Origin: Candidatus Woesearchaeota archaeon
Lineage (GTDB): Archaea; Nanobdellota; Nanobdellia; Woesearchaeales; GW2011-AR9
DNA: 52,255 bases
NCBI GenBank assembly: GCA_018696595.1
Contig: JABHQW010000004.1
Location: 1 to 52,255, forward strand
Direction of reading: 5' to 3'
Below are positions 1 to 52,255 of the stretch, piece by piece. Each line of letters starts with the position of its first letter. The stretch's first letter is position 1. The position numbers were made by a program, and so were the translations under genes. A model generated the notes under the pieces. That model did not search any database and was not told where the DNA came from. It worked only from the letters and a program-made list of their open reading frames with translations.

Positions 1-354
1 AATATGTTCCCAACAAGCAGGTTTCTCAGTAACTATTTCTGTTACTGTTATATCCTTACCCGGAGCAATTGTTGTATCTTTACCTGGACTTACTGTCACA
101 TCTTTACCTGGACTTACTATTAGATCTTCACCAAAATTATCCATTACATCAGATTCTTGAATTTCTGAATAATTACTATTTTCTGGATCTCCGTTTTCGT
201 CCCCATTATCACATCCAAGCATAGGACTCATACTTAAAGCCCCCGCCAAACTATAAACCGCAATCTTACTAACTGCAGAATCTTTAATTCTTCCAAAACC
301 ATTCTTAACTTTACCTAAGAAACTATTTTCAATTTTACTTTCTAAACCATTCAT
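1..354 (-). CDS. Putative lipoprotein with SPGKD-type repeats (3' part outside window)
   Basis: This open frame runs off the left edge, so only the first 118 codons are visible. It starts at an ATG preceded by a GGAGGAAG ribosome-binding site. The N-terminus is charged and amphipathic (about residues 1-32), followed by a hydrophobic stretch that ends in a lipobox-like LGC at about residue 48 and then an acidic, Asn/Gly-rich linker. This suggests an exported, lipid-anchored protein with an unusually long N-terminal region. Further on, three consecutive short repeats of the form SPGKD or APGKD followed by V/T-T occur at about residues 81-102, a pattern often seen in beta-type repeats or linkers. 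I do not recognise the family. The hydrophobic segment is short, so membrane anchoring is inference. Confidence 0.75.
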   Translation of the reverse strand, partial: MNGLESKIENSFLGKVKNGFGRIKDSAVSKIAVYSLAGALSMSPMLGCDNGDENGDPENSNYSEIQESDVMDNFGEDLIVSPGKDVTVSPGKDTTIAPGKDITVTEIVTEKPACWEHI

Positions 355-387
355 TTTCTTCCTCCAAAAATTAACTTAAATTTAACC

Positions 388-681
388 CTATAATCCAAAA
401 GCGTTAGTAAACTCACGCATTCTTCTGAACTCTGCCAAGAAACCAGAACCTTTATCTGTAAGAACAATAATCTTAGAAGCAGTTTTCTTTTTACGATGTT
501 CAATTTCTTGAATTAAAACTAACTCTTTACCAATTAACTCATCCAAGTAATTGTTTAAAAGTTTATGAGATAAGTTTGATTTATACATTAAATGGGTTGG
601 CTTAATAGTTCCACCCTTGTTCTGAATAGATAAAAGGATGTCATAAATCAGTTCAAGTCTTGATCTTCTTTTTGTAGTCAT
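388..681 (-). CDS. Winged-helix transcriptional regulator
   Basis: A 97-residue protein with the layout of small archaeal winged-helix DNA-binding proteins. A first helix (RLELIYDIL) is followed by a helix-turn-helix over about residues 25-50 (THLMYKSNLSHKLLNNYLDEL) and a beta-wing ending in IIVLTDKGSGFL, the typical close of this fold. Its ATG overlaps the TGA of the upstream membrane-protein gene as ATGA, so the two are translationally coupled. Sensing or signalling by the membrane partner is a possible link, but that is inference. Target genes are unknown. Confidence 0.8.
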   Translation of the reverse strand: MTTKRRSRLELIYDILLSIQNKGGTIKPTHLMYKSNLSHKLLNNYLDELIGKELVLIQEIEHRKKKTASKIIVLTDKGSGFLAEFRRMREFTNAFGL

Positions 682-1385
682 CTTCTTTTAATTTGGCTGT
701 AAACTGAAAGTAAGATTAAGAATCCCACTAACAGGAATAATTCTCCTAAAACATAAAAACTGTCGAAAAGGAACACGAACACGAAAAAGATGTTACTTAA
801 CAAGATGAACAAAAAGCTAATCATAACTTTAAACGCATTCCTGTTTCGGTTAGTGTTTAGATAGTTCTTGTAATAGTTTAATACAGTTAAGCCAATAATA
901 ACTGCACTGGTTAAATAAAATACAAAGTAACTAAAATTAGCTACAAATGATATTAATAAGATTAAATATAGGAATAAAGCAATTTGACTTACTTCATAGT
1001 ATTTGTTTAATCTTGATCTTGATTTCTGTGAAACGAAGAAGATTAATAACCAACCGCCTAACATTGAAGCCATCTGTATAAAGAAAGCCCCCCTGTAATA
1101 TAAGTCAGAAAACTTAAGGTGGTTACCTAACGTAGGTTTCAACACTGTCATGACAGAATCTCTTACTGGAGTAAAGTATAATACTCCGTGAGTAAACATT
1201 TTAAAGAATAATCCTACTGATAGTAGAAGGAATGCTACTGAGAGGTATGAGAACTTGTTTTCATGACTAATTCTATATACTCGCCAACTATACGCAGCAA
1301 TCAATAGAGCAACAATTAGACCGATACCTTCGAATATTAAATCGAATCCGTTAAACCACTCTGGTGTAAAAAACAATTGATACAT
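678..1385 (-). CDS. Seven-helix integral membrane protein of unknown function
   Basis: A 235-residue protein made almost entirely of hydrophobic segments, about seven predicted membrane helices, ending in a basic tail (QIKRR). The start chosen is the ATG of MYQLFFTPEW, because a GGAGGGG site lies 10 nt upstream; a longer reading frame beginning 27 nt earlier would place this site inside the gene. A TATA-like TTTAAAAAG on this strand at 1425-1433 would start transcription close to the ribosome-binding site. The gene is the first of a two-gene operon with the downstream winged-helix regulator (ATGA overlap). No enzymatic motif is visible. Seven-helix sensor or transporter roles are possible but unsupported. 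Confidence 0.75.
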   Translation of the reverse strand: MYQLFFTPEWFNGFDLIFEGIGLIVALLIAAYSWRVYRISHENKFSYLSVAFLLLSVGLFFKMFTHGVLYFTPVRDSVMTVLKPTLGNHLKFSDLYYRGAFFIQMASMLGGWLLIFFVSQKSRSRLNKYYEVSQIALFLYLILLISFVANFSYFVFYLTSAVIIGLTVLNYYKNYLNTNRNRNAFKVMISFLFILLSNIFFVFVFLFDSFYVLGELFLLVGFLILLSVYSQIKRR

Positions 1386-1486
1386 ATTTTCAAAACCCCT
1401 CCAAAGTAACAAATGAGCAGTTGCCTTTAAAAAGATTGTGGGTCTGCATTCTCTATTTACCTTCTATATGTATACTGCATAATCGA

Positions 1487-1494
1487 TTTATAAG
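1487..1494 (+). promoter_or_regulatory. TATA box of the short transcription unit
   Basis: TTTATAAG lies in the 320-base stretch between two leftward genes. About 25 nt downstream (near 1515) a short rightward unit would begin, which ends at a strong hairpin-plus-T terminator at 1664-1690. The spacing matches other leaderless or short-leader archaeal promoters in this window. Confidence 0.5.
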
Positions 1495-1528
1495 TAAATG
1501 GGTTTTCTAAGTGTAAGGTGATTAAAAG

Positions 1529-1648
1529 ATGACTAAAGATCTAATGGCGTTCGTTGCGGGATTAACACCAGAAGAAATTGTTTACTTATTATATTCCAGG
1601 CACACCACCTCCGTGCTATCATCACAGAAAAGTTCAAAACGTGCTTAG
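1529..1648 (+). CDS. Possible 39-residue peptide inside the short transcription unit
   Basis: An ATG with an upstream AAGGTGAT ribosome-binding site (about 1515-1522) opens a 39-codon frame ending in TAG. The first 22 residues look protein-like, with an amphipathic stretch (FVAGLTPEEIVYLLY), but the rest is serine-rich and falls in the structured GC-rich part. The good ribosome-binding site argues for translation; the abrupt change in composition argues that the 3' half is mainly RNA. I cannot name the peptide. Confidence 0.35.
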   Translation: MTKDLMAFVAGLTPEEIVYLLYSRHTTSVLSSQKSSKRA

Positions 1649-1663
1649 GCACAAACCTTCTTT

Positions 1664-1690
1664 CCGGGCTCGCGGGCTCGGTTTTTTATT
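1664..1690 (+). terminator. Intrinsic-type terminator of the short unit
   Basis: A 7-bp stem with two G-U pairs (CCGGGCT with GGCTCGG) and a CGCG loop is followed directly by six T residues. The organisation is that of a bacterial-style intrinsic terminator and it points rightward, marking the end of the unit that begins near 1515. Confidence 0.6.
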
Positions 1691-1705
1691 TGTTAGAACT
1701 TTGAG

Positions 1706-1894
1706 CTAACCTTTATCCTTACTTCCTTTCTTTTTTTTATTCACTAAGATTAGGATTATAACTGCCACAAATAACACTAATGATAAAAGATATGTCCAGA
1801 AATTAATCTCAAGAGAATTATCTAAAAAAAACAAAATTAAAAGAACAATGAATGTACAAGTAAGAATCCATTCTTTATGTGTTATCTCTCTCAT
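1706..1894 (-). CDS. Small two-helix membrane protein
   Basis: A 62-residue protein with two hydrophobic segments (about residues 9-24 and 32-51) joined by a short polar turn and followed by a lysine-rich cytoplasmic tail (NKKKKGSKDKG). The start chosen is the ATG 4 nt after the stop of the upstream TIM-barrel gene; the longer possible frame that overlaps that gene is a reading of the other gene's sequence. The tight spacing implies co-transcription and possibly reinitiation. No family is recognised; it may anchor or assist the upstream protein, which is inference only. Confidence 0.6.
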   Translation of the reverse strand: MREITHKEWILTCTFIVLLILFFLDNSLEINFWTYLLSLVLFVAVIILILVNKKKKGSKDKG

Positions 1895-1898
1895 CTTT

Positions 1899-4037
1899 CT
1901 ACTCAAATGGAACACCGCTCCAAAGTGTCCAGTCCTCTGAAGGAGAATAACCACCAAACGTAAAGTAAGGGGGTTGAGTCTGTCCAAAAGAACCGTACTG
2001 AACGTTACCCCACTGAGCTTTAGGAGCAGCACCAGAAGCGCCATAAATAGAACTGCCAAATAACTTCCAAGTTTTCATCACAGAATGGAACCCAGAAACA
2101 TCTGTAGTATAATCTGCACCAGGTTCAACAATCATCTCACCTTTGTAACCATGCTTCTTAAAGATGCGAACAATATCTTTAACAGGAGTGTTACCTTCAC
2201 CAGGAGCCAAATGATCGTCTTGGTAACCATAATTGTCAACTAAGTGTAAATGTCCGACTATCTTCTTCTCAGCAAGTTCTTCAACTTTACCCAACATCCA
2301 TTTGTCAAAATCTTTATCATTCTCATTAATAGTTTTGTTAGGATCACCTTGCCAATACTTTCGCCACATATTTAAATGTCCAGTATCAAAAGTAGCAACC
2401 AAATGTTGTTGTGCCTTATGCTCAGCTTCTTTAGCATCCATTCCACGTTGCATTAACTCTTGCTGCATTTTTTTACGTCCACCTTCAACCAAAGTCATTA
2501 ATTCGTCTGGATGAGAACCATAACTTTCAGGAAATAAGTTTTCCATCGCTACAGCAATAGGTTTTTTCAATTGACCTTGCTTTTCTAGACTACGAGTATG
2601 TTCCCAAGCATTCATTCCTGCTTTAGCATAAGCGTCAAAAGATTCGTCTAAAGCATAATTCTCTGCACTTTGTACATGCCGAATAGTTTCCATAGATTCT
2701 TCTGCCTGGGCCCATTGTGAAGCAGAAGCTTCTTGAGACTGGTTCATTTGTCTACGAAAATGAGAAAGTTCTTTCTCAATAACATCAGTGGGCATTTCTG
2801 CATCTTCAGGAACTAATCCCCTAGCTAAAGCCTGTGCTTGCTGTTTCAAACGCCATTTCTCACTATCATCAGTTTCACCCTCGATTTTCTTATAAGTTTC
2901 TAAAGCTACTTCTAACTTCTTAATTTTATCAATATAATCGTCAAACTGACCACCATAGTAATGGCCCCAACCCCTACTGTTAGCAGCGTTAGTTTCTAAC
3001 GTAGAAACAATATAAGCTTCCTCTGGCCGAACATTAATTTCATCTTTACTAACACCTTGTTTTAAAAATTTCATCCAGTAAGATTTTTTAAATTTGTTAT
3101 CATCATCTAATTTGCTTACATCTGGACTACCTGCACGAACCCAATCAGTATATTCTTCTTTTGCTCGTAAAGTCATCTGTTTAGCTTCTTTTTGAAGATC
3201 ACTCCAATCCATCTGATGAACTTTAAACTTCCCTTCCTTAGAATCATATTCAGGAACTCTATCCTCGTCCTTAATTCTATTGCCAAAATAGTCCATATAA
3301 ATTAATCGTCCATTTTCATCTTTAGCATTAGAAGCAGTTTTAGTTTGCCCATCAAAATCAAGATATTCTTCCCCTGCTTGAGTAGTATTCCAGATAGGAC
3401 GAGCAACTTTTCTATTTTTACGAGCTTCCTGAATAACTCCACCTGTCCTAGAATCAACAACTTTGTAAGAAGCCATCTCTTCTTCATCAGAATACATCTT
3501 GAATCTCTTATCTTCATTCCAAGAAGCGTCTGCTACCGGTCTTTGAAATTCTCCAGTATGAACAACTACAGGACCACCACGAGCAACATCAGCAGCAAAA
3601 TCTACTGCCCGTTTGATTTCGTTAATAGCCATCTCTTTATTTTGTTTAGAAAAGTTTCCTTGTTGATCCATTCCGGCTAATCCGTAAACACCAACAGAAG
3701 CGTGAGTAGTAAAATCGAATTTGTTAGCGGTTTGCATTTCACGTAAAGCTTGCCTTTGTAATTCCCCATACATTCCGGGAGTATGTCCTTGCGCAGAACC
3801 TTTACCAGAACCCATAAATCCTAACTCTGCAGTTTTTGAACCTGCCCGCATCTTCGCACTAATAGCTTGTACGTTCGGAACTGGACCTAAGCCAAGACTC
3901 ATTCCCACATCTTTAATTCCAACACCAACATCATTAGTAGAATCGTTACTAGGGCTAGGACTATTATCAAAATAACCTCTATCCATTGGAGTGGCATAAT
4001 CTCCGGACGTAAAATGTGTCCCACCAAACGTAACCAT
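1899..4037 (-). CDS. TIM-barrel protein of the AP-endonuclease-2/sugar-isomerase family with a large insert
   Basis: A 712-residue protein, more than twice the usual length of about 280 for xylose-isomerase-like TIM barrels. The barrel is visible in two blocks. The N-terminal one ends with strand and metal-ligand motif VVVHTGE (His160, Glu163). The C-terminal one contains FDTGHLN (Asp551, His554), GHLHLVDNYG (His596, His598) and VEPGAD (Glu638). These are the His/Glu/Asp metal-site positions of endonuclease IV and sugar isomerases. Between them, about residues 165-540 form a charged, helical, Gln/Glu/Lys-rich insert, and an aromatic, Gly/Pro-rich tail follows (about 666-712). A leaderless start is supported by a TATA-like stretch at about 4060-4072. 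Substrate unknown; it may act on abasic DNA or on sugars. Confidence 0.8.
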   Translation of the reverse strand: MVTFGGTHFTSGDYATPMDRGYFDNSPSPSNDSTNDVGVGIKDVGMSLGLGPVPNVQAISAKMRAGSKTAELGFMGSGKGSAQGHTPGMYGELQRQALREMQTANKFDFTTHASVGVYGLAGMDQQGNFSKQNKEMAINEIKRAVDFAADVARGGPVVVHTGEFQRPVADASWNEDKRFKMYSDEEEMASYKVVDSRTGGVIQEARKNRKVARPIWNTTQAGEEYLDFDGQTKTASNAKDENGRLIYMDYFGNRIKDEDRVPEYDSKEGKFKVHQMDWSDLQKEAKQMTLRAKEEYTDWVRAGSPDVSKLDDDNKFKKSYWMKFLKQGVSKDEINVRPEEAYIVSTLETNAANSRGWGHYYGGQFDDYIDKIKKLEVALETYKKIEGETDDSEKWRLKQQAQALARGLVPEDAEMPTDVIEKELSHFRRQMNQSQEASASQWAQAEESMETIRHVQSAENYALDESFDAYAKAGMNAWEHTRSLEKQGQLKKPIAVAMENLFPESYGSHPDELMTLVEGGRKKMQQELMQRGMDAKEAEHKAQQHLVATFDTGHLNMWRKYWQGDPNKTINENDKDFDKWMLGKVEELAEKKIVGHLHLVDNYGYQDDHLAPGEGNTPVKDIVRIFKKHGYKGEMIVEPGADYTTDVSGFHSVMKTWKLFGSSIYGASGAAPKAQWGNVQYGSFGQTQPPYFTFGGYSPSEDWTLWSGVPFE

Positions 4038-4101
4038 GTATAGAATTAATATATTATAGTATATAAAAGTTACTTAGGAGAATACAAGTGAAAGTGCACA
4101 A

Positions 4102-4184
4102 GTTACAAAGCCACCCTTGCCAATGGAGGCGCATTTTTTTGTTAGGAAAAAAATCTAAGGCGCCGTGCAGGGTGGTTTTGTAAC
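4102..4184. other. 83-nt long hairpin, structured intergenic element C
   Basis: Between two divergent genes, GTTACAAAGCCACCC (4102-4116) pairs with GGGTGGTTTTGTAAC (4170-4184), with one G-U pair. The pairing continues inward as TGC/GCA after a bulged T, then GGCGC (4128-4132) with GCGCC (4160-4164), then ATTTTTTT (4133-4140) with AAAAAAAT (4147-4154). An asymmetric internal loop (CAATGGA opposite GT) separates two stems. The structure is equally good on both strands, so orientation is undecided. It shares the motif GAGG...GCCGTGC with elements at 12706-12768 and 14486-14564. It could be a small RNA, a cruciform or a small mobile remnant; no transposase or target duplication is seen. Confidence 0.55.
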
Positions 4185-4241
4185 AAAACACAATTAGTTT
4201 GACATTGCCCTTTGTAATTAAAGCTTGCCAGAGAGTAAACA

Positions 4242-4250
4242 TTTTTATAA
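4242..4250 (+). promoter_or_regulatory. TATA box of the 4271 gene
   Basis: TTTTTATAA ends 20 nt before the ATG at 4271, so transcription should begin almost at the start codon. No ribosome-binding site precedes that ATG, consistent with a leaderless transcript and deciding the start over the longer open frame. Confidence 0.55.
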
Positions 4251-4270
4251 TCCTTAACTATTCTCTCCAT

Positions 4271-4900
4271 ATGACTGAAGATTTGAGAAACCTTCCGCCT
4301 GAAGAGCGAATTAAGAAACTGAAAGAGTTAGAGAAGAAAAGGAAGAAAGAGATCGAAGAAGCTAAAAAGGGAATTAAAGAAAGTGAAACCGAATTAACTG
4401 AAAGAAGAAACTGGTTCGAGAAAGTTCCAATTCCACAAATTGCTCAAGATGATTTAACTGGATTAGGTAAAGACGCAAAGAAAATTCTTGAAACTCATAA
4501 AGGCGTTAAAGAAGAGAAAAAAGAATCAGTCGATGAAGTTGTTACTGAAAGTGATAAAAAAGAAATAGATTTAGAAGAGTTAGCCCAAGAAAGAGTTGAT
4601 ATCCCTTTTGAATTAATGCAATCTGAATATGCTCAACATCTTAGTCAGAAACCAGTCCAAGAATTATATGGCGAGATGAAAACTTTGCAAGAAAATGTTG
4701 CTGAGAAAGGTTATGTTACAGCAGAAGAACAACGTAAAGCAGAATATCTTATCGCGGGAATGGAAAACAAACTTGAAGATGTTGAAGAAGGATCTTATTC
4801 TTTTACAGAGAAAGCAGCAATGCGAGCAAGTTTAATTCAACAGATGGGTGCTAAAGTTACGGGCATGTACCAAAGTGGGAAATCAATGTATAAAAGTTAG
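4271..4900 (+). CDS. Charged helical protein, unknown function
   Basis: A 209-residue, highly charged, mostly helical protein. Residues 1-60 are rich in Glu/Lys and probably form a coiled coil (ERIKKLKELEKKRKKEIEEA). A conserved-looking middle (VPIPQIAQDDLTGLGKDAKKI) is followed by a linker and a second helical part with VDIPFELMQSEYAQHLSQKP. The start is fixed by the TATA box at 4242-4250. The gene converges on the next one with only two bases between stop codons. I do not recognise the family; the composition suggests a structural or scaffold role, which is speculative. Confidence 0.8.
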   Translation: MTEDLRNLPPEERIKKLKELEKKRKKEIEEAKKGIKESETELTERRNWFEKVPIPQIAQDDLTGLGKDAKKILETHKGVKEEKKESVDEVVTESDKKEIDLEELAQERVDIPFELMQSEYAQHLSQKPVQELYGEMKTLQENVAEKGYVTAEEQRKAEYLIAGMENKLEDVEEGSYSFTEKAAMRASLIQQMGAKVTGMYQSGKSMYKS

Positions 4901-4902
4901 TT

Positions 4903-6357
4903 TTACCAAGCGATCATTCTGTGTGCTTTCTTAAAGTTCCTTTTGATGTTAAAAGCATGGAAGGTGCAATGTCCAGTGATAGCCTTTGTTTCACATTTTT
5001 TAGCAGCTTTAATATGATCTTTAGCTAATTGTGCATCAGTAACAACCCCTGTACTACTTTTCTCTTTAGGTGTATAAAAGTCGCCAAAGAATTTCTCAGT
5101 AAAAGATTTCTTAGCAACTTCTTTCTTAACTTCTTCCTTTTTCTTAGTTCCTTTAGCTTCATCTAAATAAATATAAAGTTGTTCACCTAAAGATTCCATT
5201 GCTTCTTTAACAGAAGTTGAAACATCACCAATAATTGCTATCGTTTCTTCCTCTTTAAGAGCCTTATACGCTTCAACTTGTTTATCTGTCCAAGCATAAA
5301 CCCGAAAGTTCATTTCAAATTTACCGATATGTACCGGACCACGTTGATAACCTTCTTGAACAACTTTCATCTCTGGCCGAGTCCGATAAGTAAACGTCGC
5401 TAAAATACAACCATTAGCTCCACTTTTCCCAACAGGCGTTCTTTTACGAGTAAGAACTTCAATATCCAATAAACTCCCTTCAAAAGCAGAAATCAAATCA
5501 GCAGAACCCATATTCTTGTCATGCATAGTTAATCTGGCAACATGTTTCAAATAAGGTTTAATCCATTGCACATACATTTTAATGATTTGGAAATGTTGGT
5601 TCAAATATTGTAACATGAAAATCCTTCTATTTTTGTGTTCCTCATGGGTTCTCTTTTTCCATTCCATAAACTGTTTTAGGTGTCGTTGTAAAACTCTTAA
5701 CACATTCTTGTTAAAATCTACTTCTAAGCCAGAGATGTGTCGATCTAACTCATTGGTATTAGCAAAGACAGGGGCATCAAAAAAAAGATCAGGCAAAGTA
5801 ACAAACTCTAATTCCCTAGACATTCCAAAAACAGAAGCAGCATTCTTTGCTCCTCCTTGAACTAAATCGATAAATATCCCCTTCAAAGTAATTTCTGAAG
5901 ATTTGCTTCTTTTACCAATACTTTTACCTAATTGAGCAGCAGCTTCGTTATAATAACCTAACCGTTCATCAAGAATTCTTAATTCTCTAACCATCTGAAA
6001 TAATTCTTTAATCATTTTTCCAACTGTGGCCAGAAATTGAGAAACTTTATCTTGCTGTGCACCTAATCTTTGTTGAGTCACACCAAAGAAAGCAGAATTT
6101 TCTGAAGCTGCAAAAGAATCTTCTAATTTCTCAATAATTGGAAAATTCTCTTTAAAATTATCTAAAATCCAAAAATATGGTTCTTCTAAACTTAAATCAT
6201 AAGCCTCCATGGTTTGTTGATAAGACTTTAGAGGTTGAGGAAAACCAGTTGGACCATAATCTTCTTTAATAGTCTCTCTATGTTCTTCTTTATCAAACCC
6301 ATGTTTTTTTAATAGGGCTGAACGTGAACTCAAATCTGTATAATAAAAATTTTCCAT
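4903..6357 (-). CDS. Large soluble protein of unknown function
   Basis: A 484-residue protein without signal peptide or membrane segments. It is rich in helices and aromatic residues (for example FMEWKKRTHEEHKNRRIFM and QHFQIIKMYVQWIKPYLKH). A central region of strands (GCILATFTYRTRPEM, RGPVHIGKFEMNFRVYAWT) is followed by a lysine-rich linker (about 400-445). The C-terminus holds two cysteines and two histidines (CETKAITGHCTFHAF), which might bind metal. The ATG has a GAGGC site 5 nt upstream. It converges tail-to-tail with the preceding charged protein. The family is not recognised; its length and good codon structure make it a confident gene. Confidence 0.8.
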   Translation of the reverse strand: MENFYYTDLSSRSALLKKHGFDKEEHRETIKEDYGPTGFPQPLKSYQQTMEAYDLSLEEPYFWILDNFKENFPIIEKLEDSFAASENSAFFGVTQQRLGAQQDKVSQFLATVGKMIKELFQMVRELRILDERLGYYNEAAAQLGKSIGKRSKSSEITLKGIFIDLVQGGAKNAASVFGMSRELEFVTLPDLFFDAPVFANTNELDRHISGLEVDFNKNVLRVLQRHLKQFMEWKKRTHEEHKNRRIFMLQYLNQHFQIIKMYVQWIKPYLKHVARLTMHDKNMGSADLISAFEGSLLDIEVLTRKRTPVGKSGANGCILATFTYRTRPEMKVVQEGYQRGPVHIGKFEMNFRVYAWTDKQVEAYKALKEEETIAIIGDVSTSVKEAMESLGEQLYIYLDEAKGTKKKEEVKKEVAKKSFTEKFFGDFYTPKEKSSTGVVTDAQLAKDHIKAAKKCETKAITGHCTFHAFNIKRNFKKAHRMIAW

Positions 6358-6405
6358 CTTATGCCTCTTTATTACTTGAATTACTTTATTATTTAATAAG
6401 TTTTC

Positions 6406-7032
6406 TTATTTTGAGCACTTAAAGAACCACAAACCTTCTTTCTCATAAAAATTAACAAAGAAACCAACACTCTCAAGAATAGAAACCCATTTAGAAGAAG
6501 GAAACGAATTAACTTCTTTCTGTTTCTGCCAATCGTTAACTTTATTCTGAGATAAGACAACCATTAAAGTTCCATTTAAAACTCTTTTAATTTCTCTCAA
6601 CAAACCCAAATAATTATTAACATAATTTAAAACAAATACTAAAGTCACAGAATCAAAAGACCCAGCACCAAAAGGCAACTCTTTTTCTAAGTCGCCAACA
6701 ACTTTCTTAACACAATTATCATTCCCTTGCAACATCTTAGCAGAGAAATCGAACCCAACAGATTTAACATAACTATAAGCACCACAACCTAAATCAAGAT
6801 TTTCTCCATTCTCTAAAAACTTAAGTTCTGTTGTAATTGCTTTTCTTTTCTCAGCACTAACTTTATGACCCCACATAAAAGCTTCAGCGTTCCAGAAAGA
6901 AACATTATCAGAAGGCCAACCTTTGGCCCAAGAAACCCCAGAAGCTAATTTCTTCATTTTACCTAAATCTTCTTGACCATATTGTAATTCAATTAAACCA
7001 TTAAAAAATTCAGTCTCAGGATCAAGTTTCAT
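6406..7032 (-). CDS. Class I SAM-dependent methyltransferase
   Basis: A 208-residue protein with the class I methyltransferase core: motif I NLDLGCGAYSYV at about residue 78, an acidic end of the next strand region, motif IV-like SFDSVTLVFVLNYV, and RVLNGTLMVVLS at motif VI. The glycine loop is shorter than the usual GxGxG form but still fits SAM binding. The substrate is unknown. It begins 2 nt after the stop of the upstream MFS gene and is surely co-transcribed with it. The N-terminal 70 residues (FWNAEAFMWGHK) may form a substrate lid. Confidence 0.8.
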   Translation of the reverse strand: MKLDPETEFFNGLIELQYGQEDLGKMKKLASGVSWAKGWPSDNVSFWNAEAFMWGHKVSAEKRKAITTELKFLENGENLDLGCGAYSYVKSVGFDFSAKMLQGNDNCVKKVVGDLEKELPFGAGSFDSVTLVFVLNYVNNYLGLLREIKRVLNGTLMVVLSQNKVNDWQKQKEVNSFPSSKWVSILESVGFFVNFYEKEGLWFFKCSK

Positions 7033-7034
7033 TT

Positions 7035-8162
7035 TTAAAATAGAAGAACTGCTAAGTTAGCAAATCCATTAAGTATTAAGCCGCCAGCTAAATTGTCAAT
7101 CATTAAAACGAACACTAATAATAAAATCCTACCAAGACAAATAAAAACCTCTCTACTAACAAAGTAAGGAGCAGCATGACCACGCGCCTTATCATATTCT
7201 AAAGCCCCAACAGGAGATTCAAAAATACCGAAAGTTAATGCCCCAAAAATAGTTACTGCAAATACGTGCCAAACTTTAACAACTAAAGCACGCAAAATCC
7301 AAGATAATGATTCAAATCCTGCAATCCAACGAATAATTTTTCTTTTATCTATATGATCACTATATTTGCCAACAAATAAAACCAAACCCGCACTAATTGC
7401 AGAAAGTAAAAAACCCACTAACCCCAAACTAAAATAATCATTAAGAATATTAAAGATGAATAGTGGCCAAATAACCCCTGCAGCAATTACATGTGTCCCT
7501 CTTGCAACAAAAAATAAAGAGTTTTCCCAATGTTTTTTATCTAACATTGATCGTAACGAGAAATGATATTTAACATAATCTTCTTTACTTAAGAACAAGA
7601 AGAAAGCAGATAAAAACAATAATAATGAAGCCAAAATAAATACAATGTTAAACCCAACAAATTTAATTAAAAGCCCACCCAATAATGGACCAAACATAGT
7701 AGCAATAATAGTAAAAAATTTTCTTTTACCAAATTCTTCCCCACGATGTTTATGGTCACTGACATGTGCAAAAACTAGGTGCATACCCATCCAATAAAAT
7801 GCTTGTGAAAGCCCTAACATTCCAGCAATCACAAATAAAGGCGTGTTTAATACTGGCAAGAAGTAAAGTAACAGGACAAAAACTAAATAAAATGGGACCC
7901 CCAACAAAACCGAATGTTTCAACCCAGCCTGGGCAGCAAACTTAGCAGCAAAAGGAGTACTAATTGCAAAGATTGCAGCATAGAAAATAAAAAAGTATAA
8001 TGTTTGTTGTAAAGAAAAACCCCTCTCTACATAAAGATATAAAGGAATAAATAACCCAATTAAAGAAATTGCAAAAGATCTAATTGCTGAAGAGATGTAA
8101 ACTTGCGTTAGTTCCTTATGCGGAAAGAATCTCCACCAAAAATGTTCGTTATGATGCGGCAT
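7035..8162 (-). CDS. MFS-type membrane transporter
   Basis: A 375-residue protein with about eleven to twelve hydrophobic helices and a central polar loop (about residues 190-210), as in major facilitator proteins. The loop between helices 4 and 5 contains HVSDHKHRGEEFGKR, which resembles the conserved basic loop that follows helix 4 in many MFS members. The last helix ends flush with the C-terminus (NGFANLAVLLF), so the protein is slightly short for the family (about 400). A GGAGTGA site precedes the ATG. Substrate unknown; co-transcription with a methyltransferase suggests a modified small molecule, which is inference. Confidence 0.75.
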   Translation of the reverse strand: MPHHNEHFWWRFFPHKELTQVYISSAIRSFAISLIGLFIPLYLYVERGFSLQQTLYFFIFYAAIFAISTPFAAKFAAQAGLKHSVLLGVPFYLVFVLLLYFLPVLNTPLFVIAGMLGLSQAFYWMGMHLVFAHVSDHKHRGEEFGKRKFFTIIATMFGPLLGGLLIKFVGFNIVFILASLLLFLSAFFLFLSKEDYVKYHFSLRSMLDKKHWENSLFFVARGTHVIAAGVIWPLFIFNILNDYFSLGLVGFLLSAISAGLVLFVGKYSDHIDKRKIIRWIAGFESLSWILRALVVKVWHVFAVTIFGALTFGIFESPVGALEYDKARGHAAPYFVSREVFICLGRILLLVFVLMIDNLAGGLILNGFANLAVLLF

Positions 8163-8189
8163 AAATTATCACTCCTTTCTTTGATAAAA

Positions 8190-8199
8190 TTTATAAAAG
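8190..8199 (+). promoter_or_regulatory. TATA box of the tRNA-Val gene
   Basis: TTTATAAAAG starts 35 nt and ends 26 nt before the first base of the tRNA, the expected position for archaeal promoters. A second AT-rich stretch follows at 8200-8206. It supports the tRNA gene being expressed despite its odd loops. Confidence 0.5.
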
Positions 8200-8224
8200 A
8201 ATATAAGTCTTTCTATTGTTGATT

Positions 8225-8317
8225 GGGCCCGTGGTCTAGTAGCTATGACGTCCGCCCGACTTTCATTCAATATGATTGGAACGCGGAAGATCGTGAGTGC
8301 GAGTCTCACCGGGCCCA
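8225..8317 (+). tRNA. tRNA-Val (anticodon GAC) with a 20-nt intron
   Basis: The cloverleaf is acceptor GGGCCCG/CGGGCCC (7 bp), D-arm GTC/GAC, anticodon stem TCCGC/GCGGA, variable AGATC, T-arm GTGAG/CTCAC and discriminator A; CCA is not encoded. TGGTCTAG...TATGAC is the usual archaeal tRNA-Val D-arm pattern. After removing the intron the anticodon loop reads CCGACTC with anticodon GAC. Odd features are C33 instead of U33, U37, no G18-G19 pair in the D-loop, and TGCGAGT in the T-loop (G at position 55). It is either a divergent functional tRNA or a decaying copy. The intact stems and perfect splice motif favour function. Confidence 0.85.
8262..8281 (+). other. tRNA intron with bulge-helix-bulge motif
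   Basis: The precursor folds as outer helix 8251-8255/8283-8287, a three-base bulge AAC (8280-8282), a 4-bp central helix CCGA/TTGG (8256-8259 with 8276-8279, one G-T), a three-base bulge CTT (8260-8262), and an inner helix TCAT/ATGA closing a 5-nt loop. This is the strict substrate of archaeal splicing endonuclease. Cutting after the second base of each bulge gives a 20-nt intron after position 37. Confidence 0.75.
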
Positions 8318-8379
8318 TTGTTTCTTTTATTATTTCTTAAACAGTTAGAAATATAAACAATAAAGATTTAATTAGTAAG

Positions 8380-8910
8380 ATGGACAATTATCAACAGCAG
8401 CAAAGTGTGGCGCAACAAGTTCAACCAACACAGACACAACAAATAGAACAGCCACTTTACGTCCTACAGCAAAACAAGAAAAGAGCACTAATTCCAAAGA
8501 TAACAACCCAAGTGGTCTTAGGGGCTATCTTCTATTTAGGAGTTCTGTTAAACATTTCATTGTTAAAACTAAGCGCTAGCAGTGAAACAGTAATAAAATT
8601 GGTAGCATTGATATTATTATTATTAATTGTAATTGTTGGAATTTTTTTGGCATTTCATCAAGCAAATCTTCCTTACAGATTTTATCGTAACAGGATTAAG
8701 TTATACAAAAAAGAAGTTCTTTACGTAAATATAATCAATACAAACCCAAAAATAGATTTCTGGGATAAATTTTTCAAAACATATTCAATAAAAATAGCTA
8801 AAGATAAATATATCCGTAATATCCCACAAACAGTCCAAATAAGTAACTATTTACAACAATTAATCAATTATGCAAAGAACTCTACTTCTTCACAAGGTAA
8901 TTTTCAATAA
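8380..8910 (+). CDS. Two-helix membrane protein with a PH-like C-terminal domain
   Basis: A 176-residue protein. The first 30 residues are a Gln-rich disordered tail, followed by two membrane helices (about 44-64 and 70-91) and a soluble part of about 80 residues. The stretch YRFYRNRIKLYKKEVLYVNI with later IPQTVQISNYLQQLINYAKN resembles bacterial PH-like (bPH2) domains that follow a helical hairpin in small membrane proteins. That link is by pattern only. The gene starts 27 nt after an AT-rich stretch and its 3' end overlaps the convergent permease gene by 29 nt. Confidence 0.65.
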   Translation: MDNYQQQQSVAQQVQPTQTQQIEQPLYVLQQNKKRALIPKITTQVVLGAIFYLGVLLNISLLKLSASSETVIKLVALILLLLIVIVGIFLAFHQANLPYRFYRNRIKLYKKEVLYVNIINTNPKIDFWDKFFKTYSIKIAKDKYIRNIPQTVQISNYLQQLINYAKNSTSSQGNFQ

Positions 8911-9889
8911 CAATAGATGTGAAAGCTAAAATTAGTGGACCAATGATTACACCTAATACTCCAAAGAAATACAAACCACCAAAGATTCCCACTAACATAA
9001 TTAAAGGATGAATCTTAGCAATGTTGCCCATTAGTTTTGGTCGAATAAAGTTATCTAAGGTAGCCACGAAAATCAAACAATATACAAAAAGTAAAATCCC
9101 CTTAACAATTGAACTATTAGAATTATTAAATATTCCTTCAAGAATTAATATTGCTGAAGCAGGGACCCAAACAAAACCAGTCCCCAAATAAGGGATCAAA
9201 GCCAGTAAAGTCATGATTACCCCCCAAAATAAAGGAGAAGAGATACCAAAAATGAAAAACCCTAAAGCCCCTAATGCACCTTGAACTAAAGCAACAACAA
9301 AATAACCAAAAGTAATTCCATGAATAATTCCCCCTAAACGTTCAAGAGTGTTAGCATATCTCTTCTTTTGCAAGCGTAAATATTTCCTAATCTTTTTAAG
9401 TAAGTTTTCTCCTTCTTTCAAAAAGTAAAATAAAGTAAATAAAAACACAATCAAATTAATAATCATTCTTGGCAAACTAGCTAAAACCCCAGAACTTGCA
9501 GAGATTACCCAATTAGTAATTGACTTCACCCCTTCTTGAATCTGATAACTAAATTCAGGGTTCTGAATCGCGGTTTTCATACTTTCACAAATACTATGTT
9601 GACAATTAGAAAACAAGCCCATGGCCAATTTTTGTTTAACAAGGATAAAGATAACATAAGTTTCTTGAATTAAAGATTTAATAAAGAAAAAACCAGGCAG
9701 TATTATTAACAATAAAACAACTAAAGAGAGAATTAAAGAAGACCAAGTAGGACTAATTTTTTTCTCAAGTTTTTGATGTAATGGAAATAAAAGATAAGCC
9801 ACAAAACCCCCAAGAAATAATGCTTTAAGGAAAGGTTGAACTATTAAAAACGAGAGAATGAATAATATCCCCAGTATAATTAATGGCAA
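8882..9889 (-). CDS. AI-2E family (PerM/UPF0118) permease
   Basis: A 335-residue membrane protein with the typical order of this family: three N-terminal helices, a soluble segment with a Ser/Thr/Gln-rich helix, two hydrophobic helices, a basic loop (KKIRKYLRLQKKRYANTLERLG), then a helical block with GVIMTLLALIPYLGTGFVWVP and PKLMGNIAKIHPLIMLVGIFGG. The PYLGTGFVW and HPLIMLVGIFGG motifs are diagnostic. Substrates in this family include signalling molecules and ions. The start given is a TTG, but a strong GAGGTGA site (9913-9919) is correctly spaced only for an ATT codon at 9905-9907 in the same frame, which would add six residues. Confidence 0.85.
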   Translation of the reverse strand: MPLIILGILFILSFLIVQPFLKALFLGGFVAYLLFPLHQKLEKKISPTWSSLILSLVVLLLIILPGFFFIKSLIQETYVIFILVKQKLAMGLFSNCQHSICESMKTAIQNPEFSYQIQEGVKSITNWVISASSGVLASLPRMIINLIVFLFTLFYFLKEGENLLKKIRKYLRLQKKRYANTLERLGGIIHGITFGYFVVALVQGALGALGFFIFGISSPLFWGVIMTLLALIPYLGTGFVWVPASAILILEGIFNNSNSSIVKGILLFVYCLIFVATLDNFIRPKLMGNIAKIHPLIMLVGIFGGLYFFGVLGVIIGPLILAFTSIVIENYLVKK

Positions 9890-9973
9890 ATAATCTCTGT
9901 AATTAATCTAAATCACCTCTTTTATAAGTAAAGACTATTTTAGAATATATAAAGATTTTGATTTCAAGAATTT

Positions 9974-10016
9974 TAAAAAAAGAAAAAAAAAGAAAAAAAT
10001 AAAGCCGTTAGGCTTA
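9974..10016 (-). terminator. S-layer gene terminator
   Basis: On the minus strand AAGCC, loop TAAC, GGCTT (10002-10015) is followed by a long run of T broken only by single C or A bases. The hairpin overlaps the stop codon. It is the expected efficient end for a highly expressed gene. Confidence 0.65.
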
Positions 10017-12533
10017 TTGTTCTGCTTCAACTTCAGGTTCTACAACTTCTTCCATTACTTCTTCAACAACGGTAGGAGCACCAATTGTTGCGTCTGCAGT
10101 GGTTGTACCTTCGATCTCAACTTCATCGCCACTTAACTCAGAGTATCTCTGTGCGATAACCTTACCAGCCAGTCTTGTATCCGCTCCGGAGTAACCTGCA
10201 ACTAACATTGCTACACTCTCTCCATTCTCGAATAACTTAACTCTTGCTTTTCCAGGTGTAAATCCTTCTGTACAGTCTACTGGATTACCAAGTAATTCAG
10301 CAGCCACAGTGTTAACACATGGTCCACCAACAACAATTAAGTTCTGAGCCATTGCATCTGCAACTTCACTATCTAACTTTGTAGCGTCAACAACTTCAAC
10401 AGCTACCATACTTCCGCCACTTGCACTGGATGCAGTTACTGTAGATCCAGAAGTTACGTACAGATTTCCACCAACTTGAGCTTCGGGAACATCAATCTCA
10501 ATTGTTCGGGAACTTCCACTTGGATTTGTTTCCTTAACAAAAGTACCATAATTTTGGTAACCTTTAGTTACAGTGCTCTCTTCAGGGTCACTTACCCAGA
10601 AAGTCATGTTGCCATTCCTTACTTGAGAGTCTACTTCTGTATCAGCTTCAGTAAAACTAAAACTTACGGAAACGTTCTCATCAGTTCCTGTTAAGTCGTC
10701 TTTTCTGTCATCGTCGTCAGTAATTAAGTCAACAAACAATCTTGCATCAGTCATACCAACTCTGTGCCCTGTAGTGGTACCCAAAGTAGCGTTTGTGTTT
10801 TCAATCTTAATCCATCCGTTATTCTTAGTCCTTAACGAAAAACCAACACTAGCATTCCTGGCTGGCAAATAATGGCCTGATGTACTGACGTTACGAATAG
10901 CACCATTCTGAGATGAGGTCAATTGAACTGGATCATTATCAGTTGTTCCTAACGTACCGTTTCTACCATTAAATGTTGTTCCACCTAACTTTATGTCAAA
11001 TGTACCTGTAGATGCAAGAGTTCTAGTCAATGTTTCACCAGTACCTATATTCTTAAAGGTAACCTTTGGATCTGTGTCATCTGTTCCATCTCTACCAGTA
11101 TATTGCAGTAAATAACTTCTTGCATCATTACTTGTAGTTGCTGCAGCTTTATCGTTCAAGAAGAAATATTGGTTCCGGGTAACATTATTATATGTTGCGT
11201 TTAATATTAGTTCCCTTCCAGTTTTTTCTCCTAAGTACAAACCACTTGTGTTAGCGAAGACTAATGGAACTTTAATGGTTGTACCTTCAGAATTCTCAAA
11301 GGTAAGATCATACTCTGAATCTCCACCACTTGGAACAATCGTAATAGGAGATGAATCCTCTGTTGAAAGTCCCTGGAATTCAATGTCCCAATTTTGACCG
11401 AACAATACTTGAGGTTCATCCATTGCACCATCTTCACTTAACTTTTCTCCACTAGCTAAGAAGAAATCGTCGTCAGCAGACATGTTAATGTCAATCTGAT
11501 CTAATTGAAGATCTGATCCAGTTGTAGTAAATGTCCATCGCACACTTGCATCATTGATAGTTTCATCATTCACTTCTAAGTTATTATTGTGATGCAACTT
11601 TAACTTGTTTGCCCCAATAAAGAACTTTGCTGCATGAATACCACCTGCATAGTTTTGGTAAGTAATATCTGTTACGCCAATAACTGTACCATCACTCAAC
11701 TTATCGGTGTCTCCGTCAGCTAAAGCAGTAGTTAATTCACCATTAATTACAAACTTAGCTTTATTTACAGAACTGTACGCAGCAACTGACTGTAATGAAA
11801 CAGTATAATCTACGTCACCAACAAGATAATTTCCTTCATCTCCTTCTTGAAGAGTATCACTTGTAGAACCACCCATCAAAGTCAATTCAGGAGTACCTGC
11901 GGAATCATTCTTTGCTTGAACAATAGTCCATTCTTTTCCAAGAACATTAATGACTTCGTCTTCAAAATCTTCCAGATTTGAGCTGGAGTCAATATCAGAA
12001 TCAAATGTTGAGGTAAAGTCCAATACGTATCGTGCAAACTTTGTTCCAGATGGAATCTTATAGAATGCACCAAGGTTATTGTCTTCATCTTCTTCGTAAG
12101 TCAATCCAATATAACTATCGTCAAAGTGTAAGAACTGTTCATAGTTAGATGTTCCTTTTTCGTTAGTTACTGAACCATCTGCCAATGCACCAAGATCTCC
12201 ATCGGTAATGTATGACTCAACGTCACTAATATCATCGTTGAACTCTAAGATATTTGTGCTAGTTGCAACCAACCAAGTATCTCCTTCTAAAGATGTAGCA
12301 ACTGTTCCACCACTGGAAATTTTCATACTTGCTGCAATATCAGTCATTGCCAAATTGTCTACAGATGCAGCGTTTTCACCAACTACGAAATATCCATCAA
12401 ATACGCCATTATCTACAAACATATTTGGATAGTCGTTTAGGTCTGCTGCTAACGCACCCATTGCTGTTGCCCCTAGCATCAAAGCGCCAGTAAAGACAAC
12501 AGACATGCGTTTCACCATTCTTTTTATTTTCAT
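10014..12533 (-). CDS. S-layer protein
   Basis: A very acidic 839-residue secreted protein that should form the cell-surface lattice. It has a basic N-terminus and a signal peptide ending in GATAMGALAAD. Then comes the S-layer N-domain pattern known from methanococcal proteins (YFVVGENAASVDNLAMTDIAA). Long Thr/Ser/Asp-rich beta regions follow, and a C-terminal domain with VVGGPCVNTVAAELLG and a Cys pair, as in archaeal S-layer C-domains. It ends with a Glu/Val tail. The start is the ATG 12 nt after a perfect GGAGGTG; an upstream GTG in the same frame lies inside that site. It is monocistronic, with its own promoter, upstream palindromes and terminator. Confidence 0.9.
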   Translation of the reverse strand: MKIKRMVKRMSVVFTGALMLGATAMGALAADLNDYPNMFVDNGVFDGYFVVGENAASVDNLAMTDIAASMKISSGGTVATSLEGDTWLVATSTNILEFNDDISDVESYITDGDLGALADGSVTNEKGTSNYEQFLHFDDSYIGLTYEEDEDNNLGAFYKIPSGTKFARYVLDFTSTFDSDIDSSSNLEDFEDEVINVLGKEWTIVQAKNDSAGTPELTLMGGSTSDTLQEGDEGNYLVGDVDYTVSLQSVAAYSSVNKAKFVINGELTTALADGDTDKLSDGTVIGVTDITYQNYAGGIHAAKFFIGANKLKLHHNNNLEVNDETINDASVRWTFTTTGSDLQLDQIDINMSADDDFFLASGEKLSEDGAMDEPQVLFGQNWDIEFQGLSTEDSSPITIVPSGGDSEYDLTFENSEGTTIKVPLVFANTSGLYLGEKTGRELILNATYNNVTRNQYFFLNDKAAATTSNDARSYLLQYTGRDGTDDTDPKVTFKNIGTGETLTRTLASTGTFDIKLGGTTFNGRNGTLGTTDNDPVQLTSSQNGAIRNVSTSGHYLPARNASVGFSLRTKNNGWIKIENTNATLGTTTGHRVGMTDARLFVDLITDDDDRKDDLTGTDENVSVSFSFTEADTEVDSQVRNGNMTFWVSDPEESTVTKGYQNYGTFVKETNPSGSSRTIEIDVPEAQVGGNLYVTSGSTVTASSASGGSMVAVEVVDATKLDSEVADAMAQNLIVVGGPCVNTVAAELLGNPVDCTEGFTPGKARVKLFENGESVAMLVAGYSGADTRLAGKVIAQRYSELSGDEVEIEGTTTADATIGAPTVVEEVMEEVVEPEVEAEQ

Positions 12534-12600
12534 TTTAAAAAAACACACCTCCGTGTTTAATCTCTTTTTGTTATTACCCCATCATCATTCTCTTGCCGTC

Positions 12601-12610
12601 CTATAAAAAT
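12601..12610 (-). promoter_or_regulatory. S-layer TATA box
   Basis: On the minus strand ATTTTTATAG lies about 70 nt before the S-layer ATG. With initiation about 25 nt downstream the leader would be near 45 nt and carry the strong ribosome-binding site. Most other first genes in the window look leaderless, so this leadered, ribosome-site-equipped transcript stands out. Confidence 0.5.
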
Positions 12611-12629
12611 TTCGCAAGAAGTACACATC

Positions 12630-12643
12630 AAGTGGTACCACTT
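12630..12643. promoter_or_regulatory. Candidate operator upstream of the S-layer promoter
   Basis: AAGTGGTACCACTT is a perfect 14-nt palindrome about 20 bp upstream of the TATA box, where archaeal activators usually bind. No protein is known to bind it. Function is inference. Confidence 0.4.
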
Positions 12644-12705
12644 TTCGATTTTACAGACGATATTCTGATGAGATTACAACTAAAAACCCAATTTCGCTTT
12701 ATAAG

Positions 12706-12768
12706 CTTTTCGCAAAAATCGAGGTAGAAAAGACGAGAAAATGCATTAGGGGCCGTGCTGGCGAAAAA
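12706..12768. other. Structured intergenic element D (weak)
   Basis: TTTTCGC (12707-12713) pairs with GCGAAAA (12761-12767). The enclosed sequence has GAGG near the left arm and GCCGTGC (12752-12758) near the right arm, the same arrangement as in the hairpins at 4102-4184 and 14486-14564, but its inner stem is not preserved. It may be a degenerate copy. Confidence 0.3.
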
Positions 12769-12816
12769 TATTGCGAGAAGGAGAAGTCATCATTTCCCAA
12801 TAACAAATATTATCTT

Positions 12817-12844
12817 ATAGAACTAAGTTCTATATTAGTTCTAT
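12817..12844. promoter_or_regulatory. Palindrome plus half-site repeat
   Basis: ATAGAACTAAGTTCTAT (12817-12833) is a perfect 17-nt palindrome, and TAGTTCTAT (12836-12844) repeats its right half. This looks like a regulator binding cluster between glyS and the S-layer promoter, or part of the glyS 3' end. The role is unknown. Confidence 0.35.
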
Positions 12845-12920
12845 TTCCCGTTTATTGTTGGGAGAAAAGTCAAAAATGGTCTTTATTTTGCGGAGAAAGG
12901 ATAATCTTCTAGGCAATCCC

Positions 12921-14432
12921 CTATATCTTAGTAAAATAAAGATTAAATAACTTATTATTCAATTCAGAAATCTTAATTCGCTCTTGTTTTGTCGTATTTC
13001 GATCTCGGATCGTAACACAATCGTCTTTCAAAGTGTCAAAGTCAACAGTTATACAATAGTTCACACCTATTTCATCGGCCCTTGCGTATCTTCGCCCCAC
13101 AGAAGCAGATTCATCATAATAACAAGAGTAACAAGTTTTGATTTGTTGGTAAACTTCTTTGGCTTTATTAGTAACTTCTTCCTTATTTTTTACTAATGGT
13201 AAAACAGTACAAAAGAAAGGAGAAACTTTTGGAGAAAAGTTTAGAACAGTAATTGCTTTGCCCTTTTCATCAGTTCTTGTTTTATATGCATCAAACATTA
13301 ATGCTAAGAAAGCTCGCCCTACACCCTGAGAAGGTTCTGCAGCAACCCTTGGGATGATTTTTTCTTGAGTTTGTTCGTTAAAGTATTCTAAATTCTTTCC
13401 TGAATGTTCTTTATGTTGAGTTAAATCAAATTGTCCCCGGTCGGCTAAACCATAAATTTCTTTCCAGCCAAAAGGAAAATTATAATCTAAATCAAAACAA
13501 GCTTTAGCATAATGAGCAAGTTCTTCTTTTGTGTGTTCTCTTACTCTTAGGTTTTCGGGCTTCATGCCCAAGTCTTCAGTAAACCAAAGGAATTCTTGCA
13601 CTAACCAATAAGCCTGCCATTTGTTAATTTGTAAATTTAATAATTCTTGAACAGTGATTTTTGTTTGTTCTTCTCCCTTTTCTTGATTTTCTGCAGAGTA
13701 AACATTTAGTTCTAAATCTAAGTATGGTTTTAATAAAGGACAATCGTCTGCCTTGCCCGGATGAGTAAAGAATTCAATCTCCATTTGTTCAAATTCTCTC
13801 ACACGGAATAAAAATTCTCTTGGTGAAATTTCGTTACGGAAAGCTTTTCCAGTTTGAGCAATTCCAAAAGGAAGTTTTACTCTTGTTGTATCTATAACAT
13901 TTTTAAAATTAGTAAAAATAATTTGGGCAGTTTCCCCTCTTAGATATGCTAAGTTTTCGCCAGTTTCTTTTGGGCCAACATAAGTTTTAAACATTAGGTT
14001 AAATTGCGAGCATTCACCAAACTCTTCAGATTGGCATTTAGGACATTTAAGTCCTTTCTCTTTTATTGTTGCGTTAAAATATTCTAAAGATTTTCCTTCT
14101 ACATTTAGGTTATGTTGATCTTCAATTAAATGGTCTGCCCTATGTCTAGCGTTGCACTTTCTACATTCTATTAATACATCCGCAAAAGAATCTATGTGAC
14201 CAGAAGCTTTCCAAACATCTTTTGAAGAAACGATTGAACCGTCAATCCCCACAACATCATCTCTGTCTTGTACAAACCGTTTCCACCAAGTTTGTTTGAT
14301 TTTGTTGTTTACTTCGACTCCAAGAGGACCGAAGTCAAAGAATCCAGATAATCCACCATATATTTCAGAGTTAGGAAATACGAACCCTTTCTTTTTACAG
14401 AAAGTTGCCATTTCTTCAATGTTTAGAGTCAT
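12921..14432 (-). CDS. glyS: Glycyl-tRNA synthetase
   Basis: A 503-residue class II aminoacyl-tRNA synthetase of the dimeric archaeal/eukaryal type that charges tRNA-Gly. The N-terminus has the typical GLSGFFDFGPLGVEVNNKIKQ. Zinc-ribbon cysteines occur in ECRKCNARH and CPKC. Motif 2 is FRNEISPREFLFRVREFEQME, and motif 3 is PSQGVGRAFLALMFDAY. The C-terminal anticodon-binding domain includes PLVKN and YDESASVGRRYARADEIG. It is somewhat shorter than most archaeal forms (about 570). The ATG follows a TATA-like CTTAATAAAC by about 30 nt without a ribosome-binding site, so a leaderless mRNA is likely. A structured element lies just upstream (14486-14564). Confidence 0.95.
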   Translation of the reverse strand: MTLNIEEMATFCKKKGFVFPNSEIYGGLSGFFDFGPLGVEVNNKIKQTWWKRFVQDRDDVVGIDGSIVSSKDVWKASGHIDSFADVLIECRKCNARHRADHLIEDQHNLNVEGKSLEYFNATIKEKGLKCPKCQSEEFGECSQFNLMFKTYVGPKETGENLAYLRGETAQIIFTNFKNVIDTTRVKLPFGIAQTGKAFRNEISPREFLFRVREFEQMEIEFFTHPGKADDCPLLKPYLDLELNVYSAENQEKGEEQTKITVQELLNLQINKWQAYWLVQEFLWFTEDLGMKPENLRVREHTKEELAHYAKACFDLDYNFPFGWKEIYGLADRGQFDLTQHKEHSGKNLEYFNEQTQEKIIPRVAAEPSQGVGRAFLALMFDAYKTRTDEKGKAITVLNFSPKVSPFFCTVLPLVKNKEEVTNKAKEVYQQIKTCYSCYYDESASVGRRYARADEIGVNYCITVDFDTLKDDCVTIRDRNTTKQERIKISELNNKLFNLYFTKI

Positions 14433-14485
14433 TTTAGTTTGGATTAGTTTATTGTTTATTAAGTTTTTTGTAAAAGCATCTTATT

Positions 14486-14564
14486 TTTTGAGAGCTGCGC
14501 CAAAAGAGGCACACGAGGAAGACGCAGCCTTACTCGTAATTGGTGCCGTGCCCTGCTCTCAAAA
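14486..14564. ncRNA. Structured intergenic element A, candidate RNA
   Basis: A 79-nt element closed by TTTTGAGAGC (14486-14495) and GCTCTCAAAA (14555-14564), a perfect 10-bp pairing. Inside, GGCAC (14508-14512) pairs with GTGCC (14543-14547) and ACGAG (14513-14517) with CTCGT (14533-14537). It follows the tandem-Lrp gene directly and precedes the glyS promoter. Its ends match element B at 19691-19821 almost exactly (TTTTGAGAGC, A or T, GCGCCAA ... TGCTCTCAAAATA). The strand is undecided. It does not match the conserved cores of SRP RNA or RNase P RNA. It may be a small RNA family, a terminator type or a small repeat. Confidence 0.5.
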
Positions 14565-14569
14565 TAAAT

Positions 14570-15544
14570 TCAGTTCTTTTGTAATAAACTTTCAGGAAAA
14601 TAAGAATACTTGTAAATCTTCAATGCTTTATAGTAAAAATAGGATCTAATCTTTCCAGGGAATAAGGATTTGATTTCATTAATCAATTTGTAAAAATCTT
14701 CTTGAGATTTTAATTCGCAGTCAAACTCGAAATCAGAACCGCCAACCGCAATATCCTGGTAAATCACATTAGGATGTTGAATTATGAATTGATTTAAAGA
14801 GGGGATGATGTTAATATCTTCTAATTCCAAATCAACTTTATAATATTCGTAACCCAATTTCTTTTGATCTATAAGTAACTTGTATGCAACAATAACTTTA
14901 TTTTTTTCTAAATTCCTAAGTTTGTATTTTACTCCAGTTGCAGTCATTTTAAGCTTTTTAGCTAATTCCAAAAGAGTAATTCTTGCATTTTCTGAGATTT
15001 CCTGCAATAATTGTAAATCTTTTTCATCAACAGAATATTCTTGAACACTTCCTGTAGACAAAACAGAATCACTATACTTCTTTTTTTCAACCAAATAATT
15101 CCTGTTGTAATGATGGTATTTAGTAAGTATAGAAAAACCACTATTAATAACATAATGACGATACTTTTTCAAAAAATTTTCATAAACTTTTTGATAAACA
15201 TTTAAATCTTTAACTAAAAATCCTAAAGCAAGATCAAATTTACCATCTGTCCGATAAATAGTAAAAACATCTTTCTCTTTTAAAAAATAAGCAACAATTT
15301 CTTCATCCAATTCGGTAGTAGTATTCTTTAACTCTAGATACAATCTTATCGCTTGATAACCTAACTTATTAAAATCAATTAACGCAAAATAACCACTAAT
15401 GATTTTATTTTTTTCTAATTGTTTTATTCGATAATTAACTACGTCCCGGCTTAATTTAGTTTTCTTAGCAATACTATTAATTGATTGTCTGCTATTCTGG
15501 TCAAGTTCGAAGAGGATTTGTAAGTCTTTTTTGTCTAATTTCAC
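14570..15544 (-). CDS. Tandem-module Lrp/AsnC-type transcriptional regulator
   Basis: A 324-residue protein made of two copies of the Lrp plan. Copy one has a helix-turn-helix (residues 1-60, LDKKDLQILFELDQNSRQSI...) and an effector-like part (about 60-150). Copy two has a second helix-turn-helix beginning at about 170 (VDEKDLQLLQEISENARITL) with its own C-terminal part. Single Lrp proteins are about 150 residues, so this is an internal duplication or fusion. The start is a GTG about 28 nt from a TATA box (ATTTATAAAC), which suggests leaderless expression. It is divergent from the racemase gene, a possible target. Amino-acid sensing is family knowledge, not shown here. Confidence 0.85.
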   Translation of the reverse strand: MKLDKKDLQILFELDQNSRQSINSIAKKTKLSRDVVNYRIKQLEKNKIISGYFALIDFNKLGYQAIRLYLELKNTTTELDEEIVAYFLKEKDVFTIYRTDGKFDLALGFLVKDLNVYQKVYENFLKKYRHYVINSGFSILTKYHHYNRNYLVEKKKYSDSVLSTGSVQEYSVDEKDLQLLQEISENARITLLELAKKLKMTATGVKYKLRNLEKNKVIVAYKLLIDQKKLGYEYYKVDLELEDINIIPSLNQFIIQHPNVIYQDIAVGGSDFEFDCELKSQEDFYKLINEIKSLFPGKIRSYFYYKALKIYKYSYFPESLLQKN

Positions 15545-15645
15545 TTTAATTCACACATAAAGCAGATTTTGTTTATAAATTTTATTGTTTTTATGGAAAA
15601 ACAAGTGAAATGTTTTATATTCTTGTTAAGTACTACTATTTAGAA

Positions 15646-16335
15646 ATGAAACAAACGATTGGGATTGTTGGCGGACTTGGAACTGAAACAAGTTGTAAGT
15701 TTTGTTTTAGTGTTAACCATAAAATCAAAAATATTCGTCGTTGCCAACCGCACATTATTATGGATAACGTCCCAATGACAAGAGAATTAGAAAACCTCAT
15801 TATTCAAAATAACGCCTCAGAAGAAGTAGCTAAGTTGTTGCATGATTCTATAAAAAGATTAAACGTTTCCATGGCTGATGTAATTGTTATCCCTTGTAAT
15901 ACAGTCCATGTTTTTATAGACCAGCTAAGAGAACATTCCCGAGTTCCGATTATGAGCATCATTGAAGAAACCTCGAAAGAATGTAAGAAAAAAGAATTTA
16001 AAAAAGTCGGAGTACTTGGTTCTTCATTAACAATTAACTCTGGAATGTACAAAGAAGAATTGAAAAAACACACCATAGAAACAGTGATTCCAGAAGCAGA
16101 CGAACAGGAGTTTATCAGTTCTTGCATTTTGAAAATAATCAATTTGGAACATACCAAAGAAGATAAACAAAGAATGTTAAAGATAGTTGAAAAGATGAAA
16201 AATAAAGGCGCAGAAGCAGTAATCTTGGGCTGTACAGACTTGTTCTTGTTGTTAGCTAAAGAAAATACACCTATACCAAAAATTGATTCCACAGAAGTAT
16301 TTGAAAATGCTTTAGTTAGTAGGATGATTAGTTAG
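15646..16335 (+). CDS. Aspartate/glutamate racemase family protein
   Basis: A 229-residue cofactor-independent racemase-like enzyme. The N-terminal GIVGGLGTE is the family signature. The two catalytic cysteines are in PCNTVH (Cys84) and GCTDLF (about Cys196). A middle VGVLGSSLTINSGMYKEEL matches the conserved GLLAT-type segment. The ATG chosen is 26 nt from a TATA box (TTTTATAT, 15614-15621), giving a leaderless mRNA; the longer frame starts upstream of that. It probably interconverts D/L acidic amino acids. In an archaeon without visible peptidoglycan genes in the window the product's use is unclear. The next gene follows after 10 nt. Confidence 0.85.
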   Translation: MKQTIGIVGGLGTETSCKFCFSVNHKIKNIRRCQPHIIMDNVPMTRELENLIIQNNASEEVAKLLHDSIKRLNVSMADVIVIPCNTVHVFIDQLREHSRVPIMSIIEETSKECKKKEFKKVGVLGSSLTINSGMYKEELKKHTIETVIPEADEQEFISSCILKIINLEHTKEDKQRMLKIVEKMKNKGAEAVILGCTDLFLLLAKENTPIPKIDSTEVFENALVSRMIS

Positions 16336-16345
16336 GTGGCAAAAA

Positions 16346-16921
16346 ATGAATTCTATTTTCAATAATCACTCTAAAGAATATGACCAACACATGGTTGAAA
16401 CCGGCCATTATGCTGCCCAAGATGAAATATTAAAATTAGTTTCACCTTTTGTTAAAAGCCCAGTACTTGATGTTGCTTGTGGTTCTGGTCACATATTAAA
16501 AGAATTATCAAAACATTTTTCTGAGATTAAAGGAAATGATTTATCTAAAACAATGATTCAGTTAGCAAAACAAAATAACCCAGAAATGATTTTTACAAAT
16601 GATGATGCCAAAGAACTGATTTCTTACAATCAAAATTTTAAAACAATCTTTTGTGTTAATACATTATTCTATCTCAACAATAAAAAGAAAGCGATTAAGA
16701 GATGGCAGGATTTACTTGAAAAAGAAGGTAAACTGATTGTTATCGAAGAACATCCTTTTGTTTATCCTAATAACGAATTTCTTAATGGATTAAAATTAAG
16801 TCCTCTTTCACCAAAAGAGATTATTGAATTAATCTCTGACTTAAGATTAGAATTGCTTTATCAAAATAATGTTCATATTAATGAAAAACATAGTTTATTT
16901 GTTTTTATATTTGAAAAATAA
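16346..16921 (+). CDS. Class I SAM-dependent methyltransferase
   Basis: A 191-residue protein with the small class I methyltransferase fold: motif I VLDVACGSGHILKEL at about residue 40, an acidic-strand region with GNDLSKTMIQLAK, NFKTIFCVNTLFYL at motif IV, and LLEKEGKLIVIEEHPF at motif VI. The family with N-terminal SKEYDQHMVETGHY resembles small-molecule or tRNA-modifying methyltransferases, but no specific substrate can be named. It begins 10 nt after the racemase gene with a GGTGG site just upstream, so the two are probably co-transcribed. Confidence 0.8.
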   Translation: MNSIFNNHSKEYDQHMVETGHYAAQDEILKLVSPFVKSPVLDVACGSGHILKELSKHFSEIKGNDLSKTMIQLAKQNNPEMIFTNDDAKELISYNQNFKTIFCVNTLFYLNNKKKAIKRWQDLLEKEGKLIVIEEHPFVYPNNEFLNGLKLSPLSPKEIIELISDLRLELLYQNNVHINEKHSLFVFIFEK

Positions 16922-16932
16922 TCAGAATAACT

Positions 16933-18129
16933 TCACTTCTTCATCCAGTCAACTTCTTCCCTACTCAAATCCAACTCATCAGCCAATAAAGAACCATCAG
17001 AATGTTTAAACATCTCTTGAAAATAAGGAATCTGTTGTAAGGCGACTTTTTTAGAAGTGTGCGTAACCAAAGCCAACTTTTCAGCAATCTCTTTCTTCTT
17101 CGCAAACTTCATATTCGCTTGCCAGATTCTTAACAACCGCATTGTTGGTTGGTAAGAAACAAACATTGGATTCTTTTCAGTTTTTGCAGAAGAGATTCCA
17201 GCAGTAAGCAGATTATAAATGTAAACAATAAATCGCCAATGCTGTTGTTTTCTTATTCTTCCCCTAAACTGGTCTGCTCGAGCCAAATGCCCATATGCTT
17301 GAGACAAAGATTTTGGGCTAAGATATTCTTTAGGCAAATTATTGTCAATCCACAAAAAGATTTCATCCATTTTTATATCAAGATCATCTAAAGCAGGCAA
17401 AGCATTATCAACAGATGAAGATTTGAAAATTATTCTTAAAGCATTAATTATTGAATCAGTTCTTTTTCGATCAGATAAATTTTTCAAATCATCGAAAACA
17501 AAATTTTTATCAGTTGAACATATCTGTAAATCTATCAAAGCGCCCCTTAAATCACCATCAACTTGTCTGGCCAAAGAATTTATTGCTTTTTCTTCAAACT
17601 CAATATTTTCTTGTTCACAAACCCACATTAATGTATGAGCAATTGTTTTATATTGCAGTTTATGGAATTCAATCATCTGGCAAGCTTTTCTTAATGCTTT
17701 AAATTTGGAATTAGAAGGATCATTTGCCGTTAAGATTACGGGAAAGGTTGATTTTTCAATTGCTTTTGTTAATGCTTGAATACAACCACGATCTTTAACT
17801 CCAGAGATGTTATCAATCTCATCAATAAGAATTAATTTCGGTTTAAAGAATAAAGATTGCTGACCAATTGCAGAATTAAGGAAAGAATCCATGTTAGCTT
17901 TATTTCTTAAATCAGAAGAATTGATTTCAAGTAAATCAAAATCCAACTGTTTCGCCAAAGCATAAACCGAAGAAGTTTTTCCGTTTCCTATTGGACCATA
18001 TATTAAAGCAGCTTTCTGTCTCTTTTGTTTATAATTTTCTATAAAATCCTTTAATTCAGATACTGCTTTCTGTTGTCCAAATACTTGTTCTTCGCTTTCA
18101 GGAGCATATTTAGATGTGAATAGAGTCAT
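16933..18129 (-). CDS. rfcL: Replication factor C large subunit
   Basis: A 398-residue AAA+ clamp-loader subunit that with RFC small subunits opens PCNA onto DNA. It has Walker A GPIGNGKT (residues 45-52), Walker B LILIDEIDNISG, and sensor-1 VILTANDPSN, with the arginine-finger SRC motif absent as in other large subunits. The C-terminal collar is helical. It lacks the long charged C-tail and PIP box seen in some archaeal RfcL; the protein ends in DWMKK. It stands alone and converges with the methyltransferase gene. The start has no strong ribosome-binding site and a TATA-like region lies between this gene and guaB. Confidence 0.9.
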   Translation of the reverse strand: MTLFTSKYAPESEEQVFGQQKAVSELKDFIENYKQKRQKAALIYGPIGNGKTSSVYALAKQLDFDLLEINSSDLRNKANMDSFLNSAIGQQSLFFKPKLILIDEIDNISGVKDRGCIQALTKAIEKSTFPVILTANDPSNSKFKALRKACQMIEFHKLQYKTIAHTLMWVCEQENIEFEEKAINSLARQVDGDLRGALIDLQICSTDKNFVFDDLKNLSDRKRTDSIINALRIIFKSSSVDNALPALDDLDIKMDEIFLWIDNNLPKEYLSPKSLSQAYGHLARADQFRGRIRKQQHWRFIVYIYNLLTAGISSAKTEKNPMFVSYQPTMRLLRIWQANMKFAKKKEIAEKLALVTHTSKKVALQQIPYFQEMFKHSDGSLLADELDLSREEVDWMKK

Positions 18130-18220
18130 AGAATGTTGGGAGCAGAGGTTGTATTTATTGTTTTTGTTTTATTTGGCTATGTCCTGGACAATAGTGTTTT
18201 ATTTAACCCCTCTACCCTAG

Positions 18221-18233
18221 AAATATATATAAA
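18221..18233 (+). promoter_or_regulatory. TATA box of the IMPDH-family gene
   Basis: AAATATATATAAA ends about 30 nt before the ATG at 18264. Initiation near 18255 leaves a short leader with GGGTGAT just before the start codon. Confidence 0.5.
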
Positions 18234-18263
18234 GCAAAACAAAAAACTAATTCGCTGGGTGAT

Positions 18264-19685
18264 ATGATGAAAAAAGGCTTAACATATTCTAACGTTTTAC
18301 TTGTACCTAAAAAAACCCCACTGAGTTCTAGAAGCGAAGCATGTGTTAAAACCAAATTCACAAAAAATATTGAATTAAACGTTCCTTTAGTAAGTGCCAA
18401 TATGGTTACTGTTACCGAACATGACATGGCTATCGCTATGGCCAGAAGAGGTGGCCTCGGAGTGATTCATCAATTTGGAACAATTGAAGAACAAGCAGAA
18501 GAAGTTAGAAAAGTAAAAAGGAGTACAAGTTATATTATCGAAGATCCAATTTCTATCCAAAGTAACGCCACTATGGAAGACGCTGTAAATCTGATGCAAG
18601 AAAAAAGTGTAACTAGTATTTTAGTCAAAGATCGAGATCAATTAGTAGGGATTTTTACAAAAAGGGATTACTTGTTTGAAAACGATTTGAGGAAACCAAT
18701 TAATTTAGTTATGACTCCAAAAGAAAGGTTAATCACGGCAGAATATGGAATTGATCTAAATGAAGCTAAAAAAATTCTTCATCAACATAGAATTGAAAAA
18801 CTCCCCCTAATGTCAGACGGAAAAGTTAGAGGCCTAGTAACTACTAAAGATATTAGCCGTTTAGAAAAATGGTCCCAAGCATGCAGAGATAAGAGAGGCA
18901 GATTAAGAGTTGCCGCTGCTATTGGTGTTAGAGATACAATAGAAAGAGCAAGAGTGTTGATTGATGCAGGGGTAGATCTTTTAGTTTTAGATGTAGCACA
19001 TGCCCATTCAGATTTTGTAATTGAAAAATTAAAAGAATTAAAAGCAACTTTCCCAATTGATGTAATGGTGGGAAATATTGGCACCGCAGAAGCCGCTAAA
19101 GATTTAATTGAAGCTGGCGCAGATGGATTAAAAGTAGGAATTGGCCCTTCAAAGGTTTGTAGTACAAGAATTGTTTCTGGAGCAGGCATGCCGCAATTAA
19201 CTGCGGTAATGAATGTTGTTTCTGTTGCTAAACAATATGGAATTCCTGTGACTGCTGATGGTGGCATGAAATATCCAGGAGATGTTTCCAAAGCAATTGC
19301 CGCCGGCGCTTCAAGTATTTATTCTGGAAGTTTCTTCGCTGGAACTGATGAAGCCCCAGGCATGATCATTATGAAAGATGGAAAACGTTATAAGAAATAT
19401 CATGGCAGTGCATCTTATGAAAGTAATCACGCTAGACAAGAAACCCAACATAAAAAGCAGTTCAAGAAACGGTTAGATTTGTTTGTTGAAGGTGTTTCTA
19501 ATTTAGTGGATTATAAAGGCCCAGTAAGTGAAGTAATTAAGTATTTAGTTAAAGGTTTGAGAAGCGGGATTAGTTATTGCGGTGCAAGAAATATTGCCGA
19601 GATGCATACAAAAGCCGAGTTTATTGAAATTACTTCTGAAAGTTGGCGAGAAAGCACTACAAGAGGAATGAAAGTTTCCGAGTAA
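18264..19685 (+). CDS. IMP dehydrogenase / GMP reductase family protein with CBS domains
   Basis: A 473-residue (beta/alpha)8 purine nucleotide enzyme. LTYSNVLLVPKK and PLVSANMVTVTEHDMAIAMARRGG match the N-terminal barrel. Two CBS motifs lie at about 95-200. The barrel resumes with DVAHAHS, MVGNIGTAEAAKDL and the catalytic loop GIGPSKVCSTR (Cys299), where most members have GPGS before the cysteine. Later come TADGGMKYPGDVSKAIAAGA, YHGSASYES and FVEGVS...YKGPV. The ANM instead of AAM, VIHQFG instead of IHKNM, and the FVEGVS tail resemble GuaB1-type GMP reductases more than classical IMP dehydrogenase. The direction, IMP to XMP or GMP to IMP, cannot be settled by eye. Confidence 0.85.
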   Translation: MMKKGLTYSNVLLVPKKTPLSSRSEACVKTKFTKNIELNVPLVSANMVTVTEHDMAIAMARRGGLGVIHQFGTIEEQAEEVRKVKRSTSYIIEDPISIQSNATMEDAVNLMQEKSVTSILVKDRDQLVGIFTKRDYLFENDLRKPINLVMTPKERLITAEYGIDLNEAKKILHQHRIEKLPLMSDGKVRGLVTTKDISRLEKWSQACRDKRGRLRVAAAIGVRDTIERARVLIDAGVDLLVLDVAHAHSDFVIEKLKELKATFPIDVMVGNIGTAEAAKDLIEAGADGLKVGIGPSKVCSTRIVSGAGMPQLTAVMNVVSVAKQYGIPVTADGGMKYPGDVSKAIAAGASSIYSGSFFAGTDEAPGMIIMKDGKRYKKYHGSASYESNHARQETQHKKQFKKRLDLFVEGVSNLVDYKGPVSEVIKYLVKGLRSGISYCGARNIAEMHTKAEFIEITSESWRESTTRGMKVSE

Positions 19686-19690
19686 ATGAC

Positions 19691-19821
19691 TTTTGAGAGC
19701 AGCGCCAAGATTATGAGCGTTTTATCAGAGAAAATATTAGTCTGCGGTGGGGGGTGCCCCATCCAGGGAGGACCGCAATCATAAAAACCATAGAAGAAGC
19801 GAACTGGCTTTGCTCTCAAAA
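19691..19821. ncRNA. Structured intergenic element B, candidate RNA
   Basis: A 131-nt element closed by TTTTGAGAGCA (19691-19701) with TGCTCTCAAAA (19811-19821), 11 bp without mismatch. Nested pairings are GCCA/TGGC (19704-19707, 19805-19808), TTATGA/TCATAA (19711-19716, 19779-19784) and TGCGGT/ACCGCA (19743-19748, 19772-19777), enclosing a GC-rich tip. It starts six bases after the guaB-type stop codon and ends before the valS TATA box. Its ends match element A near glyS. GC content is well above the surroundings, as in structural RNAs of AT-rich archaea. Confidence 0.5.
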
Positions 19822-19833
19822 TATACAATTAAG

Positions 19834-19844
19834 TTTTTAAATAA
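19834..19844 (+). promoter_or_regulatory. valS TATA box
   Basis: TTTTTAAATAA lies 22 nt before the valS ATG; with no ribosome-binding site present, the mRNA should be leaderless. It is downstream of element B, so B is not part of the valS message from this promoter. Confidence 0.55.
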
Positions 19845-19865
19845 CCTCATTCTCATAAACCTAAA

Positions 19866-22316
19866 ATGGAATTACCTAAACGATATGATCCAAAAGAAGC
19901 CGAACCAAGGCTACAGCAGTTCTGGGAAGAGAATAAAACTTACGCGTTCAACGCAGAAGATACAGAAAGAAAAATATTCTCAATTGATACCCCGCCACCA
20001 ACAGTTTCCGGGAAAATGCATATGGGTCACGCATTTAGTAATTCTCAACAAGATTTTATTGCCAGATACAAAAGAATGCAAAACTTTAACGTCCTACAAC
20101 CATTAGGAACAGATGATAATGGTTTACCTACCATGCTTCTAATTCAGAAATTGAAAAAAGTTCGTGCCAACATGATGGACAGAAAAGAGTTCAGAAAATT
20201 AGTATTAGATGTTCTTGAAAATGAACTTAAACCGAGTTATATTAATGATTGGAAAAAACTAGGTATCAGTTGTGATTATAATGTTAAGTATTCAACAATT
20301 GACCCTCACGCTCAAAAAATTTCACAAAAATCTTTCATCGATTTGTATAAAGCAGGCCGAGAATACAGAACAAAAGCACCAGCCATGCATTGTCCAAAAT
20401 GTCAAACTGCAATTTCTCAAGTTGAATGTGAAGATTTAGAAGTTTCTTCTCATTTTAATGATATCATTTTCAAAGCAGAGGGTGAAGATTTAACTGTTGC
20501 CACAACAAGACCAGAATTATTACCTGCTTGTGTTGCTGTATTTTACCACCCTGAAGATAAACGTTACCAACATTTGAAAGGTAAGAAAGCCAAAGTCCCG
20601 TTATTTGATTTAGAAGTTCCAATTATGGAAGATGAACGTGCAGACCCAGAAAAAGGAACGGGATTAGTAATGTGTTGTACTTTTGGCGACCAAACAGACA
20701 TGGAATGGCAAAAAGCTCATCAGTTACCAATTAGGGAAGCTATTGGTAAAGATGGGAAAATGACAGAACTTGCTGATAAATATCAAGATTTGAAAATTTT
20801 AGATGCGCGTAAAGAAATTATTGAAGATTTGAAAAGTAATAATTTGTTAACTAAACAAGAACCAATTACTCATGCGGTAAATGTTCACGAGAGATGTGGA
20901 ACACCGATTGAGTTCATTAATTCCAAACAATGGTTCATCAAATATTTAGATTTAAAAGAAGATATGGCTAAATGGGGAGAAGAGTTTACTTGGTATCCTA
21001 AACATATGAAAAACCGTTATGATAATTGGGTTAAAGGTTTAGCCTGGGATTGGTGTATTTCAAGACAAATACCTTACGGAATTCCCTTTCCAGTATGGTA
21101 TTGTCAAGATTGTGATGAAACAATTCTCGCTAGGGAAGAAGATTTGCCTGTTGACCCGTTAGAAGATAAAGCCCCAGTTGATGCTTGTCCAAAATGTGGT
21201 AGTAAGGAAATAATTCCAGAAACAGATATTATTAACACTTGGGCAACATCCTCATTAACACCAACAATCGTCAAAGAATTGTTTAAAGGCAAACCAGTTT
21301 ATGAACAATTAGTTAATAATCCTGAAGATATGCGACCACAAGCGCACGATATTATTTCATTTTGGTTATTTAATACAGTTGTAAAAAGCCAGTTACATTT
21401 TAAGATGGCACCTTGGAAAAATGCTTTTATTTCTGGTTGGATGTTAGATCCGAAAGGGAAGAAAATGTCTAAGTCTAAAGGTAATGTTATTGAACCGAGA
21501 GCTATGATTGAAAAATATTCAGCGGACGCTCTTAGATTTATGTCTGCTGGTTGTAAATTAGGAGACGACTTCCCATTCCAAGAAAAAGATTTGCTTACAG
21601 GTAATAAGTTTGTTAACAAGATCTGGAATGCCTCTAAGTTTGGGATTATGCATTTAGAGGATTATCAACCTTATGGGAAAGTTGAGAAGTTAGAAGTTTT
21701 TGATAAATGGTTATTAAGTAAATTGCATAAAGTTATTAAAATAAGTGCCGAAAGTTTTGACAAGTTTGAATATAGTAAAAGTAAATCTGAGGTTGAGAAA
21801 TTTTTCTGGCAAATATTCTGTGACCAATATTTAGAGATTGTTAAAGACAGATTATATAATCCTGATGTTCGAGGATCTTTAGAAAGAACAAGTGGCCAGT
21901 TAGGAGTTTTTGAAGCAATCAATTCGGTTTTGAAAATGATGAGCCCAATCACCCCACATATTACTGAAGAAATTTACCGATTATATTTTGCTGAGAAAGA
22001 AAATGAAAAAAGCGTTCATACTTCCACTTGGCCCAAGTTTGATTCTTCATTAATTGATGAACAAGCAGAGTTAGCTGGTGATTTAGGAGTAGACATTATT
22101 AACGCTGTACGTAAATATAAATCTGAGAAACAAATGTCGTTAAAAGAAGAGTTAGCAGGATTGGTTTTAGTTAGTTCTGAAGAGAACTTTGAAGAGATGA
22201 TAAATTCAATTTCTGAAGATCTAAAAGCAGTACTTAAGGTCAAAGAAATTAAGTTTTCTGGCGAAACTTCGTTGGAAAGTGAGAAATTTGCTGTAAAAGT
22301 AGGAATTTCAGCTTAA
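19866..22316 (+). CDS. valS: Valyl-tRNA synthetase
   Basis: An 816-residue class I synthetase that attaches valine to tRNA-Val, including presumably the intron-containing tRNA at 8225. The archaeal signature PPPTVSGKMHMGHAF holds the HIGH-type motif. KKMSKSKGNVIEP is the KMSKS loop. Zinc-type cysteine pairs appear in CPKCQTAISQVECED and CQDCDE...CPKCGS. The editing domain has TTRPELLPACVAV, and INSKQWFIKYL and WDWCISRQIPYGIPFPVWYC are characteristic. The C-terminal anticodon domain ends in VKVGISA. It has the length typical of archaeal ValRS and lacks the bacterial C-terminal coiled coil. Confidence 0.95.
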   Translation: MELPKRYDPKEAEPRLQQFWEENKTYAFNAEDTERKIFSIDTPPPTVSGKMHMGHAFSNSQQDFIARYKRMQNFNVLQPLGTDDNGLPTMLLIQKLKKVRANMMDRKEFRKLVLDVLENELKPSYINDWKKLGISCDYNVKYSTIDPHAQKISQKSFIDLYKAGREYRTKAPAMHCPKCQTAISQVECEDLEVSSHFNDIIFKAEGEDLTVATTRPELLPACVAVFYHPEDKRYQHLKGKKAKVPLFDLEVPIMEDERADPEKGTGLVMCCTFGDQTDMEWQKAHQLPIREAIGKDGKMTELADKYQDLKILDARKEIIEDLKSNNLLTKQEPITHAVNVHERCGTPIEFINSKQWFIKYLDLKEDMAKWGEEFTWYPKHMKNRYDNWVKGLAWDWCISRQIPYGIPFPVWYCQDCDETILAREEDLPVDPLEDKAPVDACPKCGSKEIIPETDIINTWATSSLTPTIVKELFKGKPVYEQLVNNPEDMRPQAHDIISFWLFNTVVKSQLHFKMAPWKNAFISGWMLDPKGKKMSKSKGNVIEPRAMIEKYSADALRFMSAGCKLGDDFPFQEKDLLTGNKFVNKIWNASKFGIMHLEDYQPYGKVEKLEVFDKWLLSKLHKVIKISAESFDKFEYSKSKSEVEKFFWQIFCDQYLEIVKDRLYNPDVRGSLERTSGQLGVFEAINSVLKMMSPITPHITEEIYRLYFAEKENEKSVHTSTWPKFDSSLIDEQAELAGDLGVDIINAVRKYKSEKQMSLKEELAGLVLVSSEENFEEMINSISEDLKAVLKVKEIKFSGETSLESEKFAVKVGISA

Positions 22317-22418
22317 AATAGCGAAAGGTTTTTAACTAACAATAAAATAATAAGCTTAAGAGGGGCGTAGAGAATTAACGTTCTAACTATTAATAACAAA
22401 CAGTGAGGTGTTTAAAAA

Positions 22419-22577
22419 ATGGAAGCATATTGTGTTAAATGTAAAGCAAAACAAGAGATGAAAGATGGTAAAGAAGTTGCTATGAAAGGAAAAGGCGGCA
22501 CTCAAAGAAGAGCTATGAAAGGCGTTTGTCCTAAGTGTTCAACAACCATGTTCAGAATTTTACCTAAAAAAGATTAA
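22419..22577 (+). CDS. 52-residue zinc-ribbon protein (DUF5679-like)
   Basis: A short gene with a clear GTGAGGTG ribosome-binding site 8 nt before its ATG. The protein begins with AYCVKCKAKQEM and ends with GVCPKCSTTMFRIL, a CxxC...CxxC zinc ribbon with a basic, Gly-rich centre (MKGKGGTQRRAMKG). The pattern matches the small DUF5679 family, related to C-terminal ribbons of topoisomerases, and a nucleic-acid role is likely. A TATA-like stretch lies in the region after valS, with an approximately 60-nt leader. Confidence 0.8.
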   Translation: MEAYCVKCKAKQEMKDGKEVAMKGKGGTQRRAMKGVCPKCSTTMFRILPKKD

Positions 22578-22603
22578 TTTCTTTCTTTTTTTCTCTTTTT
22601 ATT

Positions 22604-23173
22604 ATGATCTCAACTTATCTATTTGATTTGGACGATACTTTAATTGATACTTCTATTTATCGTGAAATTTATTCTGAAGTTCTTTCTAAGATTAAAGAGA
22701 AAACTGATGTTGACATTGATTCTTTAGGTTTGAAGAAGAATAAATATGGCAATTATGATTCTGGTGAACTTTGTCGTTCGTTAGGGTTGCTTGATTTATA
22801 TTATTCAGTTTTAGAATCGCAGATTGAAGTAAAAGAAGTTTTGCATGATTCTGTTTTAGAATTATTTTCTTTGTTAAGAAAAAAAGGAAAGAAGATTGGC
22901 ATTGTTTCTAATTCTATGTTAAGAACAATTAAAGCTTATGTTGATAAGTATGGATTAGAAGTTGATTTTATTTTTAGTTCTGATTTGACTGGTTGTAATA
23001 AAGATTCTCCTGAGTATTGGAAGAAACTAATTGCTGCTGAGAAACTTGAACCTTCTTCATGTTTAGTTATCGGTGATGATAATGAGGAAGATGTAGAAGT
23101 TCCTGGTAAGTTGGGTTTTCAGACTTTCTATTTGGATAGTGTGGGAAAGTTGGGAGAAATATTAGTGCTCTAA
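22604..23173 (+). CDS. HAD-superfamily hydrolase
   Basis: A 189-residue phosphatase-like protein. Motif I is FDLDDTLID (Asp8, Asp10), motif II IGIVSNS, the lysine motif lies near NKDSPEYWKKL, and motif IV is VIGDDNEEDVEVPGKLGF. A helical cap of about 60 residues follows motif I (subtype I). The fold hydrolyses phosphate esters; phosphoglycolate, nucleotide or sugar phosphate substrates are all possible. It begins 26 nt after the zinc-ribbon gene without a ribosome-binding site and overlaps the end of the convergent AbrB-PhoU gene by 12 nt. Confidence 0.85.
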   Translation: MISTYLFDLDDTLIDTSIYREIYSEVLSKIKEKTDVDIDSLGLKKNKYGNYDSGELCRSLGLLDLYYSVLESQIEVKEVLHDSVLELFSLLRKKGKKIGIVSNSMLRTIKAYVDKYGLEVDFIFSSDLTGCNKDSPEYWKKLIAAEKLEPSSCLVIGDDNEEDVEVPGKLGFQTFYLDSVGKLGEILVL

Positions 23174-24106
23174 TCCCATCCTAAAGTCAGTTAAGTCTAA
23201 GATAATTTCTAAGACTTGTTTCATGTTATTGATGTTAATTAATTCAGCAGAAGGAATCTTTTTGATGTGTTTGTTAATCAACATCTTAACTGCGTCCCGA
23301 TTCTTACTTAATTCATTAACTTTCTTAAAATCAAATTCATAGAAGAAATCATAGTATAACAAAATAGAATTATTAATCCTCAAGAGAACTTCAAAAGAAT
23401 TTTTGTTAAATTCCTTGTTATACCTTAAAGCATCCCTTGCATTGTATTTAATTATGTCCACAACCTTATCAATAGAAGCAATAATATGACAATAGAAGCT
23501 TGTTTTTTTTACATCAGGATAACCATATTTATTCAACAGTCTTAAAGAATAACTAACAAACTTGTTTATGTTATCGTGCCTCTCTTCAACCGAGGTTAAA
23601 AGATTACGATCATTGTTATGAATGCCATCTAAGTATGTTTTAGAAACCTCTTTTAGTAATAAAAATGCTCTTCTTAATACTATCCGAAAATCCTCCTCGG
23701 CTTCTTTTGTAATATATCTAACAATGACCTTATTTTCACTTTGTTCAATCACTTCAGCACCAATACATCGATTGACCATTTTATGAATAGCAGAAGAAAA
23801 AGTTACTTCTTGATTTGTCCTATAATGGAATGTTATGGGGTTCTTAAACCTAAATTCCATTTCATTAAAACCAAAACGGTATAAACTTTGCACATACAAC
23901 ATTGTTGAAGTTCGATCTAATTCTGAGATGTCAACAGAAATCCTATCTAACTTAACAGATTCTTTTGTGCTAAGAATAATTTTACTTCCTTCTTCTTCTA
24001 CGAATAAAGAGTCTCCTTTCTTCAATTTTCTTTCATTTAACCATTTCTTAGGTATTGAAAGTGTTAAACTACTTGGACCATGTTGAATTAGTTTTCTTTG
24101 TTCCAT
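23162..24106 (-). CDS. AbrB/PhoU-domain phosphate-type regulator
   Basis: A 314-residue protein with an N-terminal AbrB/SpoVT swapped-hairpin DNA-binding domain (GPSSLTLSIPKKWLNERKLKKGDSLFVEEEGSKIIL) and a C-terminal PhoU-like helical region with repeated three-helix patterns (from about residue 150). Archaeal proteins of this design regulate phosphate uptake genes. No phosphate transporter is nearby, so targets must lie elsewhere. A TATA box (CTTTAAAAA) lies about 26 nt upstream, giving a leaderless start, and an ATGTACAT palindrome lies 50 bp before the ATG. Confidence 0.85.
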   Translation of the reverse strand: MEQRKLIQHGPSSLTLSIPKKWLNERKLKKGDSLFVEEEGSKIILSTKESVKLDRISVDISELDRTSTMLYVQSLYRFGFNEMEFRFKNPITFHYRTNQEVTFSSAIHKMVNRCIGAEVIEQSENKVIVRYITKEAEEDFRIVLRRAFLLLKEVSKTYLDGIHNNDRNLLTSVEERHDNINKFVSYSLRLLNKYGYPDVKKTSFYCHIIASIDKVVDIIKYNARDALRYNKEFNKNSFEVLLRINNSILLYYDFFYEFDFKKVNELSKNRDAVKMLINKHIKKIPSAELININNMKQVLEIILDLTDFRMGLEH

Positions 24107-24156
24107 AAAAGCTGAATGTTCTATTCTTTTTTAAAGTTTTTGGACAAATATACACT

Positions 24157-24164
24157 ATGTACAT
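24157..24164. promoter_or_regulatory. Candidate operator, ATGTACAT palindrome
   Basis: A perfect 8-nt palindrome in the 104-bp divergent region between the AbrB-PhoU gene and the zinc-ribbon gene, about 20-25 bp upstream of the regulator's TATA box. Flanks TATACAC and GTATACATAT add weak symmetry. Autoregulation is possible but unproven. Confidence 0.3.
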
Positions 24165-24210
24165 TATGTTGACGTTAGGTATACATATCACTGTTATTAT
24201 TACTACTATT

Positions 24211-24327
24211 ATGAAACAGAATTGCGAACATTGTGAGTATGTCTGGACGTCTAGGGTTGAGGAACCTAAAGCTTGTCCAAGGTGCAAACGCAGATTTGAC
24301 TATGGTGGTTGGTGTTTGGAGAAATAA
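24211..24327 (+). CDS. 38-residue zinc-ribbon microprotein
   Basis: MKQNCEHCEYVW starts a 38-codon frame with two CxxC pairs (Cys5/Cys8 and Cys22/Cys25), a classical zinc ribbon, followed by a basic RCKRRF and a conserved-looking YGGWC. It precedes the next gene by 2 nt, so they form an operon. Very short zinc ribbons of this type often bind nucleic acid or partner proteins; the function here is not known. The reading is supported by the tight cysteine pattern rather than a ribosome-binding site, which is not evident. Confidence 0.7.
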   Translation: MKQNCEHCEYVWTSRVEEPKACPRCKRRFDYGGWCLEK

Positions 24328-24329
24328 AA

Positions 24330-25175
24330 ATGATTGAATTAAATAAAATATATGAATGTCTTAACAAAAATAGTGAACTCGTTGAAGCTGCAAGAGAAAC
24401 CACCATTTTTGGACCAACATTTCCAAAGGATACAGATTTGGGAGAAGAAAGTGTCACTTTCAGAGATCGCAATAACACATATCGATCAACATGTGCAAAT
24501 CATAGACAAAGAATGCATTTTGGTGAAACAAGTGCATTAACTCAAATGGTTGCGAGAAATGAACAGGCATGTTTTGAAATTGGAGCAGACATATTACAAT
24601 TAGCTTATGGAGGAATCTTAGAATATGTAGGCTTAGATGAACTACAAAATTTACATACTTGGCAAATTAACACTGCCTTTGGAGAGTTAGTCCCACCTGA
24701 AAAAGCAGTTCAAGTATATGCAAGTTTGCCAAAAGATCCAAGAGCAATAATTGGAAAAGTCAACCAAGAAGCAGTAGATAAACATGTAAAAAAAGCAATA
24801 GAAACATCTGAATTAAGACCTGTTTATCACAATTTGCTGGGCAATGTTGATTATTTTGAAAAATTAGATGGCATATGGGCAAGCGAAAATGGAAATGCCA
24901 CGATAGATAAATTGTCTAACGCAGGGATTCTGTTTGTAAATGGTTATTCTGATGAAGATGGTGGCAATTATTATGCAAGGTCAAAGAGTTTCTTAAGATT
25001 GCTCCCTGAAGATGAAAAAGAAAGAGATGATTGGCAAGTTAGAGAAAGAATGAAGGGAAAACGACAAGAAACAATCTGTAGGCTAGCATTAGAAGTTGGA
25101 GCAAGAGACCCAGAAAAGGACAAAGATTTGATAAGAATAGACCAATATATCTTAAAAAATCTATTAAGAAAATAA
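24330..25175 (+). CDS. 281-residue soluble protein of unknown function
   Basis: The start is the ATG 2 nt after the zinc-ribbon stop codon; a GTG 21 nt upstream would overlap that gene. The protein is helical and has no signal peptide or membrane segment. Recognisable pieces are TTIFGPTFPKDTDLGEESVTFRD near residue 30, CANHRQRMHFGE near 60, and a helical C-terminus with clustered charged residues. I find no catalytic signature. It is coupled to the zinc ribbon, and the pair could form a complex, which is inference. Codon use looks normal for the window. Confidence 0.7.
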   Translation: MIELNKIYECLNKNSELVEAARETTIFGPTFPKDTDLGEESVTFRDRNNTYRSTCANHRQRMHFGETSALTQMVARNEQACFEIGADILQLAYGGILEYVGLDELQNLHTWQINTAFGELVPPEKAVQVYASLPKDPRAIIGKVNQEAVDKHVKKAIETSELRPVYHNLLGNVDYFEKLDGIWASENGNATIDKLSNAGILFVNGYSDEDGGNYYARSKSFLRLLPEDEKERDDWQVRERMKGKRQETICRLALEVGARDPEKDKDLIRIDQYILKNLLRK

Positions 25176-25207
25176 ATTTTTTAACTTTCTTTTTTTATTT
25201 TTTTTAA
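25176..25207. terminator. Shared T-rich/A-rich 3' flank of convergent genes
   Basis: Between the stop codons of the 281-residue gene and cysS lies a T-dominated stretch (TTTTTTAACTTTCTTTTTTTATTTTTTTTAA). On the plus strand it is an archaeal-type oligo-T terminator. The opposite direction has only A runs, so cysS likely ends further left. Confidence 0.4.
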
Positions 25208-26584
25208 TTACTCTTTCTTCAGTTCATACCCGTCTTTACTATCGCCAACAGAATAACCAAACTTAGCAATCTTATCCCTTAAGTCATCAGATTTCTTCCA
25301 GTCCTTAGCTAATCTAGCTTGTAATCGTTCTTCAGCCAACTTAACAACTTCTTTAGGAATTTTCTCCTTTTTCAAATCTTTAAAACCAAGACCAAGAACT
25401 TTATCAAACTCTAATAAAGTAGCATACTTTTGATCATTCTTAACAGAACCATCTTTAAGTAATTCCCAAACCAAAGCTAATCCTTTAGCAGTATTCATAT
25501 CATCGTTTACTTCTTTAGTAAAAGTAGCTAAATAATTTTTATTTGCAGAAACCTTCTTGCCAGTCTTAATTTCTAAAACTTGATCAAACAATCGTTTCAA
25601 AGAAGTTTTTGCAGAATCTAATGCTTCAAAGCTAAACATTAAAGGATTTCTGTAACTGGTTCCTAAACAGAAATATCTGTAATCTAAAGGAGAATATCCT
25701 TTCTCTTCTAACTTAGATAAAGTTAAGAAATTTTCTCCAGACTTAGCCATCTTTTCTCCTTTACTTAAAACTAAGAATTCGTTATGCATCCAATATTTAA
25801 CCCAGGGCTTTTTTCCAATAGCTGCTTCAGACTGAGCAATCTCATTAGTATGATGTACAGGGATATGGTCAATTCCGCCACAATGAATATCAATCTTTTC
25901 GCCAAGAAATTTCATTGACATCGCTGAACATTCAATGTGCCAACCAGGATAACCGGTTCCGAAAGGAGATTTCCATTTCATCCCTTGATCTTGAAACTTG
26001 GATTTGGTAAACCATAATACAAAATCATGCGGATTTTTTTTATTAGGATCTTTATCAACTCTAGCTTTTCCTTCAACAGTTAAATCTAATCTAGATAATT
26101 TGCCATAATCATCAAGTTTAGAAGTGTCAAAGTAAACATTTCCACCAGCTTGATAAGTAAAACCTTTCTTCTCAAGTTTTTCAATAAAATTAATTTGATC
26201 TGTAATATGATCTGTTGCCCTAGGAAAGAAAGTTGGTTTTAAGATATTTAGTTTTTTAATGTCTCTCTTAAAAGAATCAATGTAAAACTCAGCAACTTCC
26301 CAAACGGTTTTCTTTTCCCGTTTGGCACCTTTAAGCATCTTATCTTCGCCTTGATCAGAATCAGAAGTTAAATGCCCTACGTCAGTAATGTTCATTACAT
26401 GTTTAACTTTGAAATTGTTAAACAAAAGTACTCTTTTAAGAAAATCGTAAAACATAAACCCTCTTAAGTTTCCAATGTGAGCGAAATTATAAACAGTTGG
26501 TCCACAAGTGTAAAGACTAACTTCTGTTTTCTTAATAGGTTTAAACGTTTCTTTCTTTCTTGTTAATGTATTGTAAAATTTCAT
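25208..26584 (-). CDS. cysS: Cysteinyl-tRNA synthetase
   Basis: A 458-residue monomeric class I synthetase. The N-terminus YTCGPTVYNFAHIGNLRGF contains the zinc cysteine and the HIGH-type motif. Further zinc ligands are in HIECSAMSMKFLG and CGGIDHIPVHHTNE. The KMSKS motif reads KMAKSGEN. A C-terminal helical anticodon-binding bundle (TFTKEVNDDMNTAKGLALVW) follows. Having this enzyme means the archaeon does not depend on the SepRS/SepCysS route for Cys-tRNA. It is the third gene of an operon with a ThiI-like and a YbjQ gene, and its ATG overlaps the YbjQ stop codon as ATGA. Confidence 0.95.
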   Translation of the reverse strand: MKFYNTLTRKKETFKPIKKTEVSLYTCGPTVYNFAHIGNLRGFMFYDFLKRVLLFNNFKVKHVMNITDVGHLTSDSDQGEDKMLKGAKREKKTVWEVAEFYIDSFKRDIKKLNILKPTFFPRATDHITDQINFIEKLEKKGFTYQAGGNVYFDTSKLDDYGKLSRLDLTVEGKARVDKDPNKKNPHDFVLWFTKSKFQDQGMKWKSPFGTGYPGWHIECSAMSMKFLGEKIDIHCGGIDHIPVHHTNEIAQSEAAIGKKPWVKYWMHNEFLVLSKGEKMAKSGENFLTLSKLEEKGYSPLDYRYFCLGTSYRNPLMFSFEALDSAKTSLKRLFDQVLEIKTGKKVSANKNYLATFTKEVNDDMNTAKGLALVWELLKDGSVKNDQKYATLLEFDKVLGLGFKDLKKEKIPKEVVKLAEERLQARLAKDWKKSDDLRDKIAKFGYSVGDSKDGYELKKE

Positions 26585-26895
26585 TCTAACTTCACAGCTG
26601 TTCCGTAAGCCAACACTTCAGCAGCTTGTGGCATCACGCTAGATGTAGAAAATCTGACCATGAGAATCGCATCCGCACCTAATTTCTCTGCTTCTGCAGT
26701 CATTCTTGCTAAAGCTTCATCCCTAGCTTTAGAGATCATATCTGTGTAAGATTTAATTTCTCCACCAACAATTGTTTTCAAGCCCGCCATAATGTCTCGG
26801 CCAACATGTCTTGATTGAATAGTGTTTCCTCGGACTACGCCAAGAGTTTCTTTAACATTCTTATTTGGTATGTTTTCAGTTGTTGTAATAATCAT
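26581..26895 (-). CDS. YbjQ/UPF0145 family protein
   Basis: A 104-residue protein matching the YbjQ family, which forms pentameric rings and is sometimes called a putative heavy-metal binder: MIITTTENIPNKNVKETLGVVRGNTIQSRHVGRDIMAGLK, then GGEIKSYTDMISKARDEALARM and LGADAILMVRFSTS. The ATG chosen follows the upstream stop by 1 nt; a TTG four codons earlier overlaps that stop. Its position between a tRNA-sulfur gene and cysS suggests a link to sulfur or cysteine metabolism, but this is inference. Confidence 0.9.
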   Translation of the reverse strand: MIITTTENIPNKNVKETLGVVRGNTIQSRHVGRDIMAGLKTIVGGEIKSYTDMISKARDEALARMTAEAEKLGADAILMVRFSTSSVMPQAAEVLAYGTAVKLE

Positions 26896-26896
26896 T

Positions 26897-27511
26897 TTAT
26901 GATTCAAGTACCTCAGCTTTATTTAAACTTTCTTTCATTATTTTGTCTAATTCTAATTTTTCTAATTGAGCAGCAATTTTTTCAGGGTTGGACTTTGTAC
27001 TTGGACTTTTTGGCCCCAATAAACAGCAGATCTCTGGTCCTTTAGATGTTTCATAGGTGCCAATCTTCTTCGCCAGATTAATTATTTCTTGTTTATCAAA
27101 TGTGAGAACAGGCCTAAATATTTCTAATTTCAAATTTTTTGTAATAACATTAAGATTACTTAATGTCTGTGAAGAAACTTGTGCTAGATTCTCACCAGTG
27201 ATTAAATATTTCGCTTTTTCTTTCTCTGCGATCAATTCAGCAGTTTTAAACATTAAAATTTTGCTGAGAATAAAATAATCTTTGTGATTACATTTTGTTG
27301 TTAAATCTTTAAGAACTTCGGCGAAAGGAATCAAGTAAACTTTCTTTAACTTAAGTTTCTTAACCAATTCTTTAACTTTATCAATCTCTTCTTCCCCCGT
27401 TAGGGGAACTTGATGAAAATGTACAGCAATAATATCTAGACGATTCTGCATTAAATGTATCGCTACTGGAGAATCTATCCCTCCTGAGAGTAGAGCTATT
27501 GCCTTTTCCAT
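26897..27511 (-). CDS. ThiI-like PP-loop tRNA sulfurtransferase, catalytic domain only
   Basis: A 204-residue protein with the PP-loop SGGIDSPVA, the ThiI signature LITGENLAQVSSQTLSNL and, near the C-terminus, ICCLLGPKSPSTK, which corresponds to the catalytic cysteine loop of ThiI. ThiI makes 4-thiouridine at tRNA position 8 and normally has N-terminal ferredoxin-like and THUMP domains of about 170 residues, which are absent here. A separate RNA-binding subunit may exist. First gene of the operon with YbjQ and cysS. A TATA box (CTTATAAAA) about 25 nt upstream implies a leaderless start. Confidence 0.85.
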   Translation of the reverse strand: MEKAIALLSGGIDSPVAIHLMQNRLDIIAVHFHQVPLTGEEEIDKVKELVKKLKLKKVYLIPFAEVLKDLTTKCNHKDYFILSKILMFKTAELIAEKEKAKYLITGENLAQVSSQTLSNLNVITKNLKLEIFRPVLTFDKQEIINLAKKIGTYETSKGPEICCLLGPKSPSTKSNPEKIAAQLEKLELDKIMKESLNKAEVLES

Positions 27512-27605
27512 GGGAAGAAGGTATTTGTTTGGTTTTATAAGATTTTTGGGTCTATCCTAAAATAAATTAGTAAACTTTATATTATTAAGGATAGTATTAG
27601 GGATT

Positions 27606-29555
27606 ATGAAAAAGATTGTGTGGTTATTGTTACTATTATTACTCCCGTTAGCTTTAGCAGAAGAAAACCTTTACTTGTACGATTCTTTAAACTTACAATT
27701 AGATGTTAATGGAGAGTTTACTTTAATTGCAGATGGCGGTTCTCCTTCTGTTCAACAAGTAAAAGCAGAAATGTTATTGTTTCCAAAAGACAATGGCCAA
27801 CAAGAAATTATAAAACTAAACACAGAAGGAGAAGTAAATGAGAATGAAATTACTTTTAATTGGAATGATAAACAGTTAGGGAAAAAAGAATTCTCTTATT
27901 CATCAGAGATTGAAACTAAAAACACGAGAACAAAAGTTAAAACAGAAATCCCTTTCCCATTAACAGGAATTGATAAGTACAAAGAGTATATTCTCTCATC
28001 AGAAACTATTGATTCTGACCATCCAAAAATTATTGCTAAAGCAACAGAACTGATTGAAGGGGAAGATGATGCTTTCAAAGCAGCATTTAAATTAGCAAAC
28101 TGGGTGGAAGAAAATGTTGAATATGACTTAAGTACATTAAATGCAGAAACCTCTCAGAAAGCATCATGGGTGTTAGAAAATAGAAACGGGGTTTGTGATG
28201 AGATGACTTCTTTGTTTGTTGCTATGGCTCGAGCTGTAGGCATCCCCGGAAGATTTGTTTCAGGAATCTCTTATACCACTTCAGAATTATTTGATGAGAA
28301 CTGGCAACCGCACGGATGGGCAGAGATTTATCTCCCAGAGTATGGATGGGTAAGTTTTGACATAACATTTGGAGAATATGGTTATGTTGACGTAACTCAT
28401 GTTAAATTAAGAGATAGCCAAGATCCTGCTGAAGCAGCTACAAAGTATGAATGGTTAGCAAACAATGTTAATTTAGAAACAAAGCAGTTAGATTATTCAT
28501 TAGAAATATTAGGTAAAGGAAATATTGAAACTGAAGAAATTTTGTTAGAACAAGAATTACTTTCAACAGAAGTTGGTTTTGGAAGTTATAATTTAGTTAA
28601 AGGAATTCTTAAGAATACTGCAGATTATTATGTAGCAACAACCCTCAGATTAGCAGTTCCGAAAGAGATTCAGATTATTGGGGACAATAAAAGAACAATC
28701 TTGTTACATCCAAAAGAAGTTAGAGAAACTTATTGGACTGTAAGTGTTCCAAAGAACCTAAATGATAAATATGAATACTCATTTCCAACAATAATTTATT
28801 CAGAGAAGAATGTTACTGTACAAGATTTATTTAAGGCAGGAGTTGACAAGGCAACGTATTCAGAAGAAGAAATTAAAGAACTAACTGTTCAAGATGAAGA
28901 GAAGGTTTATTCAAGAAAGGTTTCATTTAATTGTAATTATCCAAAAGAGATTAAGATTAATGAAAAATCAAAAATAACTTGTTCTGTAAAAAATAGTGGA
29001 AATACTAATTTAGATCAAGTAAAGTTCTGTTTAGCAGAAAATTGTAAAACAATTAACTTACCAATTAATCAATTGGAAACAATGGAAAAGGAAGTAGAAG
29101 GAACAGAAGTTGGTTGGAACAAATTAATTATTAGTGCTGAAAGTTCTGAGATTGAAAAAAAGTCAGCGATTGAGTTTCTAGTTTTAGATGCCCCAGAATT
29201 AGAAATAGATGTCCAATATCCAGAAGAAATTAATTATGGGGACTTGTTTAATTTAAATTTGATCTTAGAACAAAAATCATTCTCAAATCCGCAAGAGATT
29301 GTCATCACGGTAACAGGTTTAGGAATTGAAAATAAATGGACGATCGATAAGATAATTGAAAAAGAAGAATTGGCCTTAGAACTAGATACAAACAAAATCA
29401 GTACCAACAATAAATTCAAGATAACCACAATGTGGAAAGACAAAGAAGGAAAACTTTACTCTGACCATAAAGAAATAGAAATTAAAGGTAAAGGAAACAA
29501 TTTCTCAGAAAAAGTTAAAATGTTTTTGAATAAGATTATCAACTTGTTTGTATAG
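27606..29555 (+). CDS. Secreted transglutaminase-like protein
   Basis: A 649-residue exported protein with a signal peptide ending ALAEEN at about residue 20. Residues about 130-260 hold a transglutaminase-like core: NRNGVCDEMTSLFVAMARAVGIPGR with Cys197, PHGWAEIYL with His236 and WVSFDITFGE with Asp252, the complete catalytic triad. The region after 300 looks like repeated beta-sandwich domains (conserved-type NSGNTNLDQVKFC and others). The C-terminal 15 residues are hydrophobic with a preceding basic stretch, a possible anchor. Such proteins act as surface peptidases or cross-linkers. A TATA box (TTATATTATT) lies about 25 nt upstream. Confidence 0.85.
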   Translation: MKKIVWLLLLLLLPLALAEENLYLYDSLNLQLDVNGEFTLIADGGSPSVQQVKAEMLLFPKDNGQQEIIKLNTEGEVNENEITFNWNDKQLGKKEFSYSSEIETKNTRTKVKTEIPFPLTGIDKYKEYILSSETIDSDHPKIIAKATELIEGEDDAFKAAFKLANWVEENVEYDLSTLNAETSQKASWVLENRNGVCDEMTSLFVAMARAVGIPGRFVSGISYTTSELFDENWQPHGWAEIYLPEYGWVSFDITFGEYGYVDVTHVKLRDSQDPAEAATKYEWLANNVNLETKQLDYSLEILGKGNIETEEILLEQELLSTEVGFGSYNLVKGILKNTADYYVATTLRLAVPKEIQIIGDNKRTILLHPKEVRETYWTVSVPKNLNDKYEYSFPTIIYSEKNVTVQDLFKAGVDKATYSEEEIKELTVQDEEKVYSRKVSFNCNYPKEIKINEKSKITCSVKNSGNTNLDQVKFCLAENCKTINLPINQLETMEKEVEGTEVGWNKLIISAESSEIEKKSAIEFLVLDAPELEIDVQYPEEINYGDLFNLNLILEQKSFSNPQEIVITVTGLGIENKWTIDKIIEKEELALELDTNKISTNNKFKITTMWKDKEGKLYSDHKEIEIKGKGNNFSEKVKMFLNKIINLFV

Positions 29556-29591
29556 AATTTAAAAAAATAGAAAAAAAATAAAGAATTAAGT
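29556..29591. terminator. Convergent gene border, A/T-rich
   Basis: Only 36 bp separate the stop codons of the transglutaminase-like and histone-H1-like genes. The plus strand carries AAAAAATAGAAAAAAAAT, so the minus-strand transcript of the H1-like gene ends in long T runs, an archaeal oligo-T terminator for that gene. Confidence 0.4.
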
Positions 29592-30107
29592 TTATCTTTT
29601 CTTCCTTCGTCGAGTTACGGCTGCTTTTTTGCCCGCTTTTCTTCGAACTGCAGTCTTTTTCTTTCGAGTTGCTGCTGCTTTCTTGCCAGCTCTCTTTCTT
29701 ACTGCTGTTTTTCTCTTCTTAGTTGCTGCGCCTTTCTTAGCTGCTGCTTTTCTTTTAACGGTTTTTCTCTTTCGAGTTGCTGCTGCTTTTTTACCGGCTG
29801 CACTTCTTTTAGCCTTAGAAGTCTTCTTTTTAACAGGTTTCTTCTTAGCTACTTTCTTTTTTACAACTTTCTTCTTAACAGCTTTTCTTTTAACCGCTTT
29901 TTTCTTTGCAACTTTCTTCTTAACAGCTTTTCTTTTAACTGCTTTTTTCTTTGCAACTTTCTTCTTAACTACTTTTTTCTTAACTGCCTTTTTCTTGACC
30001 GCTTTTCTTTTCACTGCCTTCTTCTTAACTACTTTTTTCTTAACAGCTTTCCTTTTAACAACTTTTTTCTTAACTACTTTCCTCTTTTTTACAACTTTTT
30101 TAGCCAT
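29592..30107 (-). CDS. Lysine/alanine-repeat, histone-H1-like nucleoid protein
   Basis: A 171-residue, extremely basic protein built almost only of Lys, Arg, Ala, Val and Thr. Residues 1-90 are repeats of the type KKxVxKRKAVKKK; residues about 95-171 are repeats of GKKAAATRKRKT, close to the alanine-lysine tails of eukaryotic H1 and bacterial Hc1/AlgP proteins. It should bind DNA or RNA by charge and be disordered alone. The start is ATG of MAKKVVKKRK after an AGAGGTG site; a longer frame reaching upstream lacks this. A TATA-like TTTATAAAC lies further upstream. Internal repeats make it prone to length variation. Confidence 0.85.
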   Translation of the reverse strand: MAKKVVKKRKVVKKKVVKRKAVKKKVVKKKAVKRKAVKKKAVKKKVVKKKVAKKKAVKRKAVKKKVAKKKAVKRKAVKKKVVKKKVAKKKPVKKKTSKAKRSAAGKKAAATRKRKTVKRKAAAKKGAATKKRKTAVRKRAGKKAAATRKKKTAVRRKAGKKAAVTRRRKKR

Positions 30108-30317
30108 CGTCACACCTCTTTGATTTGTTTTAAGTAAAGAGAAGCAATTTTTGTTTATAAATGTTTCTTTTTTGTAACTGAAAATAAAAAAGTAAAAACA
30201 CAAATTAATTTTTTTCAAAAAATAAATTCCGCCCCAGAACAATTATTAACGACGACAAAAACAAAAAGTAGATTTTATAGAAAAGTTTTTAATAAAACGA
30301 AACAATTTGTATTAATA

Positions 30318-31721
30318 ATGATAATTGAAAAATATTTTGATGAACAAACAATGAGTGTGCACCTTAGAGAGAACGCTTTTCCTACTGCGAAGAAAGGTTT
30401 TCCTGGCAATTGGAAGATTGAAAGAATAGACGATAAAGAACTTTCGCAACAAGAGATGAAAGAATTAGCACAAGACATTTTTGATTCAACAGAAAATAAC
30501 GAAAATTATTTTTTAGAAATTGAAAGAGCAGGAAGCACAATCGTTCAAGCGGGTGTTTATCGAATTGTAATTACAAAAATTCCGTTCAGTGATGGTTTTG
30601 AGATTACAGCAGTAAAACCAGTAGCAAAACTAAGTTTTGAAGATTATGACTTTGAAGAAAAGTTAGAAAAAAGAATTCTTGAACAAGCATCTGGAATTTT
30701 AATTTCTGGTTCTCCTGGAGATGGTAAAACAACAATTGCTAGAGCCCTAGCAGAACACCTAGCCTCTTTAGGAAAAATTGTAAAAACAGTTGAATCACCG
30801 AGAGACATGTTGTTAAGTCCAAACATCACCCAATATTCTTTAAATCATGGAGAAAGAGGAGAGATTCATGATGTTTTGTTATTATCTCGTCCAGATAATA
30901 CTTTCTTTGATGAAATGCGAAGCACAGAAGATTTTCAGTTATTTGCAGATTTAAGATTAGCAGGGATTGGGATGGTCGGAATTGTTCATGCTACAAACCC
31001 GATTGATGCAATTCAAAGATTTATTGGCAGAATTGAAATGGGAATTATTCCGCAAGTTATTGATACTGTTATATTTGTTAGACATGGGGCAGTTAGTAAA
31101 GTTTTAGAACTAAAAATGAAAGTTAAAGTTCCGAGTGGGATGACAGAAGCAGATTTAGCTCGGCCAGTTATTGAAGTTAGAGATTTCTCTTCAAGTAAAT
31201 TAGAATTTGAGATTTATTCTTATGGGGAACACACTGTTGTGATTCCTGTTGAAAATAAGACCAGGAAAGTGGTTTGGGATTATGCTGCAGATACATTAAG
31301 AGCTTATTTTAAAAGTTACTCGACAGAATGCGTGATTGAGTTTGTTGATGATAGCAAAATCAAGTTATTTATTCCTTCTGCGGAGATTTCTAAGATTATT
31401 GGTCCGAATGGCAAAGAAATATCTAAAATTGAGAAAGAATTAGGGTTAAAGATTGACGTTCAACAAATAACTTCTGAACAAAAAAGTAAAAAGTTTTCTA
31501 AAGAAATTGATTTTGATATTGAACAAGGCAAGAAAAACATAATTTTTCATTTGCAAAAGAAATTGAAAGACCAGGAAGTCGGAATTTTTGATGATGAAGA
31601 TTTACTTGTTCGTACACTTGTTAGCAAAAAAGGAGCGATTAAAGTAAGTCGTAAAGGTGCAGTTGGTAAAGCTGTTGAGAATGCCGTTGCGGGAAAACGA
31701 GCGAGAATTATGAAGGTTTAG
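30318..31721 (+). CDS. PINA-type P-loop ATPase with KH domain, lacking the PIN domain
   Basis: A 467-residue protein similar over its length to the archaeal PIN-ATPase-KH protein PINA. The first 110 residues match its connector (SVHLRENAFPTAKKGFPGNWK...). The secretion-ATPase core has Walker A GSPGDGKT (131-138), ESPRDM, LLLSRPDNTFFDEMRS and VGIVHATNPIDAIQRFIGR. A KH domain with IIGPNGKEI lies at about 360-410. The PIN nuclease domain expected in front is missing, and the ATG follows a TATA box by about 30 nt. PINA proteins are reported to act on Holliday junctions; the truncated form probably relies on a partner nuclease. Confidence 0.85.
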   Translation: MIIEKYFDEQTMSVHLRENAFPTAKKGFPGNWKIERIDDKELSQQEMKELAQDIFDSTENNENYFLEIERAGSTIVQAGVYRIVITKIPFSDGFEITAVKPVAKLSFEDYDFEEKLEKRILEQASGILISGSPGDGKTTIARALAEHLASLGKIVKTVESPRDMLLSPNITQYSLNHGERGEIHDVLLLSRPDNTFFDEMRSTEDFQLFADLRLAGIGMVGIVHATNPIDAIQRFIGRIEMGIIPQVIDTVIFVRHGAVSKVLELKMKVKVPSGMTEADLARPVIEVRDFSSSKLEFEIYSYGEHTVVIPVENKTRKVVWDYAADTLRAYFKSYSTECVIEFVDDSKIKLFIPSAEISKIIGPNGKEISKIEKELGLKIDVQQITSEQKSKKFSKEIDFDIEQGKKNIIFHLQKKLKDQEVGIFDDEDLLVRTLVSKKGAIKVSRKGAVGKAVENAVAGKRARIMKV

Positions 31722-31771
31722 GCTATTTTCTCAAAACCTTTAAATATATACTCTAGTAAATAGATAAAACT

Positions 31772-32989
31772 ATGGCTAACGAAGACACAAAGAAAAAAGT
31801 AGTATACTCAGAAACAATTGAATTAGATGATTTAGAAACAGAAAACAAAGCATTATTAGAAACTGTTGACCAACTTGAAGAAGAAAAGAAATTATCAGAT
31901 GTTCATGTTCGAAGGATGGAAGAAGAAACAGTAATGTTAAAAGAATTATTTAATAAAACAAGTTCTGAATTAAGTAACCTAAAGAAACCATCTTTGTTAG
32001 TTGCAGATGTAATCACTACAGACAAAGACCATAAAGCTGTAATTAAATTACCTAACGGCAACAAGTTTTATTGTAACATTTCTAACGAGATCTCAGAACT
32101 ATTTCCTGGAGATTCTGTATTAGTAGAACAAAAAGCATTGAATATTGTTAAAAGAATTGATTTAGGAGAAAACCAAGAAGTTGAAAAGTTTGTAATCATG
32201 GAAAAACCTAAAGAAAACTGGAAAGATATTGGTGGATTAAAAGAAGAAATTGAAGAAATTAAAGAAGTTATTGAATTACCTCTTAAGAAACCAGAACTGT
32301 TTAAGAAAGTCGGTATTAAACCACCAAAAGGAGTATTATTATATGGCCCACCTGGAACTGGTAAGACTTTACTCGCCAAAGCAGTTGCTCAAAGTACAAA
32401 CGCAACTTTTATTGAAGTTGTTGGATCCGAATTAGTTCAAAAGTTTATTGGAGAAGGAGCAAAGTTGATTAAAGAAATCTTTAATTTAGCTAGAAGAAAA
32501 GCACCTTCAATTGTTTTTATTGATGAAATTGATGCTCTTGCTGCTAAAAGAATGGAAACTGGAACTTCTGGAGAAAGAGAAGTTAATAGAACTTTCATGC
32601 AGTTACTTGCAGAGTTAGATGGATTCAAATGTTTAGATGAAGTTAAAATTATTGGTGCAACTAATAGAATAGATATTCTAGATCATGCTATGATTCGTCC
32701 TGGCCGTTTAGACAGATTAATTGAAGTTAGCTTACCAGATGCTTCCGGCAGATTAGAAGTTCTTAAAGTTCATACCAAAGAGATGAATTTACAGAAAGTT
32801 AAATTGAAAGAGTTATCTGAGTTAATGGAGAACTTTTCTGGAGCGGAAGTTCGAGCAGTTTGTACAGAAGCAGGCTACTTTGCTATTCGGAATGATCGGG
32901 ACCATGTTGGTCAAGACGATTTCTTAATGGCGATTGATAAAGTTCGGATGGAAGAGGAAGAAGAAGATAACGGTGGGTTCTTTGGATAA
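31772..32989 (+). CDS. PAN-type proteasome-activating AAA+ ATPase
   Basis: A 405-residue hexameric unfoldase. Residues 20-70 form a coiled coil, 72-130 an OB fold (VIKLPNGNKFYC, FPGDSVLVEQ), then the AAA+ core with Walker A GPPGTGKT (192-199), pore loop KFIGEGA, Walker B IVFIDEIDA and arginine-finger region IRPGRLDR. It threads substrates into the 20S proteasome. The C-terminus ends in GGFFG rather than the canonical HbYX (for example LYR), though FFG keeps the hydrophobic-aromatic order. A TATA box (TTTAAATATA) is just upstream of the ATG by about 30 nt. The next gene overlaps by one base. Confidence 0.9.
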   Translation: MANEDTKKKVVYSETIELDDLETENKALLETVDQLEEEKKLSDVHVRRMEEETVMLKELFNKTSSELSNLKKPSLLVADVITTDKDHKAVIKLPNGNKFYCNISNEISELFPGDSVLVEQKALNIVKRIDLGENQEVEKFVIMEKPKENWKDIGGLKEEIEEIKEVIELPLKKPELFKKVGIKPPKGVLLYGPPGTGKTLLAKAVAQSTNATFIEVVGSELVQKFIGEGAKLIKEIFNLARRKAPSIVFIDEIDALAAKRMETGTSGEREVNRTFMQLLAELDGFKCLDEVKIIGATNRIDILDHAMIRPGRLDRLIEVSLPDASGRLEVLKVHTKEMNLQKVKLKELSELMENFSGAEVRAVCTEAGYFAIRNDRDHVGQDDFLMAIDKVRMEEEEEDNGGFFG

Positions 32990-33429
32990 TGAAAGAAGAA
33001 TGTTGTAATATTTTTGAAGTATTTGATGAAGAAAATAATTTAATTAAAGAATACACCCATTGGAAACTATTACTAAGAAAGAAAAACACTAAACTTGGTG
33101 CCTGTGTATTAATCACAAAAAGGCACTTAGAAAGATTCTCAGATACGAATAATGAAGAGATGTTAGAGTTTGGAGCAATAGTAAAAGAAGTAGAAAATGC
33201 TTTAAAGAAATCATTCAATTATGATAAGATTAATTGGTTAATGTTAATGATGAAAGATAAACATACTCACTTCCATATAATGCCAAGATACAATGAATCT
33301 AAGACTTTTACTGAAAGAGAATGGAAAGATGAAGAGGGACCAAATCCATTGATTCAAAAGTTAGTAGAACCAATCCCACAAGATATTCTAAACCAAATAA
33401 AAGCAGAAATCAAGAAAAACCTTAATTAA
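32989..33429 (+). CDS. HIT-domain nucleotide hydrolase-type protein
   Basis: A 146-residue protein with a clear HIT signature: KDKHTHFHIMPRY, histidines 92, 94 and 96, the last being the expected catalytic one. The front has a FEVFDEENNL and WKLLLRKKNTKLGACVLITKRHLERF pattern typical of nucleotide-binding HIT proteins. It probably hydrolyses AMP-lysine, AMP-sulfate, Ap4A or similar. It starts on the last base of the PAN stop (TAATG), so it is translationally coupled to the proteasome ATPase gene. No zinc-binding front motif is seen apart from two adjacent cysteines at residues 5-6. Confidence 0.85.
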   Translation: MKEECCNIFEVFDEENNLIKEYTHWKLLLRKKNTKLGACVLITKRHLERFSDTNNEEMLEFGAIVKEVENALKKSFNYDKINWLMLMMKDKHTHFHIMPRYNESKTFTEREWKDEEGPNPLIQKLVEPIPQDILNQIKAEIKKNLN

Positions 33430-33457
33430 ATCTTAATTCTTCAAAGTTTATGGGCGC

Positions 33458-33510
33458 TCAGCAGTTACTTCCGTCTGGCATAGAGCCATTGGTGTTCACT
33501 TAATCATCAC
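33458..33510 (-). ncRNA. Candidate box C/D guide RNA
   Basis: On the minus strand a C box GTGATGA (33504-33510) and a D box CTGA (33458-33461) are 53 nt apart end to end, the length typical of archaeal C/D sRNAs. The stretch just before the D box (about 33462-33474, ACGGAAGTAACTG) would be the guide and could be compared with rRNA and tRNA. C' and D' boxes are not clear and the terminal stem is only about 2 bp. A TATA box 37 nt upstream points the same way. Confidence is limited by the missing internal boxes. Confidence 0.35.
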
Positions 33511-33546
33511 GCTTTCCACACTTTAATAGTTGATTCTTAGCCGTAC

Positions 33547-33554
33547 TTATAAAT
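33547..33554 (-). promoter_or_regulatory. TATA box of the candidate C/D RNA
   Basis: Minus-strand TTTATAAG lies 37-44 nt upstream of the C box, so transcription would begin about 12-15 nt before the box. The cold-shock gene on the other strand has its own TATA at about 33570-33579, so this box is free for the RNA. Confidence 0.4.
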
Positions 33555-33647
33555 TTTTATGAGGAAAGTTTATAAAATAAACAAACAATACTAGACAAAA
33601 GTTAACTAGAATACAAAGAATTTATTTTAGTCGGAGGAAAAAGTAAA

Positions 33648-34139
33648 ATGGAAGGAACAGTAAAGTTTTTTAACAGAAGAAAAGGATTTGGTTTTGTGAG
33701 CGGAGATGACGGCAAAGATTATTTTGTACATTTCACTGCGCTTGGAGAAGGAACATTTCTAAGAGACAATGACAGAGTATCTTTTGAAGCCGCAGAAGGT
33801 GAAAGAGGATTAAAAGCTGAGAAAGTAGCTTTATTAGAAAAAGCATCTGACCGATCAGACTTACCTGCTGAAGAAGGATCTGAAGCCCCTGCTGAAGAGA
33901 CAACTGAAGAAGCTCCTGCTCAAGAAGAAGCTGCACCTGAAGCTGAAGAAGCTGCTGCTGAGGAAACAACCGAAGAAGAAGCTGCACCCGCTGAAGAAGC
34001 TCCTGTCGAAGAAGAATCTGCTCCGGAAGAAGAAACTCCTGCAGAAGAACCTGCTCAAGAAGAAACCCCAGCTGAAGAGCCTACCGAAGAACCGAAGGAA
34101 GAAGAAGCACCAGTTGAAGAAGAAAAGAAAGAAGAATAA
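33648..34139 (+). CDS. Cold-shock domain protein with long acidic tail
   Basis: A 163-residue protein. Residues 1-67 are a complete cold-shock domain (GTVKFFNRRKGFGFVSGDDGKDYFVHFTAL) with both RNA-binding motifs KGFGFV and YFVHF. Residues 70-163 are an acidic repeat tail dominated by Glu, Ala, Pro and Thr (EEAPAEE type units). Cold-shock proteins of about 67 residues are usual; the 95-residue tail is not. It should bind single-stranded RNA, and the tail may modulate binding or phase behaviour (inference). A GGAGG site precedes the ATG, with a TATA box (TTTATAAAA) near 33570. Confidence 0.9.
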   Translation: MEGTVKFFNRRKGFGFVSGDDGKDYFVHFTALGEGTFLRDNDRVSFEAAEGERGLKAEKVALLEKASDRSDLPAEEGSEAPAEETTEEAPAQEEAAPEAEEAAAEETTEEEAAPAEEAPVEEESAPEEETPAEEPAQEETPAEEPTEEPKEEEAPVEEEKKEE

Positions 34140-34168
34140 TTCTTTTAAATTTTTATTTTTTTATTTAT
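34140..34168 (+). terminator. Oligo-T terminator of the cold-shock gene
   Basis: Directly after the cold-shock stop codon comes a T-dominated stretch (TTCTTTTAAATTTTTATTTTTTTATTTATTTA) with no hairpin, the usual archaeal transcription stop. It also borders the convergent trm5 gene. Confidence 0.45.
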
Positions 34169-35194
34169 TTATTTTCTTAATATCTTTATATCAAAACAAA
34201 CCCTATAAACACTAGGAGAAAATTGCCCACATTTAACTTTACGTAAAATCCTACATCTCTTCTTGTTCTTCTTACAGATCTCGCGAATATTTTTAGCCAC
34301 TACAGCAAACTCAGCTTCAGATAAAAAATCGTATAAATGAACCACACCATTATCTTTAATTTTCTTTAAAGCTAATCCCAAGAACTGATCTCCTGTTTTA
34401 GGAAGGGGCATTGAGATTCGATCAAACTTTTTACGAACCTTAGGCAGAAGATCCCGAACATCCCCATTGAAAATAGCAACTCGACTATCCAGCCGATTTA
34501 ATGAAACATTTGTTAAAGCATATTGGTGAGCAAGTGAATTCATTTCAATCCCATAAATTAATTTAGCAGAAGAATTCTTTGCAATCACTAAAGGAAACGG
34601 AGCAGCACCAGAAAACATTACTAAAACTTCTTCTTTCGGTTTAACAAGACGGGCAATTCTTAACCGCTCATTTGCAGACCGAGCAGAAAAATAAGTTTTT
34701 TCTAAATCTAACTTGATTTTTACACCATTTTCAAAATGAATTGTTTCTTTGCTTCTCTTGCCAGCAAGGATTTTAACTTTTCTTAACCTAAACTCACCAG
34801 AATGAATTTTATCTTTCTTAACCACCGTTTCAATATTGTGGTTCTGTTTCAAGTAAGCTTGAGCAATAAGTTTTTCCTTTTTTTTAAGTTCATCAGGAAC
34901 TTCAAGAACCATAATCTTTCCTACAACTTCTAAAGACCGAGGGATTAATTTCATTTCTTTGGCTGTTAGTTTCCCTTTCAACAATTCATCAATCGTTGCA
35001 TGTTTTTCTTTTTTAGGAAATTTAAATTTGGTGTTAACAACTTTAGCCTTAGGAACTTTCATTTTCTTAACAATAGGAAAATAAATATAACCTAATTCTT
35101 TAACTACAAGATAATCTGGATGGGTCAACTTCTTAGCCACTAAGAAATTCTTGACTTTCTGGGCATTCTTTAATTCAGTGTAAGCTGCTAACAT
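34169..35194 (-). CDS. trm5: tRNA (guanine-37 N1)-methyltransferase, Trm5-like
   Basis: A 341-residue class I methyltransferase that would methylate G37 of tRNAs. The RNA-binding N-terminal part (about 1-160) has KGKLTAKEMKLIPRSLEVVGKIMVLEVP. Then FSARSANERLRIA, motif I VLVMFSGAAPFPLVIAK, YGIEMNSLAHQYALTNVSLN, GDVRDLLP and SMPLPKTG follow in the Trm5 order. The start is the ATG of MLAAYTELK, 27 nt from a TATA box; a longer hydrophobic-looking frame upstream crosses the divergent promoter and is rejected. The protein is slightly longer than archaeal Trm5 because of an insertion near residue 60-80. Confidence 0.85.
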   Translation of the reverse strand: MLAAYTELKNAQKVKNFLVAKKLTHPDYLVVKELGYIYFPIVKKMKVPKAKVVNTKFKFPKKEKHATIDELLKGKLTAKEMKLIPRSLEVVGKIMVLEVPDELKKKEKLIAQAYLKQNHNIETVVKKDKIHSGEFRLRKVKILAGKRSKETIHFENGVKIKLDLEKTYFSARSANERLRIARLVKPKEEVLVMFSGAAPFPLVIAKNSSAKLIYGIEMNSLAHQYALTNVSLNRLDSRVAIFNGDVRDLLPKVRKKFDRISMPLPKTGDQFLGLALKKIKDNGVVHLYDFLSEAEFAVVAKNIREICKKNKKRCRILRKVKCGQFSPSVYRVCFDIKILRK

Positions 35195-35215
35195 AATTCC
35201 AATTAAAGAATAAAG

Positions 35216-35226
35216 ATTTATAAAAT
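35216..35226. promoter_or_regulatory. Symmetric TATA box shared by divergent genes
   Basis: ATTTATAAAAT is near-palindromic and centred at 35221, 26-27 nt from both the trm5 ATG (35194) and the ATPase ATG (35247). A single box at the standard leaderless distance for both genes indicates one bidirectional promoter; no second TATA fits in the 52-bp gap. Confidence 0.6.
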
Positions 35227-35246
35227 TAACTAGTATTCTTGTCAAT

Positions 35247-36077
35247 ATGAAAAAGAGAACGAAGAAGAAATTAGCAAAATTTGGTAAAAAAACAGCTAAA
35301 GCAGTTATTACTGCACCTTTCAAAGGCCTCTGGTGGCTAACTAAAAAATCTTATTCTGGAGGTAAAAGTGTAATAGTCAAAACTAAAACTAAAGTTGAAG
35401 AGAAAAAAGTAGCAAAGAAGAAACCCAAAACCCAAGCAAAGTATGATTCATTAAAAGAATTAAGGTTAAAAAAAGGAAAGCTGCCACATTTTGAGAATAA
35501 ACTATACAATAACAAAAGTACAATTGGATTAATTCTAGGAGCTAGAGGGACAGGAAAATCTGCTATTGGAATGCGGTTATTAGAGAATTTCAAAGCTAAA
35601 ACAGATAAGCAAATTTATGCCCTTGGATTTAAAGATGAATCTTTACCTGATTGGATTAAAGCAATTGGAAACATTGAAGAAATTAAAAATAATTCTGTTA
35701 TTTTAATCGATGAAGGAGGGGTTGAATTCTCTTCAAGAAAAGCAATGAGTGGCGCCAACACATTTTTATCAGAATTATTGTTAATCGCCAGACATAAAGA
35801 CTTGTCTGTAATATTCATCACCCAAAATTCTTCTAATCTAGAAATTAATGCCATTCGACAAGCAGATTACTTAGTCATGAAACCAAGCTCTTTGTTACAG
35901 AAAGATTTTGAACGGAAAAAGATTAAAGATGTTTATTCTCAAGTTGATAAAGATTTTGAAGAATTAAATGACCCAGGGTTAACTTACATTTATGCTAACA
36001 ATTATTTAGGGTTTGTTTCTAACTCGTTACCCAGTTTCTGGAGTGATAAAGTCAGTAAAGGTTATTCTAAAAGGTAA
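35247..36077 (+). CDS. P-loop ATPase resembling Zot/HerA-type ATPases
   Basis: A 276-residue ATPase. Residues 1-75 are strongly basic, with an aromatic patch (FKGLWWLTK) that could touch membrane or nucleic acid. The NTPase core has Walker A GARGTGKS (98-105), Walker B VILIDEGG (151-158), ARHKDLSVIFITQN as a sensor strand and a last conserved patch around DYLVMKPSS. The DEGG after Walker B and the recruitment-like helix fit zonular-occludens-toxin or packaging/pumping ATPases. No phage or conjugation gene is close by. It is divergent from trm5 by one promoter and followed 2 nt later by a methyltransferase. Confidence 0.75.
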   Translation: MKKRTKKKLAKFGKKTAKAVITAPFKGLWWLTKKSYSGGKSVIVKTKTKVEEKKVAKKKPKTQAKYDSLKELRLKKGKLPHFENKLYNNKSTIGLILGARGTGKSAIGMRLLENFKAKTDKQIYALGFKDESLPDWIKAIGNIEEIKNNSVILIDEGGVEFSSRKAMSGANTFLSELLLIARHKDLSVIFITQNSSNLEINAIRQADYLVMKPSSLLQKDFERKKIKDVYSQVDKDFEELNDPGLTYIYANNYLGFVSNSLPSFWSDKVSKGYSKR

Positions 36078-36079
36078 AA

Positions 36080-36724
36080 ATGGATCAAAATTTATTTGAA
36101 CAAAAATATATGGAAAAGTCGTGGAAAATTAAAAAAAATCCTTATCAAAAATATATCATTGAGGAATCAGTCAAGAAATGGGCACAATTCCTTAAAGAAA
36201 AAAAGATTAAAGGTAAATTGTTAGATGTTGGTTGTGGCAATGGTAAAAATTCAGTTTACTTTGCTCAAAAAGGATTTAAAGTATTAGGGGTTGATTTTAC
36301 TAAGGAAGCAATTAACTTGTCTCAGAAATATGCAAACACAAAGAAATCTTCTGCAAAATTTGAAATTAAAGATATAACAAAAAAACAATTTAATAATGAA
36401 AAAGAATATGAGGTTGTAATTGATTGTGGTTGTTTACATCATTTAAGAAAAAAATATTGGAACCAATATAAAAAAAACATTTTGAGATTAATTAAAGAGA
36501 AAGGATATTTTTATTTACATGGATTTAGTGTTAATAGCAAGAAAATAGATAATGTTTCTAAAAAAAGAAATTGGGTTGTTAGAAAAGGACACTACACTCA
36601 CTTTTTTTCAATAAAAGAAGTTCAAGATTTATTTGGCAAAGATTTCAAGATTATTGAAACCTACGAATTTAAAAATCTTAATAATAAGTTTATAGTTAGA
36701 ACATTTTATATGCAAAGAATTTAG
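36080..36724 (+). CDS. Class I SAM-dependent methyltransferase
   Basis: A 214-residue methyltransferase with motif I LLDVGCGNGKNSVYFAQKGF near residue 50, VLGVDFTKEAINLSQKYA after it, YEVVIDCGCLHHLRKKY at motif IV and ILRLIKEKGYFYLHGF at motif VI. The clustered pattern resembles small-molecule methyltransferases (thiopurine or tellurite resistance type). It lies 2 nt after the ATPase gene with no ribosome-binding site of its own, so it is probably co-translated. Substrate not known. Its composition is more AT-rich (Lys/Asn-heavy) than neighbours. Confidence 0.8.
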   Translation: MDQNLFEQKYMEKSWKIKKNPYQKYIIEESVKKWAQFLKEKKIKGKLLDVGCGNGKNSVYFAQKGFKVLGVDFTKEAINLSQKYANTKKSSAKFEIKDITKKQFNNEKEYEVVIDCGCLHHLRKKYWNQYKKNILRLIKEKGYFYLHGFSVNSKKIDNVSKKRNWVVRKGHYTHFFSIKEVQDLFGKDFKIIETYEFKNLNNKFIVRTFYMQRI

Positions 36725-36732
36725 AAACATAA

Positions 36733-37770
36733 CTAGAAGAAACTTCCTAATCCTTTCTGAGATAACTCTTCTTTCTTATCTTTAATCTTAGCTAACTTAG
36801 ACTTAACCCGATCTAAAGAAAAGTCGTGTCCGTCAACTAATAATTTAATCAACTTCTCTTCATCAAAGTTGTTCCATTCTAGATTATAATCATCGCTAAC
36901 TTTCATTTCTTTAATGGTGTTGAAAACTTCTCTCCATTCTAAATCAGGATAGTGTTCTTCCCACTTAACTTCTTTAAACAACACATCAAAATTGTTAGCA
37001 TGTTCATTAACTAGTTTCATTGCTGTCTTAGGTCCAATACCTTTCACACCGCCAGGGTTGTAATCAGTTCCAACAAGAATTGCTAAAACAATTAACTGAT
37101 CTAAATCTATTTTTAACTCATCTAAAACATCTTTTAACATAATTTCTTCTGGCTTAACAGTAGTATAAGCAAACTTTCCAGCTTTCTTTCTTTTTCCGGC
37201 AATGGATAAATTTCTTACTAACCTCGGGCAAGAAAAAATCAAATTATCATAATCTTGAGAGATAGAAGCATAAGCATCCCCTCGTTTAACCATATACGCA
37301 GTTTGTGCTTCTCCTTCACTTGGAGCTTGAACAATTGGTAAACCCAATAATGTAATAATTCTTTTAGCATCAGCAATCATATCTTTGTCTAACTTAACAG
37401 TTCTAGAAGCAAATTTGCGCATATCTTCTAGATTACCCGCTTCTTCTGCTTCTTTTAATTTCAAAGAAGCTTCCTTTTTTACTTTCGTCCTTTTTTCCCA
37501 AGTTTTTAATTTTAAATCTGGGGCTTTACCATCAAAAACAAAAACTAATTTCAAACCTTCTTCCATAAATGAAGTTGTTCTATTGAAAAGACCAATTAAG
37601 TGTGAAGTGACTCTACCTTGAGAATCTGTTAAAGCAGAACCATCCATTCCGCGAATGGTAGTTAAGAACTGGTAAAGCATATTCATTGTATCTATTGCCA
37701 GAACTTTACCTTTCAGATCTTTAATAGCTATTTCTTTTCGTACAACTAAATCTTTGAATTGTAATCCCAT
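36733..37770 (-). CDS. fen: Flap endonuclease 1
   Basis: A 345-residue structure-specific nuclease that removes 5' flaps at replication and repair sites. The N-terminal domain has GKVLAIDTMNMLYQFL and LVFVFDGKAPDLK with metal aspartates. The internal domain has PSEGEAQTAYMVKRGDAYASISQDYDNLIF. The helix-hairpin-helix is VGTDYNPGGVKGIGPKTAMKLV. The C-terminus QKGLGSFF is a PCNA-interacting PIP box. All active-site acids are present. It is the last of a three-gene operon with a DUF5680-type gene and a winged-helix protein. Confidence 0.95.
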   Translation of the reverse strand: MGLQFKDLVVRKEIAIKDLKGKVLAIDTMNMLYQFLTTIRGMDGSALTDSQGRVTSHLIGLFNRTTSFMEEGLKLVFVFDGKAPDLKLKTWEKRTKVKKEASLKLKEAEEAGNLEDMRKFASRTVKLDKDMIADAKRIITLLGLPIVQAPSEGEAQTAYMVKRGDAYASISQDYDNLIFSCPRLVRNLSIAGKRKKAGKFAYTTVKPEEIMLKDVLDELKIDLDQLIVLAILVGTDYNPGGVKGIGPKTAMKLVNEHANNFDVLFKEVKWEEHYPDLEWREVFNTIKEMKVSDDYNLEWNNFDEEKLIKLLVDGHDFSLDRVKSKLAKIKDKKEELSQKGLGSFF

Positions 37771-37773
37771 ATT

Positions 37774-38223
37774 CTACTTTCCCTTAATCATTCCACCATG
37801 ATAATCTAATTCATAAACTAATTCTTCTTGATAATAAATCTTTTCCTTTCCTTTAAATTTTTCTATTGTTCCTTGAGATTCGTCTGTATATTTCCAATTT
37901 CCTTCATTGAATTTAGAAGGCCCCCTAAAAGGACGATCTGTTTTAACTAAAGACATTGCTTTTTTTAGAAACACAATCATCTCATTTGCGGAAACTTTCT
38001 CAGAAACTATTCCCCCATAATAATTCATGCCCCAAATAAATTTTCCTTGATAGAAAACAATCTCTTCTCCAATAAAAGGATCGAAGCCAAAGTAAGTATC
38101 TACATATTTGTAATCGCCTTCTTGATAAGAAAGAACTTTTGCACCTGTTTCTAGTTTCTCTGCTTCTCCTGTAGGATAACCTGTTATCTTTGCTTTAACT
38201 AGAAATTCATTTAGTTTCATCAT
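37774..38223 (-). CDS. DUF5680-like protein
   Basis: A 149-residue soluble protein with two similar halves of strands. SYQEGDYKYVDTYFGFDPFIGEEIVFYQGKFIWGMNYYGG is typical for DUF5680 proteins, and the C-terminus repeats the theme with EKIYYQEELVYELDYHGG. A GPSKFNEGNWKYTD segment links them. Its function is unknown in the family. The ATG falls inside the end of the upstream winged-helix gene (17-nt overlap) and fen follows 3 nt after its stop codon, so all three are one operon. The start codon doublet ATGATG leaves one residue of uncertainty. Confidence 0.75.
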   Translation of the reverse strand: MMKLNEFLVKAKITGYPTGEAEKLETGAKVLSYQEGDYKYVDTYFGFDPFIGEEIVFYQGKFIWGMNYYGGIVSEKVSANEMIVFLKKAMSLVKTDRPFRGPSKFNEGNWKYTDESQGTIEKFKGKEKIYYQEELVYELDYHGGMIKGK

Positions 38224-39352
38224 CTATTTTCCTAACAACAACGTTCTCAAACACACCAGATTCTAACATCTCTTCTGCTTTCTTAGTAATCTCGTTAGTA
38301 TATAAGAATAATAAAGGTAACTTTTTAGTTTGTGCTTCCATATATGCGGCAGAAATATCTTTCTCATCACACCGGTTTTTAGATTTAGCTTTACAGAAAT
38401 AAGTAATATGTCCAACCGCAGAAGGAACCTTAACCGAATAATCAATCTCGGAATTCTTTCTAACAATCTCTTTATTTCTGATAATTATTCTCAAGGATTC
38501 AAAGAACACATTAACAACTGGAGAAAATTCATCTTCAACAACTTTCTTTTTCTTTCTAATAATTTTATCTTTAATCTTTTGCATAACTGTTGGTTTCTTT
38601 TCTTCTTTTTCAGTTGATTCCTTCTCAACAAATGTTTCTTCTTCAACTTCTTCTTTTTCAATTACTTTCTTTTCTGCTTTTTTACTTTCTTCGGTTAATT
38701 TCTTCTGTTCTTCTTTAATCTCTTTTTCCTCAGCAACTTCTTCTTTAGCTTTCACAACTGGGGTTTCTTGAACTGGTTCTTTAGTTTCCTCTTTTTCCTC
38801 AACTTCTTCTTGAACTTCTTCAGTTGTCTCTTCAACCACTTTTTCTGGTTCCACTTCAGTCTCTGCAACAACTTCAGGAACATCTTCAGTAGTAACTGTT
38901 TCTTTAACACCGGTAAGAATTTCTTTAATATTAATATTAGCTTCCTCGTTACTCATTAAATGCCATTTCCAAAATAATTCGGTTTTGTTAGGAATGTTAA
39001 CATTTAAAGGAATAGCAAAATCTTTAAGATTTCTTAAGCCAACTTTTTCCACTAATTCTAAATCTGCTTCTCTCAAAACTTTCTGATCTTTCAACTTTTC
39101 TAAAACTAAAAAATCTTTAGGATTAACATTGTCTGCAGCAAAGTCAAACAACATAGCTTCTTGACCTGGCAAAAAGTATAATGGCGAACCACCAATCTTT
39201 AATTTAGAAATTTTAATCTTTCCTTGTGAAGCTAAATCAGATAAATGTGCTGAAGCCAATAAGATATTTGTATTAATATTTTTAGCTACTTTTGCAGGTA
39301 TTGTTGGTCCGGTTACCTTTATAAAACTCAATATTTTATCCTGATCTAGCAT
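38207..39352 (-). CDS. Winged-helix protein with acidic linker and nuclease-like C-domain
   Basis: A 381-residue protein in three parts. Residues 1-65 form a winged helix (ILSFIKVTGPTIPAKVAKNI...). Residues about 150-265 are a long disordered linker of Glu, Lys and Val. Residues 270-381 form a small alpha/beta domain with IDYSVKVPS, ITYFCKAKSKNRCDEKDISAAYMEAQTKKLPLLFLY; the D...C/E-x-K spacing recalls PD-(D/E)XK nucleases, but the acidic residue before K is a Cys here, so activity is doubtful. A TATATAAAC box about 25 nt upstream indicates a leaderless start. It heads the operon with a DUF5680-type gene and fen. Confidence 0.7.
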   Translation of the reverse strand: MLDQDKILSFIKVTGPTIPAKVAKNINTNILLASAHLSDLASQGKIKISKLKIGGSPLYFLPGQEAMLFDFAADNVNPKDFLVLEKLKDQKVLREADLELVEKVGLRNLKDFAIPLNVNIPNKTELFWKWHLMSNEEANINIKEILTGVKETVTTEDVPEVVAETEVEPEKVVEETTEEVQEEVEEKEETKEPVQETPVVKAKEEVAEEKEIKEEQKKLTEESKKAEKKVIEKEEVEEETFVEKESTEKEEKKPTVMQKIKDKIIRKKKKVVEDEFSPVVNVFFESLRIIIRNKEIVRKNSEIDYSVKVPSAVGHITYFCKAKSKNRCDEKDISAAYMEAQTKKLPLLFLYTNEITKKAEEMLESGVFENVVVRKIDDETK

Positions 39353-39416
39353 AGGATTGTATTACTATAAGGGGTTTATATAGTTTTCGAGACTAGAGGG
39401 ATAAAAAGAAAAGAAA

Positions 39417-40040
39417 TTAAGGTCTTGTCCACTTAATCTCATAATAAGTAACGTCATTCTCTTCATCAACAACACCAATCAATAGTCGTTTCTTAGTAGA
39501 ATGAGCAACTCTGTTCTTAGATGAAAATTCATGCCAAGTAAACACAGAAGCTTCATGTACAGGGAATACAATCCAACGAGCATGATCTTCTCCCGGTTTA
39601 ACACCACGATCATAAACTCTGAAATCTGCACCAAACTTTAAAGCAGTCTTGATAACATAACCACGATTTCTGAAATCTTTGAATACACAATATCTAATCC
39701 AGAAGTTAGGTTCAGTTTTTCTTGCTTTTTTTACAAACTGTTCAAAGCTAACTTTTCTACCAGCTTCAGATTTAACTTCAAGTTTACCTTTCTCCATTAA
39801 ATAATAAGCTTCTAAAAGAGAAAGTTCAACTTTACCCGTTTCAGTTAAACTACCAAACCGAGATTGGTTGTAAAGTTCTCTAGCATCATCGCTGATTTCA
39901 GTAATTACTCTTTCACCACCCAAGATTGCTTTAACTACTACTTTGGCTTTCTTAGCTGATGTTTTGTCTTCTGAAGAAGATTCAGACTTTGCTGCTTTTC
40001 CAGATGACTTTTTAGTCTTTTTAGTTTTTGTTTTTGCCAT
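39417..40040 (-). CDS. endA: tRNA-splicing endonuclease
   Basis: A 207-residue endonuclease that cuts introns at bulge-helix-bulge motifs such as the one predicted at 8225-8317. The catalytic triad positions are visible: Tyr143 in FRVYDRGVKPGED, His153 in EDHARWIVF and Lys183/184 in HSTKKRLLIGVV. The C-terminal ends with a strand YYEIKWTRP as in the family. Its size and single-catalytic-domain form fit the homotetrameric alpha4 type; the first 35 residues are a Lys/Ser-rich basic tail that is not part of the fold. It stands alone between divergent genes. Confidence 0.95.
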   Translation of the reverse strand: MAKTKTKKTKKSSGKAAKSESSSEDKTSAKKAKVVVKAILGGERVITEISDDARELYNQSRFGSLTETGKVELSLLEAYYLMEKGKLEVKSEAGRKVSFEQFVKKARKTEPNFWIRYCVFKDFRNRGYVIKTALKFGADFRVYDRGVKPGEDHARWIVFPVHEASVFTWHEFSSKNRVAHSTKKRLLIGVVDEENDVTYYEIKWTRP

Positions 40041-40179
40041 AGAAAAGAATATTGTGAATTTGTTTTTTAAAGGTTTCTAAAATAAACCCCAGAAAAAAAT
40101 CTAATGCTTTCCTAATCAAATCATGATATTAACAAAATTTAAATAAGATTAATCTTTGTCAGATAAATAGGTGATATCT

Positions 40180-40629
40180 ATGAAACAAATATTTGTAATA
40201 TTAACAGTCATAATTCTAAGTTTGTTTATTATTGGTTGTAGCGAAACTGTTGAAGAACTTCCCGTAAAACCAGAAGGAGTTCCTGAACCGGCAGTAGAGG
40301 AACCTACTGAAGAACCACTAGCAGAAACAGCCCCAATTGAATTAAAAGTAATTAAAGTTACAGGAGAAAACTATAAGTTCATGATGGATGGAAAAGAAAA
40401 TCCTGAAATTAAAGTTAAAGTTGGTGAAAAGATCAAGATTGAATTTACCAGCACTGAAGGTTTCCACGATTTTGTGATAGATGAATTAGAAGCAAAAACC
40501 GATAAAGTTAATTCAGGAGGATCAACTTCTGTGGAATTCGTAGCAAACCAAGCTGGAACTTTTTCATATTATTGCAGTGTTGGCAAGCACAGAGATTTTG
40601 GAATGGAAGGCACATTCATAGTAGAATAA
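40180..40629 (+). CDS. Cupredoxin-domain lipoprotein
   Basis: A 149-residue surface lipoprotein. The signal peptide ends in a lipobox (FIIGC, Cys20), followed by an acidic Pro/Glu linker (about 21-52) and a cupredoxin fold. Type-1 copper ligands are visible: His96 (GFHDFVID), Cys132, His137 and Met142 (YCSVGKHRDFGMEG). It should carry electrons outside the membrane. The ATG chosen has an AGGTGAT site 5 nt upstream; a GTG nine bases earlier lies inside that site. The next gene encodes a small membrane protein starting 1 nt after the stop codon, a plausible membrane partner. Confidence 0.85.
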   Translation: MKQIFVILTVIILSLFIIGCSETVEELPVKPEGVPEPAVEEPTEEPLAETAPIELKVIKVTGENYKFMMDGKENPEIKVKVGEKIKIEFTSTEGFHDFVIDELEAKTDKVNSGGSTSVEFVANQAGTFSYYCSVGKHRDFGMEGTFIVE

Positions 40630-40630
40630 A

Positions 40631-40873
40631 ATGGCTCTTCAAGATATAGCATTAGAACTGGTCTTTATCTTTGGGATCACTAATATTATTTTTTTATTAT
40701 TAGTATATTTCTCCTGCAGATGTATGGGTGGTGCAAAAGTAACTCAGAAACTGTTCAGTAAAGTGTGGTATCAGAAGTTTTATTCAAAACATTGTTATTT
40801 CTGGTGGGGATTCTTTTTATCAGTAATCTTGCATACCATTCTTGCGTTTTACTTGTTTGGTTTTCCTTTTTAA
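40631..40873 (+). CDS. Small two-helix membrane protein
   Basis: An 80-residue protein with two hydrophobic helices (about 8-28 and 58-77) and a middle rich in Cys, Lys, Tyr and Trp (FSCRCMGGAK, VWYQKFYSKHCYFWW). The Cys and His residues near the membrane surface could hold metal or a disulfide. It begins 1 nt after the copper lipoprotein gene, so the pair is co-translated; a link in copper or electron transfer is suggested but not shown. The family is not recognised. Confidence 0.65.
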   Translation: MALQDIALELVFIFGITNIIFLLLVYFSCRCMGGAKVTQKLFSKVWYQKFYSKHCYFWWGFFLSVILHTILAFYLFGFPF

Positions 40874-40881
40874 TTTTCTTT

Positions 40882-41163
40882 TTACTTTCTCACAAACAAT
40901 CCACACCAACACATTCCTCCCCTTCCTTCAACAGGTTTCAACCAAGTTGAATGTGTTTTAAAATTGCAAGGACAAATTAGTTCTATATCTTTCTCACGAG
41001 TCCCATCACGTAACCTACAGGGACATAATTTCAAACCAAACTTTTTCTCATTAATTAAAACCCCTTCAATGATTGTATCTACGTGTGCTTTATCAGGATT
41101 AAGAACAAAATCGTTATTCTCACAAAACTTCCCCCAAACTTTCCTCAACTGTTCAGCATCCAT
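40882..41163 (-). CDS. Ferredoxin-thioredoxin reductase catalytic subunit-like protein
   Basis: A 93-residue protein with the iron-sulfur and disulfide pattern of FTR beta subunits: CPCR (47, 49), CPC (64, 66) and CWC (85, 87), with typical flanks FGLKLCPCRLRDG and GRGGMCWCGLF. FTR passes ferredoxin electrons to thioredoxin via a 4Fe-4S cluster and a redox disulfide; archaeal relatives act without the plant alpha subunit. The gene is third in an operon with trxB and a rubredoxin-like gene. All six cysteines are present. Confidence 0.9.
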   Translation of the reverse strand: MDAEQLRKVWGKFCENNDFVLNPDKAHVDTIIEGVLINEKKFGLKLCPCRLRDGTREKDIELICPCNFKTHSTWLKPVEGRGGMCWCGLFVRK

Positions 41164-41164
41164 T

Positions 41165-41311
41165 TTACAATCCAGTTAGGTTCTTAGCTTCTTCCTTATC
41201 CACTTCAACATAAGCGTTCTCTGCTTGACAAGTAGGACATTTCTCTGGACCAGCATTACCAAAATGAATATCACTACAAACATTACATCTAAAAAACTTT
41301 TTATCCACCAT
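41165..41311 (-). CDS. Rubredoxin-like zinc-ribbon protein
   Basis: A 48-residue protein with two cysteine pairs (Cys9/Cys12 in FRCNVCSD, Cys25/Cys28 in KCPTCQA), as in rubredoxins and the C-terminal domain of rubrerythrins. GPEKCPTC is typical. It can hold a single iron or zinc and pass electrons. A GGAGG site inside the end of trxB precedes its ATG, and the FTR gene follows 1 nt after the stop codon. It is too short for most gene callers but its position and pattern are strong. Confidence 0.85.
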   Translation of the reverse strand: MVDKKFFRCNVCSDIHFGNAGPEKCPTCQAENAYVEVDKEEAKNLTGL

Positions 41312-41313
41312 TT

Positions 41314-42234
41314 TTATTTACCTCCTTTAGCCAAAAACTTAGCTACTTTCAATAAAGCAATACAAGCAGTTCCTGCAGAGATTACATACTGATACTCATG
41401 AACACTTGAACAATCACCAGCAGCATAAATCCCAGGGACAGAAGTTTCTGTACTGCAATTCACTACAATATGCCCATGTTCATCAACTTCAAGTAAATCT
41501 TTAGCAAAATCAGTATTAGCAACTCTGCCAATCTCAACAAATATTCCTTGAACGGCTAACTCCTTTACTTCTTTATTAACTTCATATTTCATTCCAGTAA
41601 CAAACTTGTCACCAAAAACTTCTGTAGTATTAGCATTGTAAATGATCTCTACCTTATCATTCTTCTTAACACTCTCTTGCAAATATTCGTGTGCAGTAAG
41701 TTTGTCTCCCCTAACAATCAAATAAAGTTTGTTAGCAATCTTATCCATGAAATCAACAGCTTCCATTGCTGAGTCTCCACCACCAATAATTGCCACATCT
41801 TTTTTAGCAAACAATGGACCATCACAAATTGCACAATAAGTAACACCCATTTTCTGAAACTTATCTTCTCCGGTAACATTTAATTTTCTTGGATGAGAAC
41901 CAGTTGCCAAGATAACAGATTTAGTCAAATAATCACCCTTACTTGTTTTCAACAATAAATTTCCATTTTTCTTAACAATTTTATTAAGAACAGTATCAGT
42001 TTGAACTTTAACTTTATTAAATTTCAATTGTTCTTCCATCTTACTAGAAAATTCAACACCGGTAGTTTCTTTAATTCCTGGGTAATTCAACACTTCACCA
42101 GATTCCATAAACTGGCCGCCAAATTTATCAGCGATAATTAGATAGTTCATTCTTTTTCTAGCAGCATAAATTGCGGCAGTACAACCCGCAATTCCTGCAC
42201 CAACAATAATAGTTTCATAAATAGTTTCAGTCAA
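41314..42234 (-). CDS. trxB: Thioredoxin reductase
   Basis: A 306-residue FAD/NAD(P)H enzyme that reduces thioredoxin or glutaredoxin-like proteins. The FAD motif is IIVGAGIAGCTAAIYAA, the redox disulfide YCAICDGP, the NAD(P) motif VAIIGGGDSAMEAVDF and the C-terminal FAD motif GIYAAGDCS. The start is TTG: a GAGGTGAG site 6 nt upstream fits only this codon and no ATG lies nearby. It opens the trxB, rubredoxin-like, FTR operon and sits next to genes that make NADPH. The glycine-rich NAD(P) region does not by eye separate NADH from NADPH use. Confidence 0.95.
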   Translation of the reverse strand: MTETIYETIIVGAGIAGCTAAIYAARKRMNYLIIADKFGGQFMESGEVLNYPGIKETTGVEFSSKMEEQLKFNKVKVQTDTVLNKIVKKNGNLLLKTSKGDYLTKSVILATGSHPRKLNVTGEDKFQKMGVTYCAICDGPLFAKKDVAIIGGGDSAMEAVDFMDKIANKLYLIVRGDKLTAHEYLQESVKKNDKVEIIYNANTTEVFGDKFVTGMKYEVNKEVKELAVQGIFVEIGRVANTDFAKDLLEVDEHGHIVVNCSTETSVPGIYAAGDCSSVHEYQYVISAGTACIALLKVAKFLAKGGK

Positions 42235-42264
42235 CTTTACTCACCTCATTTATAAGAGTCATCT

Positions 42265-43191
42265 TTATTTAATTAAAGATTTAATTTCTTTAAGAATATT
42301 TCGAGAATCAAGACCATACTTATGCCAAAGTTCCGTGGGTTTACCAGACTCACCAAACTGATCTGGCATACCAATGATTTTACATTTAACTGGATACTTC
42401 TCAGAAAGTAACTCAGTAACAGCAGAACCCAAACCGCCAATTACTTGGTGATCCTGGACAACTAAAACTTTTCTTGTTTTCTTAACAGATTTAAGTATTG
42501 TCTCGCTATCAAGCGGTTTGATTGTATGACAATTAATGATTTCTGGTTTGAATTTTAATTCTTTGGCCGCTTTAAACACTTCAGTAATAATTGGCCCAGA
42601 CCCAATAATTGTAATCTTTTGACCCTTCTGTAAAACTTGTGCTTTACCAATCTGGAATGAAGAAGTTTTTCTTGTTAAATCTTCAAACTTAGCTCGATGT
42701 AATCGTAAATATACTGGCCCTTTTAATTTTGCCGCAGCTTTCGTTGCTTTAATAGTTTGATTATAATCGCACGGTTCAATAATTGTAATTCCCGGTAAAG
42801 AACGTAAAGCAGCAACATCCTCTAACGCTTGATGTGTTGCTCCATCTTCCCCTGTTGCTAAACCACAATGGGTTGCTACTAATTTCACGTTAGCTTGATT
42901 GTAACAAACAGAAACACGAATTTGATCTAAACATCTCATTGGAACAAACACTCCGAAAGAACAAGCAAAAGGAATCTTTCCTTCCAAAGCAAGTCCGGTT
43001 GCCATCGAAACCATGTTTTGTTCTGCTACACCAGCTTGAAAGAATCGTTGTGGATATTTATCAATGAAAGCATTAAGTTTATTGGAATCTATTAAATCTG
43101 CAGAGAGAGCTACTACTTTCTTATTCCTGCCTAGTTCAGCCATCGCTTGTCCAAATCCTGAACGTGTTGATTGTTTTTGTTTTGTTTTCAT
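42265..43191 (-). CDS. Transketolase, C-terminal subunit
   Basis: A 308-residue subunit holding the pyrimidine-binding and C-terminal domains of transketolase. Signatures include SADLIDSNKLNAF, FFQAGVAEQNMVSMATGLAL (catalytic glutamate), FGVFVPMRCLDQIRVSVCYNQANVKL, GEDGATHQALEDVAALRSLPG and VVQDHQVIGGLG. The ATG of MKTKQKQST lies 4 nt after the upstream protease stop codon. It must pair with the N-terminal subunit from 44452-45300, from which it is separated by a protease gene. Together they exchange two-carbon units in the non-oxidative pentose phosphate pathway. Confidence 0.9.
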   Translation of the reverse strand: MKTKQKQSTRSGFGQAMAELGRNKKVVALSADLIDSNKLNAFIDKYPQRFFQAGVAEQNMVSMATGLALEGKIPFACSFGVFVPMRCLDQIRVSVCYNQANVKLVATHCGLATGEDGATHQALEDVAALRSLPGITIIEPCDYNQTIKATKAAAKLKGPVYLRLHRAKFEDLTRKTSSFQIGKAQVLQKGQKITIIGSGPIITEVFKAAKELKFKPEIINCHTIKPLDSETILKSVKKTRKVLVVQDHQVIGGLGSAVTELLSEKYPVKCKIIGMPDQFGESGKPTELWHKYGLDSRNILKEIKSLIK

Positions 43192-43195
43192 TTTA

Positions 43196-44455
43196 TTAGT
43201 TTGTAAATTCAATAGTCCATAGGATATCTGGATCAAAATCTAGAGGAAAACCAGATACCTCTTCAACCCAACTTAAATCTTCTTGCTTAATAGTTTTAGC
43301 CACAGGATCAAGACTACACATTCGATCTAAAAAATTAAAATATTGAAACATCAAATCAATATTTCCATCATAAGCACTTTGAACCATTTCTTCTGGCAAC
43401 AAATATTTCATCCAATGCGGTAACATAACATTAACTCCATGTCCGCCCATAATTTCTAAATTATCATCCATGTTATTACCACCTTTACAAGAAGCATGAC
43501 TAACTCCATTATTATGTCTAACTTCGTGAGTTATGATCTGAATTAAATTAATAATTCCTTGACCAAGATCTGGACTGTTCAAATCTTGATTTTTCCATGT
43601 GTTTAACATACCTTGATTTATATTGCTAATAATATTATAACCATTAAAACTAACTTTATTAATTAAGTTTGAATTATCCAAAGAGTTAATGTCTGCACTA
43701 AAAGTTATTGTTCCTGCTGAATCTTTAAGCCAATCATAATAACTTTGACCATTTGTCCAAGGAAGAGGTTTTGTAAAATAAGAATCTACTCTTGACATAG
43801 AATAAACTGCTTTCATAAATGCTTCTTTAAGCAGATTCTTTTCTTCAGTATTAAAACTCACCTTATTATCTTCGTCCCATTCCCAAGTCCCATCAGGATA
43901 TTCAATAATTGGAACATATGCTGAAAATTTAATTTTAAAATCATCATTAAATTTGACAATCCATTCTTGAGGAATCTCTTCCACTAAAATAAAATCAAAA
44001 GTAGGTATTTCTTTAACACAAGCATCTTCAACACATTTATAATCTTCTCCAAATTTCTGATTACAATCAGCATACCAATAATTAAATTTAGGGCCAGCAT
44101 TGGTTTGCCTACAAATACCTTCAATCAATCTAGTTTTTTCTTTAAGAGTTCCTTTATACCAAGTGTAACAACGATCTGTTTTAGAACCGCCATTATAGGT
44201 AGTAATTGATTTAGTTAATAATGAATTTTTATCAAAAGTAGAAATTGAATCTGGATCTTGACAATCATACCATTTATTTGCCTGACCTGTTAACGCAGTT
44301 TTTTCAACTTCTTGTGGTTGTAAATCACTAGGTAATTGTTCTAAATCTTCTTCTGTAACATCTTCTATACTTTGTGAATCTATTAATGGTTCTTGAACAC
44401 AACCAACTAATAAAAACAAAGCAAGTACAAAAACAACAATTATCCCTCTTTTCAT
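43196..44455 (-). CDS. Zinc metalloprotease lipoprotein, metzincin-type motif
   Basis: A 419-residue exported lipoprotein with a signal peptide ending LFLLVGC (Cys19). The catalytic motif HEVRHNNGVSH (His310, Glu311, His314, His320) is HExxHxxGxxH as in metzincins. About 25 residues later GGHGVNVMLPHWM may supply the methionine turn. The central region has cysteines at 65, 96, 115, 131, 141 and 146, possibly disulfides outside the cell. It overlaps the tktN gene by ATGA and precedes tktC by 4 nt, so it is embedded between two halves of transketolase. The reason for this placement is unknown. Confidence 0.8.
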   Translation of the reverse strand: MKRGIIVVFVLALFLLVGCVQEPLIDSQSIEDVTEEDLEQLPSDLQPQEVEKTALTGQANKWYDCQDPDSISTFDKNSLLTKSITTYNGGSKTDRCYTWYKGTLKEKTRLIEGICRQTNAGPKFNYWYADCNQKFGEDYKCVEDACVKEIPTFDFILVEEIPQEWIVKFNDDFKIKFSAYVPIIEYPDGTWEWDEDNKVSFNTEEKNLLKEAFMKAVYSMSRVDSYFTKPLPWTNGQSYYDWLKDSAGTITFSADINSLDNSNLINKVSFNGYNIISNINQGMLNTWKNQDLNSPDLGQGIINLIQIITHEVRHNNGVSHASCKGGNNMDDNLEIMGGHGVNVMLPHWMKYLLPEEMVQSAYDGNIDLMFQYFNFLDRMCSLDPVAKTIKQEDLSWVEEVSGFPLDFDPDILWTIEFTN

Positions 44456-45300
44456 TTACGTTTCATTATCCTCTCTCTTTCTTTATTCAGTTCAGTTAAA
44501 GCTCGGGCTGCTTCCTCAGCTTTCGGAGTTTTTCCGTGCCAACTAAACTGATGTTCCATAAACGAAACTCCTTTCCCAGGAATTGTATAAGCAATAATAC
44601 AAACTGGTTGTTTAATCTTCTTAGCTTTCTCAACCATAGAAATTATCTGTTTAAAATCATGTCCGTTAATCTCAAAAACTTTCCAATTATGCGCTTCATA
44701 TCTTTCTTTCAAATTCTTTAACGGCCAAACGTCTTGTGTATGCCCAGAGATTTGAATGTTGTTCCTATCAATGATATTAATCAAATTATTTAATTTATAT
44801 TTGGCAGCAGCATTAACTGCTTCCCATGTGCTACCTTCATCATGTTCACCATCAGAAGTTACACAATAAATAGTATGTTTCTTCCGGTCCAATTTCCCAG
44901 CTAAAGCCATTCCTACAGCTGCACCTAAACCTTGACCAAGAGAAGCGGTTGCTAATTCAATTCCCGGAAGGTCTTGCCGAGACGGATGACCTTGTAATCT
45001 TGTCCCCATTTTTCTTAAAGTTAACAATTCTTCTTTTCGAAAATATCCTGCTCGAGCCATCGCTGCATATCGTACTGGACAAACGTGACCAGGAGAAAGA
45101 ATTAACCGATCTCTTTTATCCCAATTCAGTTTTTTAGAATCATGTTTTAAAATGTTAAAATAAAACGCAGTGAAAATATCTACTAAACCTAATGGACCAC
45201 CACAATGACCAGAACCCGCGTTAGTTAACATAATCATTAAATCTTCTCTGATAGTATTCGCCATCAGTTGCAATTCTTTGATTTTAGTTAACTTTTTCAT
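44452..45300 (-). CDS. Transketolase, N-terminal subunit
   Basis: A 282-residue thiamin-diphosphate-binding half of a split transketolase. NAGSGHCGGPLGLVDIFTAF, SPGHVCPVRYAAMARAG, LQGHPSRQDLPGIELATASLGQGLGAAVGMAL and the ThDP motif SDGEHDEGSTWEAVNAAAKYKLNNLINIIDRNN are all present, as is HGKTP. The split form is common in archaea. A GAGGTAGATATG start signal is visible. It heads the leftward operon with the protease and tktC. The rightward pentose phosphate genes begin 137 nt away on the other strand, so both directions share one control region. Confidence 0.95.
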   Translation of the reverse strand: MKKLTKIKELQLMANTIREDLMIMLTNAGSGHCGGPLGLVDIFTAFYFNILKHDSKKLNWDKRDRLILSPGHVCPVRYAAMARAGYFRKEELLTLRKMGTRLQGHPSRQDLPGIELATASLGQGLGAAVGMALAGKLDRKKHTIYCVTSDGEHDEGSTWEAVNAAAKYKLNNLINIIDRNNIQISGHTQDVWPLKNLKERYEAHNWKVFEINGHDFKQIISMVEKAKKIKQPVCIIAYTIPGKGVSFMEHQFSWHGKTPKAEEAARALTELNKERERIMKRK

Positions 45301-45436
45301 ATCTACCTCTTTTTAATACTATTAAATTATTAAGATTAATAAATGTTGTGTTAAAGATTTATTAAAGAATACCCATAACATTTATAATGAATAAAATATT
45401 AATTATAATATAAATTATAAATTGAGGTGAATTAAT

Positions 45437-45670
45437 ATGGCAACTGTAAAAATTTATTCAACACCGACATGTCCTTGGTGTAAAAAAGCAAAAGCGTATT
45501 TTAAAGAAAATAAGATTAAGTTTACTGATATAGACGTTTCTGCAGATGAAGCTGCTCAGAAAGAAATGGTTGAAAAATCAGGTCAAATGGGTGTTCCAGT
45601 AATTGATATTGACGGAAAAATCTTAGTTGGCTTTGATCAAGGTAAGATTGAAGAAGCTTTGAAAGGATAA
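45437..45670 (+). CDS. Glutaredoxin-like protein
   Basis: A 77-residue thioredoxin-fold protein with the active site CPWC (Cys12, Cys15) and the usual KIYSTPTCPWCKKAKAYFKENKI start, followed by GVPVIDIDGK. It resembles NrdH/glutaredoxin proteins that are reduced by thioredoxin reductase, whose gene lies in the divergent operon. A GAGGTG site 9 nt upstream fixes the start and AT-rich TATA-like sequence precedes it. It is the first gene of the rightward pentose phosphate operon, tying thiol redox to NADPH production. Confidence 0.9.
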   Translation: MATVKIYSTPTCPWCKKAKAYFKENKIKFTDIDVSADEAAQKEMVEKSGQMGVPVIDIDGKILVGFDQGKIEEALKG

Positions 45671-45706
45671 ATATTAAAATCTAGTTTAAAAAAAGAGGTG
45701 TAACAA

Positions 45707-46516
45707 ATGAAAGTATTCATAGATAGCGCAGACTTAGATGAAATTAAACAAGCTTATGAATGGGGTATCGCAGACGGAGTTACAACCAATCCCTCTTTAA
45801 TGAAAAAAGCTGTTGATAAAAGAAAAAAAATCAACTTAAAACAATACATTGACCAAATTCTTAAAATTGCTAAAGGTACACCTGTAAGTTTAGAAGTAAC
45901 TGAAACCTCTGCTCAAGGCATGATTACCCAAGGAAAGAAACTTTACAAATTATTCAATCCTGTTGCTAACAATGTTTACATTAAAATCCCTGTCAATCCT
46001 GCATTTAAAAATGCTGACAAAACTCACTTTGCAGGTATTGAAGCCATTAAAGCACTTTCTAAAGTAAACATTCCCGTTAATTGTACATTGATTTTTACTC
46101 CTGAACAAGCCCTTCTCGCTGCGAAAGCAGGAGCAGCATTTGTCAGTCCGTTCGCTGGAAGAATTGATGACTTTATTCAAACCAATAATAAAATGAAGTT
46201 CAATAAAACTAATTACTTTCCTATGGAAGGAAAAGAAAAAGGTAAAACCACATTAAACGATAATGGGATTGCCTCCGGAATTGATTTAGTTGCTCAATGT
46301 GTAGACATTCTCAAAAATCATGGTTATAAAACAGAAGTTCTTGCTGCCTCTCTTAGAAATACCCGACAAGTACGAGAAGCCGCTTTAGTAGGAGCAGATA
46401 TATCTACATTACCATTTTCAGTAATCCAAGATATGCTTAAACATCCTAAAACTTATGAAGGAATGAAAAATTTCACTAAAGACATTGTTCCTGATTATGT
46501 AAAACTAACAAAATGA
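45707..46516 (+). CDS. tal: Transaldolase
   Basis: A 269-residue class I aldolase-fold enzyme for the non-oxidative pentose phosphate pathway. FIDSADLDEIKQA is the family N-terminus, GVTTNPSLM (24-32) is conserved, SLEVTET follows, and the Schiff-base lysine is Lys93 in YIKIPV. VNCTLIFTPEQALLAAKAGAAFVSPFAGR and the C-terminal ADISTLPF are further signatures. It is a longer form than the 215-residue F6P-aldolase/MipB group, with an insert at about 155-185. A GAGGTG site precedes it and the next gene overlaps as ATGA. Confidence 0.9.
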   Translation: MKVFIDSADLDEIKQAYEWGIADGVTTNPSLMKKAVDKRKKINLKQYIDQILKIAKGTPVSLEVTETSAQGMITQGKKLYKLFNPVANNVYIKIPVNPAFKNADKTHFAGIEAIKALSKVNIPVNCTLIFTPEQALLAAKAGAAFVSPFAGRIDDFIQTNNKMKFNKTNYFPMEGKEKGKTTLNDNGIASGIDLVAQCVDILKNHGYKTEVLAASLRNTRQVREAALVGADISTLPFSVIQDMLKHPKTYEGMKNFTKDIVPDYVKLTK

Positions 46517-47412
46517 AATCAAAACAAAAAAGCTTGAAACTACCATATTTAGATAAAGTAGTAATTGACGCTTTAAATCTATTCAAGAAAAGTAAATTAC
46601 CAAAACTAAATTTAAAATATAAACGACCATTAGTTCTAGGGAGTGGAAATGCTGCAGTTACCGGAAGAATAATCTTCGCAGATAAAGATGCAATCTTTGC
46701 TGATGAAGGGAATTATAAACAAAAGCTGAAAGCGATTAAAAATATTGATGGTGCAATCTTACTTTCTGCTTCTGGTGGTAAACATGCCCCTATTATTGCT
46801 AAAGATCTTAAGAAAAGAAAGATTGAAACTGTTCTAATTACAAACAACCCTAATGCTGAAGCAAACCAGTTTGTTAAAAAATCTTTTTTCTATCCGAAAA
46901 ATACTGAACCTTATACTTATAACACTTCTACTTATATGGGTATGATTCTAGGAAAAACAAAAGAATCTCCACAAAAAATATTAAATCTAATTAAAAAAAC
47001 AAAAACTCCAAAAAATCTAAAGAAGTTCAACGCATTCTACATTATTGTTCCAACTGAATTTGATAATGTCCGAGAATTATTTCAAACAAAATTTGATGAA
47101 TTGTTCGGACCCATAATTAATGGCAGAGTGTTTACGATTGAACAAACTAAACATGCAAAAACCGTTGTTCCATCTGATAAAGAATTCTTTATTGGATTAG
47201 GCTATAACAATAAATTATTCGGTAAAAAACAAAACAGATTGAATGTAACATTACCAAAAAGCGCTGGACCAGCAACAGTAATGGCTCTTGGTTATTATAT
47301 TATTGGCCAAATTCAAAAACAACACCCTAATTATTTTAAAAATAATATCACTAATTATACTAAACAAACTTCAAAAATGTTCAAGAGCACAATCAAACCA
47401 ATTGTTGAATAA
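46513..47412 (+). CDS. SIS-domain sugar-phosphate isomerase-like protein
   Basis: A 299-residue protein with a SIS (sugar isomerase) fold seen in LVLGSGNAAVTGRIIF, GAILLSASGGKHAPIIAKDLKKR and VLITNNPNAEA. A second, weaker SIS unit occupies the C-terminus (VVPSDKEFFIGLGYNNKLFG). Candidates are phosphoglucose isomerase, phosphoglucose/phosphomannose isomerase or hexulose-6-phosphate isomerase. Its place between transaldolase and glucose-6-phosphate dehydrogenase favours making glucose 6-phosphate from fructose 6-phosphate, which the next enzyme uses. This is inference; the active-site Glu/His pair is not clear by eye. Confidence 0.75.
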   Translation: MKSKQKSLKLPYLDKVVIDALNLFKKSKLPKLNLKYKRPLVLGSGNAAVTGRIIFADKDAIFADEGNYKQKLKAIKNIDGAILLSASGGKHAPIIAKDLKKRKIETVLITNNPNAEANQFVKKSFFYPKNTEPYTYNTSTYMGMILGKTKESPQKILNLIKKTKTPKNLKKFNAFYIIVPTEFDNVRELFQTKFDELFGPIINGRVFTIEQTKHAKTVVPSDKEFFIGLGYNNKLFGKKQNRLNVTLPKSAGPATVMALGYYIIGQIQKQHPNYFKNNITNYTKQTSKMFKSTIKPIVE

Positions 47413-47448
47413 AAATTAACAATCAACTTATCAAAAAAGAGGTAAAAT

Positions 47449-48843
47449 ATGGATGATGTAACTTTTATTATTCTTGGAGCCACAGGCAACTTAACTAAAA
47501 AGAAACTCATTCCCGCAATTTATCATTTGATTGAAAATAAGAAGATAAAAAAATTCGCTATCATTGGAGTAGCCAGAAATAAAACTCAAACAAAAACAAT
47601 TCTCAACAAATCTAAAAAGCATATCAAGAACATTAAACAAAAAGTCTGGAAAGAATTAGAAAATAATTTCCATTATCTTCCGTTGGATTTCTACCAACAA
47701 GAAAAATTTTGCAGTTTAGATCCATTTGTTAAAAATATTGAAAAAAAGAATAAACTTTCCGGTAATAGACTTTTCTATTTAGCTACTTTACCACAACACT
47801 TCCCCGTTATTGCTAAAACTCTAAAGAAATGTGCTTTAACCAAAAAAACCAAAAACAATTGGGTCAGAGCAGTATTTGAGAAACCTTTCGGTCACGATTT
47901 AAAATCAGCAAAAAAAATTAATAAAACGATTAAAAAGATCTTCAAAGAAAAACAAATTTATCGAATTGACCATTATCTAGGCAAAGAGCTAATCCAAAAC
48001 ATTGCTATAACTAAGTTCACTAACACTTTTCTTGAACCGCTTTTAAACAATAGGTATGTTGACCATGTACAAGTTATTCTTAGTGAAAACGTTGGTATTG
48101 AAGAGAGAGGCCCATTCTACGACAAATATGGAGTGATTAGAGATGTTCTCCAAAATCATATGATGCAAATGCTTTCTTTAAGTACAATGGAAAAACCAAA
48201 AAAGTTTTCAGGAAATTATATCCGTGATGAAAAAGTAAAAATCTTAAAAACAGTAAAAACAACTAAAGAACTTGTTGTTGGACAATACATTGGTTATAAG
48301 AAAGAAAAAGGCATCCCTAAGAATTCAAAAACAGAAACTTTTGCTGCTACTAAACTTTTCGTTAACAATAAACGTTGGAAAAAAGTACCATTCTACCTGA
48401 TTGCAGGAAAGAAGATGAAAAATAAAATCACTTCTGTTTATTTTCAATTTAAAAAAGCTCAATGTCTTAACATCAACAACCATTGCGATTTTAAAGCCAA
48501 TTACTTAACTATTCAAATTCAACCTGAAGAGGGTTATTATCTGCAAATGAACGCCAAAGTTCCTGGCGAAGAAAAAGTTACTGCAGTAAAAATGGACTTC
48601 TGTCATGCTTGTACTTTTGGCCCTAACACGCCAGCAGCTTATGAAACTCTTTTAGAGGATGTTATTGAAGGAGATCAATCATCTTTCGTTAGAACAGATG
48701 AAATTGAACAACAATGGAAAATTACAGATAAAATTACAGAACAAAAAAAAAAATTATACAAATACAAAATCAAAACATATCCGAAACAAGCAAATAAACT
48801 AATTGAAAAAGATAACAGAAAATGGCACTTGGTAGTAAAATAA
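47449..48843 (+). CDS. zwf: Glucose-6-phosphate 1-dehydrogenase
   Basis: A 464-residue enzyme that oxidises glucose 6-phosphate and yields NAD(P)H. The Rossmann motif is ILGATGNLTKKKLIPAIYHL. EKPFG (144-148) and the substrate motif RIDHYLGKE (172-180) are exact family signatures, followed by DVLQNHMMQMLSL and YETLLEDVIEGDQSSFVR. The coenzyme loop starts with G-A-T-G-N instead of G-A-S-G-D. This is the bacterial/eukaryal G6PDH type; most archaea lack it, so transfer from bacteria is probable though old, given the AT-rich, lysine-heavy composition. A GAGGTAAAAT site fixes the start. Confidence 0.95.
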   Translation: MDDVTFIILGATGNLTKKKLIPAIYHLIENKKIKKFAIIGVARNKTQTKTILNKSKKHIKNIKQKVWKELENNFHYLPLDFYQQEKFCSLDPFVKNIEKKNKLSGNRLFYLATLPQHFPVIAKTLKKCALTKKTKNNWVRAVFEKPFGHDLKSAKKINKTIKKIFKEKQIYRIDHYLGKELIQNIAITKFTNTFLEPLLNNRYVDHVQVILSENVGIEERGPFYDKYGVIRDVLQNHMMQMLSLSTMEKPKKFSGNYIRDEKVKILKTVKTTKELVVGQYIGYKKEKGIPKNSKTETFAATKLFVNNKRWKKVPFYLIAGKKMKNKITSVYFQFKKAQCLNINNHCDFKANYLTIQIQPEEGYYLQMNAKVPGEEKVTAVKMDFCHACTFGPNTPAAYETLLEDVIEGDQSSFVRTDEIEQQWKITDKITEQKKKLYKYKIKTYPKQANKLIEKDNRKWHLVVK

Positions 48844-48844
48844 A

Positions 48845-49501
48845 ATGAAAAACAACTCTAAGACACCATTAATATTGATCGACAGAGATGGAACATTAAT
48901 CTTTGACAATAAATATCATCTTGGCAGAACTAATGATTGGAAAAAGAAAATTAAATTCCTTCCCGGAGTGATTAATGGTATTAAAAAACTTAAAAAAATC
49001 CCCAACATCAAAATTTATATGGTTACTAATCAGCCTGGTGTAGCCATTAAAGATTTTAAATTGCTAACAAAAGAAAGAGCAGAACAAGTAGCTCAATATA
49101 TTGAAGAAAAACTGAACAAAAGAGGAGCAATAATTGATGGACATTTTGTTTGCGGTCATGCTTCTCCTGCTTATACCAAAAAAAGAAGCGAATACAAATT
49201 CCACAAAAAGTTAATCTGTAACTGTACTTGTATTAAACCCAACTATGGTATGGTTTTCGATGCTTTGAAAAAAGAAGGTTTAAAGAAAAGTAATACTAAC
49301 ATTTATGTGATTGGCGACAGGATTTCAGATATTAAAACGGCTTTGAAAGTAAACGGAAAAGGCATCTTTGTTCCATTCAAAGGAGAAAAAGAAGAAATTG
49401 AAAAAATTAATAAAATCAAAAATAAGAATAAAAAAAGCATCTATTTAGCAAAAAACTTTTTAGATGCAACTAAATTAATTATTAAAAAAGAAAAGAGGTA
49501 A
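48845..49501 (+). CDS. HAD phosphatase of the GmhB/histidinol-phosphatase type
   Basis: A 218-residue subfamily IIIA HAD protein: motif I LIDRDGTLI, MVTNQPGVAI at motif II, IYVIGDRISDIKTAL at motif IV. A zinc-loop-like stretch with HFVCGHASPAY...CNCTCIKPNYGM matches the C-x-H...C-x-C-K-P arrangement of D-glycero-D-manno-heptose 1,7-bisphosphate phosphatase. It starts 1 nt after zwf and ends 3 nt before gnd. The family dephosphorylates sugar bisphosphates. Its position in place of 6-phosphogluconolactonase is intriguing, but there is no evidence for lactonase activity. Confidence 0.85.
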   Translation: MKNNSKTPLILIDRDGTLIFDNKYHLGRTNDWKKKIKFLPGVINGIKKLKKIPNIKIYMVTNQPGVAIKDFKLLTKERAEQVAQYIEEKLNKRGAIIDGHFVCGHASPAYTKKRSEYKFHKKLICNCTCIKPNYGMVFDALKKEGLKKSNTNIYVIGDRISDIKTALKVNGKGIFVPFKGEKEEIEKINKIKNKNKKSIYLAKNFLDATKLIIKKEKR

Positions 49502-49504
49502 AAA

Positions 49505-50407
49505 ATGAAAATAGGATTTATTGGTTTAGGCCGAATGGGATATAGTATGTGTTTAAACTTATTAGAACATAAACATAAATTAGTAGTCTATGACGTTAAT
49601 AAAAAACCAATCCAACAATTAGCAAGAAAAGGAGCTATCCCTGCTTACAACATGGAAGAAGTAATCTCAAAATTACCTAAACAAAAAATTGTTTGGTTAA
49701 TGATTCCTGCAAAATTTGTTGATGATACACTTAAAAAATTACTCCCTCTATTAAACAAAAACGATATTGTTATTGATGGTGGAAATTCTTATTATACTGA
49801 TTCAATTAAAAGATATAACCAACTAAAAAAGAAAGGCATCAAATTTCTTGACTGTGGAACTTCTGGAGGAATTGAAGGAGCCAGATACGGTGCCTGTATG
49901 ATGGTCGGCGGAGACAAACCAGTATTCAAAAAAGTTGAAAAACTTTTCAAAGACCAATGTGTTGAAAGAGGTTACGGATATATGGGCAATCCCGGAGCAG
50001 GACATTTTGTTAAAATGGCTCATAATGCTATTGAGTATGGAATGATGGGTGCAATTGCTGAAGGGTTTAAAGCGATTGAAAAACAAGTCCCAAAATTTAA
50101 AACCAATATTAAAGAAGTTGCAAAAGTTTATTCTCACGGCAGTATTATTGAAGGTAAACTAATGGGCTGGCTCTGGCACGCGTTCAAAAAACCAGGTTAT
50201 TTAAAACAGATTTCTTGTGAAGTTCCTAAAGGAGAAACTGAAGAAGAGATGAAAATGCTAGAAAAAATGAGCAATATGCCAATTTTGCATCAAGCACATT
50301 TAATGCGTGAACGTTCACGGAAAATGAAAGTCTGTGGCCAGTTAATTGCAGCAATGAGAAACATGTTCGGCGGCCATGCAATTATTAGAAAACAAGAAAA
50401 GAGGTAA
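49505..50407 (+). CDS. gnd: 6-phosphogluconate dehydrogenase, decarboxylating (short form)
   Basis: A 300-residue enzyme that converts 6-phosphogluconate to ribulose 5-phosphate, CO2 and NAD(P)H. The nucleotide motif is GFIGLGRMGYSM; conserved substrate residues appear in IDGGNSYYTDS, FLDCGTSGGIEGARYGACMMVGG and GHFVKMAHNAIEYGMM (catalytic Lys and Asn). It is the 300-residue form rather than the 470-residue one. A GAGGTAAAAAATG start is clear. With zwf it gives the oxidative branch; adjacent tal and tkt complete the non-oxidative branch. Confidence 0.95.
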   Translation: MKIGFIGLGRMGYSMCLNLLEHKHKLVVYDVNKKPIQQLARKGAIPAYNMEEVISKLPKQKIVWLMIPAKFVDDTLKKLLPLLNKNDIVIDGGNSYYTDSIKRYNQLKKKGIKFLDCGTSGGIEGARYGACMMVGGDKPVFKKVEKLFKDQCVERGYGYMGNPGAGHFVKMAHNAIEYGMMGAIAEGFKAIEKQVPKFKTNIKEVAKVYSHGSIIEGKLMGWLWHAFKKPGYLKQISCEVPKGETEEEMKMLEKMSNMPILHQAHLMRERSRKMKVCGQLIAAMRNMFGGHAIIRKQEKR

Positions 50408-50412
50408 ATAAA

Positions 50413-50766
50413 ATGGATAAAAAAATGATAATGGGTGTGATGATGTTATTAATGATAATATCATTAGTGTTTGCAATCTGGGGAGTACAGATGCATACCA
50501 AAGTTGTAAAAGAAGAAGCTAAGTTTCATGTTGCTCAAGCAGAATACTTTAGCTTAGATAAAGTAACTAGAGAATCAGCAGCAACTGGATCTGAATTAAC
50601 CCAAGACTTAGTTGAGATTGTTAATTACCCTTCGGCATTAATGGAATTAAAGTTATTAGGTGTTGGAAAAATTTTAACAGGAATTTATGTGTTGTTATTT
50701 GGAATCTTGATTGCTTTAGTAATGATGCCAGTAAGACTAGGTAACATTATAAAGAAAAAGAAATAA
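50413..50766 (+). CDS. Two-helix membrane protein
   Basis: A 117-residue protein with an N-terminal membrane helix (about 5-25), an exported or cytoplasmic middle of about 60 residues with ESAATGSELTQDLVEIVNYPSALMELK, and a second helix (about 84-107), then a KKKK tail. The Met-rich first helix is unusual. A GAGGTAAATAA site precedes its ATG and it starts 6 nt after gnd, so it ends the operon. Function unknown; it might localise the upstream enzymes, but nothing in the sequence shows this. Confidence 0.7.
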   Translation: MDKKMIMGVMMLLMIISLVFAIWGVQMHTKVVKEEAKFHVAQAEYFSLDKVTRESAATGSELTQDLVEIVNYPSALMELKLLGVGKILTGIYVLLFGILIALVMMPVRLGNIIKKKK

Positions 50767-50795
50767 ATTTCTAATTATTTTTTTATTTTTTCTTT
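50767..50795 (+). terminator. Oligo-T terminator of the pentose phosphate operon
   Basis: Immediately after the last stop codon comes TTTCTAATTATTTTTTTATTTTTTC, a T-rich stop without hairpin, at the convergent border with the LOG-family gene. Confidence 0.45.
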
Positions 50796-51446
50796 TCATT
50801 TATACTTCTTGATATTCAAACAAATCTTCCCATGACCTTTATCAAATTCTCCTTTCGCTTGATTAATAATCTTCATCGCTTGTGGACAAGTATTTACCAA
50901 AAATATGTTATCTAAATCTTTTGGACTAATCAACTTCTTCTTCATAGGTTGCTTTTCCATCCAATCAATTAACCCTTTCCACATTGGCCCAAGTAATATT
51001 ATTGGAACATTATCACAAATATGTTTCACTTGTAACAATTGCCAGGTATAAAACAATTCTAAAATAGTTCCTATCCCACCAGGAGCAACTACAACAACGT
51101 TAGACAATTTCATAAAATCATCCAATCTTCCAGAAAATTTGTTAAACTGTTTTTTAATATCGAGATGAAACCCATCGTGCTGTTCAAACGGAAGATTAAT
51201 GGTTAACCCAATTGAATGAGAACCATTATTTTTTTTCTTCTTCCTGCCTGAATGATGCCCACGAGAAGCCGCATCCATTAACCCTGGACCACCACCTGAA
51301 ATTAAGTCCATGTTATTCTCAGCAATCATGCTAGCCAAAGTATGTACAAAAGTATATGTCTTCTCACCTTTCTTAGTCCGAGCAGAACCAAAAATGGCAA
51401 CCCGAAAATGTTTTTTATTAATTTTCATTTTTTTTGTTTTTTTCAT
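50796..51446 (-). CDS. LOG-family nucleoside-phosphate hydrolase-type protein
   Basis: A 216-residue Rossmann-like protein of the lysine-decarboxylase-fold/LOG family. FGSARTKKGE, LISGGGPGLMDAASRG and VVVAPGGIGTILELFYTWQLLQ (with the PGGxGTxxE motif) are the signatures; the conserved GGGxGxM and PGGxGTxxE loops indicate nucleotide monophosphate phosphoribohydrolase activity. The start used is the ATG 5 nt after the upstream stop codon; a second ATG six codons later has no better ribosome-binding site. It is likely co-transcribed with the partial thioredoxin-like gene. Its exact substrate is not known. Confidence 0.85.
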   Translation of the reverse strand: MKKTKKMKINKKHFRVAIFGSARTKKGEKTYTFVHTLASMIAENNMDLISGGGPGLMDAASRGHHSGRKKKKNNGSHSIGLTINLPFEQHDGFHLDIKKQFNKFSGRLDDFMKLSNVVVVAPGGIGTILELFYTWQLLQVKHICDNVPIILLGPMWKGLIDWMEKQPMKKKLISPKDLDNIFLVNTCPQAMKIINQAKGEFDKGHGKICLNIKKYK

Positions 51447-51450
51447 TTTC

Positions 51451-52255
51451 TTAACCAAATGTAAAAGCATGAAACGTAAAACCTTCTTTTACAACTAATT
51501 TCAAATTATACTCACCATGATCACCATCAAAAACATTATACAATTGAGGTTTGTCAACAATAACAAAAGCTTTCTCACCATCAAACTGTACATCCTCTCC
51601 AGCTTGTTCTTTAGAAACATAAAGACCATCAATAAATACTTCCATCTCTACTGCTTCTTCAAGATTATCAGCCACAATGTTAACAGAACCTGCCAAAAAA
51701 TCCAAGATAATAGCAGCAGAATCTTCTTTTGCTTCTAAATTATCTGCGTTACTGTGCCAAGAACTTTGTAAATAAATCACGTCCCTATTTGTTTCCCCAG
51801 ACAAAACGTAATCTACAGTATCCTTAGAATTTAACCCCCCAGAATTACCAACATCTTGTCCTCGAGGTAAAGCAAATGAGTATCCAGCATAAAGTTCTGG
51901 AGTTGTTGGTAGTTTAGGAGTTTTATCAGGCATCTCTGAAAGAGGAATTTCTTCAACTTCCGTTCCAATCTCAGAAAGAAGTTTTTGAATAACTTTTTCA
52001 GTCTGATCGTAAGCACCTTCTCCAATATGGTCAAAACGAATATAACCTTCAGAATCAATTAAATATTTACGTGGCCAAAAACGATTTTTAAAATTTCTCC
52101 AAGTTTTATAATTATTATCCTGAACAACAATATATTCAATCCCATATTTTTCCATCGCCGATTTAACATTATCAATATCTTTCTCAAACTCAAATTCAGG
52201 CGTGTGAACACCAATAATAACTAAACCCTGATCTTTATATTTCTCATCCCAAGAA
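51451..52255 (-). CDS. TlpA/DipZ-like thioredoxin-domain protein (5' end outside window)
   Basis: The visible 268 codons begin mid-protein at the right edge. They hold the C-terminal part of a thioredoxin-like domain (LVIIGVHTPEFEFEKD, EYIVVQDNNYKTWRNFKNRFWPRKYLIDSEGYIRFDHIGEGAY) with the cis-proline-like WPRKYLID motif. Then comes a second domain starting with TPELYAGYSFALPRG and rich in beta strands, as in DipZ/TlpA proteins that carry a carbohydrate-binding-like module. The redox Cys pair would be in the missing N-terminus. Such proteins are membrane-anchored or extracytoplasmic thiol oxidoreductases. Confidence 0.85.
   Translation of the reverse strand, partial: SWDEKYKDQGLVIIGVHTPEFEFEKDIDNVKSAMEKYGIEYIVVQDNNYKTWRNFKNRFWPRKYLIDSEGYIRFDHIGEGAYDQTEKVIQKLLSEIGTEVEEIPLSEMPDKTPKLPTTPELYAGYSFALPRGQDVGNSGGLNSKDTVDYVLSGETNRDVIYLQSSWHSNADNLEAKEDSAAIILDFLAGSVNIVADNLEEAVEMEVFIDGLYVSKEQAGEDVQFDGEKAFVIVDKPQLYNVFDGDHGEYNLKLVVKEGFTFHAFTFG

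Follow-up and report, generated by a model that had tools for sequence, protein, structure and literature searches.

A conserved folded core shared by short, probably mobile intergenic elements with different ends in Woesearchaeota

The window analysed here, a stretch of 52,255 nucleotides from contig JABHQW010000004.1 of a Candidatus Woesearchaeota archaeon, holds two hairpin elements on the plus strand that are real and related, as the preliminary description had claimed. The first (copy 1, 4102–4184) carries a conserved core at 4119–4168 on the same strand, delimited by alignment and pair counts, inside a variable outer stem (GTTACAAAGCCACCCT / AGGGTGGTTTTGTAAC). In this core, GC (4119–4120) and the junction CAATGGA (4121–4127) lead into a 5-bp helix (GGCGC 4128–4132 / GCGCC 4160–4164), with a 5-nt bulge, CTAAG, at 4155–4159 and the closing GT (4165–4166) and GC (4167–4168) on the 3' side. 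The second, element A, is a 103-bp insertion (14474–14576, plus strand) with a glycyl-tRNA synthetase gene on one side and a gene for an HTH (AsnC/Lrp-type) regulator on the other. Its core (14499–14551, plus strand) repeats the same plan, with GC at 14499–14500, junction CAAAAGA at 14501–14507, helix GGCAC 14508–14512 / GTGCC 14543–14547, bulge AATTG at 14538–14542, GT at 14548–14549 and GC at 14550–14551. Both elements can be written as GC-CAAxxGA-GGCxC ... GxGCC-GT-GC and both contain the asymmetric 7-nt/GT internal loop noticed earlier, while a conserved bulge of 4-5 nt, placed above the 5-bp helix on its 3' side, had been missed. Copy 1 folds far better than its shuffles (z = −4.7) and scores 70.1 bits (E 7.5e-21) against the family covariance model; for element A the hairpin at 14486–14564 gives z = −4.2 and the core 66.4 bits (E 1.3e-19).

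A third hairpin at 12706–12768 (plus strand), formerly counted as a weaker member, is not one. Shuffled versions of it fold just as well (z = +0.70), the family covariance model finds no match there even with filters switched off and a threshold of E ≤ 10, and it contains GAGG..GCCGTGC without a stem, a pattern expected by chance about once per genome in first-order random sequence of the own genome's size; it is excluded on these grounds, and the motif there is a chance resemblance. This hairpin lies upstream of a gene for an S-layer-like protein (PF05124, 10017–12548). A search of the window against Rfam 15 at gathering score returned tRNA only, and that tRNA, at 8225–8317 (49 bits, 93 nt against a 71-position model), was missed by ARAGORN at default and probably contains an intron. 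For the cores, Rfam 15 gave no match at E ≤ 1, one lncRNA match falling outside the element, which agrees with the earlier remark that neither a known guide nor an SRP core fits.

The 103 inserted bases of element A are flanked on both sides by the same 8 bp, TTTTGTAA, at 14466–14473 and 14577–14584, and the insertion is absent from the orthologous site of the sister species G002 in the same genus, where the empty site reads TTTTTTGTAG across the joint. Beside the orthologous glycyl-tRNA synthetase gene, the core was found in none of 12 relatives. At copy 1, terminal repeats and a target duplication were looked for and none was detected; it is probably an old or trimmed copy. In G001 and G002, compared for an empty site of copy 1, the downstream gene is a different one. 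Across the family, many cores sit centrally in longer quasi-palindromes with inverted ends and exact duplications. Under a strict rule, which asks for terminal repeats matching at 12/16 or better together with an exact duplication of 8 or 9 bp, 37 of the 107 copies with enough flank qualify, compared with 0 in five trials of mismatched-flank controls; in the remaining 70, copy 1 among them, neither feature is clear by this rule. In genome G122 at least 12 closely similar copies occupy different sites, with exact 8-bp duplications in 11 of the 12 read and a 7/8 match in the other, and near-identical copies with different duplications occur in G034 and G016.

The elements are 89–246 bp long, multi-copy and without coding capacity. 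Terminal inverted repeats with fixed-length duplications, a non-coding, multi-copy and intergenic character below 300 bp, and an empty site in a relative are the marks of MITEs, and we assign the family to MITEs with a conserved folded core at a probability of about 0.88. The inverted ends, target duplications, empty site and an IS5-like relative for one end class favour MITEs over classical ncRNA genes. Of the three intergenic RNA hairpins originally proposed, the conserved and compensated fold thus stands for two, while the count does not, and their identity is better described as MITE insertions with inverted ends and target duplications.

The genome-wide search suggested earlier as a check yielded many further copies in the own genome and its relatives. 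The pattern GAGG-N15..44-GCCGTGC has 18 matches at 17 places in the own genome, against 3 (2+1) for a reversed-pattern control, and the covariance model gives 24 matches at E < 1e-8 in these 1.19 Mb. The family is patchily distributed, being present in 14 of 60 genomes, the own genome included, all within its own family, and the number of matches per relative ranges from 0 in one same-genus genome up to about 27 in other genera, a range in which copies at contig ends may have been counted twice. Several identical copies lie exactly at the ends of L074, L075, L076, L077 and other contigs; assemblies are broken by these repeats, so copy numbers in draft genomes are uncertain. Wider samples added four further families, bringing the range to at least five families of one Woesearchaeota order, with no matches elsewhere in the phylum sample. 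Named records with matches are all Woesearchaeota, 'Nanoarchaeota' or archaeal MAGs, with the exception of one weak, GC-rich bacterial match. Carriage by viruses was rejected, as six pattern matches on viral contigs all went unconfirmed by the covariance model.

Copies are otherwise intergenic, only 4 of the 80 classified overlapping a called ORF; a core-bearing copy at L154:3247–3326 (core-strand coordinates) lies within a 254-aa ORF, where an intragenic MITE fusion is possible. Of the intergenic copies, 29 lie in divergent and 8 in convergent spaces, with 26 in sense and 13 in antisense ones, and a terminator or 3'-UTR role is not favoured on that account. The orientation relative to tandem genes is weakly biased (26 sense versus 13 antisense, p = 0.053), which we take as a weak hint of an RNA role and no proof.

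In a 15-copy alignment the consensus consists of a variable outer stem, a G-C and a C-G pair, the junction CAANNGA opposite GU, the helix GGYRC/GYRCC, a one-sided bulge (4–5 nt, 3' side) and an apical stem that is again variable. The covariation test, also proposed at the outset, found double-sided changes at 15 of 20 pairs; the observed measures were reached by none of 500 shuffles, and pairing fell from 91% to 41–54% when partners were slid by 1–3 columns. The MAFFT alignment behind this test was made without structure, although the tested structure was itself drawn from the same sequences. Counts were extended to 95 distinct copies and to 37 representatives (<75% identity), in alignments that were fitted to the model and hence lean towards it. 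The central helix pair, whose compensatory change from A-T to G-C had been noticed between copy 1 and element A, is A-U in 47 and G-C in 47 of the 95 copies, and the adjoining G-C pair has become C-G in 2 copies with its partner changed too. Two copies have GAGCC in place of GAGG, each with a compensating change in the partner, and a Shine-Dalgarno role of GGAGG was dropped for this reason.

The unpaired GU is retained in 94 of the 95 copies and the junction ends in GA throughout, whereas the bulge keeps its length (4–5 nt in 89/95) while its sequence varies (CUAAG, CUCGG, AAUUG, GAUGU and others). The junction of some copies is itself folded into a small third arm whose changes are matched (CCUGAC-GUA-GUCGA, CCUGUC-GGA-GACGA, CCUGAC-CUCA-GUCGA). 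Among the 37 representatives, core identity is mostly 80–100%, and stems and loops go down to 30–60%. Wobble G-U exceeds A-C by 25 to 7 (p = 0.002) in this set, an excess which the covariance model itself may favour; it points to a single folded strand and is compatible with RNA and single-stranded DNA alike. Given covarying helices and a GU kept in 94/95 copies despite ends and loops that have diverged beyond recognition, the core has probably been selected as a folded strand, whether RNA or single-stranded DNA. Elements with two cores were also seen (L045, L058, L082, L046, L070), one core per strand and nested, the outer stem of the inner core being the apical stem of the outer one; these modules appear to have been built into each other.

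The same core sits within MITEs of several end types, namely GGCTTCATCCGGAATA, GGTAATGTCAAGTTA, GGCTAATATGAAACCC, GGCGCTGTCCAGAAAG, GTACGTATTAAGTTGC and GGCACAATTCAA. An autonomous IS5-like element with matching ends was found for the GGCKCTGTCCAGAA class only, beside which GGTAATGTCAAGTT, GTACGTATTAAGTT and GGCTAATATGAAAC are further end types. This element, in G016, is 934 bp long, with ends GGCTCTGTCCAGAA, a duplication TAATCTAT and a DDE transposase that exceeds the cut-off for DDE_Tnp_1 (PF01609); its best NCBIfam models are IS5, with IS5_2 at E 2.4e-30 but below the curated cut-off. One MITE of G016 has ends GGCGCTGTCCAGAAAG, and the arm GGCGCTGTCCAGAAAG-N9-TGTATACTGG matches the IS 5' end GGCTCTGTCCAGAAAG-N9-TGTATACTGA, so the arms of this MITE class derive from that IS end; the 5' end GGCTCTGTCCAGAAAG-N9-TGTATACTG is seen again as the arms of one MITE class. 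The MITEs are presumably moved in trans by IS5-like transposases, and the ISH1- and IS903-like subgroups of IS5, which make duplications of 8 and 9 bp, would fit as drivers. An IS1595 transposase (PF12762) was rejected as driver, its sole match lying on a Bacteroidetes-like contig in an element without matching ends; this bacterial-looking contig (L092, G010:C51) is likely contamination of that genome. In the IS5-like element (L222:620–1553 in G016, also L255 and L256), the region of the transposase start lies within a stem of the 5' leader, GTGTATACTGA ... TCAGTATACAC, whose paired bases differ in more distant copies (L257, L259); this stem looks like a structure limiting translation of the transposase.

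No core was found in or near the IS copies of the G016 type, and inheritance of the core from the autonomous element was rejected for that reason. For GGTAATGTCAAGTT, the one close pair of ends beyond the core-bearing copies examined belongs to a core-less MITE, and its ends are related to a core-bearing class. A core-less MITE at L085:2457–2604 (G035), with ends GGTGCTGTCAG.. / ..AACTTGACATTACC and the 9-bp duplication GAAAACTAG, adjoins a core-bearing MITE with related ends. The core-less IS and the core-less MITE with related ends indicate that the core is dispensable for movement.

Prokaryotic MITEs have been reviewed (PMC10969869). With IS5-family MITEs the elements share terminal inverted repeats, 8- or 9-bp duplications, a non-coding and intergenic nature, a stable stem-loop and, within one genome, an autonomous IS that has the same ends; the difference is a strictly conserved folded core across end types, which is a feature of the Woesearchaeota family. 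HUH (RAYT) enzymes mobilise REP elements, which form GTAG hairpins, whereas this family has a DDE (IS5-like) transposase, terminal repeats of DDE type with target duplications and no GTAG foot in the copies read. What it has in common with REPIN/REP palindromes (PMC3116915) is that both are dispersed, mobile, hairpin-forming, multi-copy and intergenic. The nearest parallel for a common interior is BOX of Streptococcus, which the consulted part of PMC3049150 presents as short modular intergenic repeats with stem-loop transcripts, and in which S. suis surrounds the same inner boxB module with two different sets of end modules, much as the Woesearchaeota core lies within differing ends. BOX differs in sequence and domain of life and in the junction fold, whose covariation is a feature of the Woesearchaeota core; in that same part of the source BOX is not reported to have terminal repeats with clear empty sites, whereas the ends and 8/9-bp duplications here are clear.

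Known folded motifs were compared as well. With kink-turns and k-junctions (PMC5061560, PMC10573300) the core shares an asymmetric loop, a GA on the longer strand beside a G-C helix and a loop replaceable by a third helix. It differs in that a kink-turn needs GA on the nonbulged strand, with tandem G-A/A-G pairs, where this core has GU in 94/95 copies, and in that the extra helix of a k-junction lies on the nonbulged strand and here on the longer (bulge-side) one. Outer R boxes (RYYYAAC ... GTTRRRY) should be conserved in integron attC sites, and here no paired part is less conserved than the outer stem. The bulge-helix-bulge motif of the archaeal tRNA endonuclease has two 3-nt bulges on opposite strands with 4 bp between them, unlike the 7-nt/2-nt loop and 4-5-nt bulge found 5 bp apart in this core. 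Described Rfam 15 families, including self-cleaving ribozymes, SRP and H/ACA and C/D guides, gave no covariance-model match. Publications on MITEs in DPANN are few, none of those searched names MITEs in Woesearchaeota, and no publication describing the core family was found in the literature outside subscription journals.

Transposases would act in trans on the ends, copying or cutting elements that cannot move alone, and the apex of the palindrome holds the conserved folded core common to MITEs with different ends. In read-through transcripts the core would be present as a putative RNA, which a host RNA-binding protein or nuclease may recognise in its folded form, and such recognition could keep the insertion from affecting neighbouring genes too strongly, or control processing. 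Weighing the evidence together, we consider this action as RNA the most likely route, at roughly even odds, and it is favoured because the core is dispensable for transposition. A model for how it might work is provided by Correia/NEMIS of Neisseria, MITEs that give rise to folded transcripts cleaved by host RNase III (PMC2229807, PMC10969869), although their sequence is unrelated to the Woesearchaeota core. More tentatively, the core may be a functional folded module, RNA or single-stranded, passing between Woesearchaeota transposons with unrelated ends; on that account a putative factor, the host's or the element's own, might recognise it, and the core could possibly be a structured passenger selected across MITE families.

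The main alternative, and the next after the transcript role, is that a transposase or host protein recognises the fold as single-stranded DNA during replication or transposition and thereby raises mobility, as happens when hairpins of IS200/IS605-type and REP elements are recognised as a folded strand. Two observations fit this proposal: G-T mismatches outnumber A-C ones, which implies that one strand folds, and the double-core elements can present a core on either strand. It nevertheless appears doubtful, since duplications of 8 or 9 bp at the ends, together with a DDE transposase, indicate DDE transposition of double-stranded DNA rather than HUH single-strand chemistry, and since the core is missing from the autonomous element as well as from a MITE with related ends. 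A passive core would have descended from one ancestral palindromic element whose ends were altered following different transposases. Template-switch repair of imperfect palindromes is established and can produce matched changes without function, and all copies are quasi-palindromes with long arms, so that covariation could reflect such repair of the arms. We regard this as unlikely: such repair erases asymmetric loops, but nearly all copies have retained the 7/2 loop and the one-sided 4-5-nt bulge, bulge length is kept in 89/95 while bulge sequence varies, the unpaired GU survives in 94/95 though ends and loops diverge completely, and third arms covary within the junction. A stand-alone family of host non-coding RNA genes spread by duplication would account for a conserved covarying fold, intergenic position and copies without detectable terminal repeats. 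It is very improbable and already largely refuted by the target duplications and empty site, together with terminal repeats and a copy number that varies between 0 and about 27 in related genomes, one same-genus genome having none.

In practical terms, these repeats break assemblies and could pass for host ncRNA genes. A core that remains folded and unchanged while its surroundings are replaced suggests a common selectable job in several mobile elements. The family offers a concrete way to test whether mobile hairpins are under selection via RNA, via single-stranded DNA or not at all.
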